NCBI RefSeq assembly: GCF_027925385.1
Contig: NZ_AP027142.1
Location: forward strand, 372,001-436,000
Length of the DNA: 64,000 bases
Origin: Methylocystis iwaonis
GTDB taxonomy: Bacteria > Pseudomonadota > Alphaproteobacteria > Rhizobiales > Beijerinckiaceae
Direction: 5' to 3'
Part shown: positions 1-64,000 of the stretch, piece by piece
How positions within the stretch are numbered: position 1 is the stretch's first letter
Layout of the letters: the number at the start of each line of letters is the position of its first letter
Program-made: the position numbers and the translations under genes
The notes under the pieces: model-generated
The model's input: only the letters and a program-made list of their open reading frames with translations
Told to the model about the DNA's origin: nothing
Databases searched by the model: none

Positions 1-1
1 G

Positions 2-523
2 ACGGACACCAGCGGCGTCTATAACCGCAATATCGGCGCATCGATCGGCGGGCGGCTCAATGTGCCGATTTACGAGGGCGGCATAACCTATTCGCAGGTT
101 CGGGAAGCCAAGGAGACGGCGGGGCAGCGACGTCTCGACGTCGATGTCGCGCGCGCCGACGTCATCGCGCTGGTGCGCGCCAATTGGGGCGCCCTGCAAG
201 CCGCGAAAACCCAGATCGCCGCCGCGCAGGCGCAGATCGCCGCCGCCGAGCGCGCGCTCTATGGCGTGCGGGAGGAGGCCAAGGCGGGGCTGCGCACGAC
301 GCTCGACATTCTCAACGCGCAGCAGGAATTGCTGAACGCCCGCATAAGTCTCGTCTTCGCCCAGCGTGAGCGCGTGGTCGCCTCTTACGCCGTGCTCGCC
401 GCCATGGGCCGGCTGTCGACGGAAACGCTCAGCCTGGACGCGTGGCAATACGACCCGGCGGTCCATTTCGAGCAGGTGAAAGACTCCTGGGTCGGGACCG
501 CGACGCCCGACGCCGGGCGTTGA
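2..523 (+). CDS. TolC family outer membrane efflux protein, C-terminal part
   Basis: The open frame runs in from the window edge, so only the last 173 residues are visible. Two long Ala/Gln-rich alpha-helices (for example TQIAAAQAQIAAAERAL) and the stretch TTLDILNAQQELLNARISLV are typical of the periplasmic helical barrel of TolC, the outer membrane channel of type I secretion and RND or MFS efflux systems. LNVPIYEGG near the visible start matches the strand-helix transition of the family. The acidic, proline-containing tail is normal. The partner pump genes must lie upstream of the window. The MFS exporter at 4959 is on the other strand and is not obviously its partner. The family call is confident; the substrate is unknown. 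Confidence 0.88.
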   Translation, partial: TDTSGVYNRNIGASIGGRLNVPIYEGGITYSQVREAKETAGQRRLDVDVARADVIALVRANWGALQAAKTQIAAAQAQIAAAERALYGVREEAKAGLRTTLDILNAQQELLNARISLVFAQRERVVASYAVLAAMGRLSTETLSLDAWQYDPAVHFEQVKDSWVGTATPDAGR

Positions 524-602
524 AGACATTTCATACAAAGCGTTTTACTCTGCGGCCAATCGCCGCTCGCGTTGCGGCGCAACAAAGAAGAGGAAACGCT
601 AT

Positions 603-1097
603 ATGCGAGGCGCGTATCTGAAATTCTTCGCCAGAGGTTTTGCGCTGGCGCTGGTCGCGGCGCCCATGGCCGCCGGTCCGGCCGCGGCCATCTGCTGGTT
701 CGGCTGCGGCGATCCGACCGAGGAGCACGCCCGCAAGATTTTCGAAAATCTCCTCCCGCAGCATTTCGACAAGCCCGGCAAGATTCTCGAATTCAAACAG
801 ACGATGTCGGAAGCGCTCGAAATGCACGCGACCGGCGAGAAGGGCTTCGAGATCTTCTTCAACGCCAAAGTGCAGTTTCCGGAAGGCGCCAATCTCGAGT
901 GCAAACCCGACGACGCTGGCAAGGTCAAGGAAGGCTGCTCGCCCAGCAAGCATTATGTGACGGCGCCGCGTAACTCCGATCCCAAGGGCAAGCAATATGT
1001 GGCCCCGGGCGAAACGGTCGTCTTCGATGAGGAATATCGCTTCTACGAAGACTCGAACGGCTGGAAGGGCCCGGACGGCAAAGTCTATCGGCAGTAA
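603..1097 (+). CDS. Secreted hypothetical protein with Cys pairs
   Basis: The protein has 164 residues and I do not recognise the family. An N-terminal signal peptide is clear: basic start, hydrophobic stretch ending GPAAA near residue 29. It is followed at once by ICWFGCGDPTEEHARK, with two Cys three residues apart, and two further Cys lie near residues 100-112, so one or two periplasmic disulfides are likely. The rest is charged and soluble. The start is supported by GAGGAAA nine bases upstream of the ATG. It is transcribed toward two small Cys-rich secreted genes on the other strand, which makes this a small cluster of exported proteins. Function unknown. Confidence 0.7.
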   Translation: MRGAYLKFFARGFALALVAAPMAAGPAAAICWFGCGDPTEEHARKIFENLLPQHFDKPGKILEFKQTMSEALEMHATGEKGFEIFFNAKVQFPEGANLECKPDDAGKVKEGCSPSKHYVTAPRNSDPKGKQYVAPGETVVFDEEYRFYEDSNGWKGPDGKVYRQ

Positions 1098-1108
1098 GCA
1101 AAAAATAT

Positions 1109-1131
1109 GGGCGCGCAATAATTGCGCGCCC
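1109..1131 (-). terminator. Hairpin terminator between convergent genes
   Basis: A 23-bp near-perfect palindrome (GGGCGCGCAA on one arm) lies between the secreted gene ending at 1097 and the minus-strand gene ending at 1173. On the minus strand it is followed by a run of six T, so it fits a Rho-independent terminator for the minus-strand gene. It may also stop plus-strand transcription. Confidence 0.6.
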
Positions 1132-1172
1132 CTGAGCGTCGGCCTCTACTCGCTCGAAGAGGCGAAACGATC

Positions 1173-1412
1173 TTACTTCAGCAGGTCGGAGTTCTGCGGG
1201 CAGCCGGCCTTCTCATTGCAGGCCTTGAAGTTGGCGCGCAGCTCGTCGACATTCGCGCCGTAGTTCTGCTTGCGGGCGAGATATTCGTCGTAGCACTTCG
1301 ACGCGGCCGCAGCCTGCTTGTCATCGTCGGCGTTGCGGGTGTCGCAATCGGCGAAGGCCGGGGTCATCATGCTGGCAAACAGGGCCGCCGCAACAAAGGC
1401 GAATTTGTTCAT
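1173..1412 (-). CDS. Small secreted Cys-rich protein, paralogue 1
   Basis: A 79-residue protein with a signal peptide (MNKFAFVAAALFASMMTPAFA) and a mature part carrying four Cys: DCDTRN near the new N-terminus, KCYDEY, and KACNEKAGCPQNS near the C-terminus. The frame is open further upstream, but this ATG has GAGGAAG at Shine-Dalgarno distance and gives a clean signal peptide. It shares its architecture and the GCPQNS motif with the gene at 1756-1989, 343 bp away on the same strand, so the two look like a tandem duplication. The family was not recognised. A periplasmic disulfide-stabilised protein is the likely form. Confidence 0.75.
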   Translation of the reverse strand: MNKFAFVAAALFASMMTPAFADCDTRNADDDKQAAAASKCYDEYLARKQNYGANVDELRANFKACNEKAGCPQNSDLLK

Positions 1413-1705
1413 TTTGACGCTTCCTCTTCTCATATTTTCGGCTGTGCTTGCTTGCGCTGGCGTAGAACCCTCCCGCCGACAGTAACGGCCCCTCATAACG
1501 CGCAAAGCGGGGCGGACGATGGGGGAAGATTGGCCCAGTGTCAATCACACGTCATTGATATGACAGAGACGAGGGGGCGATCGGCAGGCTGGCGAGCACC
1601 CGCTTCCCTATTGCTAAAGATTGAATCCAAAAGATTATTCCCATAAGGGCCCCCCGCTCTCGGGCGCCTCCCCGGGGCTAAAAATTTTGAGATGGCCGGC
1701 AAGAA

Positions 1706-1726
1706 GGGCGCGCTTTTCGCGCGCCC
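1706..1726 (-). terminator. Candidate hairpin terminator
   Basis: An inverted repeat of eight bases (GGGCGCGC / GCGCGCCC) with a five-base loop lies just downstream of the minus-strand gene 1756-1989. The following bases are only moderately T-rich, so this is a weak terminator call. Confidence 0.35.
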
Positions 1727-1755
1727 TCGCATTTTTCTCAGCCGCGAGGAAAAGC

Positions 1756-1989
1756 TCAGAGCCCCTTCGAATTCTGCGGGCAGCCGCACTTCTCGTCGCA
1801 GGCCTTCTTGTTGGACTTGACTTTCGACATATCGGCCGTCCAGCCCTGCTGATCCTTCAGATATTGATCCTCGCACTTGGAGGCGCAGACGGCCTGCTCG
1901 TCTTCCGCATGGGTGTCGCAGCTCGCGAAGGCCGGAGCGGTCATCGCCGCAAAGATAGCGATGGCCGTGGCAATGGAGAATTTCTTCAT
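1756..1989 (-). CDS. Small secreted Cys-rich protein, paralogue 2
   Basis: A 77-residue protein with a signal peptide ending TAPAFA. Its mature region contains six Cys: SCDTHAEDE, VCASKCEDQYL and KACDEKCGCPQNS. The order of the motifs matches the neighbouring paralogue at 1173-1412, with one extra Cys in the first helix and one in the last motif. Spacing suggests two antiparallel helices tied by disulfides. The ATG at 1989 is the only start that keeps the signal peptide. No function can be assigned. Both paralogues have their own upstream gap, so they need not be co-transcribed. Confidence 0.75.
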   Translation of the reverse strand: MKKFSIATAIAIFAAMTAPAFASCDTHAEDEQAVCASKCEDQYLKDQQGWTADMSKVKSNKKACDEKCGCPQNSKGL

Positions 1990-2156
1990 CCTGAGCGTTC
2001 CTCTATCTTCCCTATTTTATTTTCTTGCTTCTTGCGCCGCATTCGAACCGCGCCGCCATTTGAAACGGCGGCGCGCGAGCTGTCACGCTCGAGCGTCACG
2101 AAGATGTCGCAAGAAAAAGGAGCCGTCAATAATAGTGAAGGCTTCCAACAGCTCTT

Positions 2157-4868
<2,712 letters not shown>

Positions 4869-4958
4869 GGGAGGTCCTTGCAGACGTAAAGGCGAAACGT
4901 CGCCTTCATAGGAAATTCCATGCCACCGGCACAAGCGGCCGACGGCAGATTACATAGG

Positions 4959-6404
4959 TCAGTGTCGCCGCTCGCCACGCAGGGGACGCGCTTCCATCCG
5001 CGCCATGAAGGCGAAGGAGAAGCCCATGCAGACGGCGAGCGCGGCGAAGACCAGCTTGAAGCTCGCGGCGAGCCGCGCCGCTTCCTCGGGCGAGAGCCGT
5101 GCTTCCGCGATGTAATCGGCCCGCCCGCCGCCGAGCGCCAGCGCGCCGAAAAGCGCGACGATGAGCGCCGCGGCGAGCTGGCGAAAGAACTGCATCGTCG
5201 CCGTGGCGGTGCCCAGATCGCGCGAATCGACGGCGTTCTGCACGGAGACCGTCGCGATCGGCAGCATTGTGCCCACGCCCAATGAGGCGATGGTGAGCAG
5301 ACTATCGAGCACGAGGAGCGAGGCGCTCTCGACTTCCCAGGCGGCGATGGCGGCGGCGATCGCGCCCGCGCCGAGCCCCAGCAAAGGGATGATCTTGTAG
5401 TGATCGATCGCCGCCATCAGCCGGCCGGAGATCGTCGCGCCGACAACCGTGGCGGCCATCATCGGAATGAGCGCGAGGCCGGAGTCGTGCGCGCTCAGGC
5501 CTGCCGCGACCTCGAAGTAGATCGGCATGACGACCGAGAGCCCGATAGAGGCGCCGAGGCCAAAGGAGCTCGAGACAGTGGCGTTGCGCACGATCGAGAG
5601 GCTCAAGATCCGCAGGGGGATCAAAGGCTCCTGCGCGGCGCGCGTGCGCCAGGCGAAAGCTGTCCAAGACAGGGCCGAAAAGCTGAGAAGGCCGAAGATC
5701 GGCGCCGAAGCCCAGGGGTAACGCGTTCCGCCCCAGCCGAGGGCCAGAACCATGGAGCCGGACGCCAGCGTCAGGAGAGCGGCGCCGAGATAATCGATAC
5801 GATGCGGATGGCGCCGCTCGGGCAGGCGCTTCAGCCCGGAATTGACCATTGCGAGCGCGGCGAGGCCGAGCGGAAGATTGATCCAAAAGATCAGCGACCA
5901 GTGCAAATATTGCGCAAAATAGCCGCCGAGCGCCGGGCCGGCGATGCTGGCGACGACAAAGACGGCGGCGAGATAGGTTTGGTAACGCCCGCGCTCGTGC
6001 GGGGAAACGAGATCGGCGACGACGGTCTGGGCGAGCGCGATCAATCCGCCGCCGCCCAGGCCCTGGACGAGACGTGCCAGCGCGAGCGCCGTCATGCTGG
6101 GGGCGAGCGCGCAGGCGACCGAGCCGAGGACAAAGGTCGCAACGCCGGCCAGCAGCATGATCCGCCTGCCATAGACGTCGGCGAATTTGCCGTAGAGCGG
6201 CGTCACCACGATCGAGGCGACGAGATAGGCCGTGACGATCCAGGGCAGATTTTCGGGTTCGCCGAGGTCGGCGCCGATCGTCGGCATGGCGGTCACGACA
6301 ATGGTCCCGTCCAGCGCCGAGAGCAGCATGGCGAGGCCGAGCCCGATCATGATCGGCCGCATTTCTGCGGCGGGCGGCGGCAGGGAATCGTCGATTGCGA
6401 GCAT
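4959..6404 (-). CDS. MFS multidrug exporter, DHA2 (EmrB/QacA) family
   Basis: A 481-residue inner membrane protein whose hydrophobic pattern fits the 14-helix DHA2 drug:proton antiporters. Family motifs are visible: LDGTIVVTAMPTI in helix 1 (motif D1), GKFADVYGRR between helices 2 and 3 (motif A), LARLVQGLGGGG (motif B) and SIAGPALGGYFAQ (motif C). The start has AAGGA seven bases upstream. No membrane-fusion partner or TetR/MarR regulator is adjacent, so the substrate cannot be inferred. The stop lies about 90 bp from the acnA start, on the same strand, so co-transcription with acnA is possible. Confidence 0.92.
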   Translation of the reverse strand: MLAIDDSLPPPAAEMRPIMIGLGLAMLLSALDGTIVVTAMPTIGADLGEPENLPWIVTAYLVASIVVTPLYGKFADVYGRRIMLLAGVATFVLGSVACALAPSMTALALARLVQGLGGGGLIALAQTVVADLVSPHERGRYQTYLAAVFVVASIAGPALGGYFAQYLHWSLIFWINLPLGLAALAMVNSGLKRLPERRHPHRIDYLGAALLTLASGSMVLALGWGGTRYPWASAPIFGLLSFSALSWTAFAWRTRAAQEPLIPLRILSLSIVRNATVSSSFGLGASIGLSVVMPIYFEVAAGLSAHDSGLALIPMMAATVVGATISGRLMAAIDHYKIIPLLGLGAGAIAAAIAAWEVESASLLVLDSLLTIASLGVGTMLPIATVSVQNAVDSRDLGTATATMQFFRQLAAALIVALFGALALGGGRADYIAEARLSPEEAARLAASFKLVFAALAVCMGFSFAFMARMEARPLRGERRH

Positions 6405-6476
6405 GAGAGCGTCCTTCGCGGAAGCTTGTCATAGCCCGTTGCGGCGCAGCATGGAACCGGCTGCGTTTCAGGCGCC

Positions 6477-6572
6477 GTCATCCCGGACGGGCGGGAGGGC
6501 GCTCTGGATTCCTGGGGTGGCGCTAAGTCTGGGGTGTCGCTCTGGATTCCCGCTTTCGCGGGGATGACATGG
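6477..6572. repeat. Palindromic intergenic repeat, unclassified
   Basis: This stretch begins CGTCATCCCGG and ends CGCGGGGATGACA, forming outer arms of an inverted repeat, with two internal copies of GCTCTGGATTCC in direct orientation. It resembles repeat family B (18081, 38803, 42034, 52742), but the sequence between the arms differs. It fills the gap between the exporter start and the recQ stop. Confidence 0.6.
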
Positions 6573-6586
6573 CCGCCGCGCGCGGC

Positions 6587-8152
6587 TCACCCCTCGGCAT
6601 TCGCCTTTTCGATGACGCACAGAAAAGCGCTCGCCTCCTCGACGTCGTGGAAGATCGGGTCGTCGATTCGGTGCGGCCGCGCCGCGGCGAGGGCGGCGAG
6701 AGTCGCGTCACTGGCGATGCGCCTGGGGGCCAGGCGGCGCCTTTTGGCGATTTTCCCCCGCTCGGCTTGCAGCGCGCGCAGCAGCCGCGCCTGCGAGACC
6801 GTGAGCGCGATGGCGGGAGGCGCGGCTGGTTCGAAAACAGCCTCTTGGGGGACCGTGGGCGCCGACGGTTCGTCGATTTCCTCGCCCGAGAGATATGCAA
6901 GCCGGCTCGCCGCCGTGCCTCGAAGCTGAAGCGCCAAAGCGCCTGCCCGGCGCGGCCAGGCCAGCGGCCCGCCCCGGCAATGATCGCACCGACCGCAAGG
7001 CGCGCTTTCCTCGCCGAATTCGGCAAGCAAAGTCTGGAAGCGGCAGCGGGGCGTCACGCAGAGCCGCGCCATGGCCTGGCGGCGGGCATAATCCCCGGCC
7101 GCTTCTTCGTTTTCTGGGTCGATCTGCGGCGTTCGCCAGCGGGTCGCCAATTCGCGCGGATCGAACAAAGCCAGGGCGCGCGCCGGCGCCCCATCGCGCC
7201 CGGCGCGGCCGATCTCCTGGTAATAGCCCTCGATCGAGGTGGGCAGATCGGCGTGGATCACGAAGCGCACGTCCGGCTTATCCACCCCCATGCCGAAAGC
7301 GATGGTCGCGACCATGACGACGCCCCTGCGCGCGAAAAACGCGTCCTGATGGGCGTCGCGCGTATAGGCGTCGAGGCCGGCGTGATAGGGCAAAGCATCG
7401 AGCCCCGAAGCGGCGAGGCCGGCGGCGAGCGCATCCGCTTTGCGGCGCGAATTGCAGTAGACGATGCCGCTTTCCCGTCCCTGCCCGATGAAGCGCAGGA
7501 TCTGGCGCAGCCCCGCGCGCTTGCGCCGGAAAGAGAGGGCGAGGTTGGGCCGGGCGAAGGAACGAATAAAGACGTCCGGCTCCCGCGCAAAAAGACTGCG
7601 TTTGATGTCCGCGCGCGTGCGCGGTCCGGCGGTGGCCGTGACGGCGAGCACCGGCGCGCCGAGCCTCGTCGCGATGTCGCCGAGCCCGCGATAGTCCGGG
7701 CGGAAGTCGTGTCCCCAATGCGAGACGCAATGGGCTTCGTCCACCGCGAAAAGCTTGATGCGGTTTTTGCGCAGCAAATCCTGCGTCGCTTCCTGAGCCA
7801 GCCGCTCGGGCGCGGCGTAGAGGAGTCTCGCCCGCCCTGTCGCGACGACGTCCAGTGCGGCGATCGCCTCGGCGTCGTCCTGGGCGGAATGTAGCGCGAC
7901 GGCGGGAACGTCTTTGTCCGCCATCGCCCGCAACTGGTCGCGCATCAGGGCGATGAGCGGGGAGGCGACGACGACGAGGCCCGGCCCCGCCGCCGCGGGC
8001 AATTGATAGAGCAGGGATTTGCCGGAGCCCGTCGGCATGACGGCGAGCGCGTCGCGACCGGCGAGGATGGCCTCGATGACTTCCTCTTGGCCCGGAAGAA
8101 AATCGGCGAAGCCGAAAACATCACGCAGCAAGCGGCGCGCGGCGTCCGCCAT
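6587..8152 (-). CDS. recQ: RecQ family ATP-dependent DNA helicase, short form
   Basis: A 521-residue superfamily 2 helicase. Walker A MPTGSGKS (about 39-46), the DEAH box AVDEAHCVSHWGHDFRPDY (about 139) and motif VI QEIGRAGRDG (about 316) are present. The RecQ zinc-binding Cys follow (CVTPRCRFQ, then PCGRCDHC, about 366-391). The C-terminal 120 residues are Ala/Arg-rich with a possible winged-helix remnant, and I cannot see a full HRDC domain, so it is shorter than E. coli RecQ. The open frame extends upstream, but this ATG lies two bases after the stop of the preceding gene, which marks a coupled start. RecQ unwinds recombination and repair intermediates. Confidence 0.9.
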   Translation of the reverse strand: MADAARRLLRDVFGFADFLPGQEEVIEAILAGRDALAVMPTGSGKSLLYQLPAAAGPGLVVVASPLIALMRDQLRAMADKDVPAVALHSAQDDAEAIAALDVVATGRARLLYAAPERLAQEATQDLLRKNRIKLFAVDEAHCVSHWGHDFRPDYRGLGDIATRLGAPVLAVTATAGPRTRADIKRSLFAREPDVFIRSFARPNLALSFRRKRAGLRQILRFIGQGRESGIVYCNSRRKADALAAGLAASGLDALPYHAGLDAYTRDAHQDAFFARRGVVMVATIAFGMGVDKPDVRFVIHADLPTSIEGYYQEIGRAGRDGAPARALALFDPRELATRWRTPQIDPENEEAAGDYARRQAMARLCVTPRCRFQTLLAEFGEESAPCGRCDHCRGGPLAWPRRAGALALQLRGTAASRLAYLSGEEIDEPSAPTVPQEAVFEPAAPPAIALTVSQARLLRALQAERGKIAKRRRLAPRRIASDATLAALAAARPHRIDDPIFHDVEEASAFLCVIEKANAEG

Positions 8153-8154
8153 GG

Positions 8155-8451
8155 CTATCGCTGCGCGAGGAGGGTCGAGGCGATCGCCTGCCACTCCTCC
8201 TCTAGCGGACAATCCTGCGGCGGCACGCCCGCGCGCGCATACCAGTAGCGCGCATTCGAGAGATCGCCTTCCTTGCGGTGGAGATAGGCATGAACCCGCA
8301 TGCTGTCCGTGTCCTCTGCGTCGGTGACGCATTGATGCGCGCCGTCCCAGTCGCCGCCGGCGTCGAGCCATAAGGCGCGCAAGGGGGCGGGCAGCGCGGG
8401 GGGCTCAGCGGCGCCTAAAGAGGCGAGGAAGGATGAGAAGGAAAGGATCAT
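8155..8451 (-). CDS. Small hypothetical protein upstream of recQ
   Basis: A 98-residue soluble protein with no membrane segment. The middle, HRKEGDLSNARYWYARAGV, looks like a TPR- or Sel1-type helix pair, and WDGAHQCVTDAED precedes it. The stop lies two bases before the recQ start on the same strand, so the two are probably translationally coupled. The start is the ATG preceding ILSFSSFLASLG; the longer frame would run into the insertion sequence end. Family not recognised. Confidence 0.6.
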   Translation of the reverse strand: MILSFSSFLASLGAAEPPALPAPLRALWLDAGGDWDGAHQCVTDAEDTDSMRVHAYLHRKEGDLSNARYWYARAGVPPQDCPLEEEWQAIASTLLAQR

Positions 8452-8494
8452 CGGCGAATCCTTGCCCCCTCCCCGACCCTCCCCCGCTGGCGGG

Positions 8495-9956
8495 CTATCG
8501 GATTCACACATCGTAGAAGGTCAGCGCGGCTCCGAACTTTATTCGTCGAAAGTCGTCGAGGCCCTGGCGCATTACTTTGGGGCCGGGCTTTCCGTAATAG
8601 GCGGTCCAGCCGCCGAGCCTGGCGACGACCCAGGCGGCGAAGGCGAGGCTGCCTTTGCGGTGGGGGTTCTTCTGGCGGGCCGTCGCGCCCTCGAGCTTCG
8701 CCGAGACGGCCTCGAGCAGCGCTTCGTCCTCGGGCTCGAAAGCGTCCGTCAGCAACTGGTCGGTCGCGCCGTCGCGCGCCTTGACCAGTTGCATGACCGT
8801 CACAGCGGCGACCGCCGTCGCCGCCACCAGCTTGATCATCACTTTCGGATCGCAGATGTCGGCCTGCTCGATCTCGAAGCCCGCCGTCTTCAGCGTGCGG
8901 AAGAATTCCTCGATGGTCCAGCGCATTCGATAGAGGTCGATCACCCGGCGCGCCTCGGCCAGGCTCGTCGCCGCATGGGTCGTGAGAAGCCGCCAATGAA
9001 TGGGCGCGACGCCCTCGGCGGCCCCGACCTCGCGCACGTCGACCAAAGTCACGCCGACCGCGTCCGGCAAGTCGCGCGCGCCGTGGCGCGGCTTGCGCAA
9101 AGTGACCGGCGAGACGCGGACCGCGAGCGCCGCCTTGCGCGCCTTGCGTCCCGGAGCCGCCGGGATCTCGGCGACGAAGCGGCCCGCCTCGGCCAATCCG
9201 TCGGCGAAGGGGAACAAAAGCTCGATCGCATCCTCGCCGTCTGCGGCGATCGTCCGGTTCTGGCAGGCGCGCACAATCAGCTCCACGCCGCCCGGACGCT
9301 GCGCGAGATGCGCGTAGATGTCGCTCTCCCGATCCGAGACGACAGTGATCCGCTTCGCCGCCGCGAAATCCTCGCGCGCATGCGTCGCCACATCGAGCCA
9401 GCGCTGCGATTCCTTGTCCGCGAGCGCGCGCGAGCGCCGCGCCGCGACCTTGGCCCCCGTGTCGCGGTTCCAGACCTCGGCATGAGCGAGGCCGAGCAGC
9501 GCGCCCGTGCCGGCGTCGAGCGCCAGGGCCGCGTGCAGCAAAAGGCCGCGCGTCCCGCCGCCCTTGCCGACCGGCCCATAGCCGTTCGCCTGCGCGCGCT
9601 TGCCGCCGAGCGCCAGCTCGCTGGTGTCCTGCGCCACCACTATGTCGCGACCCGCCGCCCGCGCCGCTGTGAGCCCGGCGGCGTGCCGCGCCATCTCCTC
9701 GGCGGTCACCGCAGGATTGCGCAGGAAGCGCGCGAGCCGCACCTCCTGCGCCCGCCGCCCGCCGGCGATCCGACGGATGCGCGCGCACGGCCGCGCGACG
9801 AGGCCCCGATGCAACGAGACCCCCCTTTTTCCAGGCGGCGGTCGCCGAACCGCCCCAGTCCATACGAAATCGCCATGCCCCACCCCGCGAATCAAAACGC
9901 GACCAACGGAATCAAACAGACCCGACCGAGGCAATCACGATGTGTGCATTCGATAG
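8495..9956 (-). mobile_element. IS4-family (IS50/Tn5-like) insertion sequence, IS-A
   Basis: Imperfect 19-bp terminal inverted repeats bound the element: 8495-8513 (CTATCGGATTCACACATCG) and 9938-9956, identical at 17 of 19 positions. The flanks repeat as CGCTGGCGGG on the left and CGCTGGCGCG on the right, an imperfect target duplication of 8-10 bp. The length, 1462 bp, is normal for IS50-type elements, which also carry 19-bp ends. One transposase gene fills it, with its stop inside the left inverted repeat. The element sits in the loop of a hairpin repeat (see findings). Confidence 0.85.
8504..9876 (-). pseudogene. IS50/Tn5-like transposase with an apparent frameshift
   Basis: A DDE transposase with DTSELAL, DRESDIY and the signature YRMRWTIEEFFRTLKT. 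The C-terminal domain (KNPHRKGSLAFAAWVV, then ARLGGWTAYYGKPGPK) matches the Tn5 dimerisation domain. The main frame is open back to 9934, but its first 30 residues look nothing like the family. A second frame from the ATG at 9876 encodes a family-like start, MAISYGLGRFGDRRLEKGG, and joins the main frame at the purine run near 9821-9831 (five A and six G on the coding strand) through a -1 shift. Either one base has been lost, or the ribosome or polymerase slips at this run. Activity is therefore uncertain. Confidence 0.75.
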
Positions 9957-10033
9957 CGCTGGCGCGGGAGAGGGAGCAGGCCGCGGCCTTCATCGGGAAT
10001 GCCGATCGTGAGCGTCCCCTCTCCCGTGAAACG
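9957..10033. repeat. Middle part of a double-hairpin repeat split by two IS elements
   Basis: This 77-bp segment separates IS-A from IS-B. It starts with the right arm of one hairpin (GCGGGAGAGGG) and ends with the left arm of another (CCCTCTCCCGT). The missing arms lie outside the two elements, at 8476-8494 (CCCTCCCCCGC) and 11330-11340 (ACGGGGGAGGG). Put together they form two 11-bp stems with very short loops, the design of repeat family D at 44600. Confidence 0.75.
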
Positions 10034-11323
10034 CAGGGCTGTCCGGGGAATGAGTCGAAAGGTCGCGGGCGCATGCCCGGTTTTCCCGACGGTTGTCGGG
10101 TATTTTCCGGTTGTCGAGACTGGAAAAAAGGACCGGACATGCCCGTGCACTCTACTGTATTCGCCCAACTGCTCAAGCCGGTCGATCGGCGCGCCTTCAA
10201 GCAGATCGTCGAGCGGCATGGCGGCGACGCCTACGACAAATCCTTCAAGAGCTGGGATCACCTCGTCGCGCTCATCTACGCCCAGCTTGCCGGGGTCTCC
10301 AGCCTGCGCGCCCTCGTTCCCGCCTTCAACGCCGACGCGCGCGCGCATTATCACCTCGGGACGCGGCGGCTCGCGCGCACGACCCTTTCCGACGCCAACG
10401 CCCGCCGGCCCGTCGCCGTCTTCGCCGATCTCTTCGCCATGCTCTCCGGCGCGCTCGACCGTCATACGCGCCGGGAGGGCGCGGACATGATCCGCCTCAT
10501 CGATTCGACGCCCATCCCTTTGAGCAAATTCCTCGATTACGCCCGCTCCAACGGCCGCACTCACGGCCTCAAAATGCACGTGGTCCATGACCCGCGCGCC
10601 AATCGGCCCCTTCGCGCGGAAGTCACGCCCGCCAATGTGAACGACATAGAGATCGGCAAGAAAACCGATATCGAGCCGGGCGCCGCTTATGTCTTCGACA
10701 AAGGCTATTGCGACTATCGCTGGTGGACCGAGATCGCCGCGCAAGGCGCTTTCTTCGTCACCCGGCCGAAGGCGAACGCCCGCTTCCGGGCGATCGCCGC
10801 CCGCCCGCTCGACCCCGAAAGCGCGCGGGGCGACGGCTTCGCCGTGATCGCCGACGAGGAGGTGGCGCTGGCCAGCAAAGGCGATTCCAAGCTGCCCATG
10901 CCGCTGCGGCGCATCACCGTGGAAAGAGACGAGGCCAAAGGCCGCATCGTCCTCATCGTCAACGACATGCGCCGCCCGGCCGCGGAAATCGCCGCGCTCT
11001 ACAAGGGCCGCTGGGCAATCGAGCTGCTGTTCCGTTGGATCAAGCAGCATCTCAACATCAAGAGCTTCATCGGCGAGGCCGAAAACGCCGTGCGCCTGCA
11101 GCTCTTCGCCGCGATGATCGCCTTCACCCTGCTGCGCATCGCCGCCTGCGTCCACAAGATCGACATGGCGGCACTGCGTTTCGCCGAGCTCGTCGGCCGC
11201 TTCCTCTTCGACCGCCGGCCGATCGCGCTTATCGACAAGCCGCCAATCAGGCCCAAGCCCGGCCGAGACTTCTCTAGTCTGCAGCTCCAGCTCGCGGCCC
11301 TATGATTTCCCCGGACAGCCCTG
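10034..11323 (+). mobile_element. IS4-family insertion sequence, IS-B, complete
   Basis: Perfect 17-bp terminal inverted repeats, 10034-10050 (CAGGGCTGTCCGGGGAA) and 11307-11323, bound a 1290-bp element. Both ends are flanked by the same 9-bp direct repeat CGTGAAACG (10025-10033 and 11324-11332), a perfect target-site duplication. One intact transposase gene fills it. Perfect ends, a perfect duplication and an open gene indicate a recent insertion of a potentially active element. Confidence 0.93.
10139..11305 (+). CDS. IS4-family transposase of IS-B
   Basis: A 388-residue DDE transposase. The N-terminal region MPVHSTVFAQLLKPVDRRAF, with KSWDHLVALIYAQLAG, is the DUF4372-type domain found in one IS4 subgroup. 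The catalytic core shows LIDSTPIPL (first Asp), VFDKGYCDY (second Asp) and YKGRWAIELLFRWIKQHLNIK (Glu). The frame is open far upstream, but this ATG begins the recognisable domain and lies about 90 bp inside the left inverted repeat. No frameshift or stop interrupts it. It differs from the transposase of IS-A next door, so the two elements arrived independently. Confidence 0.93.
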   Translation: MPVHSTVFAQLLKPVDRRAFKQIVERHGGDAYDKSFKSWDHLVALIYAQLAGVSSLRALVPAFNADARAHYHLGTRRLARTTLSDANARRPVAVFADLFAMLSGALDRHTRREGADMIRLIDSTPIPLSKFLDYARSNGRTHGLKMHVVHDPRANRPLRAEVTPANVNDIEIGKKTDIEPGAAYVFDKGYCDYRWWTEIAAQGAFFVTRPKANARFRAIAARPLDPESARGDGFAVIADEEVALASKGDSKLPMPLRRITVERDEAKGRIVLIVNDMRRPAAEIAALYKGRWAIELLFRWIKQHLNIKSFIGEAENAVRLQLFAAMIAFTLLRIAACVHKIDMAALRFAELVGRFLFDRRPIALIDKPPIRPKPGRDFSSLQLQLAAL

Positions 11324-11423
11324 CGTGAAACGGGGGAGGGACAGGGAGGGGGGCTTCCAGCGCTGAGAATATTGACATGCCGGCGCCCCCTCGGCCATTT
11401 GCGGGAGACACCCGAGAGCTCTG

Positions 11424-11618
11424 ATGATCCCCAGCCCCTGCAATAAAATCTGCACGCTCAACTCCGCCAATGTCTGCATCGGCTGCGGCCGCACGCGCGA
11501 GGAAATCGGAAGCTGGTCCCAGCTCGCCGACCCCCAGAAAAGCCGCGTCGCCGAGCGCGCCAAGGCGCGCCTCGACTCAATGGGTGGGCCGAAGGCGCCC
11601 GTTAAAACAAAGACCTGA
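11424..11618 (+). CDS. DUF1289 family small Cys protein
   Basis: A 64-residue protein with the DUF1289 pattern: PCNKICTLNSANVCIGCGRT followed by REEIGSW, four Cys that probably bind a metal or Fe-S centre. Length and motif order are typical of this family, which is common in proteobacteria and has no settled function. The tail is basic and Lys-rich. It lies just beyond the right flank of IS-B. Confidence 0.88.
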   Translation: MIPSPCNKICTLNSANVCIGCGRTREEIGSWSQLADPQKSRVAERAKARLDSMGGPKAPVKTKT

Positions 11619-11671
11619 AACAAAGGCCGCCCCTGGGCCGGCCCAGAGTGCTGACAAGTGGCGCCGACGCC

Positions 11672-11790
11672 CCTCGTGCTTCGAGACGCCTGCTGCGCAG
11701 GCTCCTCAGCATGAGGAGCTTCTGCAACTTCGCCAAACACTTAGGCCTCATCCTGAGGAGGGCGCGAAGCGCCCGTCTCGAAGGACGAGG
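11672..11790. repeat. Palindromic intergenic repeat, family E copy 1
   Basis: The left half contains TTCGAGACGCCTGC, GCAGGCTCCTCAGCATGAGG and the right half CCTCATCCTGAGGAGGGCG, CGCCCGTCTCGAAGGA. The two halves are inverted copies, each with its own inner hairpin. The same structure occurs at 46021-46140 between fabA and fabB. It lies between the DUF1289 gene and the end of the peroxiredoxin gene. Confidence 0.75.
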
Positions 11791-11849
11791 CCGCCTCGCA
11801 GGTTTGTCGACGAACTGGGCCGACCCCGCTGGGGCCGGCCTTGCGCGGC

Positions 11850-12335
11850 TCAGAGCTTTTCCAGCGTCGCTTCGGCGCTGGAGACGGTGGCGAGGCTCGA
11901 ATTCTCTTCGACGTTGATCCATTCGAGGACCCCGTCCTTGACCACCGCAGAATAGCGCTTGCCGCGAACGCCGAGGCCGAAGTCGGTCAGATCGAGCTCC
12001 AGCCCCAGGGCTTTGGCGAAGGCGGCCGAGCCATCGGCGAGGCCGTCGATCTTGCCCTGTGCGCCGCGATCCTTGAGCCAGGCGTCGAGGGTGAAGACAT
12101 CGTTGACGGCGGTCACCGCCACGGCGTCCACGCCCTTGGCTTTCAGCGCGTCATATTTTTCGACGAAGCCCGGCAAATGCTTGGCGTGACAGGTGGGCGT
12201 GAATGCGCCCGGCACCGAAAAGAGCGCGACCTTGCGTCCCTTGAAATAATCCGAGGTCTTGATTGGCTCCGGGCCGTTCTTGCCCATGAGGGTGAGGGTG
12301 ACGTCGGGAATTCTATCGCCGGCTTTGATGGTCAT
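11850..12335 (-). CDS. Peroxiredoxin, Prx5 (AhpE/PMP20-like) type
   Basis: A 161-residue thiol peroxidase. The peroxidatic Cys is C49 in VPGAFTPTCHAKHLPGFVE, the Prx5 signature; the conserved Arg near residue 125 (GVRGKRYSAVV) supports it. It reduces peroxides in the cytosol using glutathione, glutaredoxin or thioredoxin; the reductant cannot be told from the sequence. No second resolving Cys is seen, so it is probably the 1-Cys form. It is divergent from the gene at 12546 across a 210-bp gap that should hold both promoters. Confidence 0.95.
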   Translation of the reverse strand: MTIKAGDRIPDVTLTLMGKNGPEPIKTSDYFKGRKVALFSVPGAFTPTCHAKHLPGFVEKYDALKAKGVDAVAVTAVNDVFTLDAWLKDRGAQGKIDGLADGSAAFAKALGLELDLTDFGLGVRGKRYSAVVKDGVLEWINVEENSSLATVSSAEATLEKL

Positions 12336-12545
12336 GCGCGTCTCGCTTCCGTGAAAGGCGGGGGAGGCTCCCCCTAATTAGCGCCTTTTTCGAGAATGTC
12401 TCCCGTAAAGGCGCCGCTTTGCGTGGGCGTCGCCCAAAGCGACTCAATTGCTGCTCGTCAATATGCTTGTGACCAGACGCAATGCGATGCAACATGCCAC
12501 CGAGCGGCGCAAAATTCGAGCACGCGCATCAGGGGAGGTTTGGAA

Positions 12546-13031
12546 ATGCCAAACACGGAAGGACCAAACGGGCAGCCGCCGGCCGCCTGGGTCTGGAGCC
12601 AATACCGCGGCGTATTGCCGGCCGATGCGCCGATTCGCGAGACGCCCGCCGCCTCGCCGGTCGACCCCGTCGATCCGCCGTCTTCTGTCTACCCCGCCGC
12701 CATCGATCCCGTTGCGCCGGCCGCTTCGAGACGCAGCGGATGGATCGGCCTGGGCGTTGCCGGCGCGGTGCTCGTGATCGCCGGCCTCACCTGGCTCTTC
12801 ACCTCACGGCCGGCGGCCGAATCCCCGGCCCCAGCGCCGACCGAAGCGACCCAGCAGAAGAGCGAGGCGGCTCCGCCGCCTGCCGTGGAGCCGGCGGCCG
12901 TGATCGCGCCCGCCGCCGACCCCGCCCCGGCGCCGGCCGTCCAGGAAGCGCCGAAGCCCGCCGAAGCCGCTCCGGCCCCGGCTCCGGCCCATGCGCCCGA
13001 GCACGCCAAGAAGAAGAAGCACAAGGGCTGA
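12546..13031 (+). CDS. Single-pass membrane protein with Pro/Ala-rich tail
   Basis: A 161-residue protein. The N-terminal 60 residues are Pro-rich and soluble, one hydrophobic helix follows (GWIGLGVAGAVLVIAGLTW, about 68-86), and then about 70 residues of almost pure Ala/Pro/Glu end in a Lys-rich tail (KKKKHKG). The start has GGGAGG nine bases upstream. Low-complexity Ala/Pro linkers of this type span periplasm or cell wall in TonB- and TolA-like proteins, but no partner domain is present. Function unknown. Confidence 0.65.
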   Translation: MPNTEGPNGQPPAAWVWSQYRGVLPADAPIRETPAASPVDPVDPPSSVYPAAIDPVAPAASRRSGWIGLGVAGAVLVIAGLTWLFTSRPAAESPAPAPTEATQQKSEAAPPPAVEPAAVIAPAADPAPAPAVQEAPKPAEAAPAPAPAHAPEHAKKKKHKG

Positions 13032-13058
13032 CGCGCGTCCCATCGGAACGCGCCATTA

Positions 13059-13085
13059 TTCCCGCCGGGCCGCGCCCGGCGGGAA
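13059..13085. terminator. Perfect 12-bp stem hairpin between convergent genes
   Basis: TTCCCGCCGGGC and its exact complement are separated by three bases. The hairpin sits between the plus gene ending at 13031 and the minus gene ending at 13109. There is no clear T-tract, so it may be a Rho-assisted or bidirectional terminator. Confidence 0.5.
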
Positions 13086-13108
13086 CTCACGACGGATAAG
13101 CCCTGCGG

Positions 13109-13543
13109 TCACGTCCGCCAGGGGTGTTCCGGCAGTTCCGCGACGCCGAGCGTCGCGACGCCGGCCGAAGCCACGGCATGGTCGTTCTCCACCGACGAGC
13201 CGCTCACGCCGACCGCGCCGATCATCACCCCATCCTTGTCGACGATCGGGAGACCGCCGGGGAAAGTGACGAGCCCGTCGTTCGAATGTTCGATGCCATA
13301 GAGCGGGCCGCCCGGCTGCGAGAGCTTGCCGATCTGCCCTGTCGGCATGCCGAAGAAGACGGCGGTTTTTGCCTTTTTGATCGAAATGTCGACGCTGCCC
13401 ACCCAGGCGTCGTCCATGCGGTGGAAGGCCTTGAGCACGCCGCCCGAGTCGACGACGGCAATGCACATTTGCGTGCCGAGCGCGAGCGCCTTCTGGCGCG
13501 CGGCGGCGATGGCCTTTTCGGCTTGTTCGATCGTGACATGCAT
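13109..13543 (-). CDS. GlcG/HbpS family (DUF336) heme-binding-like protein
   Basis: A 144-residue protein with the GlcG/HbpS fold motifs: [29 protein letters not shown] and [17 protein letters not shown]. Family members bind heme or corrinoid in some species and accompany glycolate or diol operons in others. No signal peptide is visible, so it is probably cytosolic. It is monocistronic here, 65 bp from the tlpA stop on the same strand, so read-through from tlpA is possible. The family is sure, the role is not. Confidence 0.85.
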
Positions 13544-13607
13544 GGCCCTGCCTCCTTCTCCGCCCGGCGAAGGCCAAGGCGCATGTCAGAGATAGGGCGT
13601 GGGCCGG

Positions 13608-14264
13608 TTATTTTAAGGTCGCCGCCTCGACGGCTTTGCTCACCAGCGCCTTGGCGTCGGCCGAATGCCAATTCGCCGGCCCGTTCATGAGCCCGATCTG
13701 GCAGCCTTCCGGATCGACCAGCACGGTCACCGGCAGGCCCAGCGCCTTACCGGCCTGCTTCATTTCGAAGAAAATATTGGCCTTGGGGTCCGAATAGAGG
13801 GTGAGCGCCTTCACGCCCGTCTCCTCGAAGAATTTCTTCGGCCGCTCCAGCCGGGAGGTGTCAATATTCACCGTGACGACCTGGAATTTATCCGAGCCTT
13901 CTTCCGACTGCAGCTTGTCGAGCTCCGGCATCTCGCCGCGGCAGGGCACGCACCAGGTCGCCCAGATGTTGAGAAGCAGGGTCTTGCCCTTGAAGGCCGA
14001 AAGGGCGACGGGCTTTCCGTCCGGGCCGGTAAAGGCGTAGTCGGGCAGCTTCTCCGGCTTCTTGGAGATGGTCATCGCGGCGACCTCGCCCTTGGCGATG
14101 TCCTTGATCGCGTCGGCCGCTTTGGCCGCGCCCGCGCAGTCTTCGGCATGGGCTTGCGACATGGCTTCCTTGCCGCTCGGGCCGCCCGCGTATAGAAACC
14201 CGGCGCCAGCCGCTGCGATGACGAACGTCGCGAGGCGACGCGGGAAGGCGGCAAGCTTTTTCAT
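13608..14264 (-). CDS. tlpA: Thiol:disulfide interchange protein TlpA
   Basis: A 218-residue thioredoxin-like protein anchored by an N-terminal hydrophobic segment (residues 10-27). The active site is [15 protein letters not shown] with C105 and C108, and the cis-Pro loop is [13 protein letters not shown]. Two further Cys (about 43 and 190) match the second disulfide of Rhizobiales TlpA. It faces the periplasm and, in the family, reduces copper-binding proteins during cytochrome oxidase assembly. The start at 14264 leaves 23 bp to the divergent argH start. The longer upstream frame would overlap argH and lacks homology. Confidence 0.9.
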
Positions 14265-14287
14265 ATGGCGCAGGCTCCGGGGTAAAA

Positions 14288-15670
14288 ATGACGAGCAAAA
14301 TATGGGGCGGGCGCTTTCAGAGCGCAACCGACGCGGTTCTCGAGGCGATCAACGTCTCCATCGATTTCGACAAGCGCCTCGGTCCCCAGGACATCCGCGG
14401 CTCGCTCGCCCATGTCGCCATGCTGGCCAAGCAGGGGATCGTCTCCGAAGCCGACGCCGCCAAGATCACGGAAGGTCTGACCCAGATCGCCGGCGAGATC
14501 GAGCGCGGGGAATTCATATTCTCGCGCGCCCTCGAAGACATCCATATGAACGCCGAGTCGCGGCTCGCCGAGCTGATCGGCGCCGCCGCTGGGCGGCTGC
14601 ATACGGCGCGCTCGCGCAACGATCAGGTGGCGACGGATTTTCGCCTCTATATCCGCGACGAGATCGACGCGCTCGACGCCCAGCTCGCCGATCTGCAACT
14701 CGCGCTGGCCGAGCGCGCTTTGGAAGAAGCCGGCAGCGTCATGCCGGGCTTCACCCATTTGCAAAGCGCCCAGCCGGTCACGCTCGGCCATCATCTGCTC
14801 GCTTATGTCGAGATGATCGGCCGCGACCGCGGGCGCCTGCGCGACGCCCGCGCGCGGCTCAATGAATGCCCGCTCGGCGCCGCGGCGCTCGCCGGCACGT
14901 CTTTCCCCATCGACCGCCATATGACGGCGCAGGAGCTGCACTTCGACCGGCCCACCGCCAATTCGCTCGACAGCGTCTCCGACCGCGACTTCGTGCTGGA
15001 GACGCTCTCGGCGGCCGCAATTTGCGCCACCCATCTCTCGCGCTTCGCGGAAGAAATCGTGCTGTGGACGACCTCGCAGTTCAGTTTCATTTCGCTGTCG
15101 GACAAGTTCACCACCGGCTCCTCTATCATGCCGCAGAAGCGCAACCCGGATGCGGCGGAGCTGGTGCGCGGCAAGTCGGGCCGCATCATCGGCGCGCTGC
15201 AGGCGCTGTTGATCGTGATGAAGGGCCTGCCGCTCGCCTATTCCAAGGACATGCAGGAGGATAAGGAAGGCGCTTTCGACTCGCTCGACTCGCTCTCCCT
15301 CTGCATCGCCGCCATGTCGGGCATGGTCCGCGACATGAAGGTGAACCGCGCGCGTATGAAGGCGGCTGCCGGCGCCGGCTTCTCCACCGCGACCGACCTC
15401 GCCGATTGGCTGGTGCGCAAGCTGAACCTCCCCTTCCGCGAGGCGCATCATGTCACCGGCCGTGTGGTGGCGCTGGCCGAGGGCAAGGGCGTGGGTCTGG
15501 AAGACCTCTCGCTTGCCGATCTCCAGAGCGTAGAGCCGCGTATATCCGAGGATGTCTTCGCGGTGCTGGGCGTCGAGAAATCGGTCGAAAGCCGGGTGAG
15601 CTTCGGCGGCACGGCGCCGGAAAATGTGCGCAAACAGGCGCAAAGCTGGCTCGAACATCTCAAAGGCTAA
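14288..15670 (+). CDS. argH: Argininosuccinate lyase
   Basis: The last enzyme of arginine synthesis: argininosuccinate to arginine plus fumarate. At 460 residues it has the usual length. The family signature [16 protein letters not shown] carries the catalytic Ser at about 278; [13 protein letters not shown] residues ([13 protein letters not shown]) bind substrate, and [16 protein letters not shown] is conserved. It is divergent from tlpA and heads a plus-strand operon: the ThiE-like gene starts five bases after its stop, then the Sel1 and esterase genes follow with ATGA overlaps. Complete and probably functional. Confidence 0.97.
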
Positions 15671-15675
15671 AATTC

Positions 15676-16287
15676 ATGAGCGAAGACGCGCCGCGCCTCT
15701 ATCTCGCCACGCCGCCCCTGGCCGAGGCCCATGATTTCCTGCCCGCGCTCGAAAACGCCCTCTCGGCGGGCGACGTCGCGTCGCTCCTCATTCGCCTTGC
15801 GGGCGACGACCCTCGCAAGAACGAAGACATCGTGCGGGCGCTCACGCCTTTGGCGCAGGAGAAGGGCGTCGCGGTTCTGGTCGAGGGCTCCGCCACCGTG
15901 GCGCTGCGCGCCAAGGCCGATGGCGCGCACATCAACGGCTCCGGCGAGGAGCTGGTCGACGCAGTAAAGAGGCTCTCGCCGAAATATATTGTCGGCGCCG
16001 GCGGCTTCGAGCTGCGCGACGACGCCATGCGCGCTGGCGAATTGAATGTCGATTACGTGCTGTTCGAAGGCGAGGATTTGGCCGGCTTGATCGAGCGCGT
16101 CGCCTGGTGGGCGGAGCTGTTCAACACGCCCTGCGTCGCCCGCGCCGGATCGCTCGCCGATATTGCGCCGCTCGCCGAAGCGGGGGCCGATTTCGTGATG
16201 CTCGACGACGCCGTCTGGAGGGATAAGCGCGGCCCCGCTGCGGCGGTCGCGGAGGCGCTGAGGCTTTTGGAAGGAACGCGCGCATGA
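15676..16287 (+). CDS. ThiE/TenI-like TIM-barrel protein, active site unusual
   Basis: A 203-residue protein with the beta/alpha pattern of thiamine phosphate synthase and TenI (KADGAHINGSGEEL, then EAGADFVMLDDAVW). The residues that make ThiE an enzyme are changed: the pyrophosphate loop normally reading GPIFPT is DYVLFEGEDL, and the phosphate-binding Gly-Gly-Ile turn is missing. Members annotated as thiamine phosphate synthase occur beside argH-type genes in Rhizobiales, but thiamine synthesis should not be assumed here. Its start lies five bases after the argH stop, and its stop overlaps the Sel1 start by ATGA. Confidence 0.75.
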   Translation: MSEDAPRLYLATPPLAEAHDFLPALENALSAGDVASLLIRLAGDDPRKNEDIVRALTPLAQEKGVAVLVEGSATVALRAKADGAHINGSGEELVDAVKRLSPKYIVGAGGFELRDDAMRAGELNVDYVLFEGEDLAGLIERVAWWAELFNTPCVARAGSLADIAPLAEAGADFVMLDDAVWRDKRGPAAAVAEALRLLEGTRA

Positions 16288-17177
16288 TCCGCCGTTTCAT
16301 AGCGCCCTTCGTCGCCTTGAGTCTGTCGACACTTGCTCTCGCGGCGCCGGCCGACACCCCGACCGCCACGCGCGATCTGGCCTTCGGCGCCTATCAGCGC
16401 GGCGACTACAAGGCCGCCTTGGTCGAGGCGAAGAAGCGCGTCGACGCCAATCCCAAGGACGCCGCCGCGCAGACCCTTATTGGCCGGCTTTATCTCGAAG
16501 GCGCCGGCGTCGCGCGCGATATGAAACAGGCGATGGACTGGTTCCGGCGCGGGGCCGACAATGGCGATACGGAAGCCGCCTATCTCTATGGCGTCGGGCT
16601 GCTCGAAGGCATCGACATCGCCAAGGATCGCGCCCGCGCCCGCGCCTATCTCGAAAAGGCCGGCGTCAGGGAGCATGCGGCGGCGCTGCATCTCCTCGGC
16701 GAGATCGCGCTCGAAAATGACGGCAAGGATCCCGATTTCGCGAAGGCGCTGAGCTTCTTCAAGCGCGCCTCGGCGGCCGGCTCAGCCGACGCCGACTATG
16801 CGCTGGGCATTCTCTACAAGACCGGCAAGGGCGTCGAGAAGGACGAGCGGCAGGCGGCGGATTGGTTCAAGCGCGCCTCGGATCTCGGTCTCGCTCCGGC
16901 GATGGTCGAATACGCCATCATGCAGTTCAACGGCATGGGCGTGGAGCGCGACCGGGCCGCCGCCGTCGATCTCCTGCGCAAGGCGGCGCAGAAGGGCAAC
17001 GCCGTGGCGCAGAACCGTCTTGCGCATCTCTATGCCGAAGGGCTCGGGGTGGAGGTGGATGTCGCGCAGGCCAAGCAATGGCGCGACAAGGCGAAGCAGG
17101 GGGGACTCAACGATCCCTCGCTCGATTTCCTGTCCAACGCCCCCGCGCCAAAGCCGGCGGCGGCGCCAGCGAAATGA
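16284..17177 (+). CDS. Periplasmic Sel1-repeat protein
   Basis: A 297-residue protein with a signal peptide (ending ALAAPA, about residue 22) and roughly six Sel1/TPR-like repeats, seen as AAQTLIGRLYLEGAGVARD, ADYALGILYKTGKGVEKDE and AQNRLAHLYAEGLGVEVD. Sel1 repeats form helical scaffolds for protein-protein contacts. The Ala/Pro/Lys tail is low complexity. Start and stop both overlap their neighbours by ATGA, so translation is coupled to the ThiE-like gene before and the esterase after. The partner protein is unknown. Confidence 0.88.
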   Translation: MIRRFIAPFVALSLSTLALAAPADTPTATRDLAFGAYQRGDYKAALVEAKKRVDANPKDAAAQTLIGRLYLEGAGVARDMKQAMDWFRRGADNGDTEAAYLYGVGLLEGIDIAKDRARARAYLEKAGVREHAAALHLLGEIALENDGKDPDFAKALSFFKRASAAGSADADYALGILYKTGKGVEKDERQAADWFKRASDLGLAPAMVEYAIMQFNGMGVERDRAAAVDLLRKAAQKGNAVAQNRLAHLYAEGLGVEVDVAQAKQWRDKAKQGGLNDPSLDFLSNAPAPKPAAAPAK

Positions 17178-18067
17178 CGGAGCGTCAGGCGAGCCTCGCT
17201 GCGCGGCGGACCTCTGCGCTCTTGAGGAAATTCGTGAAGCCGCGGCTCTTGGGAACGATCGCGTCGCTGCGGCGGTTCCAGGCCCTTGTCGAACGAGTCT
17301 CTCCTGAAAAGCGTGCGCCCTTCATACCGGACGTCCCGGGCGATTGGGTCCCGGCGACCGGAGCGCCGGTCGGCGCGACGCTCGTCTATCTCTATGGCGG
17401 CGCCTTTCTCGTCGGCTCCTCGCGCTTGTTCCGTTTCATTGCGCGCGATTTCGCCCGCGCGGGCTTCGATGTTTTCACGCCCGACTACCGGCTTGCCCCC
17501 GAGCATATCTTTCCCGCGGCGCTCGACGATGTTCTGCACGCTTATAAGGCGCTGCTGGCGTCCCGTCCCGGCCCGATCGTCCTCGCCGGCGATTCGGCCG
17601 GCGGCGGGCTCGCCGTCGCGTTGATGCTCCGCGCGCGCGACGAAGGCCTGCCGCTCCCGAAAGCCGCCGCGCTGTTTTCGCCCTGGACGGACCTTGCCGT
17701 CGCCGGCCCCTCGGCGCGCGAAAACGAAGAAAAGGACGCGCTCTTCACCCGCCGCGTCATCCTCTCCGGCGCGCGGTCGGCGCTCGGCCGGACGAGCGGG
17801 AAAAACCCGCTGGCCTCGCCCGTCTACGCCGATCTGTCAGGCCTGCCGCCGCTCATTATCCATACCGGGCGCGACGAGGCCCTGCGCGACGACTCAACGC
17901 GCCTCGTCGAGCGCGCGCGGGCGGCGGGGGTGGAGGTGGATTGCGAGCTGTGGCCGGATGTCCCTCACGCCTGGCAATGGATGGGCTTTATCCCCGAAGC
18001 GCGCGAGTCGCGCGACAAGGCGATCGCTTTCCTGAAGCAAAAGCTGGCGGTCGACGCGGCCGTTTGA
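17174..18067 (+). CDS. Alpha/beta hydrolase, hormone-sensitive lipase-like esterase
   Basis: A 297-residue hydrolase of the HSL (family IV) group. The nucleophile elbow GDSAGGG places Ser141; the oxyanion motif is VYLYGGAF in place of the usual HGGG; TGRDEALRDD and VPHAWQWM supply Asp and His. It should cleave short-chain carboxyl esters in the cytosol, since no signal peptide is evident. The upstream part of the frame overlaps the Sel1 gene and is not used; the ATG at 17174 overlaps the Sel1 stop by ATGA. It is the last gene of the argH operon. Confidence 0.88.
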   Translation: MTERQASLAARRTSALLRKFVKPRLLGTIASLRRFQALVERVSPEKRAPFIPDVPGDWVPATGAPVGATLVYLYGGAFLVGSSRLFRFIARDFARAGFDVFTPDYRLAPEHIFPAALDDVLHAYKALLASRPGPIVLAGDSAGGGLAVALMLRARDEGLPLPKAAALFSPWTDLAVAGPSARENEEKDALFTRRVILSGARSALGRTSGKNPLASPVYADLSGLPPLIIHTGRDEALRDDSTRLVERARAAGVEVDCELWPDVPHAWQWMGFIPEARESRDKAIAFLKQKLAVDAAV

Positions 18068-18080
18068 CTGTCTTTCCGTT

Positions 18081-18182
18081 GTCATTCCCGACGCTCGCGA
18101 AGCGAGTGATCGGGAATCCAGAGCGGAATGAGCGCTGTTGCGGCTCTGGATTCCCGATCGCGCTGCGCGCGTCGGGAATGAC
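18081..18182. repeat. Palindromic intergenic repeat, family B copy 1
   Basis: The arms are GTCATTCCCGACGCTCGCGA and CGTCGGGAATGAC, with inner arms ATCCAGAGC and GCTCTGGAT. It lies between the convergent esterase and DsbA-like genes and may also act as their terminator. The trailing sequence CATTCAAACGGAAAT is shared with the other family B copies (38803, 42034, 52742). Confidence 0.85.
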
Positions 18183-18216
18183 AAAGCCCACGCGCGCCAT
18201 TCAAACGGAAATATCC

Positions 18217-18930
18217 TCAGCCCTTCTTCTCGCAAACCGGCTGATCGCATTTGCGGGCGTTGGCGATGATCTCGCGCAGCGGCTTGGCGCCCGGCCAGCC
18301 GAGGATCGCCGTTCCAGCAATGATGAAAGCGGGCGTCATCGCCAGGCCCAGCGCGGCCGCGAGGCGCGTCTGTTTTTTGACGACGTCGCTGACCGTTTCG
18401 CTGTCGGCCGATTCTTCCACCTTGCCCGCGTCGAGCCCCATGGCGCGCACGATGGCCAGCGCCGAGGGTCCATTGGCGCCGCCGCGCGCCGCATACATCT
18501 TCAGGTGAAACTCATTCGCCTTCGCCGGCCCGTAGAGCCGCAAGACGGATTGTTGAACTTTCGCCGCCTGCACCGATCCAATGGAGAGAATGGCGTTGTT
18601 GATCAGGCCCACCCGCAGATTTCGGTCGCTGGCGGCGATGCTCGCCAGCTCGCGCGCCGCCTTGCGACAGAAAACGCAATTATAATCGAAGAATTCGTAG
18701 AGGATCACATCGCCGTCGCGTCGGCCCTCCCACAAAATGCCGGGAAGACTCGCCGGGTCCAGCTCCGAAGGGATGCGGAAATTCTGCATCGGCTCGCCGG
18801 TCTCGCCGCGTAGAGGAAAGGCAGAGTTGTCCTGCGCGCGAAGCGGGGAGACTGCGAGAAAGGGGGCCGCGCCGAGGGCGCCGAGGGCCGCGCGCCGGGT
18901 CAATTGCGCGCTTGGGCGATCAAACTTCAA
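18217..18930 (-). CDS. DsbA-family thiol oxidoreductase, Tat-type leader
   Basis: A 237-residue periplasmic thioredoxin-fold protein. The active site is DYNCVFCRKAAREL (C85, C88), and the cis-Pro region reads GLAMTPAFIIAG. A twin-Arg leader, TRRAALGALGAAPFLAV, precedes the mature part, and two extra Cys near the C-terminus (KCDQPVC) may form a second disulfide. No ATG gives a sensible start without overlapping htpX, but a TTG at 18930 has GAGGAG eight bases upstream, so TTG is chosen. It lies about 50 bp after htpX on the same strand and is probably in the lemA-htpX operon. Confidence 0.85.
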   Translation of the reverse strand: MKFDRPSAQLTRRAALGALGAAPFLAVSPLRAQDNSAFPLRGETGEPMQNFRIPSELDPASLPGILWEGRRDGDVILYEFFDYNCVFCRKAARELASIAASDRNLRVGLINNAILSIGSVQAAKVQQSVLRLYGPAKANEFHLKMYAARGGANGPSALAIVRAMGLDAGKVEESADSETVSDVVKKQTRLAAALGLAMTPAFIIAGTAILGWPGAKPLREIIANARKCDQPVCEKKG

Positions 18931-18979
18931 TTCTCTGCTCCTCGGCTTTTGGGCGGGATCGGCGCATGGGACAAAACGG

Positions 18980-20098
18980 TCAGCCCCATGGGCCGGGCTT
19001 TGGCGGATCAAGAGGGATGTGGCCATCCTTCGGCAGGAAAGACCCTTCCTCCGTCTGTGGCTCGATCGCCTCGGGCGCGGCTTCCTCGATCGGCGCCGGA
19101 GCGGGGGCGATCTCCACATCCTGTCCGCCGGCATAAACGATCAACGCCTTGATGCGCTCGTCGACGCTCGGATGGGTTGCGAGCCAGCTCGATTCCTCCA
19201 CGCGCGCGGGGCTCTCGATGAAGAAGGCGTGCATGCGCGAGGGCATGTCGGGGATGACCGCATGCGCCTGGATTTTGCGGAGCGCGGAGATCATGGCGTC
19301 GGGATTTTTGGTCAATTCCACAGAACCGGCGTCGGCGAGATATTCGCGCGAGCGCGACAGCGCGAAGCGGATCAGGACCGAAGCGCCCCAACTCAGCAGG
19401 ATGATGAGCAGCGCCAGGACGATCGCGATAATAGCCCCGCCATCGCGCCGGTTGTCCTCGCGATCGGAGGAGCGGGTCGGCATGAAGCCGAAAGGGAAGT
19501 TCCAGTTGCGGAAGGTCAAATCCGCGACGAAGGCGAAAATGCCGGCGAAGATCACCGCGATCACCATCATCTGAACGTCGCGGTTACGGATATGGGTCAG
19601 CTCATGAGCGAGCACCGCCTCGATCTCGGGGTCGGTCAATTCCACGAGCAGGCCGCGCGTGACGGCGATGTGATATTTCCCCTCTTCGAGGCCCGAGGCG
19701 TAGGCGTTGAGCGCGTCGCTCTCGATGATCTGCAGCGCCGGGATGGGAATGCCGCGCGAGATGCAGAGATTTTCGAGGAGATTGTAAAGCCGCGGCGTTT
19801 CTGCGCGGGTGACGTCATGCGCGCCGGTCGCGAAGTCGATCATCCTCTGGTGAAAGAAATAGGCGATGGCGAACCAGGCGCCCGCCGCCGCGACGCCGAT
19901 CGGCCAGCCATATTCAAGGTCCTTTGTCGCACGGGCGACGATAATGTCGAAAGGCGCGTCGCTGGCATTCACAGCCTCGAAGATCAGCGCGAAGGAAAAC
20001 ATCAGCGCCAGCAGCAGGACGACAAAGCCCGCAAGCAGGAAGGCCGAGCGCATCCGATTGGCGCGGATGTGGGAATAGAGGCCGTAGGCTTTGAACAT
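18980..20098 (-). CDS. htpX: HtpX-like membrane zinc metalloprotease, M48 family
   Basis: A 372-residue inner membrane protease. Two helices at about 18-40 and 66-83 precede the zinc motif VLAHELTHIRNRD (H165, E166, H169), and more hydrophobic helices follow (FAFVADL region, then ALLIILLSWGAS). A second conserved block, SREYLADAGSVELT, gives the third zinc ligand. HtpX-type enzymes degrade misfolded membrane proteins under stress. The C-terminal 60 residues are a soluble Pro/Glu-rich extension beyond E. coli HtpX. The start follows the usual MFKAYGLYSHIRANRMRS. It pairs with lemA upstream, a common association. Confidence 0.9.
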   Translation of the reverse strand: MFKAYGLYSHIRANRMRSAFLLAGFVVLLLALMFSFALIFEAVNASDAPFDIIVARATKDLEYGWPIGVAAAGAWFAIAYFFHQRMIDFATGAHDVTRAETPRLYNLLENLCISRGIPIPALQIIESDALNAYASGLEEGKYHIAVTRGLLVELTDPEIEAVLAHELTHIRNRDVQMMVIAVIFAGIFAFVADLTFRNWNFPFGFMPTRSSDREDNRRDGGAIIAIVLALLIILLSWGASVLIRFALSRSREYLADAGSVELTKNPDAMISALRKIQAHAVIPDMPSRMHAFFIESPARVEESSWLATHPSVDERIKALIVYAGGQDVEIAPAPAPIEEAAPEAIEPQTEEGSFLPKDGHIPLDPPKPGPWG

Positions 20099-20134
20099 TG
20101 AGGTTTCCCGTTTAGGGGCGCCGGCCGTAGCGCA

Positions 20135-20220
20135 CCCGTCATTGCGAGCGAAGCGAAGCAATCCAGGGCGTCATCGCGGCTCTGGGTTGCTTCGTCGCTT
20201 ACGCTCCTCGCAATGACGGG
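20135..20220. repeat. Palindromic intergenic repeat, family A copy 1
   Basis: The outer arms are CCCGTCATTGCGAG and CTCGCAATGACGGG, and the inner arms GCAATCCAGGGC and GCTCTGGGTTGC. It lies between lemA and htpX, inside their presumed operon. Four further copies are at 23953, 34071, 40921 and 41914. Confidence 0.88.
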
Positions 20221-20232
20221 CTGGCTCTTTGG

Positions 20233-20793
20233 TTAGAACTGCACCTTCGGCGCCGCTTCGATGGCCTTCTGCTCGGCCTCGCCCAGATTGAAATAGTCCT
20301 CCGGCTCGAAACCGTAACGCTGGGCGATCAGGAAGCCGGGAAAGCCCTCGCGCGTGGCGTTATATTCGGCGACCGAATTGTTGAGGAAACGCCGCGCGGC
20401 CGAGATCTTGTTCTCTATGTCCGCCAGTTCGCTCTGCAACTGCTGGAAATTCTGATTGGCCTTGAGGTCGGGATAGGCTTCGCTGAGCGCAATGAGGCGG
20501 GAAAGCGCGCCGGTCAGCGCGCCCTCGGCGGCGCCCTGCGCCGTGGGGCCGGCGGCCGAGACGGCTAGGTTGCGCGCCTTGATCACGTCTTCGAGCGTCG
20601 TCTTCTCATGCTTGGCGTAGCCCTTCACCGTCTCGACCAGATTAGGGACGAGGTCGTGGCGCTGCTTGAGCTGGACATTGATGTCCGAGAAGGCCTGTTT
20701 GCAGCGCTGCCGCAGATTGACGAGACCATTATAGGCCCCGACCAGCCATAAGCCGACCGCCGCCGCGAGGCCGAGCAACACGAGTAGCGCCAT
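20233..20793 (-). CDS. lemA: LemA family protein
   Basis: A 186-residue protein with an N-terminal membrane helix (LLVLLGLAAAVGLWLVGAYN) and the LemA motifs NGLVNLRQRCKQAFSDINVQ, RHDLVPNLVETVKGYAKHE and FPGFLIAQRYGFEPEDYF. LemA proteins are helical, face outward from the inner membrane and commonly pair with HtpX-type proteases. The start is the ATG with GAGGAATG-type spacing; the longer upstream frame is discarded. Function in the family is poorly known. Confidence 0.92.
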   Translation of the reverse strand: MALLVLLGLAAAVGLWLVGAYNGLVNLRQRCKQAFSDINVQLKQRHDLVPNLVETVKGYAKHEKTTLEDVIKARNLAVSAAGPTAQGAAEGALTGALSRLIALSEAYPDLKANQNFQQLQSELADIENKISAARRFLNNSVAEYNATREGFPGFLIAQRYGFEPEDYFNLGEAEQKAIEAAPKVQF

Positions 20794-20969
20794 TTGACAT
20801 TCCTCCTCTTGGCCCGCCGCGGGAAACCGCCGCCGGAGCGTGCGCATGTTAGCCCTGCGCCGCGTCGGGGCAAAGGCCGCGTCTATTTGACGGAACGGCC
20901 GCTCACGCCTATCTCTTGACGAAAGGCTCACGGCTCGCGGAACCGCGACGAACCCTAAAAGAATTAGCG

Positions 20970-21536
20970 ATGGCTCTTCTGCCGATCATCACCCTGCCCG
21001 ATCCCCGGCTGCGCAAGGTCTCGCAGCCGGTGGAGCGCGTCGACGCCGAGATCTTGCAGCTTCTCGACGACATGCTGGAGACCATGTACGAGGCGCCCGG
21101 CGTCGGGCTCGCGGCCATTCAGGTGGCCGTGGCCAAGCGCATCGTTGTCGTCGACCCCGGCAAGACGGAAGAGGAGCGCAGCCCGCTCTTCCTGATCAAT
21201 CCCGAGATCATCTGGGCCTCGGAGGAGCTCTCCTCCTATAACGAGGGCTGCCTCTCGGTGCCGGACTATTTCGACGACGTAAAGCGCCCGGCGCGCGTGC
21301 GCGTGCGCCATCTCGACCGCGCGGGCGAGACGCAGGAATTCGACGCCGATGGCTTCCTCGCGACGGTCGTGCAGCATGAGCTGGAGCATCTCGAGGGCGG
21401 CCTGTTCATCGACAATCTGTCGCGGCTGAAGCGCGAGCGCGTCGTCAAGAAATTCACCAAGGCGGCGCGGATGGACGAAATCGTGGCCCAGCGCCGCGCC
21501 GACGCCGCCCGCCAGTCGGAAGACGTCGAGGCCTGA
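20970..21536 (+). CDS. def: Peptide deformylase
   Basis: This 188-residue enzyme removes the formyl group from nascent proteins. All three deformylase motifs are present: GVGLAAIQ (45-52), EGCLSVP (zinc ligand C94) and QHELEHLEG (H136, E137, H140). The start MALLPIITLPDPRL is standard; the upstream frame is not. The stop is three bases before the fmt start, giving the classic def-fmt pair that links addition and removal of the formyl group. It is divergent from lemA. Confidence 0.97.
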   Translation: MALLPIITLPDPRLRKVSQPVERVDAEILQLLDDMLETMYEAPGVGLAAIQVAVAKRIVVVDPGKTEEERSPLFLINPEIIWASEELSSYNEGCLSVPDYFDDVKRPARVRVRHLDRAGETQEFDADGFLATVVQHELEHLEGGLFIDNLSRLKRERVVKKFTKAARMDEIVAQRRADAARQSEDVEA

Positions 21537-21539
21537 CGC

Positions 21540-22466
21540 TTGCGCGTGATTTTCATGGGCACGCCGGACTTCGCGACGGCGCTGCTGAAAGAGCTTTGCG
21601 CGCGCGGTCACGAGATCGCCGCCGTCTATTCCCAGCCGCCGCGCCCGGCGGGGCGGGGGATGTCGGAGAAGAAATCCAGCGTCCACCAATTCGCCGAGAG
21701 CAAAGGACTTCTCGTGCGCACGCCGAAGAGCCTGCGCAGCCCTGAGGAGCAGGCGGCGTTCAGGGCGCTACAGGCCGACGTGGCGGTCGTCGCGGCCTAT
21801 GGCCTGCTGCTGCCGCAGCCCATTCTCGACGCGCCAAAACATGGCTGCCTCAACCTCCACGGTTCCCTGCTGCCGCGCTGGCGCGGCGCCGCGCCGATCC
21901 AGCGCGCGATCATGGCCGGCGACAAGGAGAGCGGCGTCGAGGTGATGAAGATGGACGCCGGGCTCGACACGGGCCCTGTCGCGCTTACCGCGAAAACGCC
22001 CATCGGCCCCGATATGACGGCCGGCGAGCTGCACGACAGGCTCGCCGAGCTCGGGGCGCCCTTGATGGCCGATGCGCTCGATCTTCTTGCCAAGGGCGAA
22101 TTGCGTTTCACGCCGCAGCCGGAAGAAGGCGACTGCTACGCCGCCAAGATCGACAAGGCCGAGGCGCGCATCGACTGGCGCCGGCCGGCGCAGGCGCTGC
22201 ACGACCATGTGCGCGGCCTCACGCCCTTTCCGGGGGCCTTTTTCGAGGGCGACCTCGGCCATGGCGTCGAGCGGGTGAAAGTGCTGCGCACGCAAGTGGA
22301 AGCTGGCAAGGGCGCGCCGGGGACGATTCTCGACGAGGCCGGCCTCATCGCCTGCGGCGACGGCGCGCTTCGGCTCCTGCGCGTGCAGCGCGCCGGCAAG
22401 GGCGAGATGGCGATCGAGGAATTTCTGCGCGGCCGCAAGCTCGCGAAGGGCGCCGTGCTGGGATGA
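21540..22466 (+). CDS. fmt: Methionyl-tRNA formyltransferase
   Basis: A 308-residue enzyme that formylates initiator Met-tRNA using 10-formyl-tetrahydrofolate. MGTPDFATALLKEL at the N-terminus and LNLHGSLLPRWRGAAPIQ (catalytic Asn/His) are typical, and the C-terminal OB-like domain is present (LTPFPGAFFEGD onward). The start is a TTG giving MRVIFMGTPDF, the normal N-terminus, directly after def; a weak start fits translational coupling to def. Complete. Confidence 0.96.
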   Translation: MRVIFMGTPDFATALLKELCARGHEIAAVYSQPPRPAGRGMSEKKSSVHQFAESKGLLVRTPKSLRSPEEQAAFRALQADVAVVAAYGLLLPQPILDAPKHGCLNLHGSLLPRWRGAAPIQRAIMAGDKESGVEVMKMDAGLDTGPVALTAKTPIGPDMTAGELHDRLAELGAPLMADALDLLAKGELRFTPQPEEGDCYAAKIDKAEARIDWRRPAQALHDHVRGLTPFPGAFFEGDLGHGVERVKVLRTQVEAGKGAPGTILDEAGLIACGDGALRLLRVQRAGKGEMAIEEFLRGRKLAKGAVLG

Positions 22467-22555
22467 GGGCAGTGCAGGCAGGGGCTTGTAGGGGTGGCGG
22501 CAGCCAATCCCCAGCCCATCCGGTCAAAAGCGAATCTGGCTCGGTCGGCGCAGAA

Positions 22556-22703
22556 TACCTCCCTTTTACGGGGAGGTCGGCGGCCGCAGGCCGCCGGGTG
22601 GGGTTCTCGCCGCTACGACAATGGTTGGGGCCTTACCCCACCCGACCCCGCTCACGCGGGGCCACCCTCCCCGTAAAGGGGAGGGATAGGCTCACGCCCA
22701 GCG
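22556..22703. repeat. Palindromic intergenic repeat, family C copy 1
   Basis: The arms run ACCTCCCTTTTACGGGGAGG and CCCTCCCCGTAAAGGGGAGG, with inner parts GGCCGCCGGGTGGGG and CCCCACCCGACCCCG. The conserved tail GGCTCACGCCCAGCG follows. A second copy lies at 47484. This one sits between fmt and truA. Confidence 0.85.
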
Positions 22704-22723
22704 CTGTCCCTTGGCCCTGAGAC

Positions 22724-23461
22724 ATGCCCCGCTACGCGCTCACCATCGAATATGACGGCGGACCTTTCGTCGGCTGGCAGCGGCAGGCCAATGGCATGTC
22801 CGTGCAGCAGCGGCTGGAGGAGGCTGTGTCCGCGATCAATGGCGCGCGCGCCGTGATCCATGGCGCCGGGCGCACCGACGCCGGCGTGCATGCGCTGGGT
22901 CAGGTCGCCCATGTCGATCTCACGCGGGAATGGCGCCTGGATCGCCTGCGCGACGCGCTCAACGCGCATTTGAAGCCCGACCCCATCGCCGTCGTCGACG
23001 CGCGGGCGGTGGATGAGCGTTTCGAAGCGCGCTTCTCCGCCATCCGCCGCCACTATCGCTACATCATCGACAATCGCCGCGCGCCTCTGACCGTCACGCT
23101 CGGCCGCGCCTGGCACGTCAAGCGCCCGCTCGACGCCGAGGCGATGCACGACGCCGCGCAGTGTCTTGTCGGCCGCTATGACTTCACCACCTTCCGCGCT
23201 TCCGAATGCCAGGCCAATTCGCCGATCCGCACGCTCGAGCGGCTCGACGTGCGGCGTGAGGGCGACCGTATCGAGATCGTCACTTGCGCGCGGTCCTTCC
23301 TGCATAATCAGGTGCGCTCCATGGCTGGTTCGCTGGAGCATGTCGGGACCGGCAAATGGTCCGCCGACGATCTCGCCGCCGCCCTCGCGGCGAAAGACCG
23401 TGCGCGGTGCGGCCAGGTTGCGCCGCCGCACGGTCTCTATCTCGTCGCCGTGGATTATTGA
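22724..23461 (+). CDS. truA: tRNA pseudouridine synthase A
   Basis: A 245-residue enzyme making pseudouridine at positions 38-40 of the tRNA anticodon stem. The catalytic Asp is D52 in [26 protein letters not shown] at the N-terminus, [10 protein letters not shown] and [17 protein letters not shown] are conserved. It follows fmt after repeat C1, a common def-fmt-truA order. Its stop overlaps the convergent gene at 23455 by seven bases. Confidence 0.97.
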
Positions 23462-23688
23462 GTCACGGTCGCAGGCGCGTTGGCGCCGCTGCTTTCGGAT
23501 TTCGCGGCGTCATCCTTGGGCGCCGCCTGCTTGTCCGTTTTTTTCACCGCCGCATGGTCGATCTTCTTGGCGGCGGTCCTGGGCGCGTCTGGCGATTTCG
23601 GCTTGGCCAACGCGCCATGCATGGGAACGATGCTCGCCGACAGCACGGCGGCGAGAATGCCATTCACTCGGCTTCGATTCTGGATCAT
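23455..23688 (-). CDS. Small secreted Lys/Ala-rich protein
   Basis: A 77-residue protein with a signal peptide ([22 protein letters not shown]) and a charged low-complexity mature part ([17 protein letters not shown]). The start has GAGGGG eight bases upstream; the longer frame upstream is not needed. Such small disordered periplasmic proteins are common in Rhizobiales and rarely have a known role. The end overlaps truA by seven bases in convergent orientation. Confidence 0.55.
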
Positions 23689-24056
23689 GAAAACCCCTCT
23701 CGTCGAATGCCCCCATTCCGGCGAATCACCGGCCGCCCGAGACGATAACAACCGCCTACCGTGGAGATGTTGAGCCTTGCGCTAGGCGAGGCCGGGATGA
23801 TTTCAAGGCGTAACGGCCACGATTGAGGCGGGCTTGCCGCAATCATGTTGTCCGATATGCAGGAGCGAATGTTGCGCCTGCCATACCATTTCCGTTTGAT
23901 CAGCTCGCACCGGGGAATGCAGAGCCACAAAAACGCGGGTTTTACTCAGCGCCCGTCATTGCGAGCGAAGCGAAGCAATCCAGGGCGGCGATGCGGCCCT
24001 GGATTGCTTCGTCGGCTCCGCCTCCTCGCAATGACGGCGGGTCGGATGATCGCGCG
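23689..24056. other. Intergenic gap of 368 bp, no gene seen
   Basis: Between the small secreted gene and the oxidoreductase gene. The right third is repeat A2 (23953-24037). The left part contains only short overlapping frames with no ribosome site or protein-like composition; it should carry the promoter of the minus-strand small gene. Confidence 0.6.
23953..24037. repeat. Palindromic intergenic repeat, family A copy 2
   Basis: The outer arms are CCGTCATTGCGAGCGAAGC and CTCCTCGCAATGACGG, and the inner arms GCAATCCAGGGC and GCCCTGGATTGC. It ends about 20 bp before the stop of the oxidoreductase gene and could serve as its transcription end. Confidence 0.88.
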
Positions 24057-24806
24057 CTATGAGCCGCTGAACCAGTTGTAGCCCTTGTCTTCCCAGTAAC
24101 CGCCGGGATTATCGTTGGTGACGAAAATCTCGACGACGAATTTCGGGTTTTTGAACCCGAGCTTCGTCGGAATGCGAATCTTCACGGGAAAGCCATATTT
24201 CGTCTCTCCCGGCAGGCCCGGAAAATCCAAGGCAAGCAGCGTCTGCGGATGTAGCGCGCTCGGCATGTCGATGCTCGTCGAATAATTATCGGCGCAGCGG
24301 AAGCCGACATAGCGCGCCGTCATATCGGCGCCGATGCGTTCGAGGAACACTCGGAACGGAACGCCGCCCCATTTGCCGATGGCGCTCCACCCTTCGACGC
24401 AGACATGGCGCGTGATCTGCGAAACTTGCGGCAGGTCGCGCAGCTCTTCCAGCGACCAGGGGCGCTTGTTTTCGATGAGTCCCGAAAGCAGCAAGCGATA
24501 GCGCGCACCATCGATGACCGGTGCGAGCCCTTCTTCGTAATAGGCGTTGAAAGGAAAAGGCGTCGTGATCTCGGCTTCGGAATAGAGAGGCGCGAGCTTA
24601 TTTGGGTTGAAGAGCGCCGCCTGAGCGGCGTCGTTGAAGCGCGACATGGCGAAGAGCAGGCGGTCGACAGCGTCTTCGTCTTTCAGCGTGCAGCCGGAGA
24701 GCATGGTCAGCGCGCCGAGAGAGAGGCTTTGCTTCAGGAAAAGCCGGCGTTCGACGCGTTCGAGTTGCGGGCGGAAATCGGACAAGGAGATTTTCCGTCG
24801 TTTCAC
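24057..24806 (-). CDS. Molybdopterin-dependent oxidoreductase, Tat-exported, lipoprotein-like
   Basis: A 249-residue protein of the sulfite oxidase/YedY fold. The Cys that would bind molybdenum is near residue 137 in HVCVEGWSAIGKWGGVPF, and the C-terminal KFVVEIFVTNDNPGGYWE is conserved. The leader has a twin-Arg motif ERRLFLKQ (R20, R21), followed by LSGC (C39), which reads as a lipobox, so it may be a Tat-exported lipoprotein on the outer face of the inner membrane. It overlaps by ATGA the cytochrome b gene at 24803, its likely electron partner. MsrP-like methionine sulfoxide reduction is one possibility; the substrate is not determined. Confidence 0.82.
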   Translation of the reverse strand: MKRRKISLSDFRPQLERVERRLFLKQSLSLGALTMLSGCTLKDEDAVDRLLFAMSRFNDAAQAALFNPNKLAPLYSEAEITTPFPFNAYYEEGLAPVIDGARYRLLLSGLIENKRPWSLEELRDLPQVSQITRHVCVEGWSAIGKWGGVPFRVFLERIGADMTARYVGFRCADNYSTSIDMPSALHPQTLLALDFPGLPGETKYGFPVKIRIPTKLGFKNPKFVVEIFVTNDNPGGYWEDKGYNWFSGS

Positions 24807-25402
24807 TGCGCCTGCTCCCTACTTCCGATCGTCATGGCTTTGAGAACGCTCTTATTCGAAAGCGCCAGTGAGATATGACCGAGAAGGAAGATGACCAGCG
24901 CCGCCATGGCGAAGAAATGCACGCGCCGCGCTGTCTCGAAACCGCCCATGAGCGCGGTCAGCTCCTGCAATTGCACGGGCTTCCACAAGGCGAGCCCGGA
25001 GAGGATCGCGATGATGGTTGCGAGAATCGCGAAGACGTAAGCCGCTCGTTGCGCGGCATTGTAGCGACCGGGAACATGCGCCATGCGGCCCGTGAGGACC
25101 GCCCACGCGTCACGCCAGATCGCGCCAGGCCACAGCGGTAGGAAAAGACGCTGGAAACGCCCGGTTGCGATTCCATACAGCAGATAGGCGAGGAGATTGG
25201 CTGCGAGCAACCACATCGCAGCGAAATGCCAGGCCAGCGCCCCCGCGAGCCAGCCGCCGAGCGTAAATTCAGCCGGGAATAGGAAGCCATAGAGCGGCGA
25301 GGCGTCGTAGATCCGCCAGCCGGACAGGATCATCACGATCACCGCGAAGGCGTTGATCCAGTGCAGGGCCCGCAACAAGAGCGGGTGGTTTGGGGCGTCC
25401 AT
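24803..25402 (-). CDS. Cytochrome b561-type membrane subunit of the oxidoreductase
   Basis: About 199 residues with four hydrophobic helices and paired His suited to two b hemes (LRALHWINAFAVIVMILSGW, LAWHFAAMWLLAANLLAY, and RRVHFFAMAALVIFLLGHIS). This is the Ni/Fe-hydrogenase or thiosulfate-reductase type cytochrome b, not the MsrQ/YedZ type. It would pass electrons from quinol to the periplasmic molybdenum protein. The ATG at 25402 has GGAG seven bases upstream; another in-frame ATG at 25417 is also possible. It ends with an ATGA overlap onto the oxidoreductase gene. Confidence 0.85.
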   Translation of the reverse strand: MDAPNHPLLLRALHWINAFAVIVMILSGWRIYDASPLYGFLFPAEFTLGGWLAGALAWHFAAMWLLAANLLAYLLYGIATGRFQRLFLPLWPGAIWRDAWAVLTGRMAHVPGRYNAAQRAAYVFAILATIIAILSGLALWKPVQLQELTALMGGFETARRVHFFAMAALVIFLLGHISLALSNKSVLKAMTIGSREQAQ

Positions 25403-25517
25403 CTTCTCGCTCCGCATCTCGCCTCAACCTATCGCGCCACGGCGCGCGTTGACAGGGGCAAGGCGATTGCCCAAGACGGCGCGGCGGCGATCTGTCCGCC
25501 CAGAGCCAGGCTAAGCG

Positions 25518-26528
25518 ATGCGCGTTTTCATCACCGGCACTTCCGGCTTCATCGGCTTCCACCTCGCGCGGCGGCTGCTGGCGCTGGGCCATACGGTCGA
25601 CGGCTTCGACGGCATGACGCCCTATTACGATCCGCGGCTCAAGGAGGCGCGGCGCGAAATTCTGGCGCGCGAAGAGGGCTTCCGCGACACGATCGCCATG
25701 CTCGAGGATATGGCGGCGCTGACGCAGGCCGCCGAGCACAGCGCCCCCGACGTCATCATCCATCTCGCGGCGCAGGCGGGCGTGCGCTACAGCCTCGAAA
25801 ATCCGCGCGCTTATGTGGAGTCCAATCTCGTCGGGACCTTCAACGTGCTGGAGATCGCGCGCATCCTCAAGCCGCGCCACCTCCTCATCGCTTCGACAAG
25901 TTCCGTCTATGGCGCGAGCCCGACCGTGCCCTTCCGCGAGGACGATAAGACCGATCATCCGCTGACGCTCTATGCGGCAAGCAAGAAGGCGGGCGAGGCC
26001 ATGGCGCATTCCTATGCGCATCTGTGGTCGATCCCGACGACCATGTTCCGCTTCTTCACGGTCTATGGCCCCTGGGGCCGGCCCGACATGGCGCCGTTGA
26101 AATTCCTCGAAGCGATCGAAAGCGGCCGCCCGATCGACATCTATAACCACGGCAATATGTCGCGTGATTTCACTTACATAGATGACCTCGTCGAGGCGAT
26201 CGCGCGGCTGACGGATTGCGTCCCAGAGCGCTGCTCGGGCGACGACTCGGTCTCGCCGCAGGCGCCCTATCGCATCGTGAACATCGGCCGCGGCGCGCCG
26301 GCGCCTTTGCTCGATTTCATCGACACGCTGGAAAAAACCGCGGGCAAAAAGGCGATCCGCAATTATCTCGACATGCAGAAAGGCGACGTGCCGCGCACCT
26401 TCGCCTCGGCTGATCTCCTTGAGCGGCTCACGGGATACCGCCCGCAGACGTCGGTGGCGGAGGGCGTTAAGGCGCTCGTCGAATGGTACCGCGATTACCG
26501 GGAGAAGAACGGGCCGCTGCGGCTTTGA
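25518..26528 (+). CDS. NAD-dependent epimerase, UDP-glucuronate 4-epimerase-like
   Basis: A 336-residue extended SDR. The Rossmann motif [14 protein letters not shown] (6-19) binds NAD, and the catalytic Tyr/Lys are in [16 protein letters not shown] (Y152, K156). [20 protein letters not shown] is typical of the CapI/LspL UDP-glucuronate epimerases that make UDP-galacturonate for capsule or LPS. It stands alone, with no polysaccharide genes near it. Substrate assignment is by motif only. Confidence 0.9.
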
Positions 26529-26573
26529 TGCGTGTTGATCGAGATACGGTTGTTTTGCCGGTCGGCAATCTTT

Positions 26574-26897
26574 TCACAGAATCGCTTCGATCCCTTTGCG
26601 ATCGGCAAGGGCAAGAAGCTTGAGCGAAGGACCGCTCGGCCGGACCTCCCCGCGCTCCCATTTGCTGACGAGGATTTTGGTCACGTTCAACGCCAGCGCG
26701 AAGGTTGCTTGGCTCATATGCGATTTCTCGCGGATGCGTTTGATTGCTTCGGGCTCCAGCGGCTCCACTGGCGTTAGGCAGCTCAGATCGAAGTCCCGCA
26801 TCGTGGCCTTGTCGATTACGCCGACATCATGGAGGTCCTCGGCAACCTCATGAAGCGACTGGAGCGCGCCGCTCCGATAGCGTTTTGTCTGGGTCAT
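26574..26897 (-). CDS. Xre-family antitoxin of a RelE/Xre pair
   Basis: A 107-residue protein with an HTH_3 domain in its second half: EAIKRIREKSHMSQATFALA followed by LNVTKILVSKWERGEVRPSG. The first half is an N-terminal extension that probably wraps the toxin. It starts by ATGA overlap with the toxin gene just upstream, so the order is toxin first, antitoxin second, as in HigBA-type loci. It should neutralise the toxin and repress the operon from the palindrome near 27369. Confidence 0.85.
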   Translation of the reverse strand: MTQTKRYRSGALQSLHEVAEDLHDVGVIDKATMRDFDLSCLTPVEPLEPEAIKRIREKSHMSQATFALALNVTKILVSKWERGEVRPSGPSLKLLALADRKGIEAIL

Positions 26898-27262
26898 AAC
26901 TCTAGCTCTCTCCAGCCTCTCTTTGCGCCCAGTTCTTTCAACGTCGCTTCGGTCAGCTTTTCCAGAGACCGAGCGAGATTCATATACTCGGCCAACTCCG
27001 ATTTCGTGAGATTGGCTTTGTCGCTCTTGGAGAAGATGTGCAGGAAAACCGCGACATCCTGCTTCTTGTAGAAGATGACCGAGCGCAACCCCCTCGAGGC
27101 GCCCTGGTTGCTTCTCGGAATTCTCTGCTTTATCAGGCCCCCGCCAAGATCGGCGTCTATCAGACCGCGTTCGGCTCGCCTGATAGCTTCCCTGCAGTTC
27201 TCGTCGGTGACTCCTTCTCGGCCTGCGTCACGTTGAAACGACTTTGGAATATGAATTTTCAT
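26894..27262 (-). CDS. RelE/HigB-like toxin
   Basis: A 122-residue protein of the RelE/ParE superfamily (COG4737-like): GGGLIKQRIPRSNQGASRGL followed by RSVIFYKKQDVAVFLHIFSK and a Lys-rich region. Such toxins usually cleave mRNA on the ribosome. The start is the ATG before KIHIPKSFQRDA; the longer frame adds 17 unlikely residues. The gene and its antitoxin have lower GC than their neighbours, which hints at horizontal transfer. Confidence 0.82.
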   Translation of the reverse strand: MKIHIPKSFQRDAGREGVTDENCREAIRRAERGLIDADLGGGLIKQRIPRSNQGASRGLRSVIFYKKQDVAVFLHIFSKSDKANLTKSELAEYMNLARSLEKLTEATLKELGAKRGWRELEL

Positions 27263-27368
27263 TGGCGCTCCTTGCGCTTGTCCTGCGCGGCCTTTGATCG
27301 TGTGGCGCCTCACTTCCCTGTCTGTTTCCGACTAGACGTCGGGGACCAACCGACGTAGGGCTAATATA

Positions 27369-27383
27369 TAATAGTGATTATTA
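27369..27383. promoter_or_regulatory. Candidate operator of the toxin-antitoxin operon
   Basis: TAATAGTGATTATTA is an inverted repeat of five bases around a five-base centre, in an AT-rich patch about 107 bp upstream of the toxin start and 77 bp upstream of the divergent hydrolase start. Xre antitoxins typically bind such sites. Assignment is by position only. Confidence 0.4.
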
Positions 27384-27459
27384 CACCTCAATGGGATTCG
27401 CTCCCGGGCGGTCCGAAAAGAGGCTATGGGAAAGTCCGCGCTTCAAGAAAGGTTACGAG

Positions 27460-28296
27460 ATGAGACGTGCCCGCATCGCGCTTGTCGGCATCCCGGTCAT
27501 TTATTTTGCAGTATTCGCCGGCCTCGCGCTGCAGCAGCGCGCCATGATCTATCCGCGGCATGCACGCCTCGTAACGCCCGTGCAAGCGGGGCTCTCGGAC
27601 GTCGAGACGCTGCGGCTCAGGACCGAGGACGGGGAGACGCTCGAAGCCTGGCATCGCGCCCCGAAAGACGCGCGCTTTCCGCTCATTCTTTATTTCCAGG
27701 GCAATGCGGGTCCTCTGGCCGACCGCAAGAAGCGCTTCGATAAATTGACCCGCCATGGTTACGGCCTGCTGGCGACCTCCTGGCGGGGCTATGGCGGATC
27801 GACCGGCGCGCCGTCGGAAGAGGGGCTCATGCGCGACGCGGAGGCGGCCTATGCCGAAGCCCTCAGGCGCGGCTTCAAGCCCGAGCGCATCGTGGTGATG
27901 GGCGAGTCGCTCGGAACCGGCGTCGCGACCATGCTCGCCGCCCGCCATGGCGCTGCGGCGCTGGTGCTGGACTCGCCCTATGACTCAGTCCTCGCGGTGG
28001 CGCAGTCGCGCTTTCCGATTTTCCCGGTGAGCCTCGTCCTCCAGGACACCTTCCGCGCCGATGAGGCGATCGGCAAGGTGCGCGCGCCGGTGTTGATGTT
28101 GGTGGGCGAGGAAGATCGCATCACCCCCGCCGCCAACGCCCGGCGGCTGTTCGAGCGGGCGGGCGAGCCCAAGCAGTTGATCGCCTTGCCGGGCGTCAGC
28201 CATCTCGCCTTGTCGAGCCCAGGCGCGCTGGAAAAGACGATGGAATGGATCGACGCCGCCGCTACAGCCAGTCCGGCACGCGATCCAGCGCAATAA
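27460..28296 (+). CDS. Membrane-anchored alpha/beta hydrolase (BEM46-like)
   Basis: A 278-residue hydrolase with an N-terminal membrane anchor (RIALVGIPVIYFAVFAGLAL) and the alpha/beta core. The oxyanion loop is LYFQGNAG, the nucleophile is S150 in GESLGTG, and LVGEEDRITP and LPGVSHLAL give Asp and His. It is likely periplasmic-facing. The start at 27460 has AAAGG before it and yields the anchor directly; the 23 residues upstream are probably not translated. The 3' end overlaps lysA by 35 bp in convergent orientation. Confidence 0.87.
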   Translation: MRRARIALVGIPVIYFAVFAGLALQQRAMIYPRHARLVTPVQAGLSDVETLRLRTEDGETLEAWHRAPKDARFPLILYFQGNAGPLADRKKRFDKLTRHGYGLLATSWRGYGGSTGAPSEEGLMRDAEAAYAEALRRGFKPERIVVMGESLGTGVATMLAARHGAAALVLDSPYDSVLAVAQSRFPIFPVSLVLQDTFRADEAIGKVRAPVLMLVGEEDRITPAANARRLFERAGEPKQLIALPGVSHLALSSPGALEKTMEWIDAAATASPARDPAQ

Positions 28297-29527
28297 GCTC
28301 CGCAACGCTCGGGCGCGGGCGGATCACGGCGTAGCGCGCGCCGTCGACCAGCACCTCGGGGATCAAGGGCCGCGTATTGTAGGTTCCGGCCTGCACCGCG
28401 CCATAGGCGCCCGAGGTCAGCACGGCGATCAGCTCGCCGGGTTTCGCGTCCGGCATTTTGCGGCCCAGCGCCAGATAGTCGCCCGTCTCGCAGACCGGGC
28501 CGACGACGTCGGCGACGATCTCGGCGCGGTCCGTCGGCTCGCGCACGGGCATCAGGTCGTGGTGGGCGTCATAGAGCGTCGGCCGCACCAGATCATTCAT
28601 GCCGGCGTCGACGATGACGAAGGTCTTGGCCTCGCCCCGCTTCACATAGATCACGCGCGTAATCAGCACGCCGGCGTTGCCGACGATCAGGCGTCCGGGC
28701 TCGAAGACGAGCTTGCAGCCTAAGCCCCCGAAATGCCGGCGCACGATCTCGGCGTAACGCTCCGGGTGGTAGGACTGCGGATCGTCGCCCTCGTGATAGG
28801 GGATGCCGAGCCCGCCGCCGAGATCGACGTGGGAGATGTCATGGCCGTCGGCGCGCAGGTCTCGCACCAGCTCCGCAAGCAGCGAGAAGGCCTCGTCGAA
28901 AGGTTCGAGATCGGTGAGCTGCGAGCCGATATGCATATCGGCGCCGGCGATCTTTATGCCCGGCAGCTTCGCGGCGCGGGCGTAGACCTCGCGGGCGTGA
29001 GAGAGCGGCACGCCGAATTTATTTTCGGATTTGCCGGTCGAAATCTTCTTGTGAGTACGCGCATCGACGTCCGGATTGACGCGTAGAGACACAGGCGCGG
29101 CGCAGCCTCTGGCGGAGGCGATGCGCGAAATGGCCTCGAGCTCCGGCTCGGATTCGACATTGAAGCAGAAGATGCCGGCGTCGAGCGCCGCGCCGATCTC
29201 TTCGTCCGTCTTGCCGACGCCGGAGAAGGTGATTTTCGAGCCCGGAACGCCCGCCGCCAGTGCGCGGGCGAGCTCGCCGCCCGAGACCACATCCATGCCG
29301 GCGCCTTCCTTGGCGAGGAGGCGCAGCACGGCCTGGTTGGAATTGGCCTTCATCGCGTAGCAGACGAGCGCGTCGAGCCCCGTGAAAGCCTGCGAAAAGA
29401 CCCGGAAGTGCCGGCGGATCGTGGCGGCGGAATAGCAATAGAAGGGTGTCCCGACCGTGCTTGCGAGCTCGGACACGGCGACGTCTTCGGCGAAGAGCGT
29501 GCCGTTGCGGTAATCGAAATGATGCAT
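28262..29527 (-). CDS. lysA: Diaminopimelate decarboxylase
   Basis: The last step of lysine synthesis: meso-diaminopimelate to lysine and CO2. 421 residues. PLP attaches at K60 in CYAMKANSN; HIGSQLTDLEPF, DLGGGLGIPY and FEPGRLIVGNAG are conserved, and CETGDYLALGR carries the active-site Cys of the other subunit. The start is five bases after the lptM stop, so the two are coupled, as in many proteobacteria. Complete. Confidence 0.97.
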   Translation of the reverse strand: MHHFDYRNGTLFAEDVAVSELASTVGTPFYCYSAATIRRHFRVFSQAFTGLDALVCYAMKANSNQAVLRLLAKEGAGMDVVSGGELARALAAGVPGSKITFSGVGKTDEEIGAALDAGIFCFNVESEPELEAISRIASARGCAAPVSLRVNPDVDARTHKKISTGKSENKFGVPLSHAREVYARAAKLPGIKIAGADMHIGSQLTDLEPFDEAFSLLAELVRDLRADGHDISHVDLGGGLGIPYHEGDDPQSYHPERYAEIVRRHFGGLGCKLVFEPGRLIVGNAGVLITRVIYVKRGEAKTFVIVDAGMNDLVRPTLYDAHHDLMPVREPTDRAEIVADVVGPVCETGDYLALGRKMPDAKPGELIAVLTSGAYGAVQAGTYNTRPLIPEVLVDGARYAVIRPRPSVAELIALDRVPDWL

Positions 29528-29531
29528 TGCG

Positions 29532-29816
29532 TCAGAGCAGCGGGTCGAGAGGGAAGGGATATTGTTCGGGCGGCCGGTTGCCGATCGTGCCGGGGATCGG
29601 CGGCGGCGGCGGTTCCGGCGTCGCCTGCCCCGGAGCGGGCCTGGGCGCGTTTTTCGCCGATTTCGCCAGCGCGGCGGCCTGTTGCGCCTTCAGCGCTTCG
29701 CCCTGCGCCTGTATCTCGGGCGGCAGTTCGAGCGGCCCGCGCCGGCCGCACGCCGAGAGGCCGGTTGCGGCGAAAGCGGCCAGGAAAAGGAGCAGGCAGG
29801 GTCGGCGGATCGTCAC
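29532..29816 (-). CDS. lptM: LptM-like small lipoprotein
   Basis: A lipoprotein of about 94 residues. The signal peptide ends in the lipobox GLSAC, and the mature part begins CGRRGPLELPPE, the LptM (YifL) motif. In E. coli LptM helps LptD mature in the outer membrane LPS translocon. The rest is Pro/Ala-rich. The start is either the GTG at 29816 or a TTG at 29825; neither has a strong ribosome site. It lies directly upstream of lysA, its usual neighbour. Confidence 0.8.
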   Translation of the reverse strand: MTIRRPCLLLFLAAFAATGLSACGRRGPLELPPEIQAQGEALKAQQAAALAKSAKNAPRPAPGQATPEPPPPPIPGTIGNRPPEQYPFPLDPLL

Positions 29817-29896
29817 AGGCGTCAAGTCCGGCGTTTGGCGAGGTCGCGGGCACTATACCGATCCGGATCGAAAAGGCGAGAGCGCCGCTCTTGAGG

Positions 29897-29949
29897 ACCG
29901 CGCGGCTTCAGCCGCGCATTTTTGAGCGCGCCTGAAGGCGCGCGGTCCG
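29897..29949. repeat. Palindromic intergenic repeat, family F
   Basis: GGACCGCGCGGCTTCAGCCG and CTGAAGGCGCGCGGTCC form the arms of a 53-bp inverted repeat with an AT-rich centre (CATTTTTGAG). It lies between lptM and the CelD-like gene stop. Only one copy was noticed in the window. Confidence 0.65.
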
Positions 29950-29955
29950 CTTCCT

Positions 29956-31212
29956 TCAGCTCACCTTGCGCTTGAGCAGCCGGTTGGCCAGGCGCTTGGC
30001 CATCTCCCGCGCCTGCCGGCGGGCGTTGGCGCGCCGGCAACTCGCGAGGAAGGCACCGTCGCCACGCGCGCCGAGCGACACGGCGACGTCACAGACGCCG
30101 ATCCGATCCGGCCAGATGCGGTCGATCATCGGGTGATTGGCGATGGCGCAGCTATCCACATAGTCGAGATCGCCGCCATCGAGCGCCGCCTTGGTGTGCG
30201 CATAGACGAGCTGGATGCCCGGCGCCTGGGCGCGCAGGGACTCGTCGAAAGCGATCTTCCACAAATAGCTGCGACCCTGGCTCTCCAGCACCACCGCCAT
30301 GGCGATCGGGCGCCCGTCGAGGCGCAACGACTGGATCTTGCAGCCATTCTCGCGCGCCAGCAGCCGCGTCGCGCTGCGCAGGAAGGTGGCGAGCGCCGGC
30401 TGCGAGAGAAGCGCGCCGCGCCAGGCCTTCCAGCCCGAGGCTTCGAGGGCCAGAAATTCCTCGGCCGCGGCTTTGATTTCCGCTTCGCTGTCATGGGTTT
30501 CGAAGGTGACGCGACCCATCTCGCCCAGGCGCCGCGCCTGACGGCGGATTTCCGCGAGCTTCTTCGTTCCGCCCGCGCGGGGCCCAAGCGCGTCGGCCGC
30601 GCCGCCCGGCAGCAGCGCGGCGCGTTCGTAGGAATCGAGAACGTCGACGGCGCGGCCAGCGACAACGCGTTGCAGAGCCTGATGGAAACGGCCGTTGGTC
30701 GGCATACGCGAGAACAGGACGCCGGCAGATTTCTCGCGCGCCTCGACCCAGGCGAGGAAGGCCTCGATCGTTTGAGGCGCGCAATCGCGGTCGACGAGCG
30801 GCGTCGCGAGCGCCGCCTGCTTATGCAGCCACAGGCGGATCAACCCGTCGCCGAACAGCGGATTCGGCGCGACGATCGGGAAAAGACCCGTCAGCCGGCC
30901 AGCGCCGTCGCGCACGACAATGAAACGAGGACGCTCGGCGGCGGGGCAATGCCGCGCCGCCGACAGGGCGAAGCCGGGCTCGTAGAAGGCGTTCGGCTCC
31001 AGGGCGCGCCGCGAGAGATCGCGCCAGTCGGATGCGAGCGCGTCCATATGCTCGAGAGACAGCTCCGCCGCCCGAGAGGGAGCATTCGGCGCGGCGACAT
31101 CCGTCCCGCCCACGAGGCGCGGGAAGCGCTCGCGCGACGCGCGCCGGTCGGAGCGGCCCAACTCGGCCATGGCCAATGCAACTCCTTTTACGTTCAGGAA
31201 CGGCGCGAGCAT
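29956..31212 (-). CDS. GNAT/FemAB-like acyltransferase (CelD/BioF2 type)
   Basis: A 418-residue protein with the CelD-like GNAT fold: WRDLSRRALEPNAFYEP, KKLAEIRRQARRLGEMG, then a C-terminal acceptor domain with AMAVVLESQGRSYLWKIAFD and LDYVDSCAIANHPMIDRIWP. Related proteins act in cellulose, EPS or peptidoglycan modification. The start is uncertain: the ATG at 31212 has AAGGA nine bases upstream, while a TTG at 31176 and an ATG at 31170 follow AAAGGAG. The C-terminus is Arg/Lys-rich (ANARRQAREMAKRLANRLLK). Cytosolic; the substrate is unknown. Confidence 0.78.
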   Translation of the reverse strand: MLAPFLNVKGVALAMAELGRSDRRASRERFPRLVGGTDVAAPNAPSRAAELSLEHMDALASDWRDLSRRALEPNAFYEPGFALSAARHCPAAERPRFIVVRDGAGRLTGLFPIVAPNPLFGDGLIRLWLHKQAALATPLVDRDCAPQTIEAFLAWVEAREKSAGVLFSRMPTNGRFHQALQRVVAGRAVDVLDSYERAALLPGGAADALGPRAGGTKKLAEIRRQARRLGEMGRVTFETHDSEAEIKAAAEEFLALEASGWKAWRGALLSQPALATFLRSATRLLARENGCKIQSLRLDGRPIAMAVVLESQGRSYLWKIAFDESLRAQAPGIQLVYAHTKAALDGGDLDYVDSCAIANHPMIDRIWPDRIGVCDVAVSLGARGDGAFLASCRRANARRQAREMAKRLANRLLKRKVS

Positions 31213-31384
31213 CTTCGACAATCCTTGGCGCTGACCCATTTTGAGGCGGCAGGGCGTCTGAATGTGAGACGACGCGTTCCGACCCGCCTTGCTGCGGGCG
31301 TGAGGTTCAAATCCGGCGCCAAGCGTTCGCCCCCTCCGGCCCGGCGCCTTTACGGGGACCACCCGGCGTGGTTAGGTTTTCGCC

Positions 31385-31939
31385 ATGAAAATGTTCCGTT
31401 TCTTTCTCCTCGCGGCGACGCTGCTGGCCGCCGCGCCCGCTTTCGCGACCGTGCGCATTTCGATCGACCTCGCGTCGCAGCGTCTGACAGCGGTGCGCGG
31501 CGGCGAAACGGTCGTGTGGAAAATCTCCAGCGGCCGGCCGGGCTATGAGACGCCCACCGGGCATTACGCGGTCATGCGCATGGAGGCTGATCACTACTCG
31601 GACGAGTATGATCAGGCGCCGATGCCTTACGCCATCTTTTTCTCGCCCCGGGGCCTCGCTATCCACGGCAGTTTCGAGCGCGGGCTGGGCGCCCCCCGCT
31701 CGCACGGCTGCGTCCGCCTCTCGGTCGCCAACGCCCAGAAGCTCTTCGAATGGGTCGAGCAACAGGGGGCGACGATCGACATCGTCGGCGAAACCCGGAC
31801 GGCTCGCGCGCCGAGAAGCGAACGCGCCGACGACCTCACGCGCCCCGTCCGCGCGCGTCCGGTCGCGCGGGTTCGGCCGGCCCAGCCGGCACAGCCGGCT
31901 CCCTCGGACTTTTTCCTGTTCGAGGCCGATAGATATTGA
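31385..31939 (+). CDS. L,D-transpeptidase, YkuD family
   Basis: A 184-residue periplasmic enzyme. The signal peptide ends APAFA (about 21), and the catalytic motif [20 protein letters not shown] contains His107 and Cys109. These enzymes form 3-3 cross-links in peptidoglycan or attach outer membrane proteins to it. The last 45 residues are an Arg/Pro/Ala-rich tail ending FFLFEADRY, outside the catalytic domain. It is divergent from the acyltransferase and followed closely by dxs. Confidence 0.93.
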
Positions 31940-32043
31940 TTTTTGTCGGCTGTGGCCCCATGAGCGTTGCGCCGGGGCAACAGTCTTCGGAGAATCCATT
32001 GGCGCGTGCGGCGGCGCATTTGCTGCGCCATGGCTTAGCGGAT

Positions 32044-34020
32044 ATGCCTAGACCCCAGAAAATTTCGGACATCCCAGACGAGAGCGACGCTTTGACGACA
32101 TCGAAGACCCCCTTGCTCGATCAGATTCCGACTCCGCAGGAACTGCGCAAGCTGCAGCCCAATCAACTGAGGCAGGTCGCCGATGAGCTGCGCCGGGAGA
32201 CGATCGACGCCGTCTCGGTCACGGGCGGGCATCTGGGCGCCGGCCTCGGCGTCGTCGAGCTGACGGTGGCGCTGCATTACGTCTTCAACACGCCGGACGA
32301 CCGCATCATCTGGGACGTCGGCCACCAGACCTATCCGCACAAAATCCTCACCGGGCGTCGCGACCGCATCCGCACGCTGCGCATGGGCGGCGGCCTCTCC
32401 GGCTTCACCAAGCGCGCGGAAAGCGAATATGACGCTTTCGGCGCCGGCCATTCCTCGACCTCCATCTCCGCCGGCCTCGGCATGGCGATCGCGCGCGATC
32501 TCTCGCATGGCGACAACCATGTCGTGGCGGTCATCGGCGACAGCTCCATGTCGGCGGGCATGGCCTATGAGGCCCTGAACAACGCCGGCGCGCTGGATTC
32601 GCGCCTCATCGTCATCCTCAACGACAACGACATGTCGATCGCGCCGCCGACCGGCGCCATGTCGGCCTATCTCGCGCGCCTCGTCTCGGGCGGCGCCTAT
32701 CGCTCGATCCGCGACGCCGCCAAGCAGCTCGCCTCGCATCTGCCGCGCTTCATCTATGACAAGGCGCGTAAGGCCGAGGAATTCTCGCGCAGCTTCATCA
32801 CCGGCGGCACCATGTTCGAGGAGCTCGGCTTCTATTATGTCGGGCCGATCGACGGGCATAATCTCGACCATCTCCTGCCCGTGCTGATGAATGTCCGCGA
32901 CAAGGACGACGGTCCTGTGCTGGTCCATGTCGTCACGCAGAAGGGCAAGGGCTATGCGCCCGCCGAGGCGGCCGAGGACAAATATCACGGCGTCGTCAAA
33001 TTCGACGTCGAGACCGGCAAGCAATATAAGCCCAAGGCCAACGCCCCCTCCTATACGGGCGTCTTCGCCAAGGCGCTGATCGCCGAGGCCGAGCACGACG
33101 ACAAGATCGTCGCCGTCACCGCCGCCATGCCGTCGGGCACCGGCCTCGACGCCTTCGGCAAGCATTTCCCGACCCGCACCTTCGACGTCGCCATCGCCGA
33201 GCAGCATGCGGTGACCTTTGCGGCCGGATTGGCCTGCGAGGGCTACAAGCCCTTCTGCGCGCTTTATTCGACCTTCCTGCAGCGCGGCTACGACCAAGTC
33301 GTGCACGACGTCGCCATCCAGCATCTGCCGGTCCGCTTCGCGATCGACCGCGCCGGGCTCGTGGGCGCCGATGGTCCGACCCATGCGGGCGCCTTCGACA
33401 TCGCTTATCTGGGCTGCCTGCCGGGCATGGTGGTGATGGCCGCCGCCGACGAAGGCGAGCTGATGCATATGGTCTCGACCGCCGTCGCCTATGAGGAAGG
33501 CCCGATCGCCTTCCGCTATCCGCGCGGCGAGGGCGTGGGCGTCGAGCTCCCGGAGCGCGGCGAGGTCCTCGAGATCGGCAAGGGCCGCATTGTCCGCGAG
33601 GGCTCCAAGGTCGCGCTGCTCTCGCTCGGCACCCGCCTCGGCGACGCGCTGAAGGCCGGCGAGGAGCTGGCGAATTACGGGATTTCGACGACGGTCGCCG
33701 ACGCCCGCTTCGCCAAGCCCGTCGACCGCGACCTCATCCGTCGCCTCGCCGCCAATCACGAAGTGCTGATTGCGATCGAGGAAGGCTCCATCGGCGGCTT
33801 CGGCTCGCAGGTCTTCCAGGTTCTCTCGGACGACGGCCTGCTCGACGGCGCGCGCGGCGCCTTCAAGTTCCGCAGCATGACGCTGCCCGACGCCTATATC
33901 GACCACGACAAGCACGAGATGATGCTCGCCCGCGCCATGCTCGACAGCAAAGCGATGGTCGCGAAGGCGCTGGAGCTGCTCGGCGACGAGAAGGCCGCCG
34001 CCCGGGTGATGATCGCGTAA
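32044..34020 (+). CDS. dxs: 1-deoxy-D-xylulose-5-phosphate synthase
   Basis: This thiamine diphosphate enzyme joins pyruvate and glyceraldehyde-3-phosphate, the first step of the MEP isoprenoid pathway. [34 protein letters not shown] with ILNDNDMSI (ThDP/Mg site) and [12 protein letters not shown] (catalytic Glu) are present. From the ATG at 32044 it has 658 residues; a TTG at 32092 giving [14 protein letters not shown] would match the usual 640-residue length better, so the first 16 codons are doubtful. The frame upstream of 32044 overlaps the transpeptidase end and is unlikely. Confidence 0.95.
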
Positions 34021-34070
34021 AGCGCGCCTCTGTCATTCCTGACGCTCGCGCAGCGAGCGATCGGCTCCCA

Positions 34071-34155
34071 CCGTCATTGCGAGGAGCGTATGCGACGAAG
34101 CAATCCAGGGCAGCCATAGCGGCTCTGGATTGCTTCGCTTCGCTCGCAATGACGG
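34071..34155. repeat. Palindromic intergenic repeat, family A copy 3, with a family B fragment
   Basis: The outer arms are CCGTCATTGCGAGGAGCGTA and GCTCGCAATGACGG, and the inner arms GCAATCCAGGGC and GCTCTGGATTGC. Just to its left, 34031-34065 holds the left arm of family B only (GTCATTCCTGACGCTCGCG), so this copy may have landed in or replaced half of a family B repeat. It lies between convergent dxs and the beta-helix gene. Confidence 0.85.
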
Positions 34156-34179
34156 GAGGCTCGCTATTGCGCGTTGGCG

Positions 34180-35496
34180 TCAGCCGGTTTCATTATCCCG
34201 CACAATCAGACGCGGGTATTTTTCGGCGCCCGATTTCGTCAGATCGCCGGGCAAAAAGTTCATCCCGGCAGAGGCGATCACCGCCGCCTTTTTCGCGCTG
34301 ATCCGGTTGCGCGCGACCGTGGCGTCGCCGGCGCCCTCGCCGGTTGCGAGCACGACTCCGTAGTCGACGCCGGAAATCTCATTGGCCTCGGCGCGCAGAT
34401 TTTCGCGCCAGCCGCCCAGCGCAATGCCGATCCATCCGGGGCCGACGATCTTATTGCCCGTGATGTCGGCGTTCTTCTCGGCGAGAATGCCGGTGAGCCA
34501 CAGCATCTGCGGCCCGAACTCGGGGTCCGGATGGCTCTCTTTCATAGAGATGATCGTATTTCCCGAGACGATCGCGCCATCCGTGCCCTTGTCGGCGTTG
34601 GCGACGGCGATGCCGGCGCCTGCGTCTTCGACGCGATTGTCGCGGAAGACCGAATTCTTGGCGCCGAATTCGGCGTACATCGCCTTTTCCCGAAAGCCCT
34701 TGCAGTCGTTGCCGATGACGTCCACGCCGTGGCCGGCGTTGTTGCGCACGGCGCTATAGGCGCAGCGATAGATGCGGTTGCGCTCGACGCGGATCGTCCC
34801 CGCGCCCCAGACGAGGACGCCATTGCCATAGGGCCCATTGCCGCCCGAGCGGTTGTCGACATCCTCGACGAGAGAGTTGCGGATGCGCGAGCCATCGTAG
34901 CGGCCCGCGGAGGTCGCATGAATGACGAGGCCGTTGTCGCCGCAACGGTGAATATGGTTGTTGTCGAAATCGACGCCGAGGCCGTCGCGCGAATAGATGC
35001 CGGCGTCACCGACCTCCGCGATCTCATTTTGCGCGAAAACGCCGCCGCAACGGGCGAGCATGACGCCGCGCGCGGAAGCGCGGCGGATGACGCAGCCGCG
35101 GATCGAAAGATCGATCACATCGGTGAAGTCGAGCAGCCCCTTTTCCTTCGGGGTGACGCCGCCAGCGCCGTCGAAGACGAGGTTCTCCAGCGTGATCTTG
35201 CGCGCCATGGTGGCAGAGAGCAGCGGGCCGAGGCCCGAGAGCTTCAACACGGTGCGGCCGGGAACGCCTTGCAGGATGGCGCCGTCCGGCAGATCGAGCC
35301 CGGCGAGCGTGATCTCGCCCGCGGGGAGCGACACGGCCGCTCCTTTGCGCGCCGCCTCACGCAGCCTTTGCGCGAGTTCGTCCGCGCGCGCCAGGGCGAG
35401 TGGCTTTGGCAGGCAAAGTGAGGCGGTTGCTGCGCAGCAAAGGCGCAGCATGTCGCGGCGGGAAAAACGTATGGGCCGGATGTTATCGGACAGCAT
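34180..35496 (-). CDS. Tat-exported right-handed beta-helix protein (TIGR03808-like)
   Basis: A 438-residue protein with a twin-Arg leader (FSRRDMLRLCCAATASLCL) and a long parallel beta-helix built of short repeats (for example GVDFDNNHIHRCGDNGLVIH, GILAEKNADITGNKIVGPG). This matches the TAT-translocated repeat family found in Rhizobiales. Such folds often bind or cut polysaccharides; no catalytic residues can be named. It is monocistronic, reading away from the AT-rich gap at 35.5-36 kb. Confidence 0.85.
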   Translation of the reverse strand: MLSDNIRPIRFSRRDMLRLCCAATASLCLPKPLALARADELAQRLREAARKGAAVSLPAGEITLAGLDLPDGAILQGVPGRTVLKLSGLGPLLSATMARKITLENLVFDGAGGVTPKEKGLLDFTDVIDLSIRGCVIRRASARGVMLARCGGVFAQNEIAEVGDAGIYSRDGLGVDFDNNHIHRCGDNGLVIHATSAGRYDGSRIRNSLVEDVDNRSGGNGPYGNGVLVWGAGTIRVERNRIYRCAYSAVRNNAGHGVDVIGNDCKGFREKAMYAEFGAKNSVFRDNRVEDAGAGIAVANADKGTDGAIVSGNTIISMKESHPDPEFGPQMLWLTGILAEKNADITGNKIVGPGWIGIALGGWRENLRAEANEISGVDYGVVLATGEGAGDATVARNRISAKKAAVIASAGMNFLPGDLTKSGAEKYPRLIVRDNETG

Positions 35497-36006
35497 GGCC
35501 GGGGTGTCTGTTTTCTAAGTATCGGTCGGGATCGCTCTTAATGGGGCAAAACAACTGACGCTACGTTCACGGGGTCACCGCGAATCAGTTCCCACACAAC
35601 GAAGAATAAAAGTTTTCAATTTCTTATTAATAAGGGACGGTTTTCGCCCGCTAGCGCAGAAAAGCCGTCGTAAAGAAAATCAGTTGCTCAACCGAGGTTT
35701 TCTGAGTGGCTGAAGGGCAGTTTTAGGTGAGAGGTCGCACAAGGAGATAGGCCGAATTTGACAGCCTCTCGTGAAAGCGCAGAGTGGAAATGCCCCCCGA
35801 AAGGAATGCCTTCGACAGCTTTTTTGCTGAAGGAAGGCGTCTATGTTCGACCACACACTACTCTCCGACGTGACGACTGTGATTGTTACGTTGACCTCTT
35901 TTGTTGCCGCCTTGACAGGTTTCATAAGTCAAATTGGCCAGTCGAGACGTGTGATAAGACGCGTGCTGCAGTCACTCAGGTCGCACTCCAAATGAGTACC
36001 CCGCTT
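35497..36006. other. Low-GC gap of about 510 bp with a hairpin and a small ORF
   Basis: This stretch is clearly richer in A+T than its neighbours, especially 35570-35700. It contains a hairpin at 35636-35669 (arms GACGGTTTTC and GAAAAGCCGTC, one bulge) and the small ORF at 35843-35995. The promoter of the beta-helix gene should lie at the left end. Base composition suggests acquired or relict DNA. Confidence 0.6.
35843..35995 (+). CDS. 50-residue single-pass membrane peptide, unannotated type
   Basis: A short ORF not reported by length-limited gene finders. The Shine-Dalgarno AAGGAAGG ends five bases before the ATG. The peptide starts MFDHTLLSD, has one hydrophobic helix (VTTVIVTLTSFVAALTGFI, about 10-28), and then a strongly basic tail (QSRRVIRRVLQSLRSHSK). 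By the positive-inside rule the tail is cytosolic. Size and shape fit regulatory or type I toxin-like membrane peptides. There is no homologue in memory. It ends 12 bp before the convergent dehydrogenase stop. Confidence 0.5.
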   Translation: MFDHTLLSDVTTVIVTLTSFVAALTGFISQIGQSRRVIRRVLQSLRSHSK

Positions 36007-36783
36007 TCAATTCATATGCCAGCCGTGGCTGACAATAATCGACTCCCCCGTCAGCGCGTTGGTCTTGAACGCCGCGAGCATCAGCGCGACCTCCGCCACA
36101 TCCTCGACCTTGGTGAACTGGCTGTCGACGGTTTCCTTCAGCAGCACATCCGTCACCACCTGCTTTTCGCTGATGCCGAGCTCCTGCGCCTGTTCGGGGA
36201 TTTGCTTCTCGACGAGCGGCGTCATGACGAAGCCGGGACAGATGGCGTTGGCGCGGACGTTATGTTTCGCGCCTTCCTTGGCCATCACGCGCGTCAGCCC
36301 CAATATGCCGTGCTTCGCCGCGACATAGGCCGATTTCAAGGGCGATGCTTCGTGGCTGTGCACCGAACCCATATAGATCAGCGCGCCGGAGCGCTGCGGA
36401 TACATATATTTCACGCAGGCTTTCGTCGTGAGGAAGGCGCCGTCGAGATGAATGGCGAGCACCTTTTTCCAATCAGCGAACGGGAATTCCTCGATCGGAT
36501 GGACGATCTGAATGCCGGCGTTGGAGACGAGCGCGTCGATCGCACCGAACCATTTCGCGGCGGCGTCGACGCCGGCGTTGACCTGCTCCTCATTCGATAC
36601 GTCCATGCCGACGCCGATCGCCACTTTGTCGCCGCCGAGCTCAGAGGCGGCGGCCTTGGCGGCGTCGAGATTGAGGTCGGCGATGACAACGCGTCCCTGC
36701 GCTTCGACGAAACGCTTGGCGATGGCGTTGCCGATGCCGCTGGCGGCCCCGGTGATCAGACAAACTTTTCCGTCGAGAGTCAT
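36007..36783 (-). CDS. bdhA: 3-hydroxybutyrate dehydrogenase (SDR)
   Basis: A 258-residue short-chain dehydrogenase that interconverts 3-hydroxybutyrate and acetoacetate with [18 protein letters not shown] (10-24) binds [36 protein letters not shown] with catalytic Ser, Tyr (about 153) and Lys (about 157), and [20 protein letters not shown] are typical of 3-HBDH. It is the last gene of a three-gene operon with acetoacetate decarboxylase and a patatin; its ATG shares one base with the adc stop. Central to PHB breakdown and ketone-body use. Confidence 0.93.
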
Positions 36784-37535
36784 CAGCGGGGCCTTTCCTC
36801 AGAGAGATAATCGAAGACGACCGTTCCAAGACCAAGCGTGAGGTCGGCGAGGATATGCGTCGCCGAAAGGATTTCCCGCACGGGAAGATCGGCGACGGGC
36901 GCGAGCGCGTGGTGGGCGAGTTGAAGCGAGGCGGGACCGGTCCAGGCGCCTTTCACCGTGATGTCCTCGAGCCGGAAATCGACCAGCTCCAGAATTCTTG
37001 GCGCGCCATCGACATGCGGAATGATCTTGAGAAGAAAATTCGGTGCGGACATGGACTTCGCCATCGCCGCCGGATCGAGCGCGACATGTTTGTAGCCCAT
37101 GACGCCCGTCGCGATGCGTACGGAGCCATAGTCGAGCGTGCCGACGAGCGCGTCGCGTTCGACGGCGAGCGAGGGTTGCGCGAATTTCTTCGGAAAGCCC
37201 CATAATTCCCGCCCGCCGTAAATGGGCGGGCCGTCGTTGAGATACATGGCGTGCGTGTAGTTCCCGCGCCGACCCTCGAAAACGACGGGAATGACCTGGC
37301 CCGACTCCGTATAATCGCCGAACCCCGTCGAGTTGGGCATGCGGATGAATTCGAAATTCACGATCGGGTCGACGAAAGAAAGCGGTTCGGGAACAACTTT
37401 CGCAAGGGCTTCGCGATCAGTGCGGTAGGAAACGATCAGATATTCGCGATCGACGAATCGATAGGGGCCTTTCGGAAAGGCCGGGCTCGTCAACGGCATG
37501 GCGAAGGCGGTACGACGAATCTCGTCTAGGGTCAT
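36783..37535 (-). CDS. adc: Acetoacetate decarboxylase
   Basis: A 250-residue enzyme splitting acetoacetate into acetone and CO2. The Schiff-base Lys is in [15 protein letters not shown] (about 114-115), and [12 protein letters not shown] and [11 protein letters not shown] match the family. It overlaps the patatin gene by ATGA upstream and abuts bdhA downstream, so all three proteins should be made together. In PHB-storing bacteria this cluster disposes of, or recycles, acetoacetate from stored polymer. Confidence 0.94.
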
Positions 37536-38647
37536 GAGTCTTGTTCCTTCGTCAAATCAAGAATGGCGACGCCATGATCGGGCGGCGTTCGATCGCGCCA
37601 CGCCGGGTGGGCAAGCGTGGTTTCGACGTCGCGCACGCCCGCCGACCAGTTTTCCATCATTGTGTAACGGGAAAATTCGTAATCCTTGGAGTTCGTCTCA
37701 TAGGCGGCGGCGCGGTGAATCAGTTGCACGATGGTGATCGCTGCGCCGCAGCCGAAGTCGCTCAGCGCGCGCCAGTCGGGATCGTCGCGCAGGGCTTCGG
37801 GAAGCCTTTCGCTCAAACGCCGGATGTGACGGCGGATGGTCTGGAGGTCGCGGAAGACGTCGGTATTGAGCCTAGTCCGGCTCGAAAAACGAATGTCCTT
37901 TTCGCGCTGGCTGACGTCGATCAGCGTCGTCGGCGCCGGACCGCGCGCAGAGAAAAGATCGATTTGGAAGATGCACATGTGGTCGCGCGGGCCGCACATT
38001 TCGAGCACATATTGCAGCGGCGTGTTGGAGACGAGGCCGCCGTCCCAGTAGAGTTCGCCGTCGATTTCCACCGGCGGAAAGCCCGGGGGAAGCGCGCCGC
38101 TCGCCATGATGTGCTCGGGCGTGATGCGCTCGTTCTGCGAGTCGAAATAGCGAAAATTGCCCGTGCGCACATTGACGGCGCCGATGCTGATCCGCGTCTC
38201 GCCGGAATTGAGCCGGTCGAAATCGACAAGCTCCAACAAAGTCTCGCGCAACGGCTTGGTGCCGTAGATGCTGACGGACGTCTCGTTTGCCGGCCAGAGG
38301 AGAGGCAGGGAGGGGCGCGGCGAAAAAAATCCGGGCACGCCGAAAGTCGCGGTCGTCGCCGCGCTGAACTCGTTGAAGGCCCGCCGAACCACGACGTCGT
38401 CGGAAAGCGGCGAGACCTGCAGGCCGCTCGTCATGCGGCTCCAGAGTTCGCGCAATCGCTCGACGCGCTTTTCGGGGGGATTTCCGCAGATGATGGCGGC
38501 GTTGATCGCGCCGATGGAGATGCCGGCGACCCAATCGGGCGCATGGCCCGCCCCCATGAGGGTCGCGACGGCTCCGGCCTGATAGGAGCCGAGCGCGCCG
38601 CCGCCCTGCAGGACAAGAACATTTTTTTCGCCCAGCGCCGTGGCCAT
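37532..38647 (-). CDS. Patatin-like phospholipase with DUF3734 tail
   Basis: A 371-residue acyl hydrolase with a Ser/Asp dyad: oxyanion loop [13 protein letters not shown], nucleophile S44 in GISIGAINA, and Asp near 201 in [12 protein letters not shown]. The C-terminal third is the DUF3734 extension. It is cytosolic; related proteins are found with PHB and acetoacetate genes and may act on granule lipids or acyl esters. First gene of the operon with adc and bdhA. Confidence 0.9.
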
Positions 38648-38777
38648 TCAACCCCGCGAAGCATAAGAATCGAAGAAAGCGCCGGCAGCTTAGCGGTTAA
38701 GGGCGGGCTTCGGTAAAAGTTTTTGCAGTGCGGCAAATTTTGTGTTTACGGCGCGGCGGAAGCGAAAAATTCTGATT

Positions 38778-38930
38778 ACGAGATCCGCTTGATTGGTTCG
38801 GCGCCATTCCCGACGCTCGCAAAGCGAGCGATCGGGAATCGAGAGCCAAATCAGCGTATTTGCGGCTCTGGATTTCCGGTCGGGCTTCCAGCCCGCCGGG
38901 AATGACATCCCCCAATGCGAGCTGTTCATG
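38778..38930. repeat. Palindromic intergenic repeat, family B copy 2
   Basis: The core palindrome 38803-38906 has arms CCATTCCCGACGCTCGC and CGCCGGGAATGAC, with inner arms GAGAGCC and GGCTCTGG. It is preceded by the conserved arm CGAGATCCGCTTGATTGGTT and followed by AATGCGAGCTGTTCA, which runs directly into the start codon of the DUF123 gene at 38928. Confidence 0.85.
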
Positions 38931-39410
38931 CCCCGATTGGCCTTCATTGTCGCCGCCGATGGCGCGTCCCCGAGCCCCGGCGCCTATGCCTTGTGGTTGC
39001 GGCTTCCCGCGCCGCTCGCAGTGAGGGCCGGCGCGCGCGTCGGCGCATTGGAGCCCGGCGATTATCTCTATTGCGGCTCGGCAAATGGCCCCGGCGGGCT
39101 GCGCGCCCGGCTGGCGCGCCATATGCGCCGCGACAAACGCGCGCATTGGCATATCGACCAGCTCACGGCGGCGGGCGACGTTCTAGGCGCCTTTATCGTC
39201 GAGGGCGGGAGCGAATGTGCGCTGAACGCGGCGCTCGGCGCCTTTCCTTTTCCCCTGCCGGGCTTCGGCAGCTCGGACTGCCCGCGCTGCGTCTCGCATC
39301 TGCGGCTTTTTCCCGCCAACGCACGGCTTCCCTCCGAATGGGAAAATGCTAGGAAGGCGGCGAGATTCAGCCCCCTCCCTGGGAGGGCGCGCGCAGCGGA
39401 ACTAAAGTGA
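38928..39410 (+). CDS. DUF123 GIY-YIG-like nuclease
   Basis: A 160-residue protein with the GIY-YIG pattern of DUF123 proteins: PGAYALWLRLP, then GDYLYCGSANGPGGLRARLA, RHMRRDKRAHWHIDQLT, and a C-terminal CSDCPRC-like site (SSDCPRCVSHLRLFP). Related archaeal and bacterial proteins are DNA endonucleases. Its stop TGA is directly followed by the hisS ATG, with no gap, so the two are translationally coupled. The start codon lies at the end of repeat B2, so an upstream start may have been lost. Confidence 0.82.
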   Translation: MPRLAFIVAADGASPSPGAYALWLRLPAPLAVRAGARVGALEPGDYLYCGSANGPGGLRARLARHMRRDKRAHWHIDQLTAAGDVLGAFIVEGGSECALNAALGAFPFPLPGFGSSDCPRCVSHLRLFPANARLPSEWENARKAARFSPLPGRARAAELK

Positions 39411-40910
39411 ATGTCCAGCGACGAAAAGAAATCGAAGGTTGAGGCCCGCAGCCCCCGCGGATTTGCGGATCGCGAGGCGGGAGAGCTTGCCGCCACGGGC
39501 CGCATGCTCGACGTCATCCGCTCGGTCTATGAGCTCTACGGCTTCGAGGCGTTGGAGACCCCGGCCTTCGAATATACCGACGCGCTCGGCAAATTCCTGC
39601 CCGACCAGGACCGGCCGAATGAGGGCGTGTTCTCCCTGCAGGACGACGACGAGCAATGGCTGTCGCTGCGCTACGACCTGACGGCGCCGCTCGCCCGTTT
39701 CGTCGCGCAGAATTACGACCGGCTGCCCAAGCCCTATCGCTCCTATCGCTGCGGCCATGTCTATCGCAACGAGAAGCCGGGGCCGGGGCGTTTTCGCCAG
39801 TTCATGCAGTTCGACGCCGACACGGTGGGGTCGGCTTCGCCCGCCGCCGATGCGGAAATCTGCATGATGGCGGCGGAGGCGCTGGAGCGGCTCGGCATCG
39901 CGCGCGGCGACTATGTGATCAAGATCAACAGCCGCAAGGTGCTCGACGGCGTCATGGAAGCGATCGGCGTCGGCGGCGCGGAGAACGCCGCGCGCCGCCT
40001 CGTCGTGCTGCGCGCCATCGACAAGCTCGATCGGCTCGGGCCGGATGGCGTCCGTCAGTTGCTCGGCGACGGCCGCAAGGATGAAAGCGGCGATTTCACC
40101 AAAGGCGCGGGCCTGCCGCTGCCGGCGATCGACACGATCCTCTCCTTCAGCCTCGGCGGCCAATATAAGGACGGCAAGCCGCAGTTCGATCTCTTCGGCC
40201 TCCTGGGCAAGAGCGAGATCGGCGCGCAGGGGGCGGAGGAGCTGCTCGAGATCGAGGATCTCGCGCGCGACGCCGGCTTCGGGCCGGACCGCATCCGCAT
40301 CGATCCTTCCGTCGTGCGCGGGCTCGAATATTACACCGGGCCGGTTTTCGAGGCCGACCTCACTTTCGAGACGCGCGACGAGAAAGGCAATCCCGTGCGC
40401 TTCGGCTCGGTTGGCGGCGGCGGGCGCTACGACGGCCTCGTCGGGCGTTTCCGGCCCGAGAACACGCCGGCGACCGGCTTCTCCATCGGCGTCTCGCGGC
40501 TCTTCGCGGCCTTGAAGCTCGTCGGCAGCCCCATCGTGACGGCCCGGCCGCATGTCGGGCCGGTGGTGGTGCTGGTGCTCGACCGCGACCGCGTGGCGGA
40601 TTACCAGCGCATGGTCGCGCAATTGCGGGCGGTGGGGATCGCCGCCGAGCTGTATCTGGGCGCGGCGGGCATGAAGGCGCAGATGAAATACGCCGACCGC
40701 CGCAACAGTCCGCTCGTCGTGATCCAGGGGTCGGACGAAAAGGCCAAGGGCGAGGTTCAGATCAAGGACCTCATCGCTGGCGCGAGGGCGGCCGTGGCCA
40801 TCGCCACCAATGAAGAATGGAAGGCGGCGCGCCCGGCGCAGATCTCCGTGCCCGAGAGCGAGCTGGCCGCGGAAGTCGCGAAGGCGCTGGCGGCGCAGCG
40901 AGAGCAGTAG
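39411..40910 (+). CDS. hisS: Histidyl-tRNA synthetase, alphaproteobacterial type
   Basis: A 499-residue class II synthetase charging tRNA-His. [20 protein letters not shown], the motif 2 region [20 protein letters not shown], the histidine loop [10 protein letters not shown] and motif 3 [12 protein letters not shown] are present, followed by the anticodon-binding domain ([18 protein letters not shown]). Length and an insert of [18 protein letters not shown] type fit the divergent alphaproteobacterial HisRS, known to work without the extra G-1 of tRNA-His. It starts right after the DUF123 stop. Confidence 0.96.
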
Positions 40911-40920
40911 GCCGGGCGGG

Positions 40921-41003
40921 CGTCATTGCGAGGAGCGTCGCGAGGAAGCAACCCAGAGCAGCTACTGCGGCCCTGGATTGCTTCGCTTCGCTCGCAATGA
41001 CGG
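40921..41003. repeat. Palindromic intergenic repeat, family A copy 4
   Basis: The outer arms are CGTCATTGCGAGGAGCG and CGCTTCGCTCGCAATGACGG, with inner arms CAACCCAG and CCTGGATTG. It lies ten bases after the hisS stop, in a position suited to ending its transcript. Confidence 0.85.
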
Positions 41004-41088
41004 AGAGCGGTGCGACAACGCCGTACTAGGCGCGGTCCTCGCGGCGATATAGGTTTCTCTTTAGACAAAGAGAGCCGGGAGAGACGCG

Positions 41089-41910
41089 ATGATCGGTAAC
41101 CCGCCCAAATCCATTGTTCATCCGACGGACCTCTCCTTTTCGGGCCAGGACGCCTTCGCCCATGCGCTGCGCATCGCCGTGGCGACGCAGGGCGCGCTGC
41201 ATCTTCTGCATATCGAAAATCTCGAAGAGGAAGCGCCCGACGGCTGGGAGCGCTTTCCGCATGTGCGGGAGACGCTGGCCCGCTGGCGGATGATCGACCC
41301 TGCCGCCTCGCGCGCCGAGGTCGCCGAAAAGCTCGGCGTGCAGTTCGTGAAGGCTGCGGTCGAGGCGGGGTCCCCAGTGCATGGCGTCGCCGCCTATGTG
41401 ACGCGCCATCTGTGCGACCTGATGGTGCTGATGACGCATAACCGCACCGGGCTCGAGCGCTGGCTCGACGAATCGGTCGCAGAGGAGGCGGTCCGCGAGA
41501 CCCTCATACCGGCGCTCTTGCTGCGCGAGGATCAGACGGGCTTCGTCGATCGTGAGACCGGCGTGGTCTCGCTCAATACGGTGCTGATGCCGGTCGAGCC
41601 CAATGTGGCGCCGCTCGACGCCTTCCGGCACATCGCCGATTTCGCCCATGCGATGAATCCGGCAGCCGACGTCATGCTGCTGCATGTCGGCGAGCGGCTG
41701 CCGATCTTCGAGGGTCTGCTGCCGCATATCGAACTGCGACAGGGGCCGGTGGTCGAGACGATTCTGGCCTATGCGGCGGAGATCGGCGCCGATCTCATCG
41801 CCATGCCGACGCAGGGACGCCGGGGCCTGCTCGACGCGCTGCGCGGTTCGACGACCGAACGCGTGCTGCGCGAGTCGCCTTGCCCGGTTTATGCGGTCCC
41901 GGCGCGGTAG
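41089..41910 (+). CDS. Universal stress protein, two UspA domains
   Basis: A 273-residue protein with two tandem UspA folds: the first from KSIVHPTDLSFSGQDAFAHA to MVLMTHNRTGLERW, the second from NTVLMPVEPNVAPLDAFRHI to IAMPTQGRRGLLDALRGS. The second carries the Gly-rich ATP-binding end (MPTQGRRG, then GSTTERVLRESPCPVYAV); the first lacks it, so only one domain may bind nucleotide. The start has GGGAGAG upstream. Cytosolic, of unknown specific role. Confidence 0.9.
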   Translation: MIGNPPKSIVHPTDLSFSGQDAFAHALRIAVATQGALHLLHIENLEEEAPDGWERFPHVRETLARWRMIDPAASRAEVAEKLGVQFVKAAVEAGSPVHGVAAYVTRHLCDLMVLMTHNRTGLERWLDESVAEEAVRETLIPALLLREDQTGFVDRETGVVSLNTVLMPVEPNVAPLDAFRHIADFAHAMNPAADVMLLHVGERLPIFEGLLPHIELRQGPVVETILAYAAEIGADLIAMPTQGRRGLLDALRGSTTERVLRESPCPVYAVPAR

Positions 41911-41913
41911 CAG

Positions 41914-41994
41914 CCGTCATTGCGAGCGAAGCGAAGCAATCCAGAGCAGCGATGTGGCGCTGGATTGCGTCGTCGCTTCGTTCCTCGCAATGAC
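41914..41994. repeat. Palindromic intergenic repeat, family A copy 5
   Basis: The outer arms are CCGTCATTGCGAGCGAAGC and GTTCCTCGCAATGAC, and the inner arms CAATCCAGAGC and GCGCTGGATTG. It begins three bases after the UspA stop and is followed within 20 bp by a family B repeat. Confidence 0.87.
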
Positions 41995-42008
41995 TCCGGT
42001 TGGTCTTA

Positions 42009-42170
42009 TACGAGATCCGCTTGATTGGTTCGCTGTCATTCCCGACGCTCGCGAAGCGAGCGATTGGGAATCCAGAGCAGAACCAGCGCTTTTGTGGCTC
42101 TGGATTCCCCGTCGGGCTTTCAGCCCGCCGGGAATGACAAGTCCCCATGCGAGCTATTCAACCGGAAACA
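42009..42170. repeat. Palindromic intergenic repeat, family B copy 3 (full length)
   Basis: The left arm CGAGATCCGCTTGATTGGTT is followed by the core palindrome 42034-42138 (GTCATTCCCGACGCTCGCGA ... GCCGGGAATGAC) and the right arm CATGCGAGCTATTCAACCGG. It ends a few bases before the META-domain gene stop. This copy defines the whole repeat unit at about 160 bp. Confidence 0.87.
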
Positions 42171-42173
42171 GTC

Positions 42174-42671
42174 TTACAGGGAGCGTTCGAACTTCAGCAC
42201 GCCGCCCTTGAAACCCTTGAGCGTGAGCGTGTCGCCCTTCACGTCCCAGTAAGGGCCGGAGAGCAGCACGCCCCAATAGTCGCGCTCGATGCCGGCGAGC
42301 GCGCCGTCGCATTGGCGTTCGTTGGTGGCGGGCATGGCGCGCGGGCCGAGGCGGTCCGGGCCGATGACGAAGACGCCCGACCAGTTCTTGCAGCCCGAAA
42401 AGCCATTGGCGCGGCCGGTCGAGTCGATGTTGATCCACATCTCCACGGGCGGCGCCTTGCCGTTGATTTCCTTCAGCGTGAAATTGCGGTTGTGCGGGAA
42501 GGGAACGTAACGCGGAATGCCGCCCGAATCCTTGCCGCCGTCCTCGCCGCCCTGCTGCTGTTCCTGCGCCTGGCCATCGGCGGCGGGCTTGGCGTGTTTC
42601 TTGGCCTCGGCCGGCGCCGTGATCATCGCGACGCACAGAGCAGCCGCGAGGATCGAGAATAGCTTGTTCAT
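42174..42671 (-). CDS. Secreted META/HslJ-domain protein
   Basis: A 165-residue protein with a signal peptide (LFSILAAALCVAMITAPAEA), a polar linker (GQAQEQQQGGEDGGKDSG), and a META/HslJ-like domain: RNFTLKEINGKAPP, GFSGCKNWSGVFVI, ERQCDGALAGIERDYWGVL. The two Cys probably pair. The start at 42671 gives the signal peptide; the longer frame upstream does not. Function not known; HslJ-type proteins are linked to heat shock and antibiotic tolerance. Confidence 0.8.
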   Translation of the reverse strand: MNKLFSILAAALCVAMITAPAEAKKHAKPAADGQAQEQQQGGEDGGKDSGGIPRYVPFPHNRNFTLKEINGKAPPVEMWINIDSTGRANGFSGCKNWSGVFVIGPDRLGPRAMPATNERQCDGALAGIERDYWGVLLSGPYWDVKGDTLTLKGFKGGVLKFERSL

Positions 42672-42859
42672 GTAAGTCCCCTCCCTTGCGCGCTCCGCTC
42701 GCTCAGCTCGTGCAAGCGATGGAAGCGGCGCCGAATCAAAATGCCGAAGCGCTTCTCGCCGCAAAAGCGGAACGCGCTCTCAGGCGCTTGATTCGCATGC
42801 AAAAAAGCCCGAATCGCGGCGGCGCGCCGCGCGGCAAGGCTAAGACGCGATGGTTTTTA

Positions 42860-43855
42860 TCACAACATGCTGGGCAGCACGCGGTCCGGCGGGCGGTGGC
42901 CGTCCATGAAGGTCTTGATATTGATGATGACCTTCTCGCCCATGTCGATGCGGCCCTCGATGGTCGCCGAGCCCATATGCGGCAAGAGCGTCACCTTGCC
43001 GCTCTGGGCGAGCTTGAGGAGCTTGGGCGACACGGCGGGCTCATGTTCGAAGACGTCGAGGCCGGCGCCGGCCATTTCATTGGCCTCCAGCATGCGCACC
43101 AGCGCGTTCTCGTCGACGATTTCGCCGCGCGCAGTGTTCACCAGGATCGATTGCGGGCGCAGATATTTCAGCCGGCGCGCCGAGAGCAGATGATAGGTCG
43201 CCGGCGTGTGCGGGCAGTGGACCGAGACGACATCGACGCGCGCCAGCATCTGGTCGAGCGACTCCCAATAGGTCGCCTCGAGCTGCTCCTCGATCTCCAC
43301 CGGGACGCGGCGGCGGTTGTGGTAATGGATCGAGAGGCCGAAGGCCTTGGCGCGCCGCGCCAGCGCCTGACCGATGCGGCCCATGCCGACGATGCCCAGC
43401 CGCTTGCCGGTGATACGGTGGCCGAGCATCCAGGTCGGCGACCAGCCGGTCCAGGCGGCTTCGGGGATCGCCCGCGCGCCTTCGACCAGCCGCCGCGCGA
43501 CCGCGAGAATCAGCGCCATGGTCATGTCGGCGGTGTCCTCGGTGAGGACGCCCGGCGTGTTGGTGACGGTGATCGAGCGCCCGAGCGCCGAGGCGACGTC
43601 GATATTGTCGACGCCATTCCCGAAATTGGCGATGAGCTTCATCTGCTCGCCCGCCTGCGAGATGAGGCTCGAATCGATGCGGTCGGTGATGGTCGGCACC
43701 AGCACTTCCGCCGTGCGCATGGCCTCGGCCAGCTCCTCATGGGTGAGCGGCTTGTCGGTCTCGTTGAGCCGGGTGTCGAAGAGCTCGCACATGCGGGTCT
43801 CGATGACTTCGGGCAGACGTCGCGTCACGATTACGAGCGGCTTCTTCTTCGGCAT
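42860..43855 (-). CDS. D-2-hydroxyacid dehydrogenase (glyoxylate/hydroxypyruvate reductase-like)
   Basis: A 331-residue NAD(P)-dependent enzyme. The Rossmann motif GIVGMGRIGQALARRAKAFG is followed by NTARGEIVDENALVRML (catalytic Arg) and LLPHMGSATIEGR (catalytic His); the Glu is in the GLDVFEHEPAV stretch. It reduces glyoxylate or hydroxypyruvate, a step needed for the serine cycle in methylotrophs and for photorespiratory-type salvage elsewhere. The start at 43855 follows the standard PKKKPLVIVTRRLPE; the longer frame is not used. Substrate preference cannot be told. Confidence 0.9.
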   Translation of the reverse strand: MPKKKPLVIVTRRLPEVIETRMCELFDTRLNETDKPLTHEELAEAMRTAEVLVPTITDRIDSSLISQAGEQMKLIANFGNGVDNIDVASALGRSITVTNTPGVLTEDTADMTMALILAVARRLVEGARAIPEAAWTGWSPTWMLGHRITGKRLGIVGMGRIGQALARRAKAFGLSIHYHNRRRVPVEIEEQLEATYWESLDQMLARVDVVSVHCPHTPATYHLLSARRLKYLRPQSILVNTARGEIVDENALVRMLEANEMAGAGLDVFEHEPAVSPKLLKLAQSGKVTLLPHMGSATIEGRIDMGEKVIINIKTFMDGHRPPDRVLPSML

Positions 43856-44069
43856 GGTTGCGCTTCGTCCCTTCGGCTCGCCCGGATGGCTTCGTGGCAA
43901 AAACTCGAAAACTTGCTAAAAGCGTCGAGACCTCGGCCCTTGCGTCGGCGCGCCGGTTTCAACCCGGTCTTAACGATGGCAGGCGACAAAACGACGATGC
44001 CGCCCGGCGCCTGCTTTTTCGTTCCTAGCAGATGGCGGGCCAAAGACAAGACGAGCGATCATCCCCATC

Positions 44070-44597
44070 ATGCGGCAGCAAAAAAGCAGGATTTCAATCG
44101 GCCTATTCGCGGCTTTCAGCTTGATTGCGCTCCATTTTCCGCCTTTCGCGCGAGCGCAGGAGCCGCAGCTCGGCCCGGTGAGCAAATTGCCTATTCCCCG
44201 ATATGTCAGCCTCAAATCGGATCGCGTCAATCTCCGCGAGGGGCCGAGCAAGGAGCACCCGACGCTCTGGATCTATCAGCGCGCCGGACTGCCTGTCGAG
44301 ATTACCGCGGAATTCGAGACCTGGCGCAAGATTCGTGATTCGGAAGGCACGGAAGGCTGGGTGCTGCATTCGCTGCTCTCGGGCCGCCGCACGGCGCTGG
44401 TCGCGCCCTGGAAAAAGGAGCCGCAGCTTTTGATGGCGTCGAACCATTCGACGCCGGTGGCGAAACTCGGCCCGGGGGTGATCGGCAATCTGCGCGGCTG
44501 CGACGGCAAATGGTGCCGAATCGCGGGCAAGGAATTCGATGGGTATATCCAGCAGGAGAATTTGTGGGGGGTGTATCCGGGGGAGAAGGTGGAGTAG
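44070..44597 (+). CDS. Secreted SH3-domain protein
   Basis: A 175-residue protein with a signal peptide (ending PFARA, about 29) and two bacterial SH3 (type 3) domains: RYVSLKSDRVNLREGPSKEH with EGWVLHSLLSG, then LGPGVIGNLRGCDGKWCRIA with GYIQQENLWGVYPGE. Such domains bind peptidoglycan peptides or hold periplasmic partners. It is divergent from the dehydrogenase across about 210 bp, an arrangement I recall from other Rhizobiales. Confidence 0.88.
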   Translation: MRQQKSRISIGLFAAFSLIALHFPPFARAQEPQLGPVSKLPIPRYVSLKSDRVNLREGPSKEHPTLWIYQRAGLPVEITAEFETWRKIRDSEGTEGWVLHSLLSGRRTALVAPWKKEPQLLMASNHSTPVAKLGPGVIGNLRGCDGKWCRIAGKEFDGYIQQENLWGVYPGEKVE

Positions 44598-44599
44598 CG

Positions 44600-44760
44600 C
44601 CGCCCTCATCCGCCCCTCGCTGACGCGAGGGCCACCTTCTCCCGTAAACGGGAGAAGGAATCGCGCTGAAACTTTGTCGTTCAAAAACCTTGGGGTTCTC
44701 CCTTCTCCCGCTTGCGGGAGAAGGTGGCCCCTGCGTCAGCAGGGGTCGGATGAGGGCGGG
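44600..44760. repeat. Double-hairpin intergenic repeat, family D
   Basis: Two hairpins (CCTTCTCCCGTAAACGGGAG and CCTTCTCCCGCTTGCGGGAG) are enclosed by outer arms CGCCCTCATCCGCCCCT and AGGGGTCGGATGAGGGCGGG, so the whole 160 bp can also fold as one long inverted repeat. It separates the convergent SH3 and irr genes. The two IS elements at 8.5-11.3 kb interrupt a repeat of the same design. Confidence 0.88.
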
Positions 44761-44763
44761 GCC

Positions 44764-45228
44764 CTACCCCTCCCGCCGCAGCCGCACCACTACGTCGACG
44801 CGATCAATCCGCAGCCCCTTGGGCGGCGTCGGCAGATTCGCCACCGCGACATTGGAGCCGGAAATATCGTAAAGCTCGCCGTCTTCCTCGATGAGGAAGT
44901 GGTGGTGGTCGCTCACATTGGTGTCGAAATAGACCCGCGCGCCGTCGACGGCGATCTCGCGCAGGAGGCCGGCGTCGGTGAACTGGTGGAGCGTATTATA
45001 GACGGTCGCGAGCGAGACCGAGAGATTGGCCGCGACCGCCTCGTCGAAGAGGCGTTCGGCGGTCACATGGCGGTCGCAGCCGCGAAAGAGCAGCTCGCCG
45101 AGCGCGACGCGTTGCCGGGTCGGACGCAATCCCGCGGCGACCAGCATGTCGTGGACGGGCTTGCGGCGCTCGGGAAGGCCGGGCGATATCGGTTGGTTGA
45201 CGAAAGCGTCCATTGGCGGGCAGCCCAT
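44764..45228 (-). CDS. irr: Iron response regulator Irr, Fur family
   Basis: A 154-residue Fur-type DNA-binding protein: GLRPTRQRVALGELLF and VSLATVYNTLHQFTDAGLL form the winged helix. VSDHHHFLIEEDGELYDI carries the three-His heme/metal motif of Irr. Irr represses heme synthesis and activates or represses iron genes in alphaproteobacteria according to heme state. Starting at 45228 the protein begins MGCPPMDAF, with a Cys-Pro pair resembling the heme regulatory motif of Bradyrhizobium Irr; the ATG at 45213 would remove it. It is divergent from fabA, a standard Rhizobiales arrangement. Confidence 0.92.
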   Translation of the reverse strand: MGCPPMDAFVNQPISPGLPERRKPVHDMLVAAGLRPTRQRVALGELLFRGCDRHVTAERLFDEAVAANLSVSLATVYNTLHQFTDAGLLREIAVDGARVYFDTNVSDHHHFLIEEDGELYDISGSNVAVANLPTPPKGLRIDRVDVVVRLRREG

Positions 45229-45240
45229 ATTTTTCTTTGA

Positions 45241-45269
45241 CCTATACCAAAAAAAACCGGAAGCCTCAA
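45241..45269 (-). promoter_or_regulatory. Predicted sigma-70-type promoter of irr
   Basis: On the minus strand TTGAGG (45264-45269) and TATAGG (45241-45246) are separated by exactly 17 bases. The transcript would start near 45234, only about six bases before the ATG at 45228, so that start would be almost leaderless. No inverted TTTAGAA-type iron box was seen. Confidence 0.5.
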
Positions 45270-45484
45270 CTTCGTCCCGCTTTTTCCTGCATCGCGCCCT
45301 CCGGCGCTAGCAGCCGCTTCCGGCGGGCGCGCGCCTATGTTACGGAACGCAGCCCTAGAAATCCGTCCCGCCGTCCTGCAGGGCGCGGGATGGCGAACAA
45401 CAAGCGGGCGGCGCGCGCTCGACCAGAGGGGCCGCGCGAGGGGAACAGGGCCTGTCGAAAGGCTGCAGCGGAGGCGGAGAGATC

Positions 45485-46006
45485 ATGAGCGAACGGCGCT
45501 CGTCATTTGGCTATGAGGATTTATTGGCCTGCGGGCGCGAGGAGCTCTTCGGGCCCGGCAATGCGCAACTGCCGCTGCCGCCGATGCTGATGTTCGACCG
45601 CGTCACCGAGATTTTCGAGACCGGCGGCGAGCACGGCAATGGCTATATGCGCGCCGAGCTCGACGTCAAGCCGAGCCTCTGGTTCTTCGATTGCCACTTC
45701 AAGGGCAATCCGGTCATGCCCGGCTGCCTGGGCCTCGACGCGCTGTGGCAGATGGTCGGCTTCTATCTCGCCTGGCTCGGCAATCCCGGCCGCGGCATGG
45801 CGCTCGGCGTCGGCGAGGTGAAATTCTCCGGCCAGGTGCGCCCGACCGTGAAGACGGTCACTTACGGCGTCGATCTCAAGCGCGTGCGCACGGGCAAGCT
45901 CGTGCTCGGCATGGCCGACGGCTGGGTGGCGGCGGACGGCCAGCGCATCTATGAGGCGAAGGATCTCAAGGTCGGCCTCGCCAACGCCCCGGCGCCGGCG
46001 GCGTGA
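45485..46006 (+). CDS. fabA: 3-hydroxydecanoyl-ACP dehydratase/isomerase
   Basis: A 173-residue bifunctional enzyme that dehydrates 3-hydroxydecanoyl-ACP and isomerises trans-2 to cis-3-decenoyl-ACP, the entry to unsaturated fatty acids. Catalytic His71 and Asp85 are in [20 protein letters not shown]. Length and N-terminus are normal. Followed by fabB and fabI on the same strand; a family E repeat separates fabA and fabB. Cytosolic. Confidence 0.97.
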
Positions 46007-46020
46007 GGCGATGCGGCCCA

Positions 46021-46140
46021 TCTTTCGAGACGCCCGCTTCGCGGGCTCCTCAGGATGGGGTTGTCGTTTGAAATGAGAGTCGACGGCCCCCGCCGTTTTC
46101 CTCACCCTGAGGAGGCGGCGCAGCCGCCGTCTCGAAGGGC
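46021..46140. repeat. Palindromic intergenic repeat, family E copy 2
   Basis: The left half TCTTTCGAGACGCCCGC, GCGGGCTCCTCAGGATG and right half CACCCTGAGGAGGCGGC, GCCGCCGTCTCGAAGGGC are inverted copies. It occupies the whole fabA-fabB gap; the other copy is at 11672. Confidence 0.85.
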
Positions 46141-46197
46141 GCGGAAAACCGCCCCGACGCAGTGACAGGCGGCGTCAAGCCGCGCAGGGCGAGAGAA

Positions 46198-47421
46198 ATG
46201 AGACGAGTCGTCGTCACCGGCATGGGCATCGTATCGTCGATCGGCAATACGACGCAGGAAGTGGTCGCCTCTCTGCGCGAGGCGCGCTCCGGCATCGTCC
46301 GCGCCGAAAAATATGCGGAGCTGGGCTTCCGTTGTCAGGTCTATGGCCTGCCGACGCTCGATCCCTCCACGATCGTCGATCGCCGCGCCATGCGCTTCCA
46401 CGCCACGGGCACCGCCTGGAACCATGTCGCCATGGATCAGGCGATCCTCGACTCCGGCCTGACCGAGGCGGATATCTCCAATGAGCGCACCGGCATCATC
46501 ATGGGCTCGGGCGGCCCCTCGACCCGCACCGTCGTGGAGGCCGCGGACATCACCCGCACCAAAGGCCCCAAGCGCGTTGGCCCCTTCGCCGTGCCGAAAT
46601 GCATGTCCTCGACGGCCTCCGCCACGCTCGCCACATGGTTCAAGATCAAGGGCGTGAACTATTCGATCTCCTCGGCCTGCGCGACCTCGAACCATTGCAT
46701 CGGCAACGCCTATGAGATGATTCAATATGGCAAGCAGGATGTGATGTTCGCCGGCGGTTGCGAGGAATTGGAGTGGGAGCTCTCCGTCCTCTTCGACGCC
46801 ATGGGCGCCATGTCTTCCGCCTATAACGACCGCCCGGCGACGGCCTCGCGCGCTTATGACAAGAACCGCGACGGTTTCGTGATCGCCGGCGGCGCTGGCG
46901 TGCTGGTGCTGGAGGAATATGAGCGCGCCAAGGCGCGCGGCGCCAAGATCTACGCCGAGATCGCCGGCTATGGCGCGACCTCCGACGGCCACGACATGGT
47001 GGCGCCCTCGGGCGAAGGCGCCGTGCGCTGCATGAAACAGGCGCTCGCGACCGTTAAGTGCCCGATCGACTACATCAACCCACACGCCACCGCGACGCCG
47101 GTCGGCGACGCCAAGGAGATCGAGGCGCTGCGCGAGGTCTTCGGCCGCGAGGACAAATGCCCGCCGATCGCCGCCACCAAGTCGCTCACCGGCCACTCGC
47201 TCGGCGCGACTGGCGTGCAGGAGTCGATCTATTCGCTGCTGATGATGCAGAACGGCTTTATCTGCGAGAGCGCCAATATCGAGGAGCTCGATCCCGAATT
47301 CGCCGACATGCCGATCCTGCGCCAGCGTCGCGACAATGTGAAGCTCGGCGCGGTTCTGTCGAACTCCTTCGGTTTCGGCGGCACCAACGCCACGCTGGTT
47401 TTCAAGCACCCCGATGCGTGA
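46198..47421 (+). CDS. fabB: Beta-ketoacyl-ACP synthase I
   Basis: A 407-residue condensing enzyme that elongates unsaturated acyl-ACPs. The Cys-His-His triad is visible: C161 in [14 protein letters not shown], His about 298 in [12 protein letters not shown], and His about 333 in [31 protein letters not shown] closes the protein as usual. The start [14 protein letters not shown] has GAGAGAA before it; the upstream extension of the frame overlaps the repeat and is not used. Confidence 0.97.
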
Positions 47422-47483
47422 GGTGGTCTGGGTCGCCAAACCGGCGCCAGCCGACATACGGCAAGCTGAAATATATGGCGCCC

Positions 47484-47633
47484 AATACCTCCCCTTTACG
47501 GGGAGGTCGGCGGCCGTAGGCCGCCGGGTGGGGTTCGCGCCGCAACGACTGCGGTTGGGGTTTGACCCCACCCGACCCCGCTTACGCGGGGCCACCCTCC
47601 CCGTAAAGGGGAGGGATGAGCTCACGCCCAGCG
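47484..47633. repeat. Palindromic intergenic repeat, family C copy 2
   Basis: Nearly identical to the copy at 22556: arms ACCTCCCCTTTACGGGGAGG and CCCTCCCCGTAAAGGGGAGG, inner GGCCGCCGGGTGGGG and CCCCACCCGACCCCG, and the same tail AGCTCACGCCCAGCG. It ends about 15 bp before the start of the small secreted gene at 47648. Confidence 0.88.
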
Positions 47634-47647
47634 GGATCGCGCTCATC

Positions 47648-47986
47648 ATGGCGCTCGCCGCCGCCCTTCTCCCCGCAAGCGCCAGCGCTTTCGAAGGACG
47701 CTATGTCGCGGGCTCGAAGTCCTATTCGCAGGACATCGAGATCAAGAAGAGCAGCGACGGCAGCTATAATGTCCGGGCCAGCGTCGCGTCGCAGGCTTGC
47801 ACGGGGGATTTCGACGGCGCCGGTCCGGTCGCGGGCGACGTTCTTCGGGCGACCGCCGTCATGGAAACAGACAAATGCACGCTGATCCTACGCCGCACCA
47901 AGAAGGGCGTCAGCGTCGAGGAAGAAAACTGCCTGCCATTTCACGGCGTGGCTTGTGATTTTACCGGCGATTATCGCAAGCGCTAG
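47648..47986 (+). CDS. Small secreted protein between fabB and fabI
   Basis: A 112-residue protein with two probable disulfides (ASQACTGDFDG, TDKCTLIL, EENCLPFHGVACDF). The first 15 residues, MALAAALLPASASAF, look like the hydrophobic and cleavage parts of a signal peptide but lack the usual basic start. Repeat C2 ends just upstream, so the original 5' end may have been replaced. The mature part is beta-rich. No family recognised. It lies on the same strand as fabB and fabI. Confidence 0.6.
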   Translation: MALAAALLPASASAFEGRYVAGSKSYSQDIEIKKSSDGSYNVRASVASQACTGDFDGAGPVAGDVLRATAVMETDKCTLILRRTKKGVSVEEENCLPFHGVACDFTGDYRKR

Positions 47987-48066
47987 CGCGTTTCAACGGT
48001 CAGCGATAAGACATCGCCAGTTCGAAAGCTGGCGCTTTCAGGCCTTTCGAGTAGAGAAAGAGCGAG

Positions 48067-48876
48067 ATGACGGTTTCTACCGGTTTGATGCAGGGTAAGC
48101 GCGGGCTCGTGATGGGCGTCGCGAACGACCATTCGATTGCATATGGCATTGCCCGCGTGCTGGCGCGCCATGGCGCTGAGCTTGCCTTCACCTATCAGGG
48201 CGAGGCGCTCGGCAAGCGCGTGAAGCCGCTCGCTGAGGAGCTCGGCTCCAATCTCGTCCTGCCCTGCGACGTCGAGGATGTCGAGACCGTCGACGCGGTC
48301 TTCGCGCGGCTGGAGCAGGAATGGGGCGAGATGGACTTCCTCGTCCACTCCATCGCCTATTCCGACAAGAGCGAGCTGAAAGGCCTCTACGCCGACACTT
48401 CGCGCGAGAATTTCGTCCGCACCATGGTGATCTCCTGCTTCTCCTTCACGGAAGCGGCGAAGCGCGCGGCCCGCTTGATGAAGAACGGCGGCTCGATGGT
48501 GACGGTGAGCTTTGGCGGCGGCACCCATGTCATGCCGAACTACAATGTGATGGGCGTCGCCAAGGCCGCGCTCGACTCCAGCGTGCGCTATCTCGCCGCC
48601 GACTACGGCGACCGCGGCATCCGCGTGAATGCGCTGTCGCCCGGGCCGGTGCGCACCATGGCCGGCGCCGGCATCACCGGCGCGCGCGCCATGGGCGCCT
48701 TCCAGAAGCAGCATTGCCCCCTGCGGCGAATGATCACGCTCGATGAAATCGGCGGCTCGGCGCTTTATTTCCTATCGGAACTCTCGGGCGGCGTGACCGG
48801 CGAAATCCATCTCGTCGACGCCGGCTACAACATCATGCTGCAGCCGCGCCCGGAGGATTTGAGCGGCGGCGAATAA
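48067..48876 (+). CDS. fabI: Enoyl-ACP reductase (NADH)
   Basis: A 269-residue SDR-type enoyl reductase completing each round of fatty acid elongation. GVANDHSIAYGIARVLARHG binds NADH. The catalytic pair is Y159 and K166 in PNYNVMGVAKAALDSS. The position matching the second Tyr of E. coli FabI is F149 (VTVSFGGGTHVM), a variant I recall from other Rhizobiales. It is the target of triclosan in many bacteria. Third fab gene of the block, probably transcribed with fabA and fabB. Confidence 0.95.
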   Translation: MTVSTGLMQGKRGLVMGVANDHSIAYGIARVLARHGAELAFTYQGEALGKRVKPLAEELGSNLVLPCDVEDVETVDAVFARLEQEWGEMDFLVHSIAYSDKSELKGLYADTSRENFVRTMVISCFSFTEAAKRAARLMKNGGSMVTVSFGGGTHVMPNYNVMGVAKAALDSSVRYLAADYGDRGIRVNALSPGPVRTMAGAGITGARAMGAFQKQHCPLRRMITLDEIGGSALYFLSELSGGVTGEIHLVDAGYNIMLQPRPEDLSGGE

Positions 48877-48955
48877 TTTGAAGCGCTTTCCGCCGAAGTG
48901 GCGACCGGTTCGGCGAAAGGAAAGCGCGATATAATCGGGGGAAAAGGAGAGGGAA

Positions 48956-49273
48956 ATGAGATTGCTGTCGGTTTTGCTTTTCCTCTCCGCCGCGACGGCG
49001 CCGGCTCTCGCCCAGGGGCCCGATGAGACGGTCGGCAAGCGCATCGCGCAGGACACCTGCGCCTCATGCCACGCCGTGACCGCCGACCCCGACGCCATCA
49101 GCCCCGATCCCAAAGCCCCGCGCTTCCTCGACGTCGCCAGAATGCCCTCGACGACGGAGCTGTCGCTGAAGGTGTTTTTGCGCTCCTCGCACCGGAACAT
49201 GCCGAATTTCATCCTCTCGCCCGAGGAGATGGATTCGGTCACATGGTATATTTTGGGGCTGAGAAAGAAGTAG
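48956..49273 (+). CDS. Small periplasmic c-type cytochrome
   Basis: A 105-residue protein with a signal peptide (ending APALAQ, 20) and one heme-binding site DTCASCHAV (C35, C38, H39); the axial Met is probably in SSHRNMPNF near 82. It is a class I monoheme cytochrome with the helix TWYILGLRKK at the end. The start has AAGGAGAGGG before it. Partners are unknown; it follows fabI by 79 bp. Confidence 0.88.
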   Translation: MRLLSVLLFLSAATAPALAQGPDETVGKRIAQDTCASCHAVTADPDAISPDPKAPRFLDVARMPSTTELSLKVFLRSSHRNMPNFILSPEEMDSVTWYILGLRKK

Positions 49274-49381
49274 GCGCAAAGACGTCGGCGATGGTCAGCG
49301 CTCGACCCACGCCATGCGCCGAATGATCCCTAAAGAAGCCGGCATGAGCGCACACGAGCATTTAGATCGGCCCTCCGTTTC

Positions 49382-49597
49382 TTAGTAATGCGGAGGCGGC
49401 GGCTCGGGCGTATCGCGGGAAGCGCCGATGTTCTGAAATTCCTCACGCAACTGGGCGACTTGCCGCTCGAGAATATCGATTTTGCGCCATTGTGAGGCGA
49501 TGACGTCGCTCAGTTCGGCGATCGTTCTGTCCTGGTGGGCGATCAGCGTTTCCAGCGCGTGGTGGCGGGCCGCGTAATCAAAAGGTTCGTCGCTCAT
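49382..49597 (-). CDS. slyX: SlyX family protein
   Basis: A 71-residue coiled-coil protein: HALETLIAHQDRTIAELSDV, then ILERQVAQLREEFQN, with the characteristic tail PEPPPPHY. SlyX has no firm function. The ATG at 49597 has GGAG six bases upstream; the extra four residues from 49609 are unlikely. Monocistronic and convergent with the cytochrome gene. Confidence 0.9.
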   Translation of the reverse strand: MSDEPFDYAARHHALETLIAHQDRTIAELSDVIASQWRKIDILERQVAQLREEFQNIGASRDTPEPPPPHY

Positions 49598-49655
49598 ATC
49601 GAACTCCATTGCGTCTCGATGATTCTGACGAGTTTACAACGTCCCCCAAACGAAA

Positions 49656-49690
49656 ATGCCCGGCCGCCTGGGCCGGGCATTCTTTTTCGC
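49656..49690 (-). terminator. Hairpin terminator downstream of the outer membrane protein gene
   Basis: ATGCCCGGCC and GGCCGGGCAT form a 10-bp stem with a five-base loop. T-rich stretches follow on both strands (TCTTTTTC on plus, TTTTCG on minus). It can end the beta-barrel gene on the minus strand and may work in both directions. Confidence 0.75.
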
Positions 49691-49707
49691 GGACGGACCG
49701 AAGCGCC

Positions 49708-50523
49708 TCAATAGGAGGTCAGCGAGGGCGCGCCGCCGAGGTTGAAGTGATAATTCACGCCGGCGCGCACGACATTGTATTGCGTATGGCGGCGATCGGT
49801 CGCAGTGGCGGCCAACGCGCTTTGTGCGCCGCCGCTGTTGAGGTCGGTGAAGAGATACTCGCCCTTGGCCGACCAGTTGGGCATGAACATCCATTCGGCG
49901 CCGCCGCCGGCCGTCCAGCCCGTGCGGGTGCTGCTCGCGCCCGTGAACTGGCTCTGAAGATTGCCATAGGCGAAGCCGCCCGTGCCGTAGACCAGCAAAG
50001 TCGGCGCGACCAGGAGGCCGGCGCGGCCGCGCGCCGTGCCGAACCAGTTGAGCGCGATGCCCCGGTTGCCGGCGGGCGATAGCGGAACCAAAAGAGCGCC
50101 ACCCCCGGCCGGATCAGGATAAAGCGCGGTATTGGCGGCGCCGCCCGAGCGCATGCTCGTGCCCTGGAAATCCGTCTCGGCGCCAAGGACAAAGGAGCCG
50201 ATCTGATAATTATAGCCCACCTGGCCGCCGCCGACGACGCCCCCCGTCGAATTGCCGCCCTTCGTATTTCCTGGCAGGAGGTAAGTGGCGCCGTTCACCG
50301 GGCTGCCATAGAGGGCGAAGTTGTTGGGATTGGCGCGGTTGGCGCTCCAGCCGCCGCCGAGGTTGAGGCCGCCATAGAAGCCGGTCCAGGTCATTATCGG
50401 TGGCGGCGGCGGGACATAGGTCGGCGGGGGCGGCGCCTTGCGCGAGGGAAGGTCGGCGGCGAAGGCCGAACCGCCCACCGCCGTCGCGATCATCGCAATC
50501 GCGGCGATTTTTCCCGTCTTCAT
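49708..50523 (-). CDS. Outer membrane beta-barrel protein (Omp31/Omp25-like)
   Basis: A 271-residue protein with a signal peptide (ending GSAFA), then a Pro-rich linker (KAPPPPTYVPPPPP), then an eight-stranded barrel: WTGFYGGLNLGGGW, GQVGYNYQIGSFVLGAETD, the conserved RAGLLVAPTLLVYGTGGFAY, and a last strand YNVVRAGVNYHFN. This is the rhizobial/Brucella type of small porin-like surface protein. The ATG at 50523 has GGAG nine bases upstream, better than the one at 50529. Confidence 0.9.
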   Translation of the reverse strand: MKTGKIAAIAMIATAVGGSAFAADLPSRKAPPPPTYVPPPPPIMTWTGFYGGLNLGGGWSANRANPNNFALYGSPVNGATYLLPGNTKGGNSTGGVVGGGQVGYNYQIGSFVLGAETDFQGTSMRSGGAANTALYPDPAGGGALLVPLSPAGNRGIALNWFGTARGRAGLLVAPTLLVYGTGGFAYGNLQSQFTGASSTRTGWTAGGGAEWMFMPNWSAKGEYLFTDLNSGGAQSALAATATDRRHTQYNVVRAGVNYHFNLGGAPSLTSY

Positions 50524-50655
50524 TGTCATTCACTCCGTTACGCTTGCTCGACAGGCCTCGAACGTAACGGTCGACCCGGGGCAAAGTTGGGTGAGAAAAT
50601 GTTCATATCTTGCAATGCTTTAGAGTTAGAGCGCGGGTGCGCCCCGCCAGTAGAA

Positions 50656-50679
50656 AGGCGGGTCGTCGCCGACCCGCCT
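50656..50679 (-). terminator. Candidate hairpin terminator
   Basis: AGGCGGGTCG and CGACCCGCCT form a 10-bp stem with a four-base loop, just downstream of the minus-strand DUF4142 gene. The T-tract is short (TTTC), so confidence is moderate. Confidence 0.55.
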
Positions 50680-50707
50680 TCGCAAAACGCCCGATTTCGG
50701 CGCGTGC

Positions 50708-51277
50708 TTACATGACGCCCTCCGGCCCCTTGAGCGACTCGGCGCGCTGCAAATGGCGTTCGAGGATCGCCACGGAGTTTTGGGCGAATTTCTTGAGGTC
50801 AGGATTATCCCCCGAGGCGGCGTAATCCTGGAACAGGCGAATCGCTTCCTGATGTCCCTGGATTTGCAGGGTACGGAATTCGCGGTCGAAGGCTGCGCCT
50901 GTGGCCGATGAAAGCTGCTTGAGCTTCTGGGCGTGCTCGGCGTCGGCGGCGTTTGGAAGCTCCGCGCCGCGCGTGCTTCGCATGATGGACCTCAAATCAT
51001 CCTGCATCTTCTGGTGGTCGTTGACGACCATCTTGGCAAAATCCTTGAACTCGGACTTCTGCGCCTTGTTCTCGGCCTCCTGGCCCGCCTGGATTTCAAA
51101 ATTATTGATGTTCCACGCCTTGTTCAAAAACTCCTGGGTGGTGACGCGCTGCGATTGGGTCGTTCGCGCGCCGGTCGTCGGCGCTTCCCGCATTGGAGTC
51201 TGCGTCGATTGCTGCGCAAAGGCCGCCCCTTGCAGGGCAAGCGCAAGAAACACGCTCGTAGCGATGACAGGCCTCAT
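50708..51277 (-). CDS. Secreted DUF4142 protein
   Basis: A 189-residue protein with a signal peptide (ending GAAFAQ) and a DUF4142 helical bundle: FLNKAWNINNFEIQAGQEAE, FKDFAKMVVNDHQKMQDDL, and FAQNSVAILERHLQRAESL. The fold is ferritin-like, but no metal ligands are clear. These proteins are periplasmic and often stress-linked. The start has GGAG about eight bases upstream. Confidence 0.88.
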   Translation of the reverse strand: MRPVIATSVFLALALQGAAFAQQSTQTPMREAPTTGARTTQSQRVTTQEFLNKAWNINNFEIQAGQEAENKAQKSEFKDFAKMVVNDHQKMQDDLRSIMRSTRGAELPNAADAEHAQKLKQLSSATGAAFDREFRTLQIQGHQEAIRLFQDYAASGDNPDLKKFAQNSVAILERHLQRAESLKGPEGVM

Positions 51278-51387
51278 CTCGATTGCTCCGTGACAGCGAG
51301 CCCCCAACCCTAACCCGCCCTCCCTGTCTTCGTTCCTGTCTGGCGCTGCGGGGCGGCGACTTTCCTTGCGTCGACGACGGGGCGCGG

Positions 51388-51440
51388 TTGACGCGGAATG
51401 AAAGGCGCGATATTTATAACTAATAGGTTATATAACTAGG
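51388..51440 (+). promoter_or_regulatory. Promoter/operator region of the ArsR-type regulator
   Basis: TTGACG at 51388-51393 is followed after 17 bases by TATTTA, and then by AT-rich near-palindromes (TAGGTTATATAACTAG, about 51424-51439) lying just before the regulator start. ArsR proteins usually repress their own operon from such sites. Confidence 0.45.
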
Positions 51441-51449
51441 CAAGAATAC

Positions 51450-51794
51450 ATGCAGGACCCGCTCAGCCTCACGCTTTCCGCTCTCGCTGATCCAACCCGC
51501 CGGGCGATCCTCGCGCGCCTCGCCCAAGGCGACGCGTCGGTCAACGAGCTTGCGGCGCCCTTTGCGATCAGCCAGCCGGCCATCTCGAAACATTTGAAGG
51601 TGCTGGAGCAGGCGGGGCTCATCAGCCGCGCTCGCAAGGCGCAGTTGCGGCCTTGCCGGCTCGAGGCGGCGCCGCTGCGCGATCTTGCAGGGTGGCTGGA
51701 GAGCTATCGGCGCTTCTGGGACCAAAGCTTCGACCGGCTCGACGTCTATTTGAAGGAATTACAGAAAGGCAACCCTGATGGACCGCACAACTGA
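51450..51794 (+). CDS. ArsR-family transcriptional regulator
   Basis: A 114-residue winged-helix repressor: LSALADPTRRAILARLAQGD, then VNELAAPFAISQPAISKHLK, then VLEQAGLISRARKAQLRPCR. No metal-binding Cys pair is seen in the recognition helix, so it is probably not a metal sensor. It belongs to the subgroup that pairs with SRPBCC/AHSA1 proteins; the next gene, overlapping by 17 bp, is exactly that. Confidence 0.93.
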   Translation: MQDPLSLTLSALADPTRRAILARLAQGDASVNELAAPFAISQPAISKHLKVLEQAGLISRARKAQLRPCRLEAAPLRDLAGWLESYRRFWDQSFDRLDVYLKELQKGNPDGPHN

Positions 51795-52674
51795 CGATGT
51801 AGTTTCGACGCTTGTCGTCTCGCGCCGCTTCGCCGCGCCGCCCGAGATCGTCTTCGACGCCTGGTTCGACGCCAAAGCCGTCGGCGCATGGCTTTTCGCT
51901 ACTCCTGGCGGTCAATCGGCGCATGTCGAGATAGACGCGCGCGTCGGCGGCGGCTTTGCGATTCACGAGCAGCGCGGCGAAAGCCTTGCAACCCATTTCG
52001 GCGAATATCGGGAGATCGATCGCCCCCGTCGGATCGTCTTCGCTCTCGCCACTGACAAGGACGGTACGCGCAGCCTCGTCACAGTCGAGATCGAGGCCGA
52101 TGGCGCGGGGAGCCTTTTGACGCTCACCCATCGCGTGGAACGGGCGCCTATTGACGCGAGCATGCGGGCAGGATGGGAAAGCATTCTCGAAGGATTGGCG
52201 CGTGCGACCGGCGAAGAAGGCGCCGGCTACACGATTGTCATGCGCCGCACATTCGATGCGCCACGACTCCTGGTATGGAAAGCATGGACGGAAGCCGATC
52301 ATTTGCTCCGCTGGATGTGCCCGGCCAATTTCAACGTGCTTTTCGCCGAGAATGAATTGCGCATCGGCGGCAAATGGCGGTCCGGCATGCGCTCGCCCGA
52401 AGGCGAAGACTTCATCCATTGCGGCGAATATGTCGAAATAGAAAAGCCGTCGCGTCTCGTTTTCACCCATCGATGGGAGCGCAACAGTCTCGAGCCTCAG
52501 GCGGACACGATGATCACAGTCGTTCTCAACGAGCGTGACGGCAAGACCGACATGGTCTTTGTCCATGCTGGCCTCGCCACAGTGGAATCCGCTTGTTCGC
52601 ATCAAAATGGCTGGACCGGCGCATTCGAGTATCTGGCGCGACATTCGACGCAGCTCGCGCAAGACAGCAATTGA
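51778..52674 (+). CDS. Double AHSA1/SRPBCC-domain protein
   Basis: A 298-residue protein made of two START-like AHSA1 domains: VSRRFAAPPEIVFDAWFDAK (start of the first) and MRRTFDAPRLLVWKAWTEAD (start of the second, about 165). Usually such proteins have one domain of about 150 residues, so this is a fusion or tandem duplication. The domain has a hydrophobic pocket for lipids or aromatic ligands. It overlaps the ArsR gene by 17 bp, so both are made together. Ligand unknown. Confidence 0.9.
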   Translation: MDRTTDDVVSTLVVSRRFAAPPEIVFDAWFDAKAVGAWLFATPGGQSAHVEIDARVGGGFAIHEQRGESLATHFGEYREIDRPRRIVFALATDKDGTRSLVTVEIEADGAGSLLTLTHRVERAPIDASMRAGWESILEGLARATGEEGAGYTIVMRRTFDAPRLLVWKAWTEADHLLRWMCPANFNVLFAENELRIGGKWRSGMRSPEGEDFIHCGEYVEIEKPSRLVFTHRWERNSLEPQADTMITVVLNERDGKTDMVFVHAGLATVESACSHQNGWTGAFEYLARHSTQLAQDSN

Positions 52675-52713
52675 CCACGGCGAAGGTGCTTCGGCCCGAG
52701 CCGCCGCGGTTTA

Positions 52714-52876
52714 ACACGAGGTCTGCTTGATTGGTTTCGGTGTCATTCCCGACGCTCGCAAAGCGAGCGATCGGGAATCCAGAGCAAACCCTACGCGTTT
52801 GTGGCTCTGGATTCCCGGTCGGGCTTTCAGCCCGCCGGGAATGAAATGCCCGACGCAAGCCGTTCAAACGGAAATG
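52714..52876. repeat. Palindromic intergenic repeat, family B copy 4 (full length)
   Basis: The left arm CACGAGGTCTGCTTGATTGG is followed by the core 52742-52844 (GTCATTCCCGACGCTCGC ... GCCGGGAATGA) and the right arm CAAGCCGTTCAAACGGAAAT. It separates the ArsR/SRPBCC genes from the two VOC genes. Confidence 0.87.
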
Positions 52877-52913
52877 CTAAAACTTACTTATGTTTTGAAC
52901 AAGGAGACATGTG

Positions 52914-53327
52914 ATGGCTATCAATCCCTACCTTTATTTCGCGGGCCGCGCCGAGGAGGCGATCGCCTTCTACCAAAAGGCGCTGGGCGCAGAGCTGACG
53001 ATGCTTTTGCGTTTCAAGGAGAGTCCCCAGCCTGCGCCAGAGGGCGTCATCGCGCCGGGGTGGGGCGATAAAGTCATGCACGCCAATCTGAGTGTCGACA
53101 GCTCCAACCTGAGCCTCTCCGACGGTTGCGGTCCGGATAGCGCGGGCTTCAAGGGCTTTAGTTTGACCTATACGGCGAAGGACGCGGCCGAGGCCGATCG
53201 CATATTTGCAGCGCTCGCGAATGAAGGCCAAATAAGAATGCCGCTCGGCGAGACCTTCTTTGCGCCGCGCTTCGGCATGGTCGAGGACCGGTTCGGCGTT
53301 CTATGGAACGTGATCGTTGTGGCGTGA
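52914..53327 (+). CDS. VOC-family (PhnB-like) protein
   Basis: A 137-residue glyoxalase-fold protein: INPYLYFAGRAEEAIAFYQK, GAELTMLLRFKESP, MHANLSVDSSNLSLSD, and FGMVEDRFGVLWNVIV. It resembles PhnB-type members without clear catalytic metal ligands. AAGGAG lies seven bases before the ATG at 52914; a GTG one codon earlier is also open. Often found with ArsR/SRPBCC pairs. Role unknown. Confidence 0.88.
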   Translation: MAINPYLYFAGRAEEAIAFYQKALGAELTMLLRFKESPQPAPEGVIAPGWGDKVMHANLSVDSSNLSLSDGCGPDSAGFKGFSLTYTAKDAAEADRIFAALANEGQIRMPLGETFFAPRFGMVEDRFGVLWNVIVVA

Positions 53328-53342
53328 CAATAGGAGGCGCGA

Positions 53343-53819
53343 ATGGCTCAGAAGGTAAGGACCTGCCTCTGGTTCGATCACGAGGCCGAAGAAGCGGCGA
53401 ACTTTTACGTGTCGCTTTTCCCGAACTCCCGCATCGTCGACATCGCGCACTATAACGAGGCCGGCCCCGGCAAGCCGGGGTCTGTCTTGATGGTGACCTT
53501 CCAACTTGCCGGCGTCGAATATCTGGCCTTGAACGGCGGCCCGATCTTCAAATTCACCGAAGCCATTTCGATTTCGGTGGACTGCGTCGATCAGGCGGAG
53601 GTGGACCGTTTATGGGAGAAGCTCGGAGAGGGCGGTTCCTATAGCCGCTGCGGCTGGCTCAAGGATCGCTACGGACTTTCGTGGCAGATCGCTCCCTCCC
53701 GGGTCGTCGAGCTGATCAGCGGCCCTGACAAAGCCGGCGCCAAGCGCGCCATGGAGGCGATGATGACCATGGCGAAGCTCGATATTGCGGCAGTCGAAGC
53801 GGCCTACAATCGTTCGTAG
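53343..53819 (+). CDS. VOC-family protein, 3-demethylubiquinone-type (PF06983-like)
   Basis: A 158-residue protein: RTCLWFDHEAEEAANFYVSL, FPNSRIVDIAHYNEAG, FQLAGVEYLALNGGPIFKFT and GWLKDRYGLSWQIAPSRVVE. This is the group once named for 3-demethylubiquinone-9 methyltransferase, whose real activity is unclear. It lies 15 bp after the first VOC gene, so the two are an operon. Confidence 0.9.
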   Translation: MAQKVRTCLWFDHEAEEAANFYVSLFPNSRIVDIAHYNEAGPGKPGSVLMVTFQLAGVEYLALNGGPIFKFTEAISISVDCVDQAEVDRLWEKLGEGGSYSRCGWLKDRYGLSWQIAPSRVVELISGPDKAGAKRAMEAMMTMAKLDIAAVEAAYNRS

Positions 53820-53825
53820 CTTCAT

Positions 53826-53859
53826 GCTTGCGCCCTCGAACGCGTTCGAGGGCGCAAGC
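53826..53859. terminator. 34-bp perfect palindrome between convergent genes
   Basis: A stem of 17 bases (GCTTGCGCCCTCGAACG) is followed directly by its exact complement, with no loop bases. It sits six bases after the VOC gene stop and eight before the cupin stop. No T-tract follows, so it is either a bidirectional terminator or a protein-binding site. Confidence 0.55.
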
Positions 53860-53866
53860 GCGCGGA

Positions 53867-54289
53867 TCAATCCAACAGCTTCGCGAAATCGTCGATGGAA
53901 ACCGACGCGACGATGTTCATTTGATCGTCGAGCAGTTCGTAAAGCGCGTCGTTTTCGCCATAGATGGTGAACATCACCACCACGTCCTGATCGCCCCCGC
54001 CTTCGCGGTGAGGATCATTGCTCGGCGGGCTCACAGTGTAGCGCCCGGCAGGGCGGATTTCCTTGAGCCTTCCGTCTGGATGATACAGACGGTGCTCTCC
54101 CTGGATAACGAAAGTCTTGTTCGTGGTCTTATGCCGATGCAGCACGATCTGCTGGTTCGCCGCGAATTTGAAAAGCACCTGGACGATTCTGTTCTTTGCG
54201 TCCACGTCGAGCACGGAAAGCCACAAATGCTCGACGTCGCCGAACCGTTCCCATCGGATATTGCTGTCATCGAATCCCAATTGCGCCAC
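53867..54289 (-). CDS. Cupin-like protein
   Basis: A 140-residue single-domain cupin: LHRHKTTNKTFVIQGEHRLY is motif 1 with two His and a conserved Glu, and PHREGGGDQDVVVMFTIYG is near motif 2. It may bind a metal or small acid. The better start is a GTG at 54289 with GGGAG eight bases upstream; the ATG at 54352 would add 21 residues unlike the family. Role unknown. Confidence 0.78.
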   Translation of the reverse strand: MAQLGFDDSNIRWERFGDVEHLWLSVLDVDAKNRIVQVLFKFAANQQIVLHRHKTTNKTFVIQGEHRLYHPDGRLKEIRPAGRYTVSPPSNDPHREGGGDQDVVVMFTIYGENDALYELLDDQMNIVASVSIDDFAKLLD

Positions 54290-54474
54290 GGTATTTTCTC
54301 CCTTGGATGGCGTGCAAGACGGATCAGACCAAAGGAGCCCGCGCGCGAACACGGAGAAAAACCCTGTGAGGCCAGGGAAATTTGCCCGCTCCCGACTGCC
54401 CGCGCGATCAGGGACGACGCCGACGCGGCTGTGATAGAGTCGTGCTCCTGGAATTGTCGAGAGGACAGGAAAGC

Positions 54475-54732
54475 ATGAGCCGGAAAGTGATCATCGCATC
54501 AGCGCTCGTCACAGGCGTGGCTCTCTGCAGCTCCGCGCTTGGCGAGGTTCGTTTCGGCAAACATGTTTACGTCGGCGGCCATGATTTTTCGAACCAGACC
54601 TTCGACCGAAAGCATCGCGCCGAAGTGCATCTTTACGACAATCAGCCGAAAAACCCGGGCTGTCATTGGCAAGCCGACGGCTCCGGTGGGCGTGTGAAGC
54701 TCTGTCGGCTTCGAACTTTGCATCGCGATTGA
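54475..54732 (+). CDS. Small secreted basic protein
   Basis: An 85-residue protein with a signal peptide (ALVTGVALCSSALG) and a mature part rich in His, Lys and Arg, with two Cys (PGCHWQADG, KLCRLRT) that may pair. The start has GAGGACAGGAAAG upstream. No family recognised. It is the first of three small exported proteins in a row on this strand. Confidence 0.6.
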   Translation: MSRKVIIASALVTGVALCSSALGEVRFGKHVYVGGHDFSNQTFDRKHRAEVHLYDNQPKNPGCHWQADGSGGRVKLCRLRTLHRD

Positions 54733-54843
54733 CCGCTGGCAGGCAGCCACACGCCGCGCCCAGCTTGACAAGCGCCGACCGCGATCCAGTTCGCGTTTGT
54801 CGCGCCCTTTTATAGGGCCAGCTCCAACAGGGAAGCGGCTATC

Positions 54844-55062
54844 ATGCGCAAGCTTGTCTTGTTCTCCATTTTATTGGGTCTCGTCGCCTTGGATCCAGCG
54901 CTCGCACAGGGCACGAAAAAACAGCGGTCAGCGTGTGAGCGCGACTCTCACAAACTCTGCGCCGAGGCGGAGCCTGACGCGCTCGCCGTGGAGAAATGCC
55001 TCAAGGCGCATATGAGCGCGCTGTCGCGGGGGTGCCAGCGTCAGTTCAAGAGCCGGGGTTGA
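54844..55062 (+). CDS. Small secreted protein with GLG1-like Cys repeat
   Basis: A 72-residue protein with a signal peptide (ending DPALAQ) and one Cys-rich unit, ACERDSHKLCAEAEPDALAV, followed by EKCLKAHMSALSRGCQRQF. The four-Cys spacing resembles a single cysteine-rich GLG1 repeat, seen in several small secreted rhizobial proteins. Probable role unknown. Confidence 0.7.
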   Translation: MRKLVLFSILLGLVALDPALAQGTKKQRSACERDSHKLCAEAEPDALAVEKCLKAHMSALSRGCQRQFKSRG

Positions 55063-55148
55063 GGCTGAAGGAACAAGGGCCTCCCGCAGTGGTTTGTCGT
55101 CATCCGCTCGCGCGGCGGGCGGATCGACGGCTTTAAAGGGAGAAACCC

Positions 55149-55385
55149 ATGCGCTCTTACATCCTTGCAATATGTACGGCGGCCTTCTTTAGCTTGCCTG
55201 CTGCGGCGATTCCGAGTGATGCGGGCGCCGACGCGTCGCTTCTGCAAGTCCAGTATCGGCAGTATCATCAGCGCTGGGGGTATGGCCCCAACTGCCGCGA
55301 GCTTCGGCGCGCCTGCATGTATAAGCGCGAACTCGGCGAAGAAGGCATGGGCAATTGCCAGCGCTATCGCGAGCTTTGTCGATAA
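55149..55385 (+). CDS. Small secreted Arg/Tyr-rich protein
   Basis: A 78-residue protein with a signal peptide (ending SLPAAA) and a basic mature part with four Cys: GPNCRELRRACMYKRE and GNCQRYRELCR. The start lies about seven bases after AAGGGAG. Followed by a strong terminator, so it ends a transcript. Family not recognised. Confidence 0.65.
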   Translation: MRSYILAICTAAFFSLPAAAIPSDAGADASLLQVQYRQYHQRWGYGPNCRELRRACMYKRELGEEGMGNCQRYRELCR

Positions 55386-55392
55386 CGGCGTC

Positions 55393-55431
55393 GGCGCGGG
55401 CCGTCGGAAGCGGTCGGCCCGCGCCTTTTTT
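55393..55431 (+). terminator. Strong Rho-independent terminator
   Basis: GGCGCGGGCCG and CGGTCGGCCCGCGCC form a stable stem, followed by six T. It directly follows the secreted gene ending at 55385. Confidence 0.85.
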
Positions 55432-55463
55432 ATCGGGTAAACTCTGAGGCGTTTGGAGCCTTT

Positions 55464-55784
55464 TTAGCCGGACGACGCTTGTCTGAGCTGCTCTGCAAGC
55501 GCGAGGGTCTCCGGCCAAGCGAGCCGCGCCTCCGCGCAGCCCTCGGCGCGGACGACGATGCCGTCCTGCTCGACGCTCGCCTCGAAGTCGTGATCGCTGG
55601 CAATCGGGCTCATGAAAATCTGCCGCTCGTCGCTCGCGCCTTGCGCCACCGCTTTGAGCGCCCGCGCCACGATCGCCGCCTCCTGCAGGGTGAAGCGGCG
55701 CGCCGGCTGGGCGGCGAGGCGCAATGTCGCTAAAACGCCAAACGCGTGGTGACGATCGACAACAAGGCTGAAACTTTCCGACAT
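55464..55784 (-). CDS. Small hypothetical protein
   Basis: A 106-residue soluble protein: SFSLVVDRHHAFGVLATLRL, RRFTLQEAAIVARALKAVAQ, and EASVEQDGIVVRAEG. Two beta strands flank a helix, but I do not recognise the family. The ATG at 55784 has GGGAGG ten bases upstream. It is divergent from the SagB-like gene across about 165 bp. Confidence 0.6.
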   Translation of the reverse strand: MSESFSLVVDRHHAFGVLATLRLAAQPARRFTLQEAAIVARALKAVAQGASDERQIFMSPIASDHDFEASVEQDGIVVRAEGCAEARLAWPETLALAEQLRQASSG

Positions 55785-55948
55785 GGCGGGCCGCCTCCCA
55801 GGCGGAGGAATCTCTAATCCACTGATTTTCATCTGTTCTGGCGCGGGCCTCGGGCGGGCGCCCTTCTTGAATAAGAGGGGCGCCTCTTCACGAGAGAACC
55901 GCGCGCGATGCAGAACAAATTTCGTGCCCCGCAGAGCCGGCGTCCGCG

Positions 55949-57550
55949 ATGAACGCTTATTCCGACGCGCTTCCCGCCGACATCCGCGGCTATCATCTCC
56001 GCACCAAGCACGCGCCCAACCGTTATGCGCTCGGCCCGGCTTTTCTGGATTGGACCTCGCAGCCCTCGCCCTTCCGGCGCTTCGAAGGGGCGCGGCTGAT
56101 CGCGCTGCCGTTGAGCCGCGGGCCGGAGACGCCGTTCCCCGGTCCGGCGCGCGACCCGGCGCCCCTCGACGTCGCCGCGCTCGGCCTCTTCCTCGAGCTG
56201 GCCTTCGGCCTCAGCGCCTGGAAGAGCGCGGAAGGGTCGACCTGGGCGGTGCGCAACAACCCTTCCTCCGGCAATCTGCATCCGACGGAAGCCTATATTC
56301 TGGCGAATGCGCTCGCGGGCCTGAGCGAAACCGCCCGGCTCTATCACTATGCGCCGCAGGAGCATGGGCTCGAAGAGCGCGCGCGTTATGAAGCGGCGCA
56401 AGCGATCCCGGGCGGCGGCTTTCTTCTCGCGCTCAGCGCCATTCCGTGGCGCGAGTGCTGGAAATATGGCGAGCGCGCTTTTCGTTACTGCCAGCTCGAC
56501 GCCGGGCACGCCATCGGCGCGGCAGCGCAAGCCTGCGCGGGCCTCGGATGGCGCGCGCATGTTTTCGCGGTGCCTTCCGATGACGAGATCGCCGCGCTGA
56601 TCGGGCTCGATCGAGCGGATGCTTTTCACCGGCGTGAGGAAGAACATCCCGACGTCCTGCTCTGGATTGCAACCGAGGGCGCGTCGCCGCCTGTAATCGA
56701 CCTCGGCGCCTTGCTGGCGGAGCCGCGCACCTTCCACGGCGCCGCCAATCGCTTGAGCGAGGATCACGACGGCTGGCCGCTCGTCGATCGCGCTGTCCGT
56801 CTTTGCCACAAGGCGGGCTCGGCCGCGTTGGAGCCGTCGCCCACGCTGCCGGCCCCGTCGATCGATGGCCCGGCGATCGGCGAGGTGGTGCGCCGGCGCC
56901 GCAGCGTCCAGCGCATGGATGGCGCCTCGACGCTGCCGCTCGAAACCTTCCGCCTCACGCTCGCCGCGACGCTGCCCGGCGCCGAGCCGCTCATGAGCGC
57001 CTTTCCCTTCCCGCCGCGCCTATCGCTCGTGTTTTACATCCATCGCGTCGAGGGGCTGGAGCCGGGCCTGTATCTCCTCGCCCGCGACGCGGAGATGGCG
57101 GCGCGGCTGCGCGCGGCCAGCCACGCCAATTTCGAATGGGCGCCTGTCGAACTCTCGGGCGTCCCGCTGTTTCGCTTGCGCGCCGGCGCGCATGAGCGTG
57201 AGGCGACCAAATTCGCCTGCCTTCAGCCGATCGCCGGCAAGGGCTGCTTCGCCGTCGCGATGATCGCCGATTTCGACCGCGCGCTTACAGAGGAAGGCGC
57301 CTTCGCCTATCGCCGCCTCCATTGGGAGGCGGGGCTGATCGGACAGGTCTTCTATCTCTGGGCGACGGCCGCCGGGCTCGCCGGCACAGGCATCGGCTGC
57401 TTTTTCGACGACGAGGTCCACGCCATGCTCGGCCTTCCGGCGGGCGAGACGCAATTCCAGGACGTCTATCACTTCACGGTCGGCGGGGCCGTGGAGGACA
57501 CGCGCATTTTGACCCTTCCCCCCTATCCCGAAGAGCGGCGCCGGCCATGA
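55949..57550 (+). CDS. SagB/ThcOx-like double nitroreductase
   Basis: A 533-residue flavoprotein with two nitroreductase domains. The first carries NNPSSGNLHPTEAY (103-116), a SagB hallmark; the second starts near RRRRSVQRMDG (about 312) and has GIGCFFDDEVHAMLGL (about 481). SagB-type enzymes use FMN to oxidise azoline rings in microcin-like peptides after YcaO cyclisation, but no YcaO or peptide gene is near. It overlaps by ATGA an AAA+ ATPase gene, an unusual partner. Other possible roles include unknown flavin oxidations. The start gives a typical N-terminus. Confidence 0.88.
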   Translation: MNAYSDALPADIRGYHLRTKHAPNRYALGPAFLDWTSQPSPFRRFEGARLIALPLSRGPETPFPGPARDPAPLDVAALGLFLELAFGLSAWKSAEGSTWAVRNNPSSGNLHPTEAYILANALAGLSETARLYHYAPQEHGLEERARYEAAQAIPGGGFLLALSAIPWRECWKYGERAFRYCQLDAGHAIGAAAQACAGLGWRAHVFAVPSDDEIAALIGLDRADAFHRREEEHPDVLLWIATEGASPPVIDLGALLAEPRTFHGAANRLSEDHDGWPLVDRAVRLCHKAGSAALEPSPTLPAPSIDGPAIGEVVRRRRSVQRMDGASTLPLETFRLTLAATLPGAEPLMSAFPFPPRLSLVFYIHRVEGLEPGLYLLARDAEMAARLRAASHANFEWAPVELSGVPLFRLRAGAHEREATKFACLQPIAGKGCFAVAMIADFDRALTEEGAFAYRRLHWEAGLIGQVFYLWATAAGLAGTGIGCFFDDEVHAMLGLPAGETQFQDVYHFTVGGAVEDTRILTLPPYPEERRRP

Positions 57551-59256
57551 ATATCGAAATCGAAAGAAGCCATGTCGAAGCCTTGATGGCGCGCTTTCCG
57601 GCGCAGGCGGGGCTCGCGAGCCAATTGCGCTTCAGCGACAGAGTCGAGGTCGATCTCAGCCATCTCACGAGCGAGGAGCTGGATTTTCTCGAAGCGCGCT
57701 ACAAGGAGTCGGGCCCCGAGCTGCGCGCCCGCGCGGCGCAGCTTTCCACCTTGCGCGCCGCACTGGTCTCGCAGGACAAGCGTTTCCAAAACGGCGAACT
57801 CGAGGACGTCCTGCCGGCGCTGGTGCGTTATCTGACCACCGATCCGATCTACGGCTGGCTCTTTACGGCGAGCATCGCGTCGAAGCCGCTGCCCTATCTC
57901 ATCATGCGGATCGACTATGTGCCGGCCTCCAACGACGAGGCTGGCAAGATTCTCATCGAGCTGAAGGCGAACGCCAAGGGAACATTGCAGTCGAACGTCA
58001 TCCGCATCATGGCGGCCGACATCGTCGGGCGAACGATCAGCGAGATACTCGCCGCCAGAGGCTTCCTGCGCGAGACGGCGGAGCTGATCGAGGCTTTCGA
58101 GTCCTCGACCGAAACCTATTTCGAATGGCGCGGCCGCTACGGCCAGCAGTTCAGCGGCAAGGGCGTCGGCTTTCACGCCGAAGACCCCAACGCCACCCAT
58201 CGCGACACCGATTGGGCGCGCAAGGATATTATCGTTCTCTCGACCAGCGGCGGCGAGGCGCGGCTCGTGAACGACGAGGGCGTGCTGACCAACCGCAGCC
58301 TCACGCTGGAGGCGCCGGGCGACATTCTCGGGCATTTCCTGCGCAAGGCCGGCAAGAGCAATCGTTTCGCGGCCGAGGACGAAATCGCCGAATTGCGCGC
58401 GCAGATTCCGGAAGGGCTCTTCACCCGCATTCCGGTGCATCCTTACATACTCATGTTCCACCTCGACCTGCATCACCATCTCTGGGTGCATGTCGACGAG
58501 ATGCGGCCCTATCAATATCAACCGGCGCTGAAGCAAAAGCTCGTCCTACCGCCCGAGCAGACCGATCTCATCGACATTCTCACGGCCGAGATGGACGTGC
58601 TGATGGACGACATCGTGCAGGGCAAATCGGGCGGCACCACTGTGCTCTGCGCGGGGCCGCCCGGCGTCGGCAAGACGCTGACGGCGGAGGTCTATTCCGA
58701 GATCATCCAGCGCCCGCTTTACCGCGTGCACTCGGGCCAGCTCGGCCTCAATGTCGCGGCGATGGAAACCTCGCTGAAGGAAATCCTCACCCGCGCGCAG
58801 CGCTGGGGCGCGGTGATGCTGATCGACGAGGCGGATGTTTATATCAAGCGTCGCGACGACAATATGGCGATGAACGCCGTCGTGGGCGTCTTCCTGCGCG
58901 TGCTGGAATATTTCAACGGGCTGCTATTTCTCACGACCAATCGCGTCGACGACATAGACGAGGCGATCGTCTCGCGTTGCATCGCGCTCATCCGCTACTA
59001 TCCGCCGGACGCCAACGCCAAGCGGCGCATATGGCGGGTCATGGCGGAGCAGTTCGGCCTTGCGGTCGACGATGCGTTGGTCGACGACCTTGTGCGCGTC
59101 TTCCCGCAGGCGACGGGCCGCGACATCAAGGGCCTCGCCAAGCTTGTCGCCAAATTCTGCCACCAGAAGAGCGTGCCGCCTGATCTGAGCGCTTTCCAGC
59201 GCTGCGCCATCTTCCGGGGTCTGGATATGGCGCCGCTCGACGCAAAGGCGGCCTGA
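57547..59256 (+). CDS. AAA+ ATPase with unknown N-terminal domain
   Basis: A 569-residue protein. Residues 1-350 are not recognised: they are mixed alpha/beta with the motif IPVHPYILMFHLDLHHHLWV near 296-315. The AAA+ core has Walker A GPPGVGKT (370-377), Walker B VMLIDEAD (423-430), sensor 1 FLTTN (about 459-463) and arginine-finger region DEAIVSRC. It resembles single-AAA remodelling enzymes. It starts by ATGA overlap with the SagB-like gene, so the two should act together, perhaps with the ATPase loading or activating the flavoprotein. This is inference. Confidence 0.87.
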   Translation: MNIEIERSHVEALMARFPAQAGLASQLRFSDRVEVDLSHLTSEELDFLEARYKESGPELRARAAQLSTLRAALVSQDKRFQNGELEDVLPALVRYLTTDPIYGWLFTASIASKPLPYLIMRIDYVPASNDEAGKILIELKANAKGTLQSNVIRIMAADIVGRTISEILAARGFLRETAELIEAFESSTETYFEWRGRYGQQFSGKGVGFHAEDPNATHRDTDWARKDIIVLSTSGGEARLVNDEGVLTNRSLTLEAPGDILGHFLRKAGKSNRFAAEDEIAELRAQIPEGLFTRIPVHPYILMFHLDLHHHLWVHVDEMRPYQYQPALKQKLVLPPEQTDLIDILTAEMDVLMDDIVQGKSGGTTVLCAGPPGVGKTLTAEVYSEIIQRPLYRVHSGQLGLNVAAMETSLKEILTRAQRWGAVMLIDEADVYIKRRDDNMAMNAVVGVFLRVLEYFNGLLFLTTNRVDDIDEAIVSRCIALIRYYPPDANAKRRIWRVMAEQFGLAVDDALVDDLVRVFPQATGRDIKGLAKLVAKFCHQKSVPPDLSAFQRCAIFRGLDMAPLDAKAA

Positions 59257-59509
59257 GCGGCTGCGCCAGCGCGCCGCATCCATCCGTCGCGCCCTCGCTC
59301 GCACGCTGGCCAGTTGCCTCTGTGGGTTTTGGCCTCTGTGGGTATTCGCCTAGCGGGGCCTGCTCGCTCTGGCGCTCGACGCCTGCTGCGCGATCGAGCC
59401 CACGCAGCAATCAAGCGGAAATAAAGCAAGTCAGCGCTTCGCTTGCCGAAAGGGTAGCCCCGCTTACTTGCCCGTGTTCCGGCTGCGCCGGATGATCACG
59501 GAGGAGACG

Positions 59510-59788
59510 ATGAACAGAAAACTGCTTGCGGCGGCGCTCGTCGCGCCGATATTGGCCTGGGCTCCCGCTTCGGCTTTGGCGCATGGATGCGCTTCGAAGC
59601 ATCACTATCGCCATCATACGAAGGCGACTGGCGGCGAGACTTACGGCAGCAGCAAGTCGATGCAGAAGAAGGGCTCGACTTCCAGCAATCCGAGTTCGCG
59701 CTCGCAAGATCTCAACCAGGGCGCCCCAAGTGGTTCGACTGCGCCGAGCGGCTCGTCGGGCTCACCGAACAAGGGGCAGGGAATCTGA
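59510..59788 (+). CDS. Small secreted Ser/Gly-rich protein
   Basis: A 92-residue protein with a signal peptide (ending PASALA) and a His-rich segment (GCASKHHYRHHTK), then a disordered Ser/Gly/Pro tail. The His cluster could bind metal. The start has GGAGGAGACG immediately upstream, the strongest ribosome site in the area. Family not recognised. Confidence 0.62.
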   Translation: MNRKLLAAALVAPILAWAPASALAHGCASKHHYRHHTKATGGETYGSSKSMQKKGSTSSNPSSRSQDLNQGAPSGSTAPSGSSGSPNKGQGI

Positions 59789-59831
59789 GGCGCCGTGGCG
59801 GCAGGAACGGCGAGGGCGCCGTTCCTGCCGT

Positions 59832-61226
59832 TCAAGCTTCGTCGCCGCTGGCGCGCGGAAGCGTGACGCGGACGACGAGCCCGTTCGGCTCGCGATCCAG
59901 TAAAGAGACGGTTCCGCCGTGGCGTTCGACCAGAGAACGCACGATCGACAGGCCCAGGCCGAATCCGCTGTGGCTGTCCATCGTGCGCCCCGGCTCGCCG
60001 CGCACGAAGGGCTCGAAAACGGACGCCCTCTGGTCTTGTGGAATGCCCGGACCATCGTCGATGACGTCGACCTGGAGCTTGCCGGGCAGGGACTCGTCTA
60101 TCCGGACGTCGACCACGCCGGCGTGATGGACGGCGTTCTCGACCAGATTGGTGAAAACCCGCTGCATGTCCGTCAGGGAGCCGATCATCATCTGGCGACC
60201 GCCGCCGGCGTAGGACACGTTGTAATTCATGTCGGCGAACTGATCCACGACGGTTTGCAGGACGCTGTCGAGGTCGATCAGCGAATAATCCGTCTTGTCG
60301 CTCTCGGCGCGCAGATACTGCAGGTTCTTGCGCAGCATGGCGTCCATGAGGTCGACGTCGCGGAGCATTTTCATTCGCAGATCGGCGTCGGCGATAAATT
60401 CGGCTCTCAGATTCAGCCGCGTGATGATGGTTCTCAGATCATGGCTGACAGCCGCCAGCACCCGTGTCCGCGCCACGATCATCGCGGCGATACGCTCCTG
60501 CATGCGGTTGATCGAGCGCGTCAGCTCGCGCACTTCGCTGGGGCCGCGCTCGGGAAGCGCGCCTTCGCTGCTGTGCGAGCCGGGGAACTGCTCGGCGTGG
60601 CGCGCCAAAGTAATCAGCGGCTCGACAATGCCGTTCGACGCCCACAGCACGAGAACCGAGGTGCTGAGAAAAAACAAAATGGCCGACAGCGCCCATGGCG
60701 TCAGCAGGAAAGGCGTGCCGGGCTCCGGCTCCCAGAGCCATCGCCACACCGAGCGCGGCGGCTTGCGGTGCTGGGTAATGGAGATGAGCCCATAGCCGCC
60801 CTTGCGGAGCGCGACAGCCATAACGCCCTGCGCGCCGTCCTCATTGGGCGGCGCGGCGGCGTAAACCTCCGCCTCGGGCCACAGGTCGGTCCGGATCAGG
60901 CGGATTTCTTTTTTGAACTCCCTGTCGTCGGTCGTGACGGCCCGGGGCTTTTCCTTTTGCAAATGGATATTCGCGAAAGGCGCGGCCTGCGCGAATTCGG
61001 ATAGCAACCCCTGACGCGCCTCGGCCGGCGCCGCGTCCAGCGCGAGAATGACGCTCGCGATGAAATCCGTCTGGTCGACAATGTGGCGCCGCCCTTCGAC
61101 GTCGAGCACGTGGAAAGTAACCAGCACGATCGTCTGGAAGGTCACGATCGAGACGAGGATGAGCAGCGTGATTTGACCGGCAAGGCGGGCTGGGGCCAGG
61201 CGTCGCATGAAAGCCTTGATCTTCAA
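59832..61226 (-). CDS. Sensor histidine kinase, EnvZ-like
   Basis: A 464-residue inner membrane kinase. Two transmembrane segments (about 16-41 and 175-197) bracket a periplasmic sensor region, followed by a HAMP-like linker. The phosphorylated His is near 261 in AAVSHDLRTIITRLNLR; N box NLVENAVHHA, G1 DDGPGIP, F box VFEPFVRG and G2 GFGLGLSIV are intact. It starts by ATGA overlap with the response regulator gene. The signal is unknown. Confidence 0.94.
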   Translation of the reverse strand: MKIKAFMRRLAPARLAGQITLLILVSIVTFQTIVLVTFHVLDVEGRRHIVDQTDFIASVILALDAAPAEARQGLLSEFAQAAPFANIHLQKEKPRAVTTDDREFKKEIRLIRTDLWPEAEVYAAAPPNEDGAQGVMAVALRKGGYGLISITQHRKPPRSVWRWLWEPEPGTPFLLTPWALSAILFFLSTSVLVLWASNGIVEPLITLARHAEQFPGSHSSEGALPERGPSEVRELTRSINRMQERIAAMIVARTRVLAAVSHDLRTIITRLNLRAEFIADADLRMKMLRDVDLMDAMLRKNLQYLRAESDKTDYSLIDLDSVLQTVVDQFADMNYNVSYAGGGRQMMIGSLTDMQRVFTNLVENAVHHAGVVDVRIDESLPGKLQVDVIDDGPGIPQDQRASVFEPFVRGEPGRTMDSHSGFGLGLSIVRSLVERHGGTVSLLDREPNGLVVRVTLPRASGDEA

Positions 61227-61942
61227 ATCCGGGCGACGGGCGCGGAGAGCATGTAGCCCTCCGATCTCACCGTTTGGATGATAGCCGGGTTTTTGGGATC
61301 TTTCTCGAGCTTCTGTCTGAGCCGGCTGATCAGCACGTCGATGCTTCTCTCGAAGGGGCCGGCGGTGGGGCCATGGGTCATGTTGATGAGCTGATCGCGG
61401 GTCAGCACCCGGTTCGGATTTTCGCAGAATGCGTGCAGGAGATCGAATTCCGCGCCGGTCATGGCGACCTTCATGCCGCTGGGCGAAACGACGTCGCGGG
61501 CGAGAAGATTGATGCGCCAGCCCAGGAACTGAAAGATTTGGTTCGAGGGGCCGGCCTCGACGCGGCTTTGCGGCCCGGTGCGGCGCAGCACGGCTCTGAT
61601 GCGCGCGAGCAGCTCCCGGGAGTTGAAGGGCTTCACCACATAATCGTCGGCGCCTATCTCGAGCCCGAGGATCTTGTCGACGTCCTCTCCCTGGGCGGTG
61701 ACGATGATGATCGGGATGTCATGCGCCGCCCGGACCCGCCGGCAAATGGAAAGACCATCCTCGCCCGGCAGATTGAGGTCGAGAATGAGAATGTCGAAGT
61801 CGCCGGCGGCCAGTTTGGCGTCGACGGTTTCCCCGCTGGGGATGCGCGTGACCGCCATGCCGTTGTTTTCGAGGTATCTGGAAATCAGCTCCGCGATTTC
61901 CGCGTCGTCTTCGACGATGAGGACCGAACTGCGATTGCTCAT
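61223..61942 (-). CDS. OmpR-family response regulator
   Basis: A 239-residue regulator. The receiver domain has D12, D13, phosphoacceptor D55 (LILDLNLPGEDG), T82 and K104. The C-terminal winged-helix domain ends with FERSIDVLISRLRQKLEKDP and QTVRSEGYML, the OmpR/PhoB recognition region. It is cotranscribed with the kinase by a four-base overlap. It reads away from the SulP gene, whose promoter lies in the shared 443-bp gap. Confidence 0.95.
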   Translation of the reverse strand: MSNRSSVLIVEDDAEIAELISRYLENNGMAVTRIPSGETVDAKLAAGDFDILILDLNLPGEDGLSICRRVRAAHDIPIIIVTAQGEDVDKILGLEIGADDYVVKPFNSRELLARIRAVLRRTGPQSRVEAGPSNQIFQFLGWRINLLARDVVSPSGMKVAMTGAEFDLLHAFCENPNRVLTRDQLINMTHGPTAGPFERSIDVLISRLRQKLEKDPKNPAIIQTVRSEGYMLSAPVARI

Positions 61943-62385
61943 GCTTCCAAGCGCCTCCGTCCATGTGCGCCTCTGTGTTCATGGCTATAGCGTGTCGCAC
62001 CCGGATTGTCTGGGTTTCCGAAAGCGCGCCGGCTTTCCCGACATAGAGCGGAAACATTTTTCCGCAGTGCGAAAAACTATGGAAACAGCCGCTTGCAAGT
62101 GTAGCTGAGCCCTTGGAGGCCAATCGAGGAAAGCCAATGAAGCGAGACTTAGGCGCAGCAAAAGGCCGGCCCAGCCTTCATTTTAGACAAATCGCGGCTC
62201 TGCCGAAATAAGCGCCGTCCCGCCTGAAATATAATCTTGCCGGGTCCGTGAGCGGCGCCGGGCGCCCTCAGCCCCACCAAAAAGAGTGCAGACGGCCTCG
62301 GCGCCGAAAATGCCTTTGTCGCCCAAGGGGGACAGGGCCCAGGCTCTTTTTCCGGTCTTCATCTCCAGTTCGAGGATAACAGACG
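61943..62385. other. Long intergenic gap upstream of the SulP gene
   Basis: A 443-bp gap between divergent regulator and transporter genes. It holds one doubtful 24-residue ORF (62137-62211, starting MKRDLGAAKG, with GAGGAAAG before the ATG) and several short GC-rich inverted repeats near 62240-62270. It should contain the promoters of both flanking units and perhaps an mRNA leader for the transporter. No gene is asserted. Confidence 0.55.
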
Positions 62386-64000
62386 ATGACCATCTCCTCG
62401 CCGGCTCATGACGCCTTGTCTCCCAAATCCGGGTTCGCCGGGCTCTTCGAGAGCTGGCGCTCCGACGTCGTTTCAGGCTTCCTGGTCTTCCTGATCGCCT
62501 TGCCCTTGTGCCTCGGCATCGCCATGGCCTCCGGCTTTCCGCCCCAGGCCGGCATCATCTCGGCCATCGTCGGCGGGCTTCTGGTGTCGCGCATCAACGG
62601 TTCTTTCGTCACGATCATGGGGCCGGCGGCCGGCCTGATCGTCGTCATTCTCGATTCCGTGACGGAGCTCGGCGAGGGCGACGCTATGGCGGGCTATCGC
62701 TACACGCTCGCCGCGATCTTCTTCGCCTCCTTGCTGCAAATCCTCATGGGCGTGATGAAGGCCGGCAAGATGAGCGCCTTCTTCCCCGCCTCGGCCGTGC
62801 ACGGCATGCTGGCGGCGATCGGCATCATCATCATGGCCAAGCAAATTCACGTCATGCTCGGCGTGAAGCCGGATGCGCAGACGCTGTTCCAGACGATCGG
62901 CGCTATCCCAGCGAGTTTGCGGGACATGAACCCGGAGGTCGCCATCATCGGCTTTCTGGGCATCGGGATTTTGGCGCTCTGGACCCTGGTGCGGAACCCC
63001 AAGCTCAAGATGATCCCGGCGCCCTTGCTCGTCGTCCTGCTGGGCATGGCTCTCGCCAAATATTTCGACATCGAGGACGAGCACAAATACCTCTTCCTGC
63101 CGGACATGGTCTTCCTGCCGCACCATGAATTCACCATCGGCCCGAAGTTCCTCGTCACTTTGCCGGAGAATTTCCTGGCGGGCTTCGCCGCGCCCGACTT
63201 CGCCCGCGTCGGACATCTCGTCTTCTGGCAGCAGGTCGTCGCCATCGCGCTCGTCGGCAGCCTCGAGAGCCTGCTGAGCGCCGCTGCGGTCGACAAGCTC
63301 GATCCCTATAAGCGCACGTCCGACCTGAACCGCGACATCGCGGCGGTGGGCGTCGGCAACGCCATCTGCGGCCTGATCGGCGGCCTGCCGATGATCGCGG
63401 AAATCGTTCGCAGCTCAGCCAATGTCAACAACGGCGCGAAAACCGGCTGGGCCAATTTCTTCCACGGGCTCTTCCTGCTCGTCTTCGTCGCCCTGTTCCC
63501 GAAGCTGATCCACGAGATCCCGCTCGCCTCGCTGGCGGCGCTCCTGGTCTTCACGGGCTATCGGCTGGCCTCGCCTCACGAGTTCAAAAAGACGTTGGAG
63601 ATTGGCTGGGACCAGTTGGGCGTCTTTGTCGTGACCATCGTCGGCGTGCTGGCGACCGACCTTCTCATCGGCGTCGCCATCGGCGTTTTGGCGGAGCTGG
63701 CCTTCCATTTCTGGCGCAGCATCCATTGGCCGGATGTCATCAAGCTCAGCCGCTCGATCGAAGAGAAGACGCCGGGCGTCTACCATGTGCAAGTCGCGGG
63801 CGCGGCCTTCTTCGGCAATTATCTCGCGCTCAAGAACGACCTCACCGCGATCCCGCCGGGCAAGACGGTGATCTTCGACCTCTCGGAGACAGCGACCGTC
63901 GACCACACGGTGATGGAAAATCTCCATCATTTCTGCGGGGATTACCACGGCAAGGGCGGCCATGCGGAAATCCGCGGGCTCGACCATCTCGTCCCGACCT
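62386..64000 (+). CDS. SulP-family anion transporter, partial
   Basis: The frame continues past the window end; 538 residues are visible. The transmembrane part has SulP motifs: SDVVSGFLVFLIALPLCLGI, IISAIVGGLLVSRI and FFPASAVHGMLAAIGIIIMA; the central IALVGSLESLLSAAAVDKLD is the anion-site region. The STAS domain begins at about 470 (EKTPGVYHVQVAGAAFFGNY, then VIFDLSETATVDHTVMENLH). SulP proteins carry sulfate, bicarbonate or other anions; this type is often next to carbonic anhydrase genes. The actual substrate is unknown. Confidence 0.93.
   Translation, partial: MTISSPAHDALSPKSGFAGLFESWRSDVVSGFLVFLIALPLCLGIAMASGFPPQAGIISAIVGGLLVSRINGSFVTIMGPAAGLIVVILDSVTELGEGDAMAGYRYTLAAIFFASLLQILMGVMKAGKMSAFFPASAVHGMLAAIGIIIMAKQIHVMLGVKPDAQTLFQTIGAIPASLRDMNPEVAIIGFLGIGILALWTLVRNPKLKMIPAPLLVVLLGMALAKYFDIEDEHKYLFLPDMVFLPHHEFTIGPKFLVTLPENFLAGFAAPDFARVGHLVFWQQVVAIALVGSLESLLSAAAVDKLDPYKRTSDLNRDIAAVGVGNAICGLIGGLPMIAEIVRSSANVNNGAKTGWANFFHGLFLLVFVALFPKLIHEIPLASLAALLVFTGYRLASPHEFKKTLEIGWDQLGVFVVTIVGVLATDLLIGVAIGVLAELAFHFWRSIHWPDVIKLSRSIEEKTPGVYHVQVAGAAFFGNYLALKNDLTAIPPGKTVIFDLSETATVDHTVMENLHHFCGDYHGKGGHAEIRGLDHLVPT

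Follow-up and report, generated by a model that had tools for sequence, protein, structure and literature searches.

Sequencing library preparation and mutagenesis rely widely on Tn5, which owes this role to being nearly target-blind, with only a weak target preference. IS231A, a member of the IS4 family, has the target consensus GGG-N5-CCC and is, to our knowledge, not bound to REPs. An insertion specificity is described for this element, and the duplications of its subgroup measure 10-12 bp. REP-specific insertion has been described for IS1397, ISKpn1 and ISPsy8 of the IS3 family and for IS621, ISPa11, ISPpu9/10 and ISRm19 of the IS110 family (PMC1525189); IS110 elements use a bridge RNA. 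Within the IS4 family, all ten counted copies (10/10) of ISRm22 (IS4Sa subgroup, Sinorhizobium meliloti) lie in REPs at the palindrome axis, and their imperfect duplications were attributed to recombination between copies (PMC1525189). ISRm22 is a precedent for IS4-family elements that target REPs, and this behaviour is here widened to a Tn5-like clade.

The window, that is, the whole stretch of DNA analysed, comprises 64,000 nt of Methylocystis iwaonis (GCF_027925385.1, contig NZ_AP027142.1, positions 372,001-436,000, forward strand). In it, one and the same double-hairpin REP holds two different IS elements, one in each half and each at the axis of its half. IS-A (8495..9956, minus strand) is 1462 bp long with ends CTATCGGATTCACACATCG / CTATCGAATGCACACATCG and has 14 near-identical copies in the genome. 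IS-B (10034..11323, plus strand) is 1290 bp long with terminal repeats CAGGGCTGTCCGGGGAA and is found in 15 complete copies and one 709-bp piece. The arms of hairpin 1 are CCCTCCCCCGC (8477..8487) and GCGGGAGAGGG (9964..9974), and those of hairpin 2 are CCCTCTCCCGT (10017..10027) and ACGGGGGAGGG (11330..11340), all on the plus strand, with 10/11 Watson-Crick pairs in each hairpin. These limits and this pairing confirm what an earlier sequence-only reading had proposed, and the uninterrupted repeat which it predicted in relatives is indeed present at the same locus in two genomes. In detail, the orthologous locus of the same-species genome G103 has a hairpin 1 that is letter-identical and a hairpin 2 that differs by one base of the left arm, and the repeat is also uninterrupted in the same-genus genome G118. 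That reading placed an intact repeat at 44600; intact REP hairpins of a used stem class lie at 44635..44658 (CCTTCTCCCGTAAACGGGAGAAGG) and 44701..44724 (CCTTCTCCCGCTTGCGGGAGAAGG). Intact repeats of one stem class number 71 in this genome. The parts of PMC3733652 and PMC12306157 that were available contain nothing on IS-A or IS-B.

Both elements show the features of the IS4 family, that is, a DDE transposase from a single ORF, a YREK motif and a duplication of about one helix turn, so that the IS4 type suggested by the earlier reading holds. The IS-A transposase ORF (8507..9934, minus strand, 476 codons, exact start uncertain) matches the IS4 equivalog NF033590 of NCBIfam with 265 bits (cut-off 160) and carries the Y(2)R(3)E(6)K motif at residue 335. 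A profile made from this transposase and five relatives matches the Tn5 transposase of the PDB (E 1e-51, profile positions 33-420/443), and all six PDB sequences matched are Tn5 transposase or Tn5 inhibitor. On this transposase homology, IS-A is classed as a putative Tn5/IS50-like member of the IS4 family. Its ends agree with the consensus of the IS50 row, CW------Y---CA-A--W-, except at position 19 (G), whereas its duplications (10-11 bp in its own copies, 8-12 bp as called in relatives) differ from the 8-9 bp of that row (PMC2266710). IS-A is also unlike Tn5/IS50 in its almost exclusive targeting of REPs.

The IS-B transposase gene (10139..11305, plus strand, 388 aa) encodes DUF4372 and DDE_Tnp_1 domains, with the Y(2)R(3)E(6)K motif at residue 288 and a match to the IS4 equivalog NF033592 of 225 bits (cut-off 115). 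The IS4Sa row gives ends CA------T, a length of 1150-1750 bp and duplications of 8-10 bp; IS-B agrees with it in its ends CAGGGCTGT..., its length of 1290 bp and its duplication of 9 bp, and is an IS4Sa-like member of the IS4 family. The nearest named relative found is ISRm16 (IS4 family, S. meliloti), with about 60% transposase identity, a common terminal repeat and 9-bp duplications; a literature search on ISRm16 found no paper on the element. IS-B is likened to ISRm22 by description, both being IS4-family elements and IS-B fitting the IS4Sa row, but the duplication reported for ISRm22 is 6 bp. IS1397, ISKpn1, ISPsy8, IS621, ISPa11, ISPpu9/10 and ISRm19 are similar to IS-A and IS-B in their REP targeting and differ in transposase family.

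The left duplication of IS-A, CGCTGGCGGG (8485..8494), lacks 2 bp relative to the right one, CGCTGGCGCGGG (9957..9968), which equals the empty site of G103, and IS-B is flanked by two 9-bp copies of CGTGAAACG (10025..10033 and 11324..11332; copy L021). Among the complete copies of the genome, the duplications of IS-A are 10-11 bp (perfect in 8/13) and those of IS-B 9 bp (perfect in 10/15). Duplications of only loop size, TGGC and GAA, were rejected, since the other copies carry the longer ones. Mixed duplications are seen in several copies of this genome (e.g., L007, L008, L013, L019 and L020), which may be due to recombination between copies.

All 13 complete copies of IS-A and 14 of the 15 of IS-B lie at a palindrome axis, as the earlier reading expected of other copies. 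A hairpin score of at least 7 is found for 27/28 complete copies, versus 2.1% of sampled genome positions. The single exception is an IS-B copy with a score of 4 (L033), whose site looks like a decayed repeat. The count of 28 omits the 709-bp IS-B piece (L034) and a copy with one end missing (L014), whose surviving flank is a REP half. The stem variants of the target repeats vary between copies, and the insertion falls on the axis itself or one to two bases off. In the IS3-type control of the same genome, none of the six scored copies (0/6) is at a palindrome axis; this control is the first group, with 6/7 copies scored (L335 has no shared seed), other groups, including L343-L346, being left out. 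The repeat therefore attracts both elements in this genome, and the pattern is real and general. REPs are by definition mostly intergenic and bacterial genes are dense, so loose targeting followed by selection against genic copies could also leave elements in harmless intergenic repeats. This seems very improbable to us: within each element the complete copies show about 100% identity and are therefore recent, they sit at the axis with a precision of one or two bases, the six IS3-type controls are off the axes, and two other hairpin families, described below, hold none of the 28 copies.

The survey of relatives covered 142 loci, with ends called in 79 (60 IS-A-type and 19 IS-B-type), 56 without clear ends and seven running off the contig end, and the counts refer to the callable part. 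Palindromes hold 38/52 distinct IS-A-type sites, or 37/51 without L136, whose ends were misplaced in this survey, and 9/18 distinct IS-B-type sites. The IS-A-type set includes L015, a 48% relative from the window's own genome, the sister of which (L016) has a hairpin score of 3. When arms were mixed between sites, the mean number of palindromes was 13.3 versus the real 38/52 for IS-A-type and 2.05 versus 9/18 for IS-B-type. Thus, the arm sequences vary across genera, with self-complementarity kept, and relatives in other genera hit quite different stems at the axis, for instance GGCCGGGCTCGTCCCGGCC, TCCCTGCGAACGCAGGGA and CCGGGCTTGACCCGG. Nine of the loci without a usable duplication, read through the ends of their siblings and, except for L136, outside the counts, all showed two REP-like halves by eye (9/9).

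Not every IS4 relative targets palindromes, and this candidate generalisation was rejected, as 14/52 IS-A-type and 9/18 IS-B-type distinct sites score below 7. The IS-A-type sites of this kind include two relatives of 31% identity (L145 and L147), and Bradyrhizobium BTAi1/BR13661, with 65% best-segment identity to IS-A, also falls below 7. L202, L204 and L205, three IS-A-type relatives that are more distant and differ in their ends, score 1-2. Phylum-wide, ten IS-A-type loci were examined and ends were called in three, all off-palindrome and outside the 52. The IS-B-type sites below 7 include 7/8 of the phylum-wide ones listed. In the IS-A-type tree, the misses are scattered tips, seen even among identical elements. 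In this tree, which has 42 rows, the six GG-type targets cluster weakly (21/500 shuffles as low).

The ten ISRm16-like loci come from S. meliloti, S. fredii and Rhizobium and Mesorhizobium plasmids. Eight of them have a duplication of at least 8 bp, five of these eight being in palindromes and three scoring below 7; L388 has a 7-bp duplication and a score of 5, and L385 has no duplication. ISRm16-like elements are therefore less strict than IS-B. The edges of the three off-palindrome insertions are C/T at 25/30 positions. Similarly, off-palindrome insertions of IS-A relatives have C/T-rich edges (94/130 positions at 13 sites, after removal of L145 and L147). The nine non-palindromic IS-B-type sites out of 18 show no pyrimidine bias (48/90 positions).

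Two large hairpin families of the genome are not used. The GCAATCC family has 53 intact sites genome-wide and the TTCCCGA-GCTCGC family ten sites in 464 kb, and neither contains any of the 28 complete copies, the latter having the same 9-bp core CGCGAAGCG and loop as the used repeats. As single strands, the two families fold at -14.7 and -17.0 kcal/mol, versus -9.1 to -11.0 kcal/mol for three targeted hairpins. Among the sampled hairpin axes with a score of at least 8, 628/639 are of other kinds, by coarse stem patterns which miss some members. Because of these axes and the two empty families, attraction by any hairpin was rejected. The core CGCGAAGCG alone was also rejected as the signal: of its 40 occurrences in 464 kb, 34 are not in hairpins, and 0/28 complete copies are at a core outside hairpins.

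A sequence-only, two-fold symmetric matrix was built from 48 IS-A-type sites of relatives, after removal of L136, L145, L147 and L015. All 13 own IS-A sites score at least 14.7 at the best placement around the axis, a value reached by 19 loci in 464 kb, of which 15 are palindromic and four are not. The symmetric IS-B matrix, from eight ISRm16-like sites, ranks REPs at the top. The own median is reached by seven loci, all palindromic (7/7), and non-palindromic loci make up 14/24 at the lowest own score and 7/17 at the second-lowest. The two unused families score -6.9 to 5.6 (IS-A matrix) and -9.2 to 2.6 (IS-B matrix). At the exact duplication, the scores fall below the best placement (9.4-17.0 for IS-A and 4.2-18.2 for IS-B). 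If equal-scoring loci are taken as equal targets, the p value of the own palindromic excess is 0.046 for IS-A and 4e-5 (or 0.004) for IS-B; these values are rough, as it is the palindromic loci that have the higher scores.

The sequence-only reading had the folded repeat attracting the elements. Attraction by the REP-like repeat stands for both; the data do not support folding as the sole attractant, since 0/28 copies lie in the two stabler families and a matrix of sequence only finds the same REPs. A structural contribution besides the motif is possible, palindrome and motif being confounded. Recognition of a folded REP, either an extruded cruciform or a single-strand hairpin with the element joined into the loop, would agree with insertion within two bases of the axis, with the different stems hit in other genera, with arms of the same site pairing far better than those of different sites, and with own insertions being palindromic somewhat oftener than equal-scoring motif loci. 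We nevertheless regard it as unlikely, given the empty stabler hairpins, the sequence motif retained by off-palindrome insertions of the IS-A and ISRm16 types, and the homology of IS-A to Tn5 transposase, an enzyme which acts on double-stranded DNA.

The likely explanation, in our opinion, is a two-fold-symmetric and sequence-tolerant recognition of the target by a transposase dimer, for which REPs would be double half-sites. IS-A and IS-B are different IS4-family elements of the cut-and-paste DDE kind and would have in common a preference for symmetric C/T-rich half-sites (for IS-A roughly YCY|CCC ... GGG|RGR) flanking a duplicated spacer of 9-11 bp. Each protomer would read one half-site on double-stranded DNA. 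The host REP class CCCTCYCCC-loop-GGGRGAGGG and its close stem variants would offer two inverted half-sites at the right spacing, hence nearly all insertions would fall at the axis and duplicate it, and the targeting may persist owing to the intergenic position of these sites. A single fixed motif fails to explain arm sequences which change across genera with constant self-complementarity. Recruitment of both transposases by a host protein bound to the REP, such as gyrase or IHF, would fit with the use of the same repeats by two different transposases, and DNA polymerase I, gyrase and IHF do bind REPs (PMC1525189). It is quite improbable, however, as a sequence matrix built from insertions in other species is already able to predict the sites and the off-palindrome insertions of the IS-A and ISRm16 types retain the motif.

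Beyond dimer recognition in this genome, it is conceivable, though rather doubtful, that in an entire Tn5-like clade, and independently in part of an IS4Sa-like one, the transposases read two-fold symmetry (or a transient cruciform) together with only 2-3 bp of sequence at each edge. Each lineage would therefore adopt the palindromic repeat of its host, the axis remaining constant while the sequence changes.

A natural cousin of Tn5 that inserts almost only at REP axes and has sites in many genera allows comparisons of where Tn5-type transposases encode their target choice. In addition, one REP class is a landing site for two different groups of elements within the same genome, so IS bursts might do little harm in genomes rich in REPs. 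A pair of IS-A and IS-B like that of the window is found once more in the genome with a gap of 72 bp, and elsewhere one double hairpin holds two copies of IS-A with a gap of 69 bp.

One double-hairpin repeat of the window carries an insertion element of the IS4 family at the axis of each of its hairpins. Both IS-A (8495-9956) and IS-B (10034-11323) encode an open DDE transposase, that of IS-B with DUF4372 and DDE_Tnp_1 domains. A profile of IS-A and five relatives matched Tn5 transposase structures at E 1e-51, and by sequence similarity IS-A is grouped with Tn5. In the IS4-family table of De Palmenaer et al. (2008, PMC2266710), its ends agree with the IS50 row except at one position, and IS-B fits the IS4Sa row. 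ISRm16 is the nearest named relative found for IS-B; a search with an IS-B-type profile matched no solved structure. A second Tn5-like element of the genome, 48% identical to IS-A, is present in two copies (L015 and L016). One copy sits on the axis of CCCTCCCCGTAAAGGGGAGGG, and the other lies in a repeat seemingly interrupted by a further short palindrome.

The genome contains 14 near-identical copies of IS-A, and 15 complete copies plus a 709-bp piece of IS-B. Both ends were located for 13 and 15 copies, respectively. The hairpin score at the insertion point is at least 7 in 13/13 IS-A and 14/15 IS-B copies. A 400-kb sample of this genome reaches that score at 2.1% of positions (at least 8 at 0.87%), and six copies of an IS3-type control element score 2 to 5. 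The location of both elements in hairpin loops, proposed by the sequence-only reading, is thus borne out and applies to nearly all complete copies. The used repeats are related stem variants (CCCTCYCCCG, CCTTCTCCCG, CCTCTCCCCG and CCCTCCCCGTAAAGG), and double occupancy recurs at two further double hairpins, with gaps of 69 and 72 bp. At six loci (L007, L008, L013, L019, L020 and L031) the duplications on the two sides are unlike, as recombination or inversion of copies between short palindromic repeats (REPs) would produce.

The uninterrupted repeat anticipated in relatives was also found. In G103, a genome of the same species, the double hairpin of this locus is uninterrupted, with the IS-A duplication present once, as CGCTGGCGCGGG, and one base different in the left arm of the second hairpin. 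The repeat is likewise present in G118, of the same genus. Both transposases were looked for in three other genomes of the genus, and neither was found.

The duplication lengths given earlier had to be corrected, to 9 bp for IS-B and 10 or 11 bp for IS-A. The IS-B duplication is centred on the axis, exactly in three-base loops and half a base to either side in four-base loops. For instance, the same stem with a four-base loop gave CGCAAGCGG in one copy (L027) and CCGCAAGCG in another (L029). The IS-A duplication lies at the axis or roughly one base from it. These lengths and positions place the staggered cuts in the upper part of the stem, to either side of the loop.

Relatives were drawn from 99 genomes of the family, 397 of the order and 398 of the phylum, with a further scan of named genomes (IS-A type only, best 80 of 207) and plasmid records. 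The 142 loci examined had callable ends in 79 cases, which gave 70 distinct targets. A score of at least 7 was found in 38/52 targets of IS-A types and 9/18 of IS-B types, against 1.9% of 4200 random positions in the same loci. When right arms were exchanged between sites (300 shuffles), these numbers dropped to a mean of 13.3 (maximum 21) and 2.05 (maximum 5), respectively, showing that the arms of one site match each other. The stems vary by host: CCCTCTCCC in many, GGCCGGGCTCGTCCCGGCC in Rhodopseudomonas palustris, GCCCGGCCTTGAGCCGGGC in Caenispirillum and TTCCCGCGCAGGCGGGAA in Massilia, with CCGGGCTTGACCCGG for IS-B types. Palindrome targeting occurs on both deep branches of a midpoint-rooted tree (42 IS-A-type rows), and the misses are scattered tips. 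Three relatives that are more distant and have different ends have their sites outside palindromes. This distribution is consistent with palindrome targeting being ancient, though leaky, in the clade whose ends are CTA...CACA.

Among the 39 palindromic sites of IS-A types, 94% have C two bases outside the duplication, flanked by pyrimidines, and the opposite side shows the mirror image. The pattern is weaker in the 13 off-palindrome sites (C 73%), where edge pyrimidines still amount to 94/130 (p = 4e-7); three off-palindrome ISRm16-like sites have 25/30. In the wider set, the nine IS-B-type sites outside palindromes do not keep it (48/90). The mirrored edges, partly kept off palindromes, are taken to reflect recognition of short half-sites with two-fold symmetry, probably by a transposase dimer, to which a REP would supply both half-sites.

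When a symmetric, sequence-only matrix was trained on 48 sites from relatives of IS-A, all 13 own sites scored 14.7 or more at their best placement close to the axis (9.4-17.0 exactly at the duplication). In 464 kb, 19 loci reach 14.7, and 15/19 of these are palindromic. The IS-B matrix, built on only 8 ISRm16-like sites (three off palindromes), ranks the same repeats top; the own median is reached by 7 loci in 464 kb (7/7 palindromic) and the lowest own score by 24 (10/24 palindromic). Genome data do not fully separate a sequence-motif reading from one based on the folded palindrome, because any strong motif of this symmetry comes close to being a palindrome. Palindromes are more frequent among the own insertions than loci of equal score would lead one to expect (p 0.046 for IS-A; 0.004 or 4e-5 by threshold for IS-B, all rough values as high scores and palindromes go together), an excess that counts against the motif alone.

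Three lines of evidence indicate that folding by itself does not suffice as an attractant. The genome has at least two further abundant families of hairpins that hold none of the 28 complete copies. The first, GCAATCCAGGGC-N-GCCCTGGATTGC (window 23975), has 53 intact GCAATCCAGGGC hairpins genome-wide. The second, TTCCCGA-GCTCGC, counts 10 in 464 kb; this palindromic repeat, approximately TTCCCGA-CGCTCGC-loop-GCGAGCG-TCGGGAA, is found at window 38807 and 52746 and at loci L115, L117, L125, L126, L130, L131 and L132. The used CCCTCYCCCG class has 71 intact members by exact pattern and, read by eye from flanks, 18 more clearly interrupted (21 counting two hybrid sites and a decayed one). Interruption is thus 18/89 versus 0/53 in the GCAATCCAGGGC family (Fisher p = 1e-4), or 21/92 (4e-5) with the hybrid and decayed sites. 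As single strands, the unused hairpins fold more stably (-14.7 and -17.0 kcal/mol) than the used ones (-11.0, -10.4 and -9.1). The third line is the sequence-only matrices, which single out the used repeats; on that for IS-A, scores of the two unused families range from -6.9 to 5.6. Attraction by the folded repeat, as originally proposed, is possible, but it is not needed and is weakened by these unused hairpins.

The core sequence alone is also insufficient as a target. The TTCCCGA-GCTCGC family has core and loop in common with used repeats, and the core CGCGAAGCG or CGCAAAGCG is common to some copies of this repeat and the targeted REPs; none of the 28 copies is there.

Tobes and Pareja (2006, PMC1525189) describe six elements of which every copy is in a REP, including the IS4-family ISRm22, which sits at the palindrome axis; they also remark that the target sites of Tn5 are often palindromes. 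De Palmenaer et al. (PMC2266710) describe strong apparent target-arm specificity for some IS4-subgroup elements and ISRm22. A shallow literature search, with few subscription journals, found no report of REP targeting by IS50/Tn5-group elements or ISRm16. IS-A and IS-B thus add a well-documented new example to a behaviour already known, and extend it to a Tn5-like clade.

Adjoining the IS pair, the stretch at about 11641-11820 is similar to many places in its own genome, G103 and G118, with 84-94% identity in many of the matches listed. By its sequence it is classed as another dispersed repeat.
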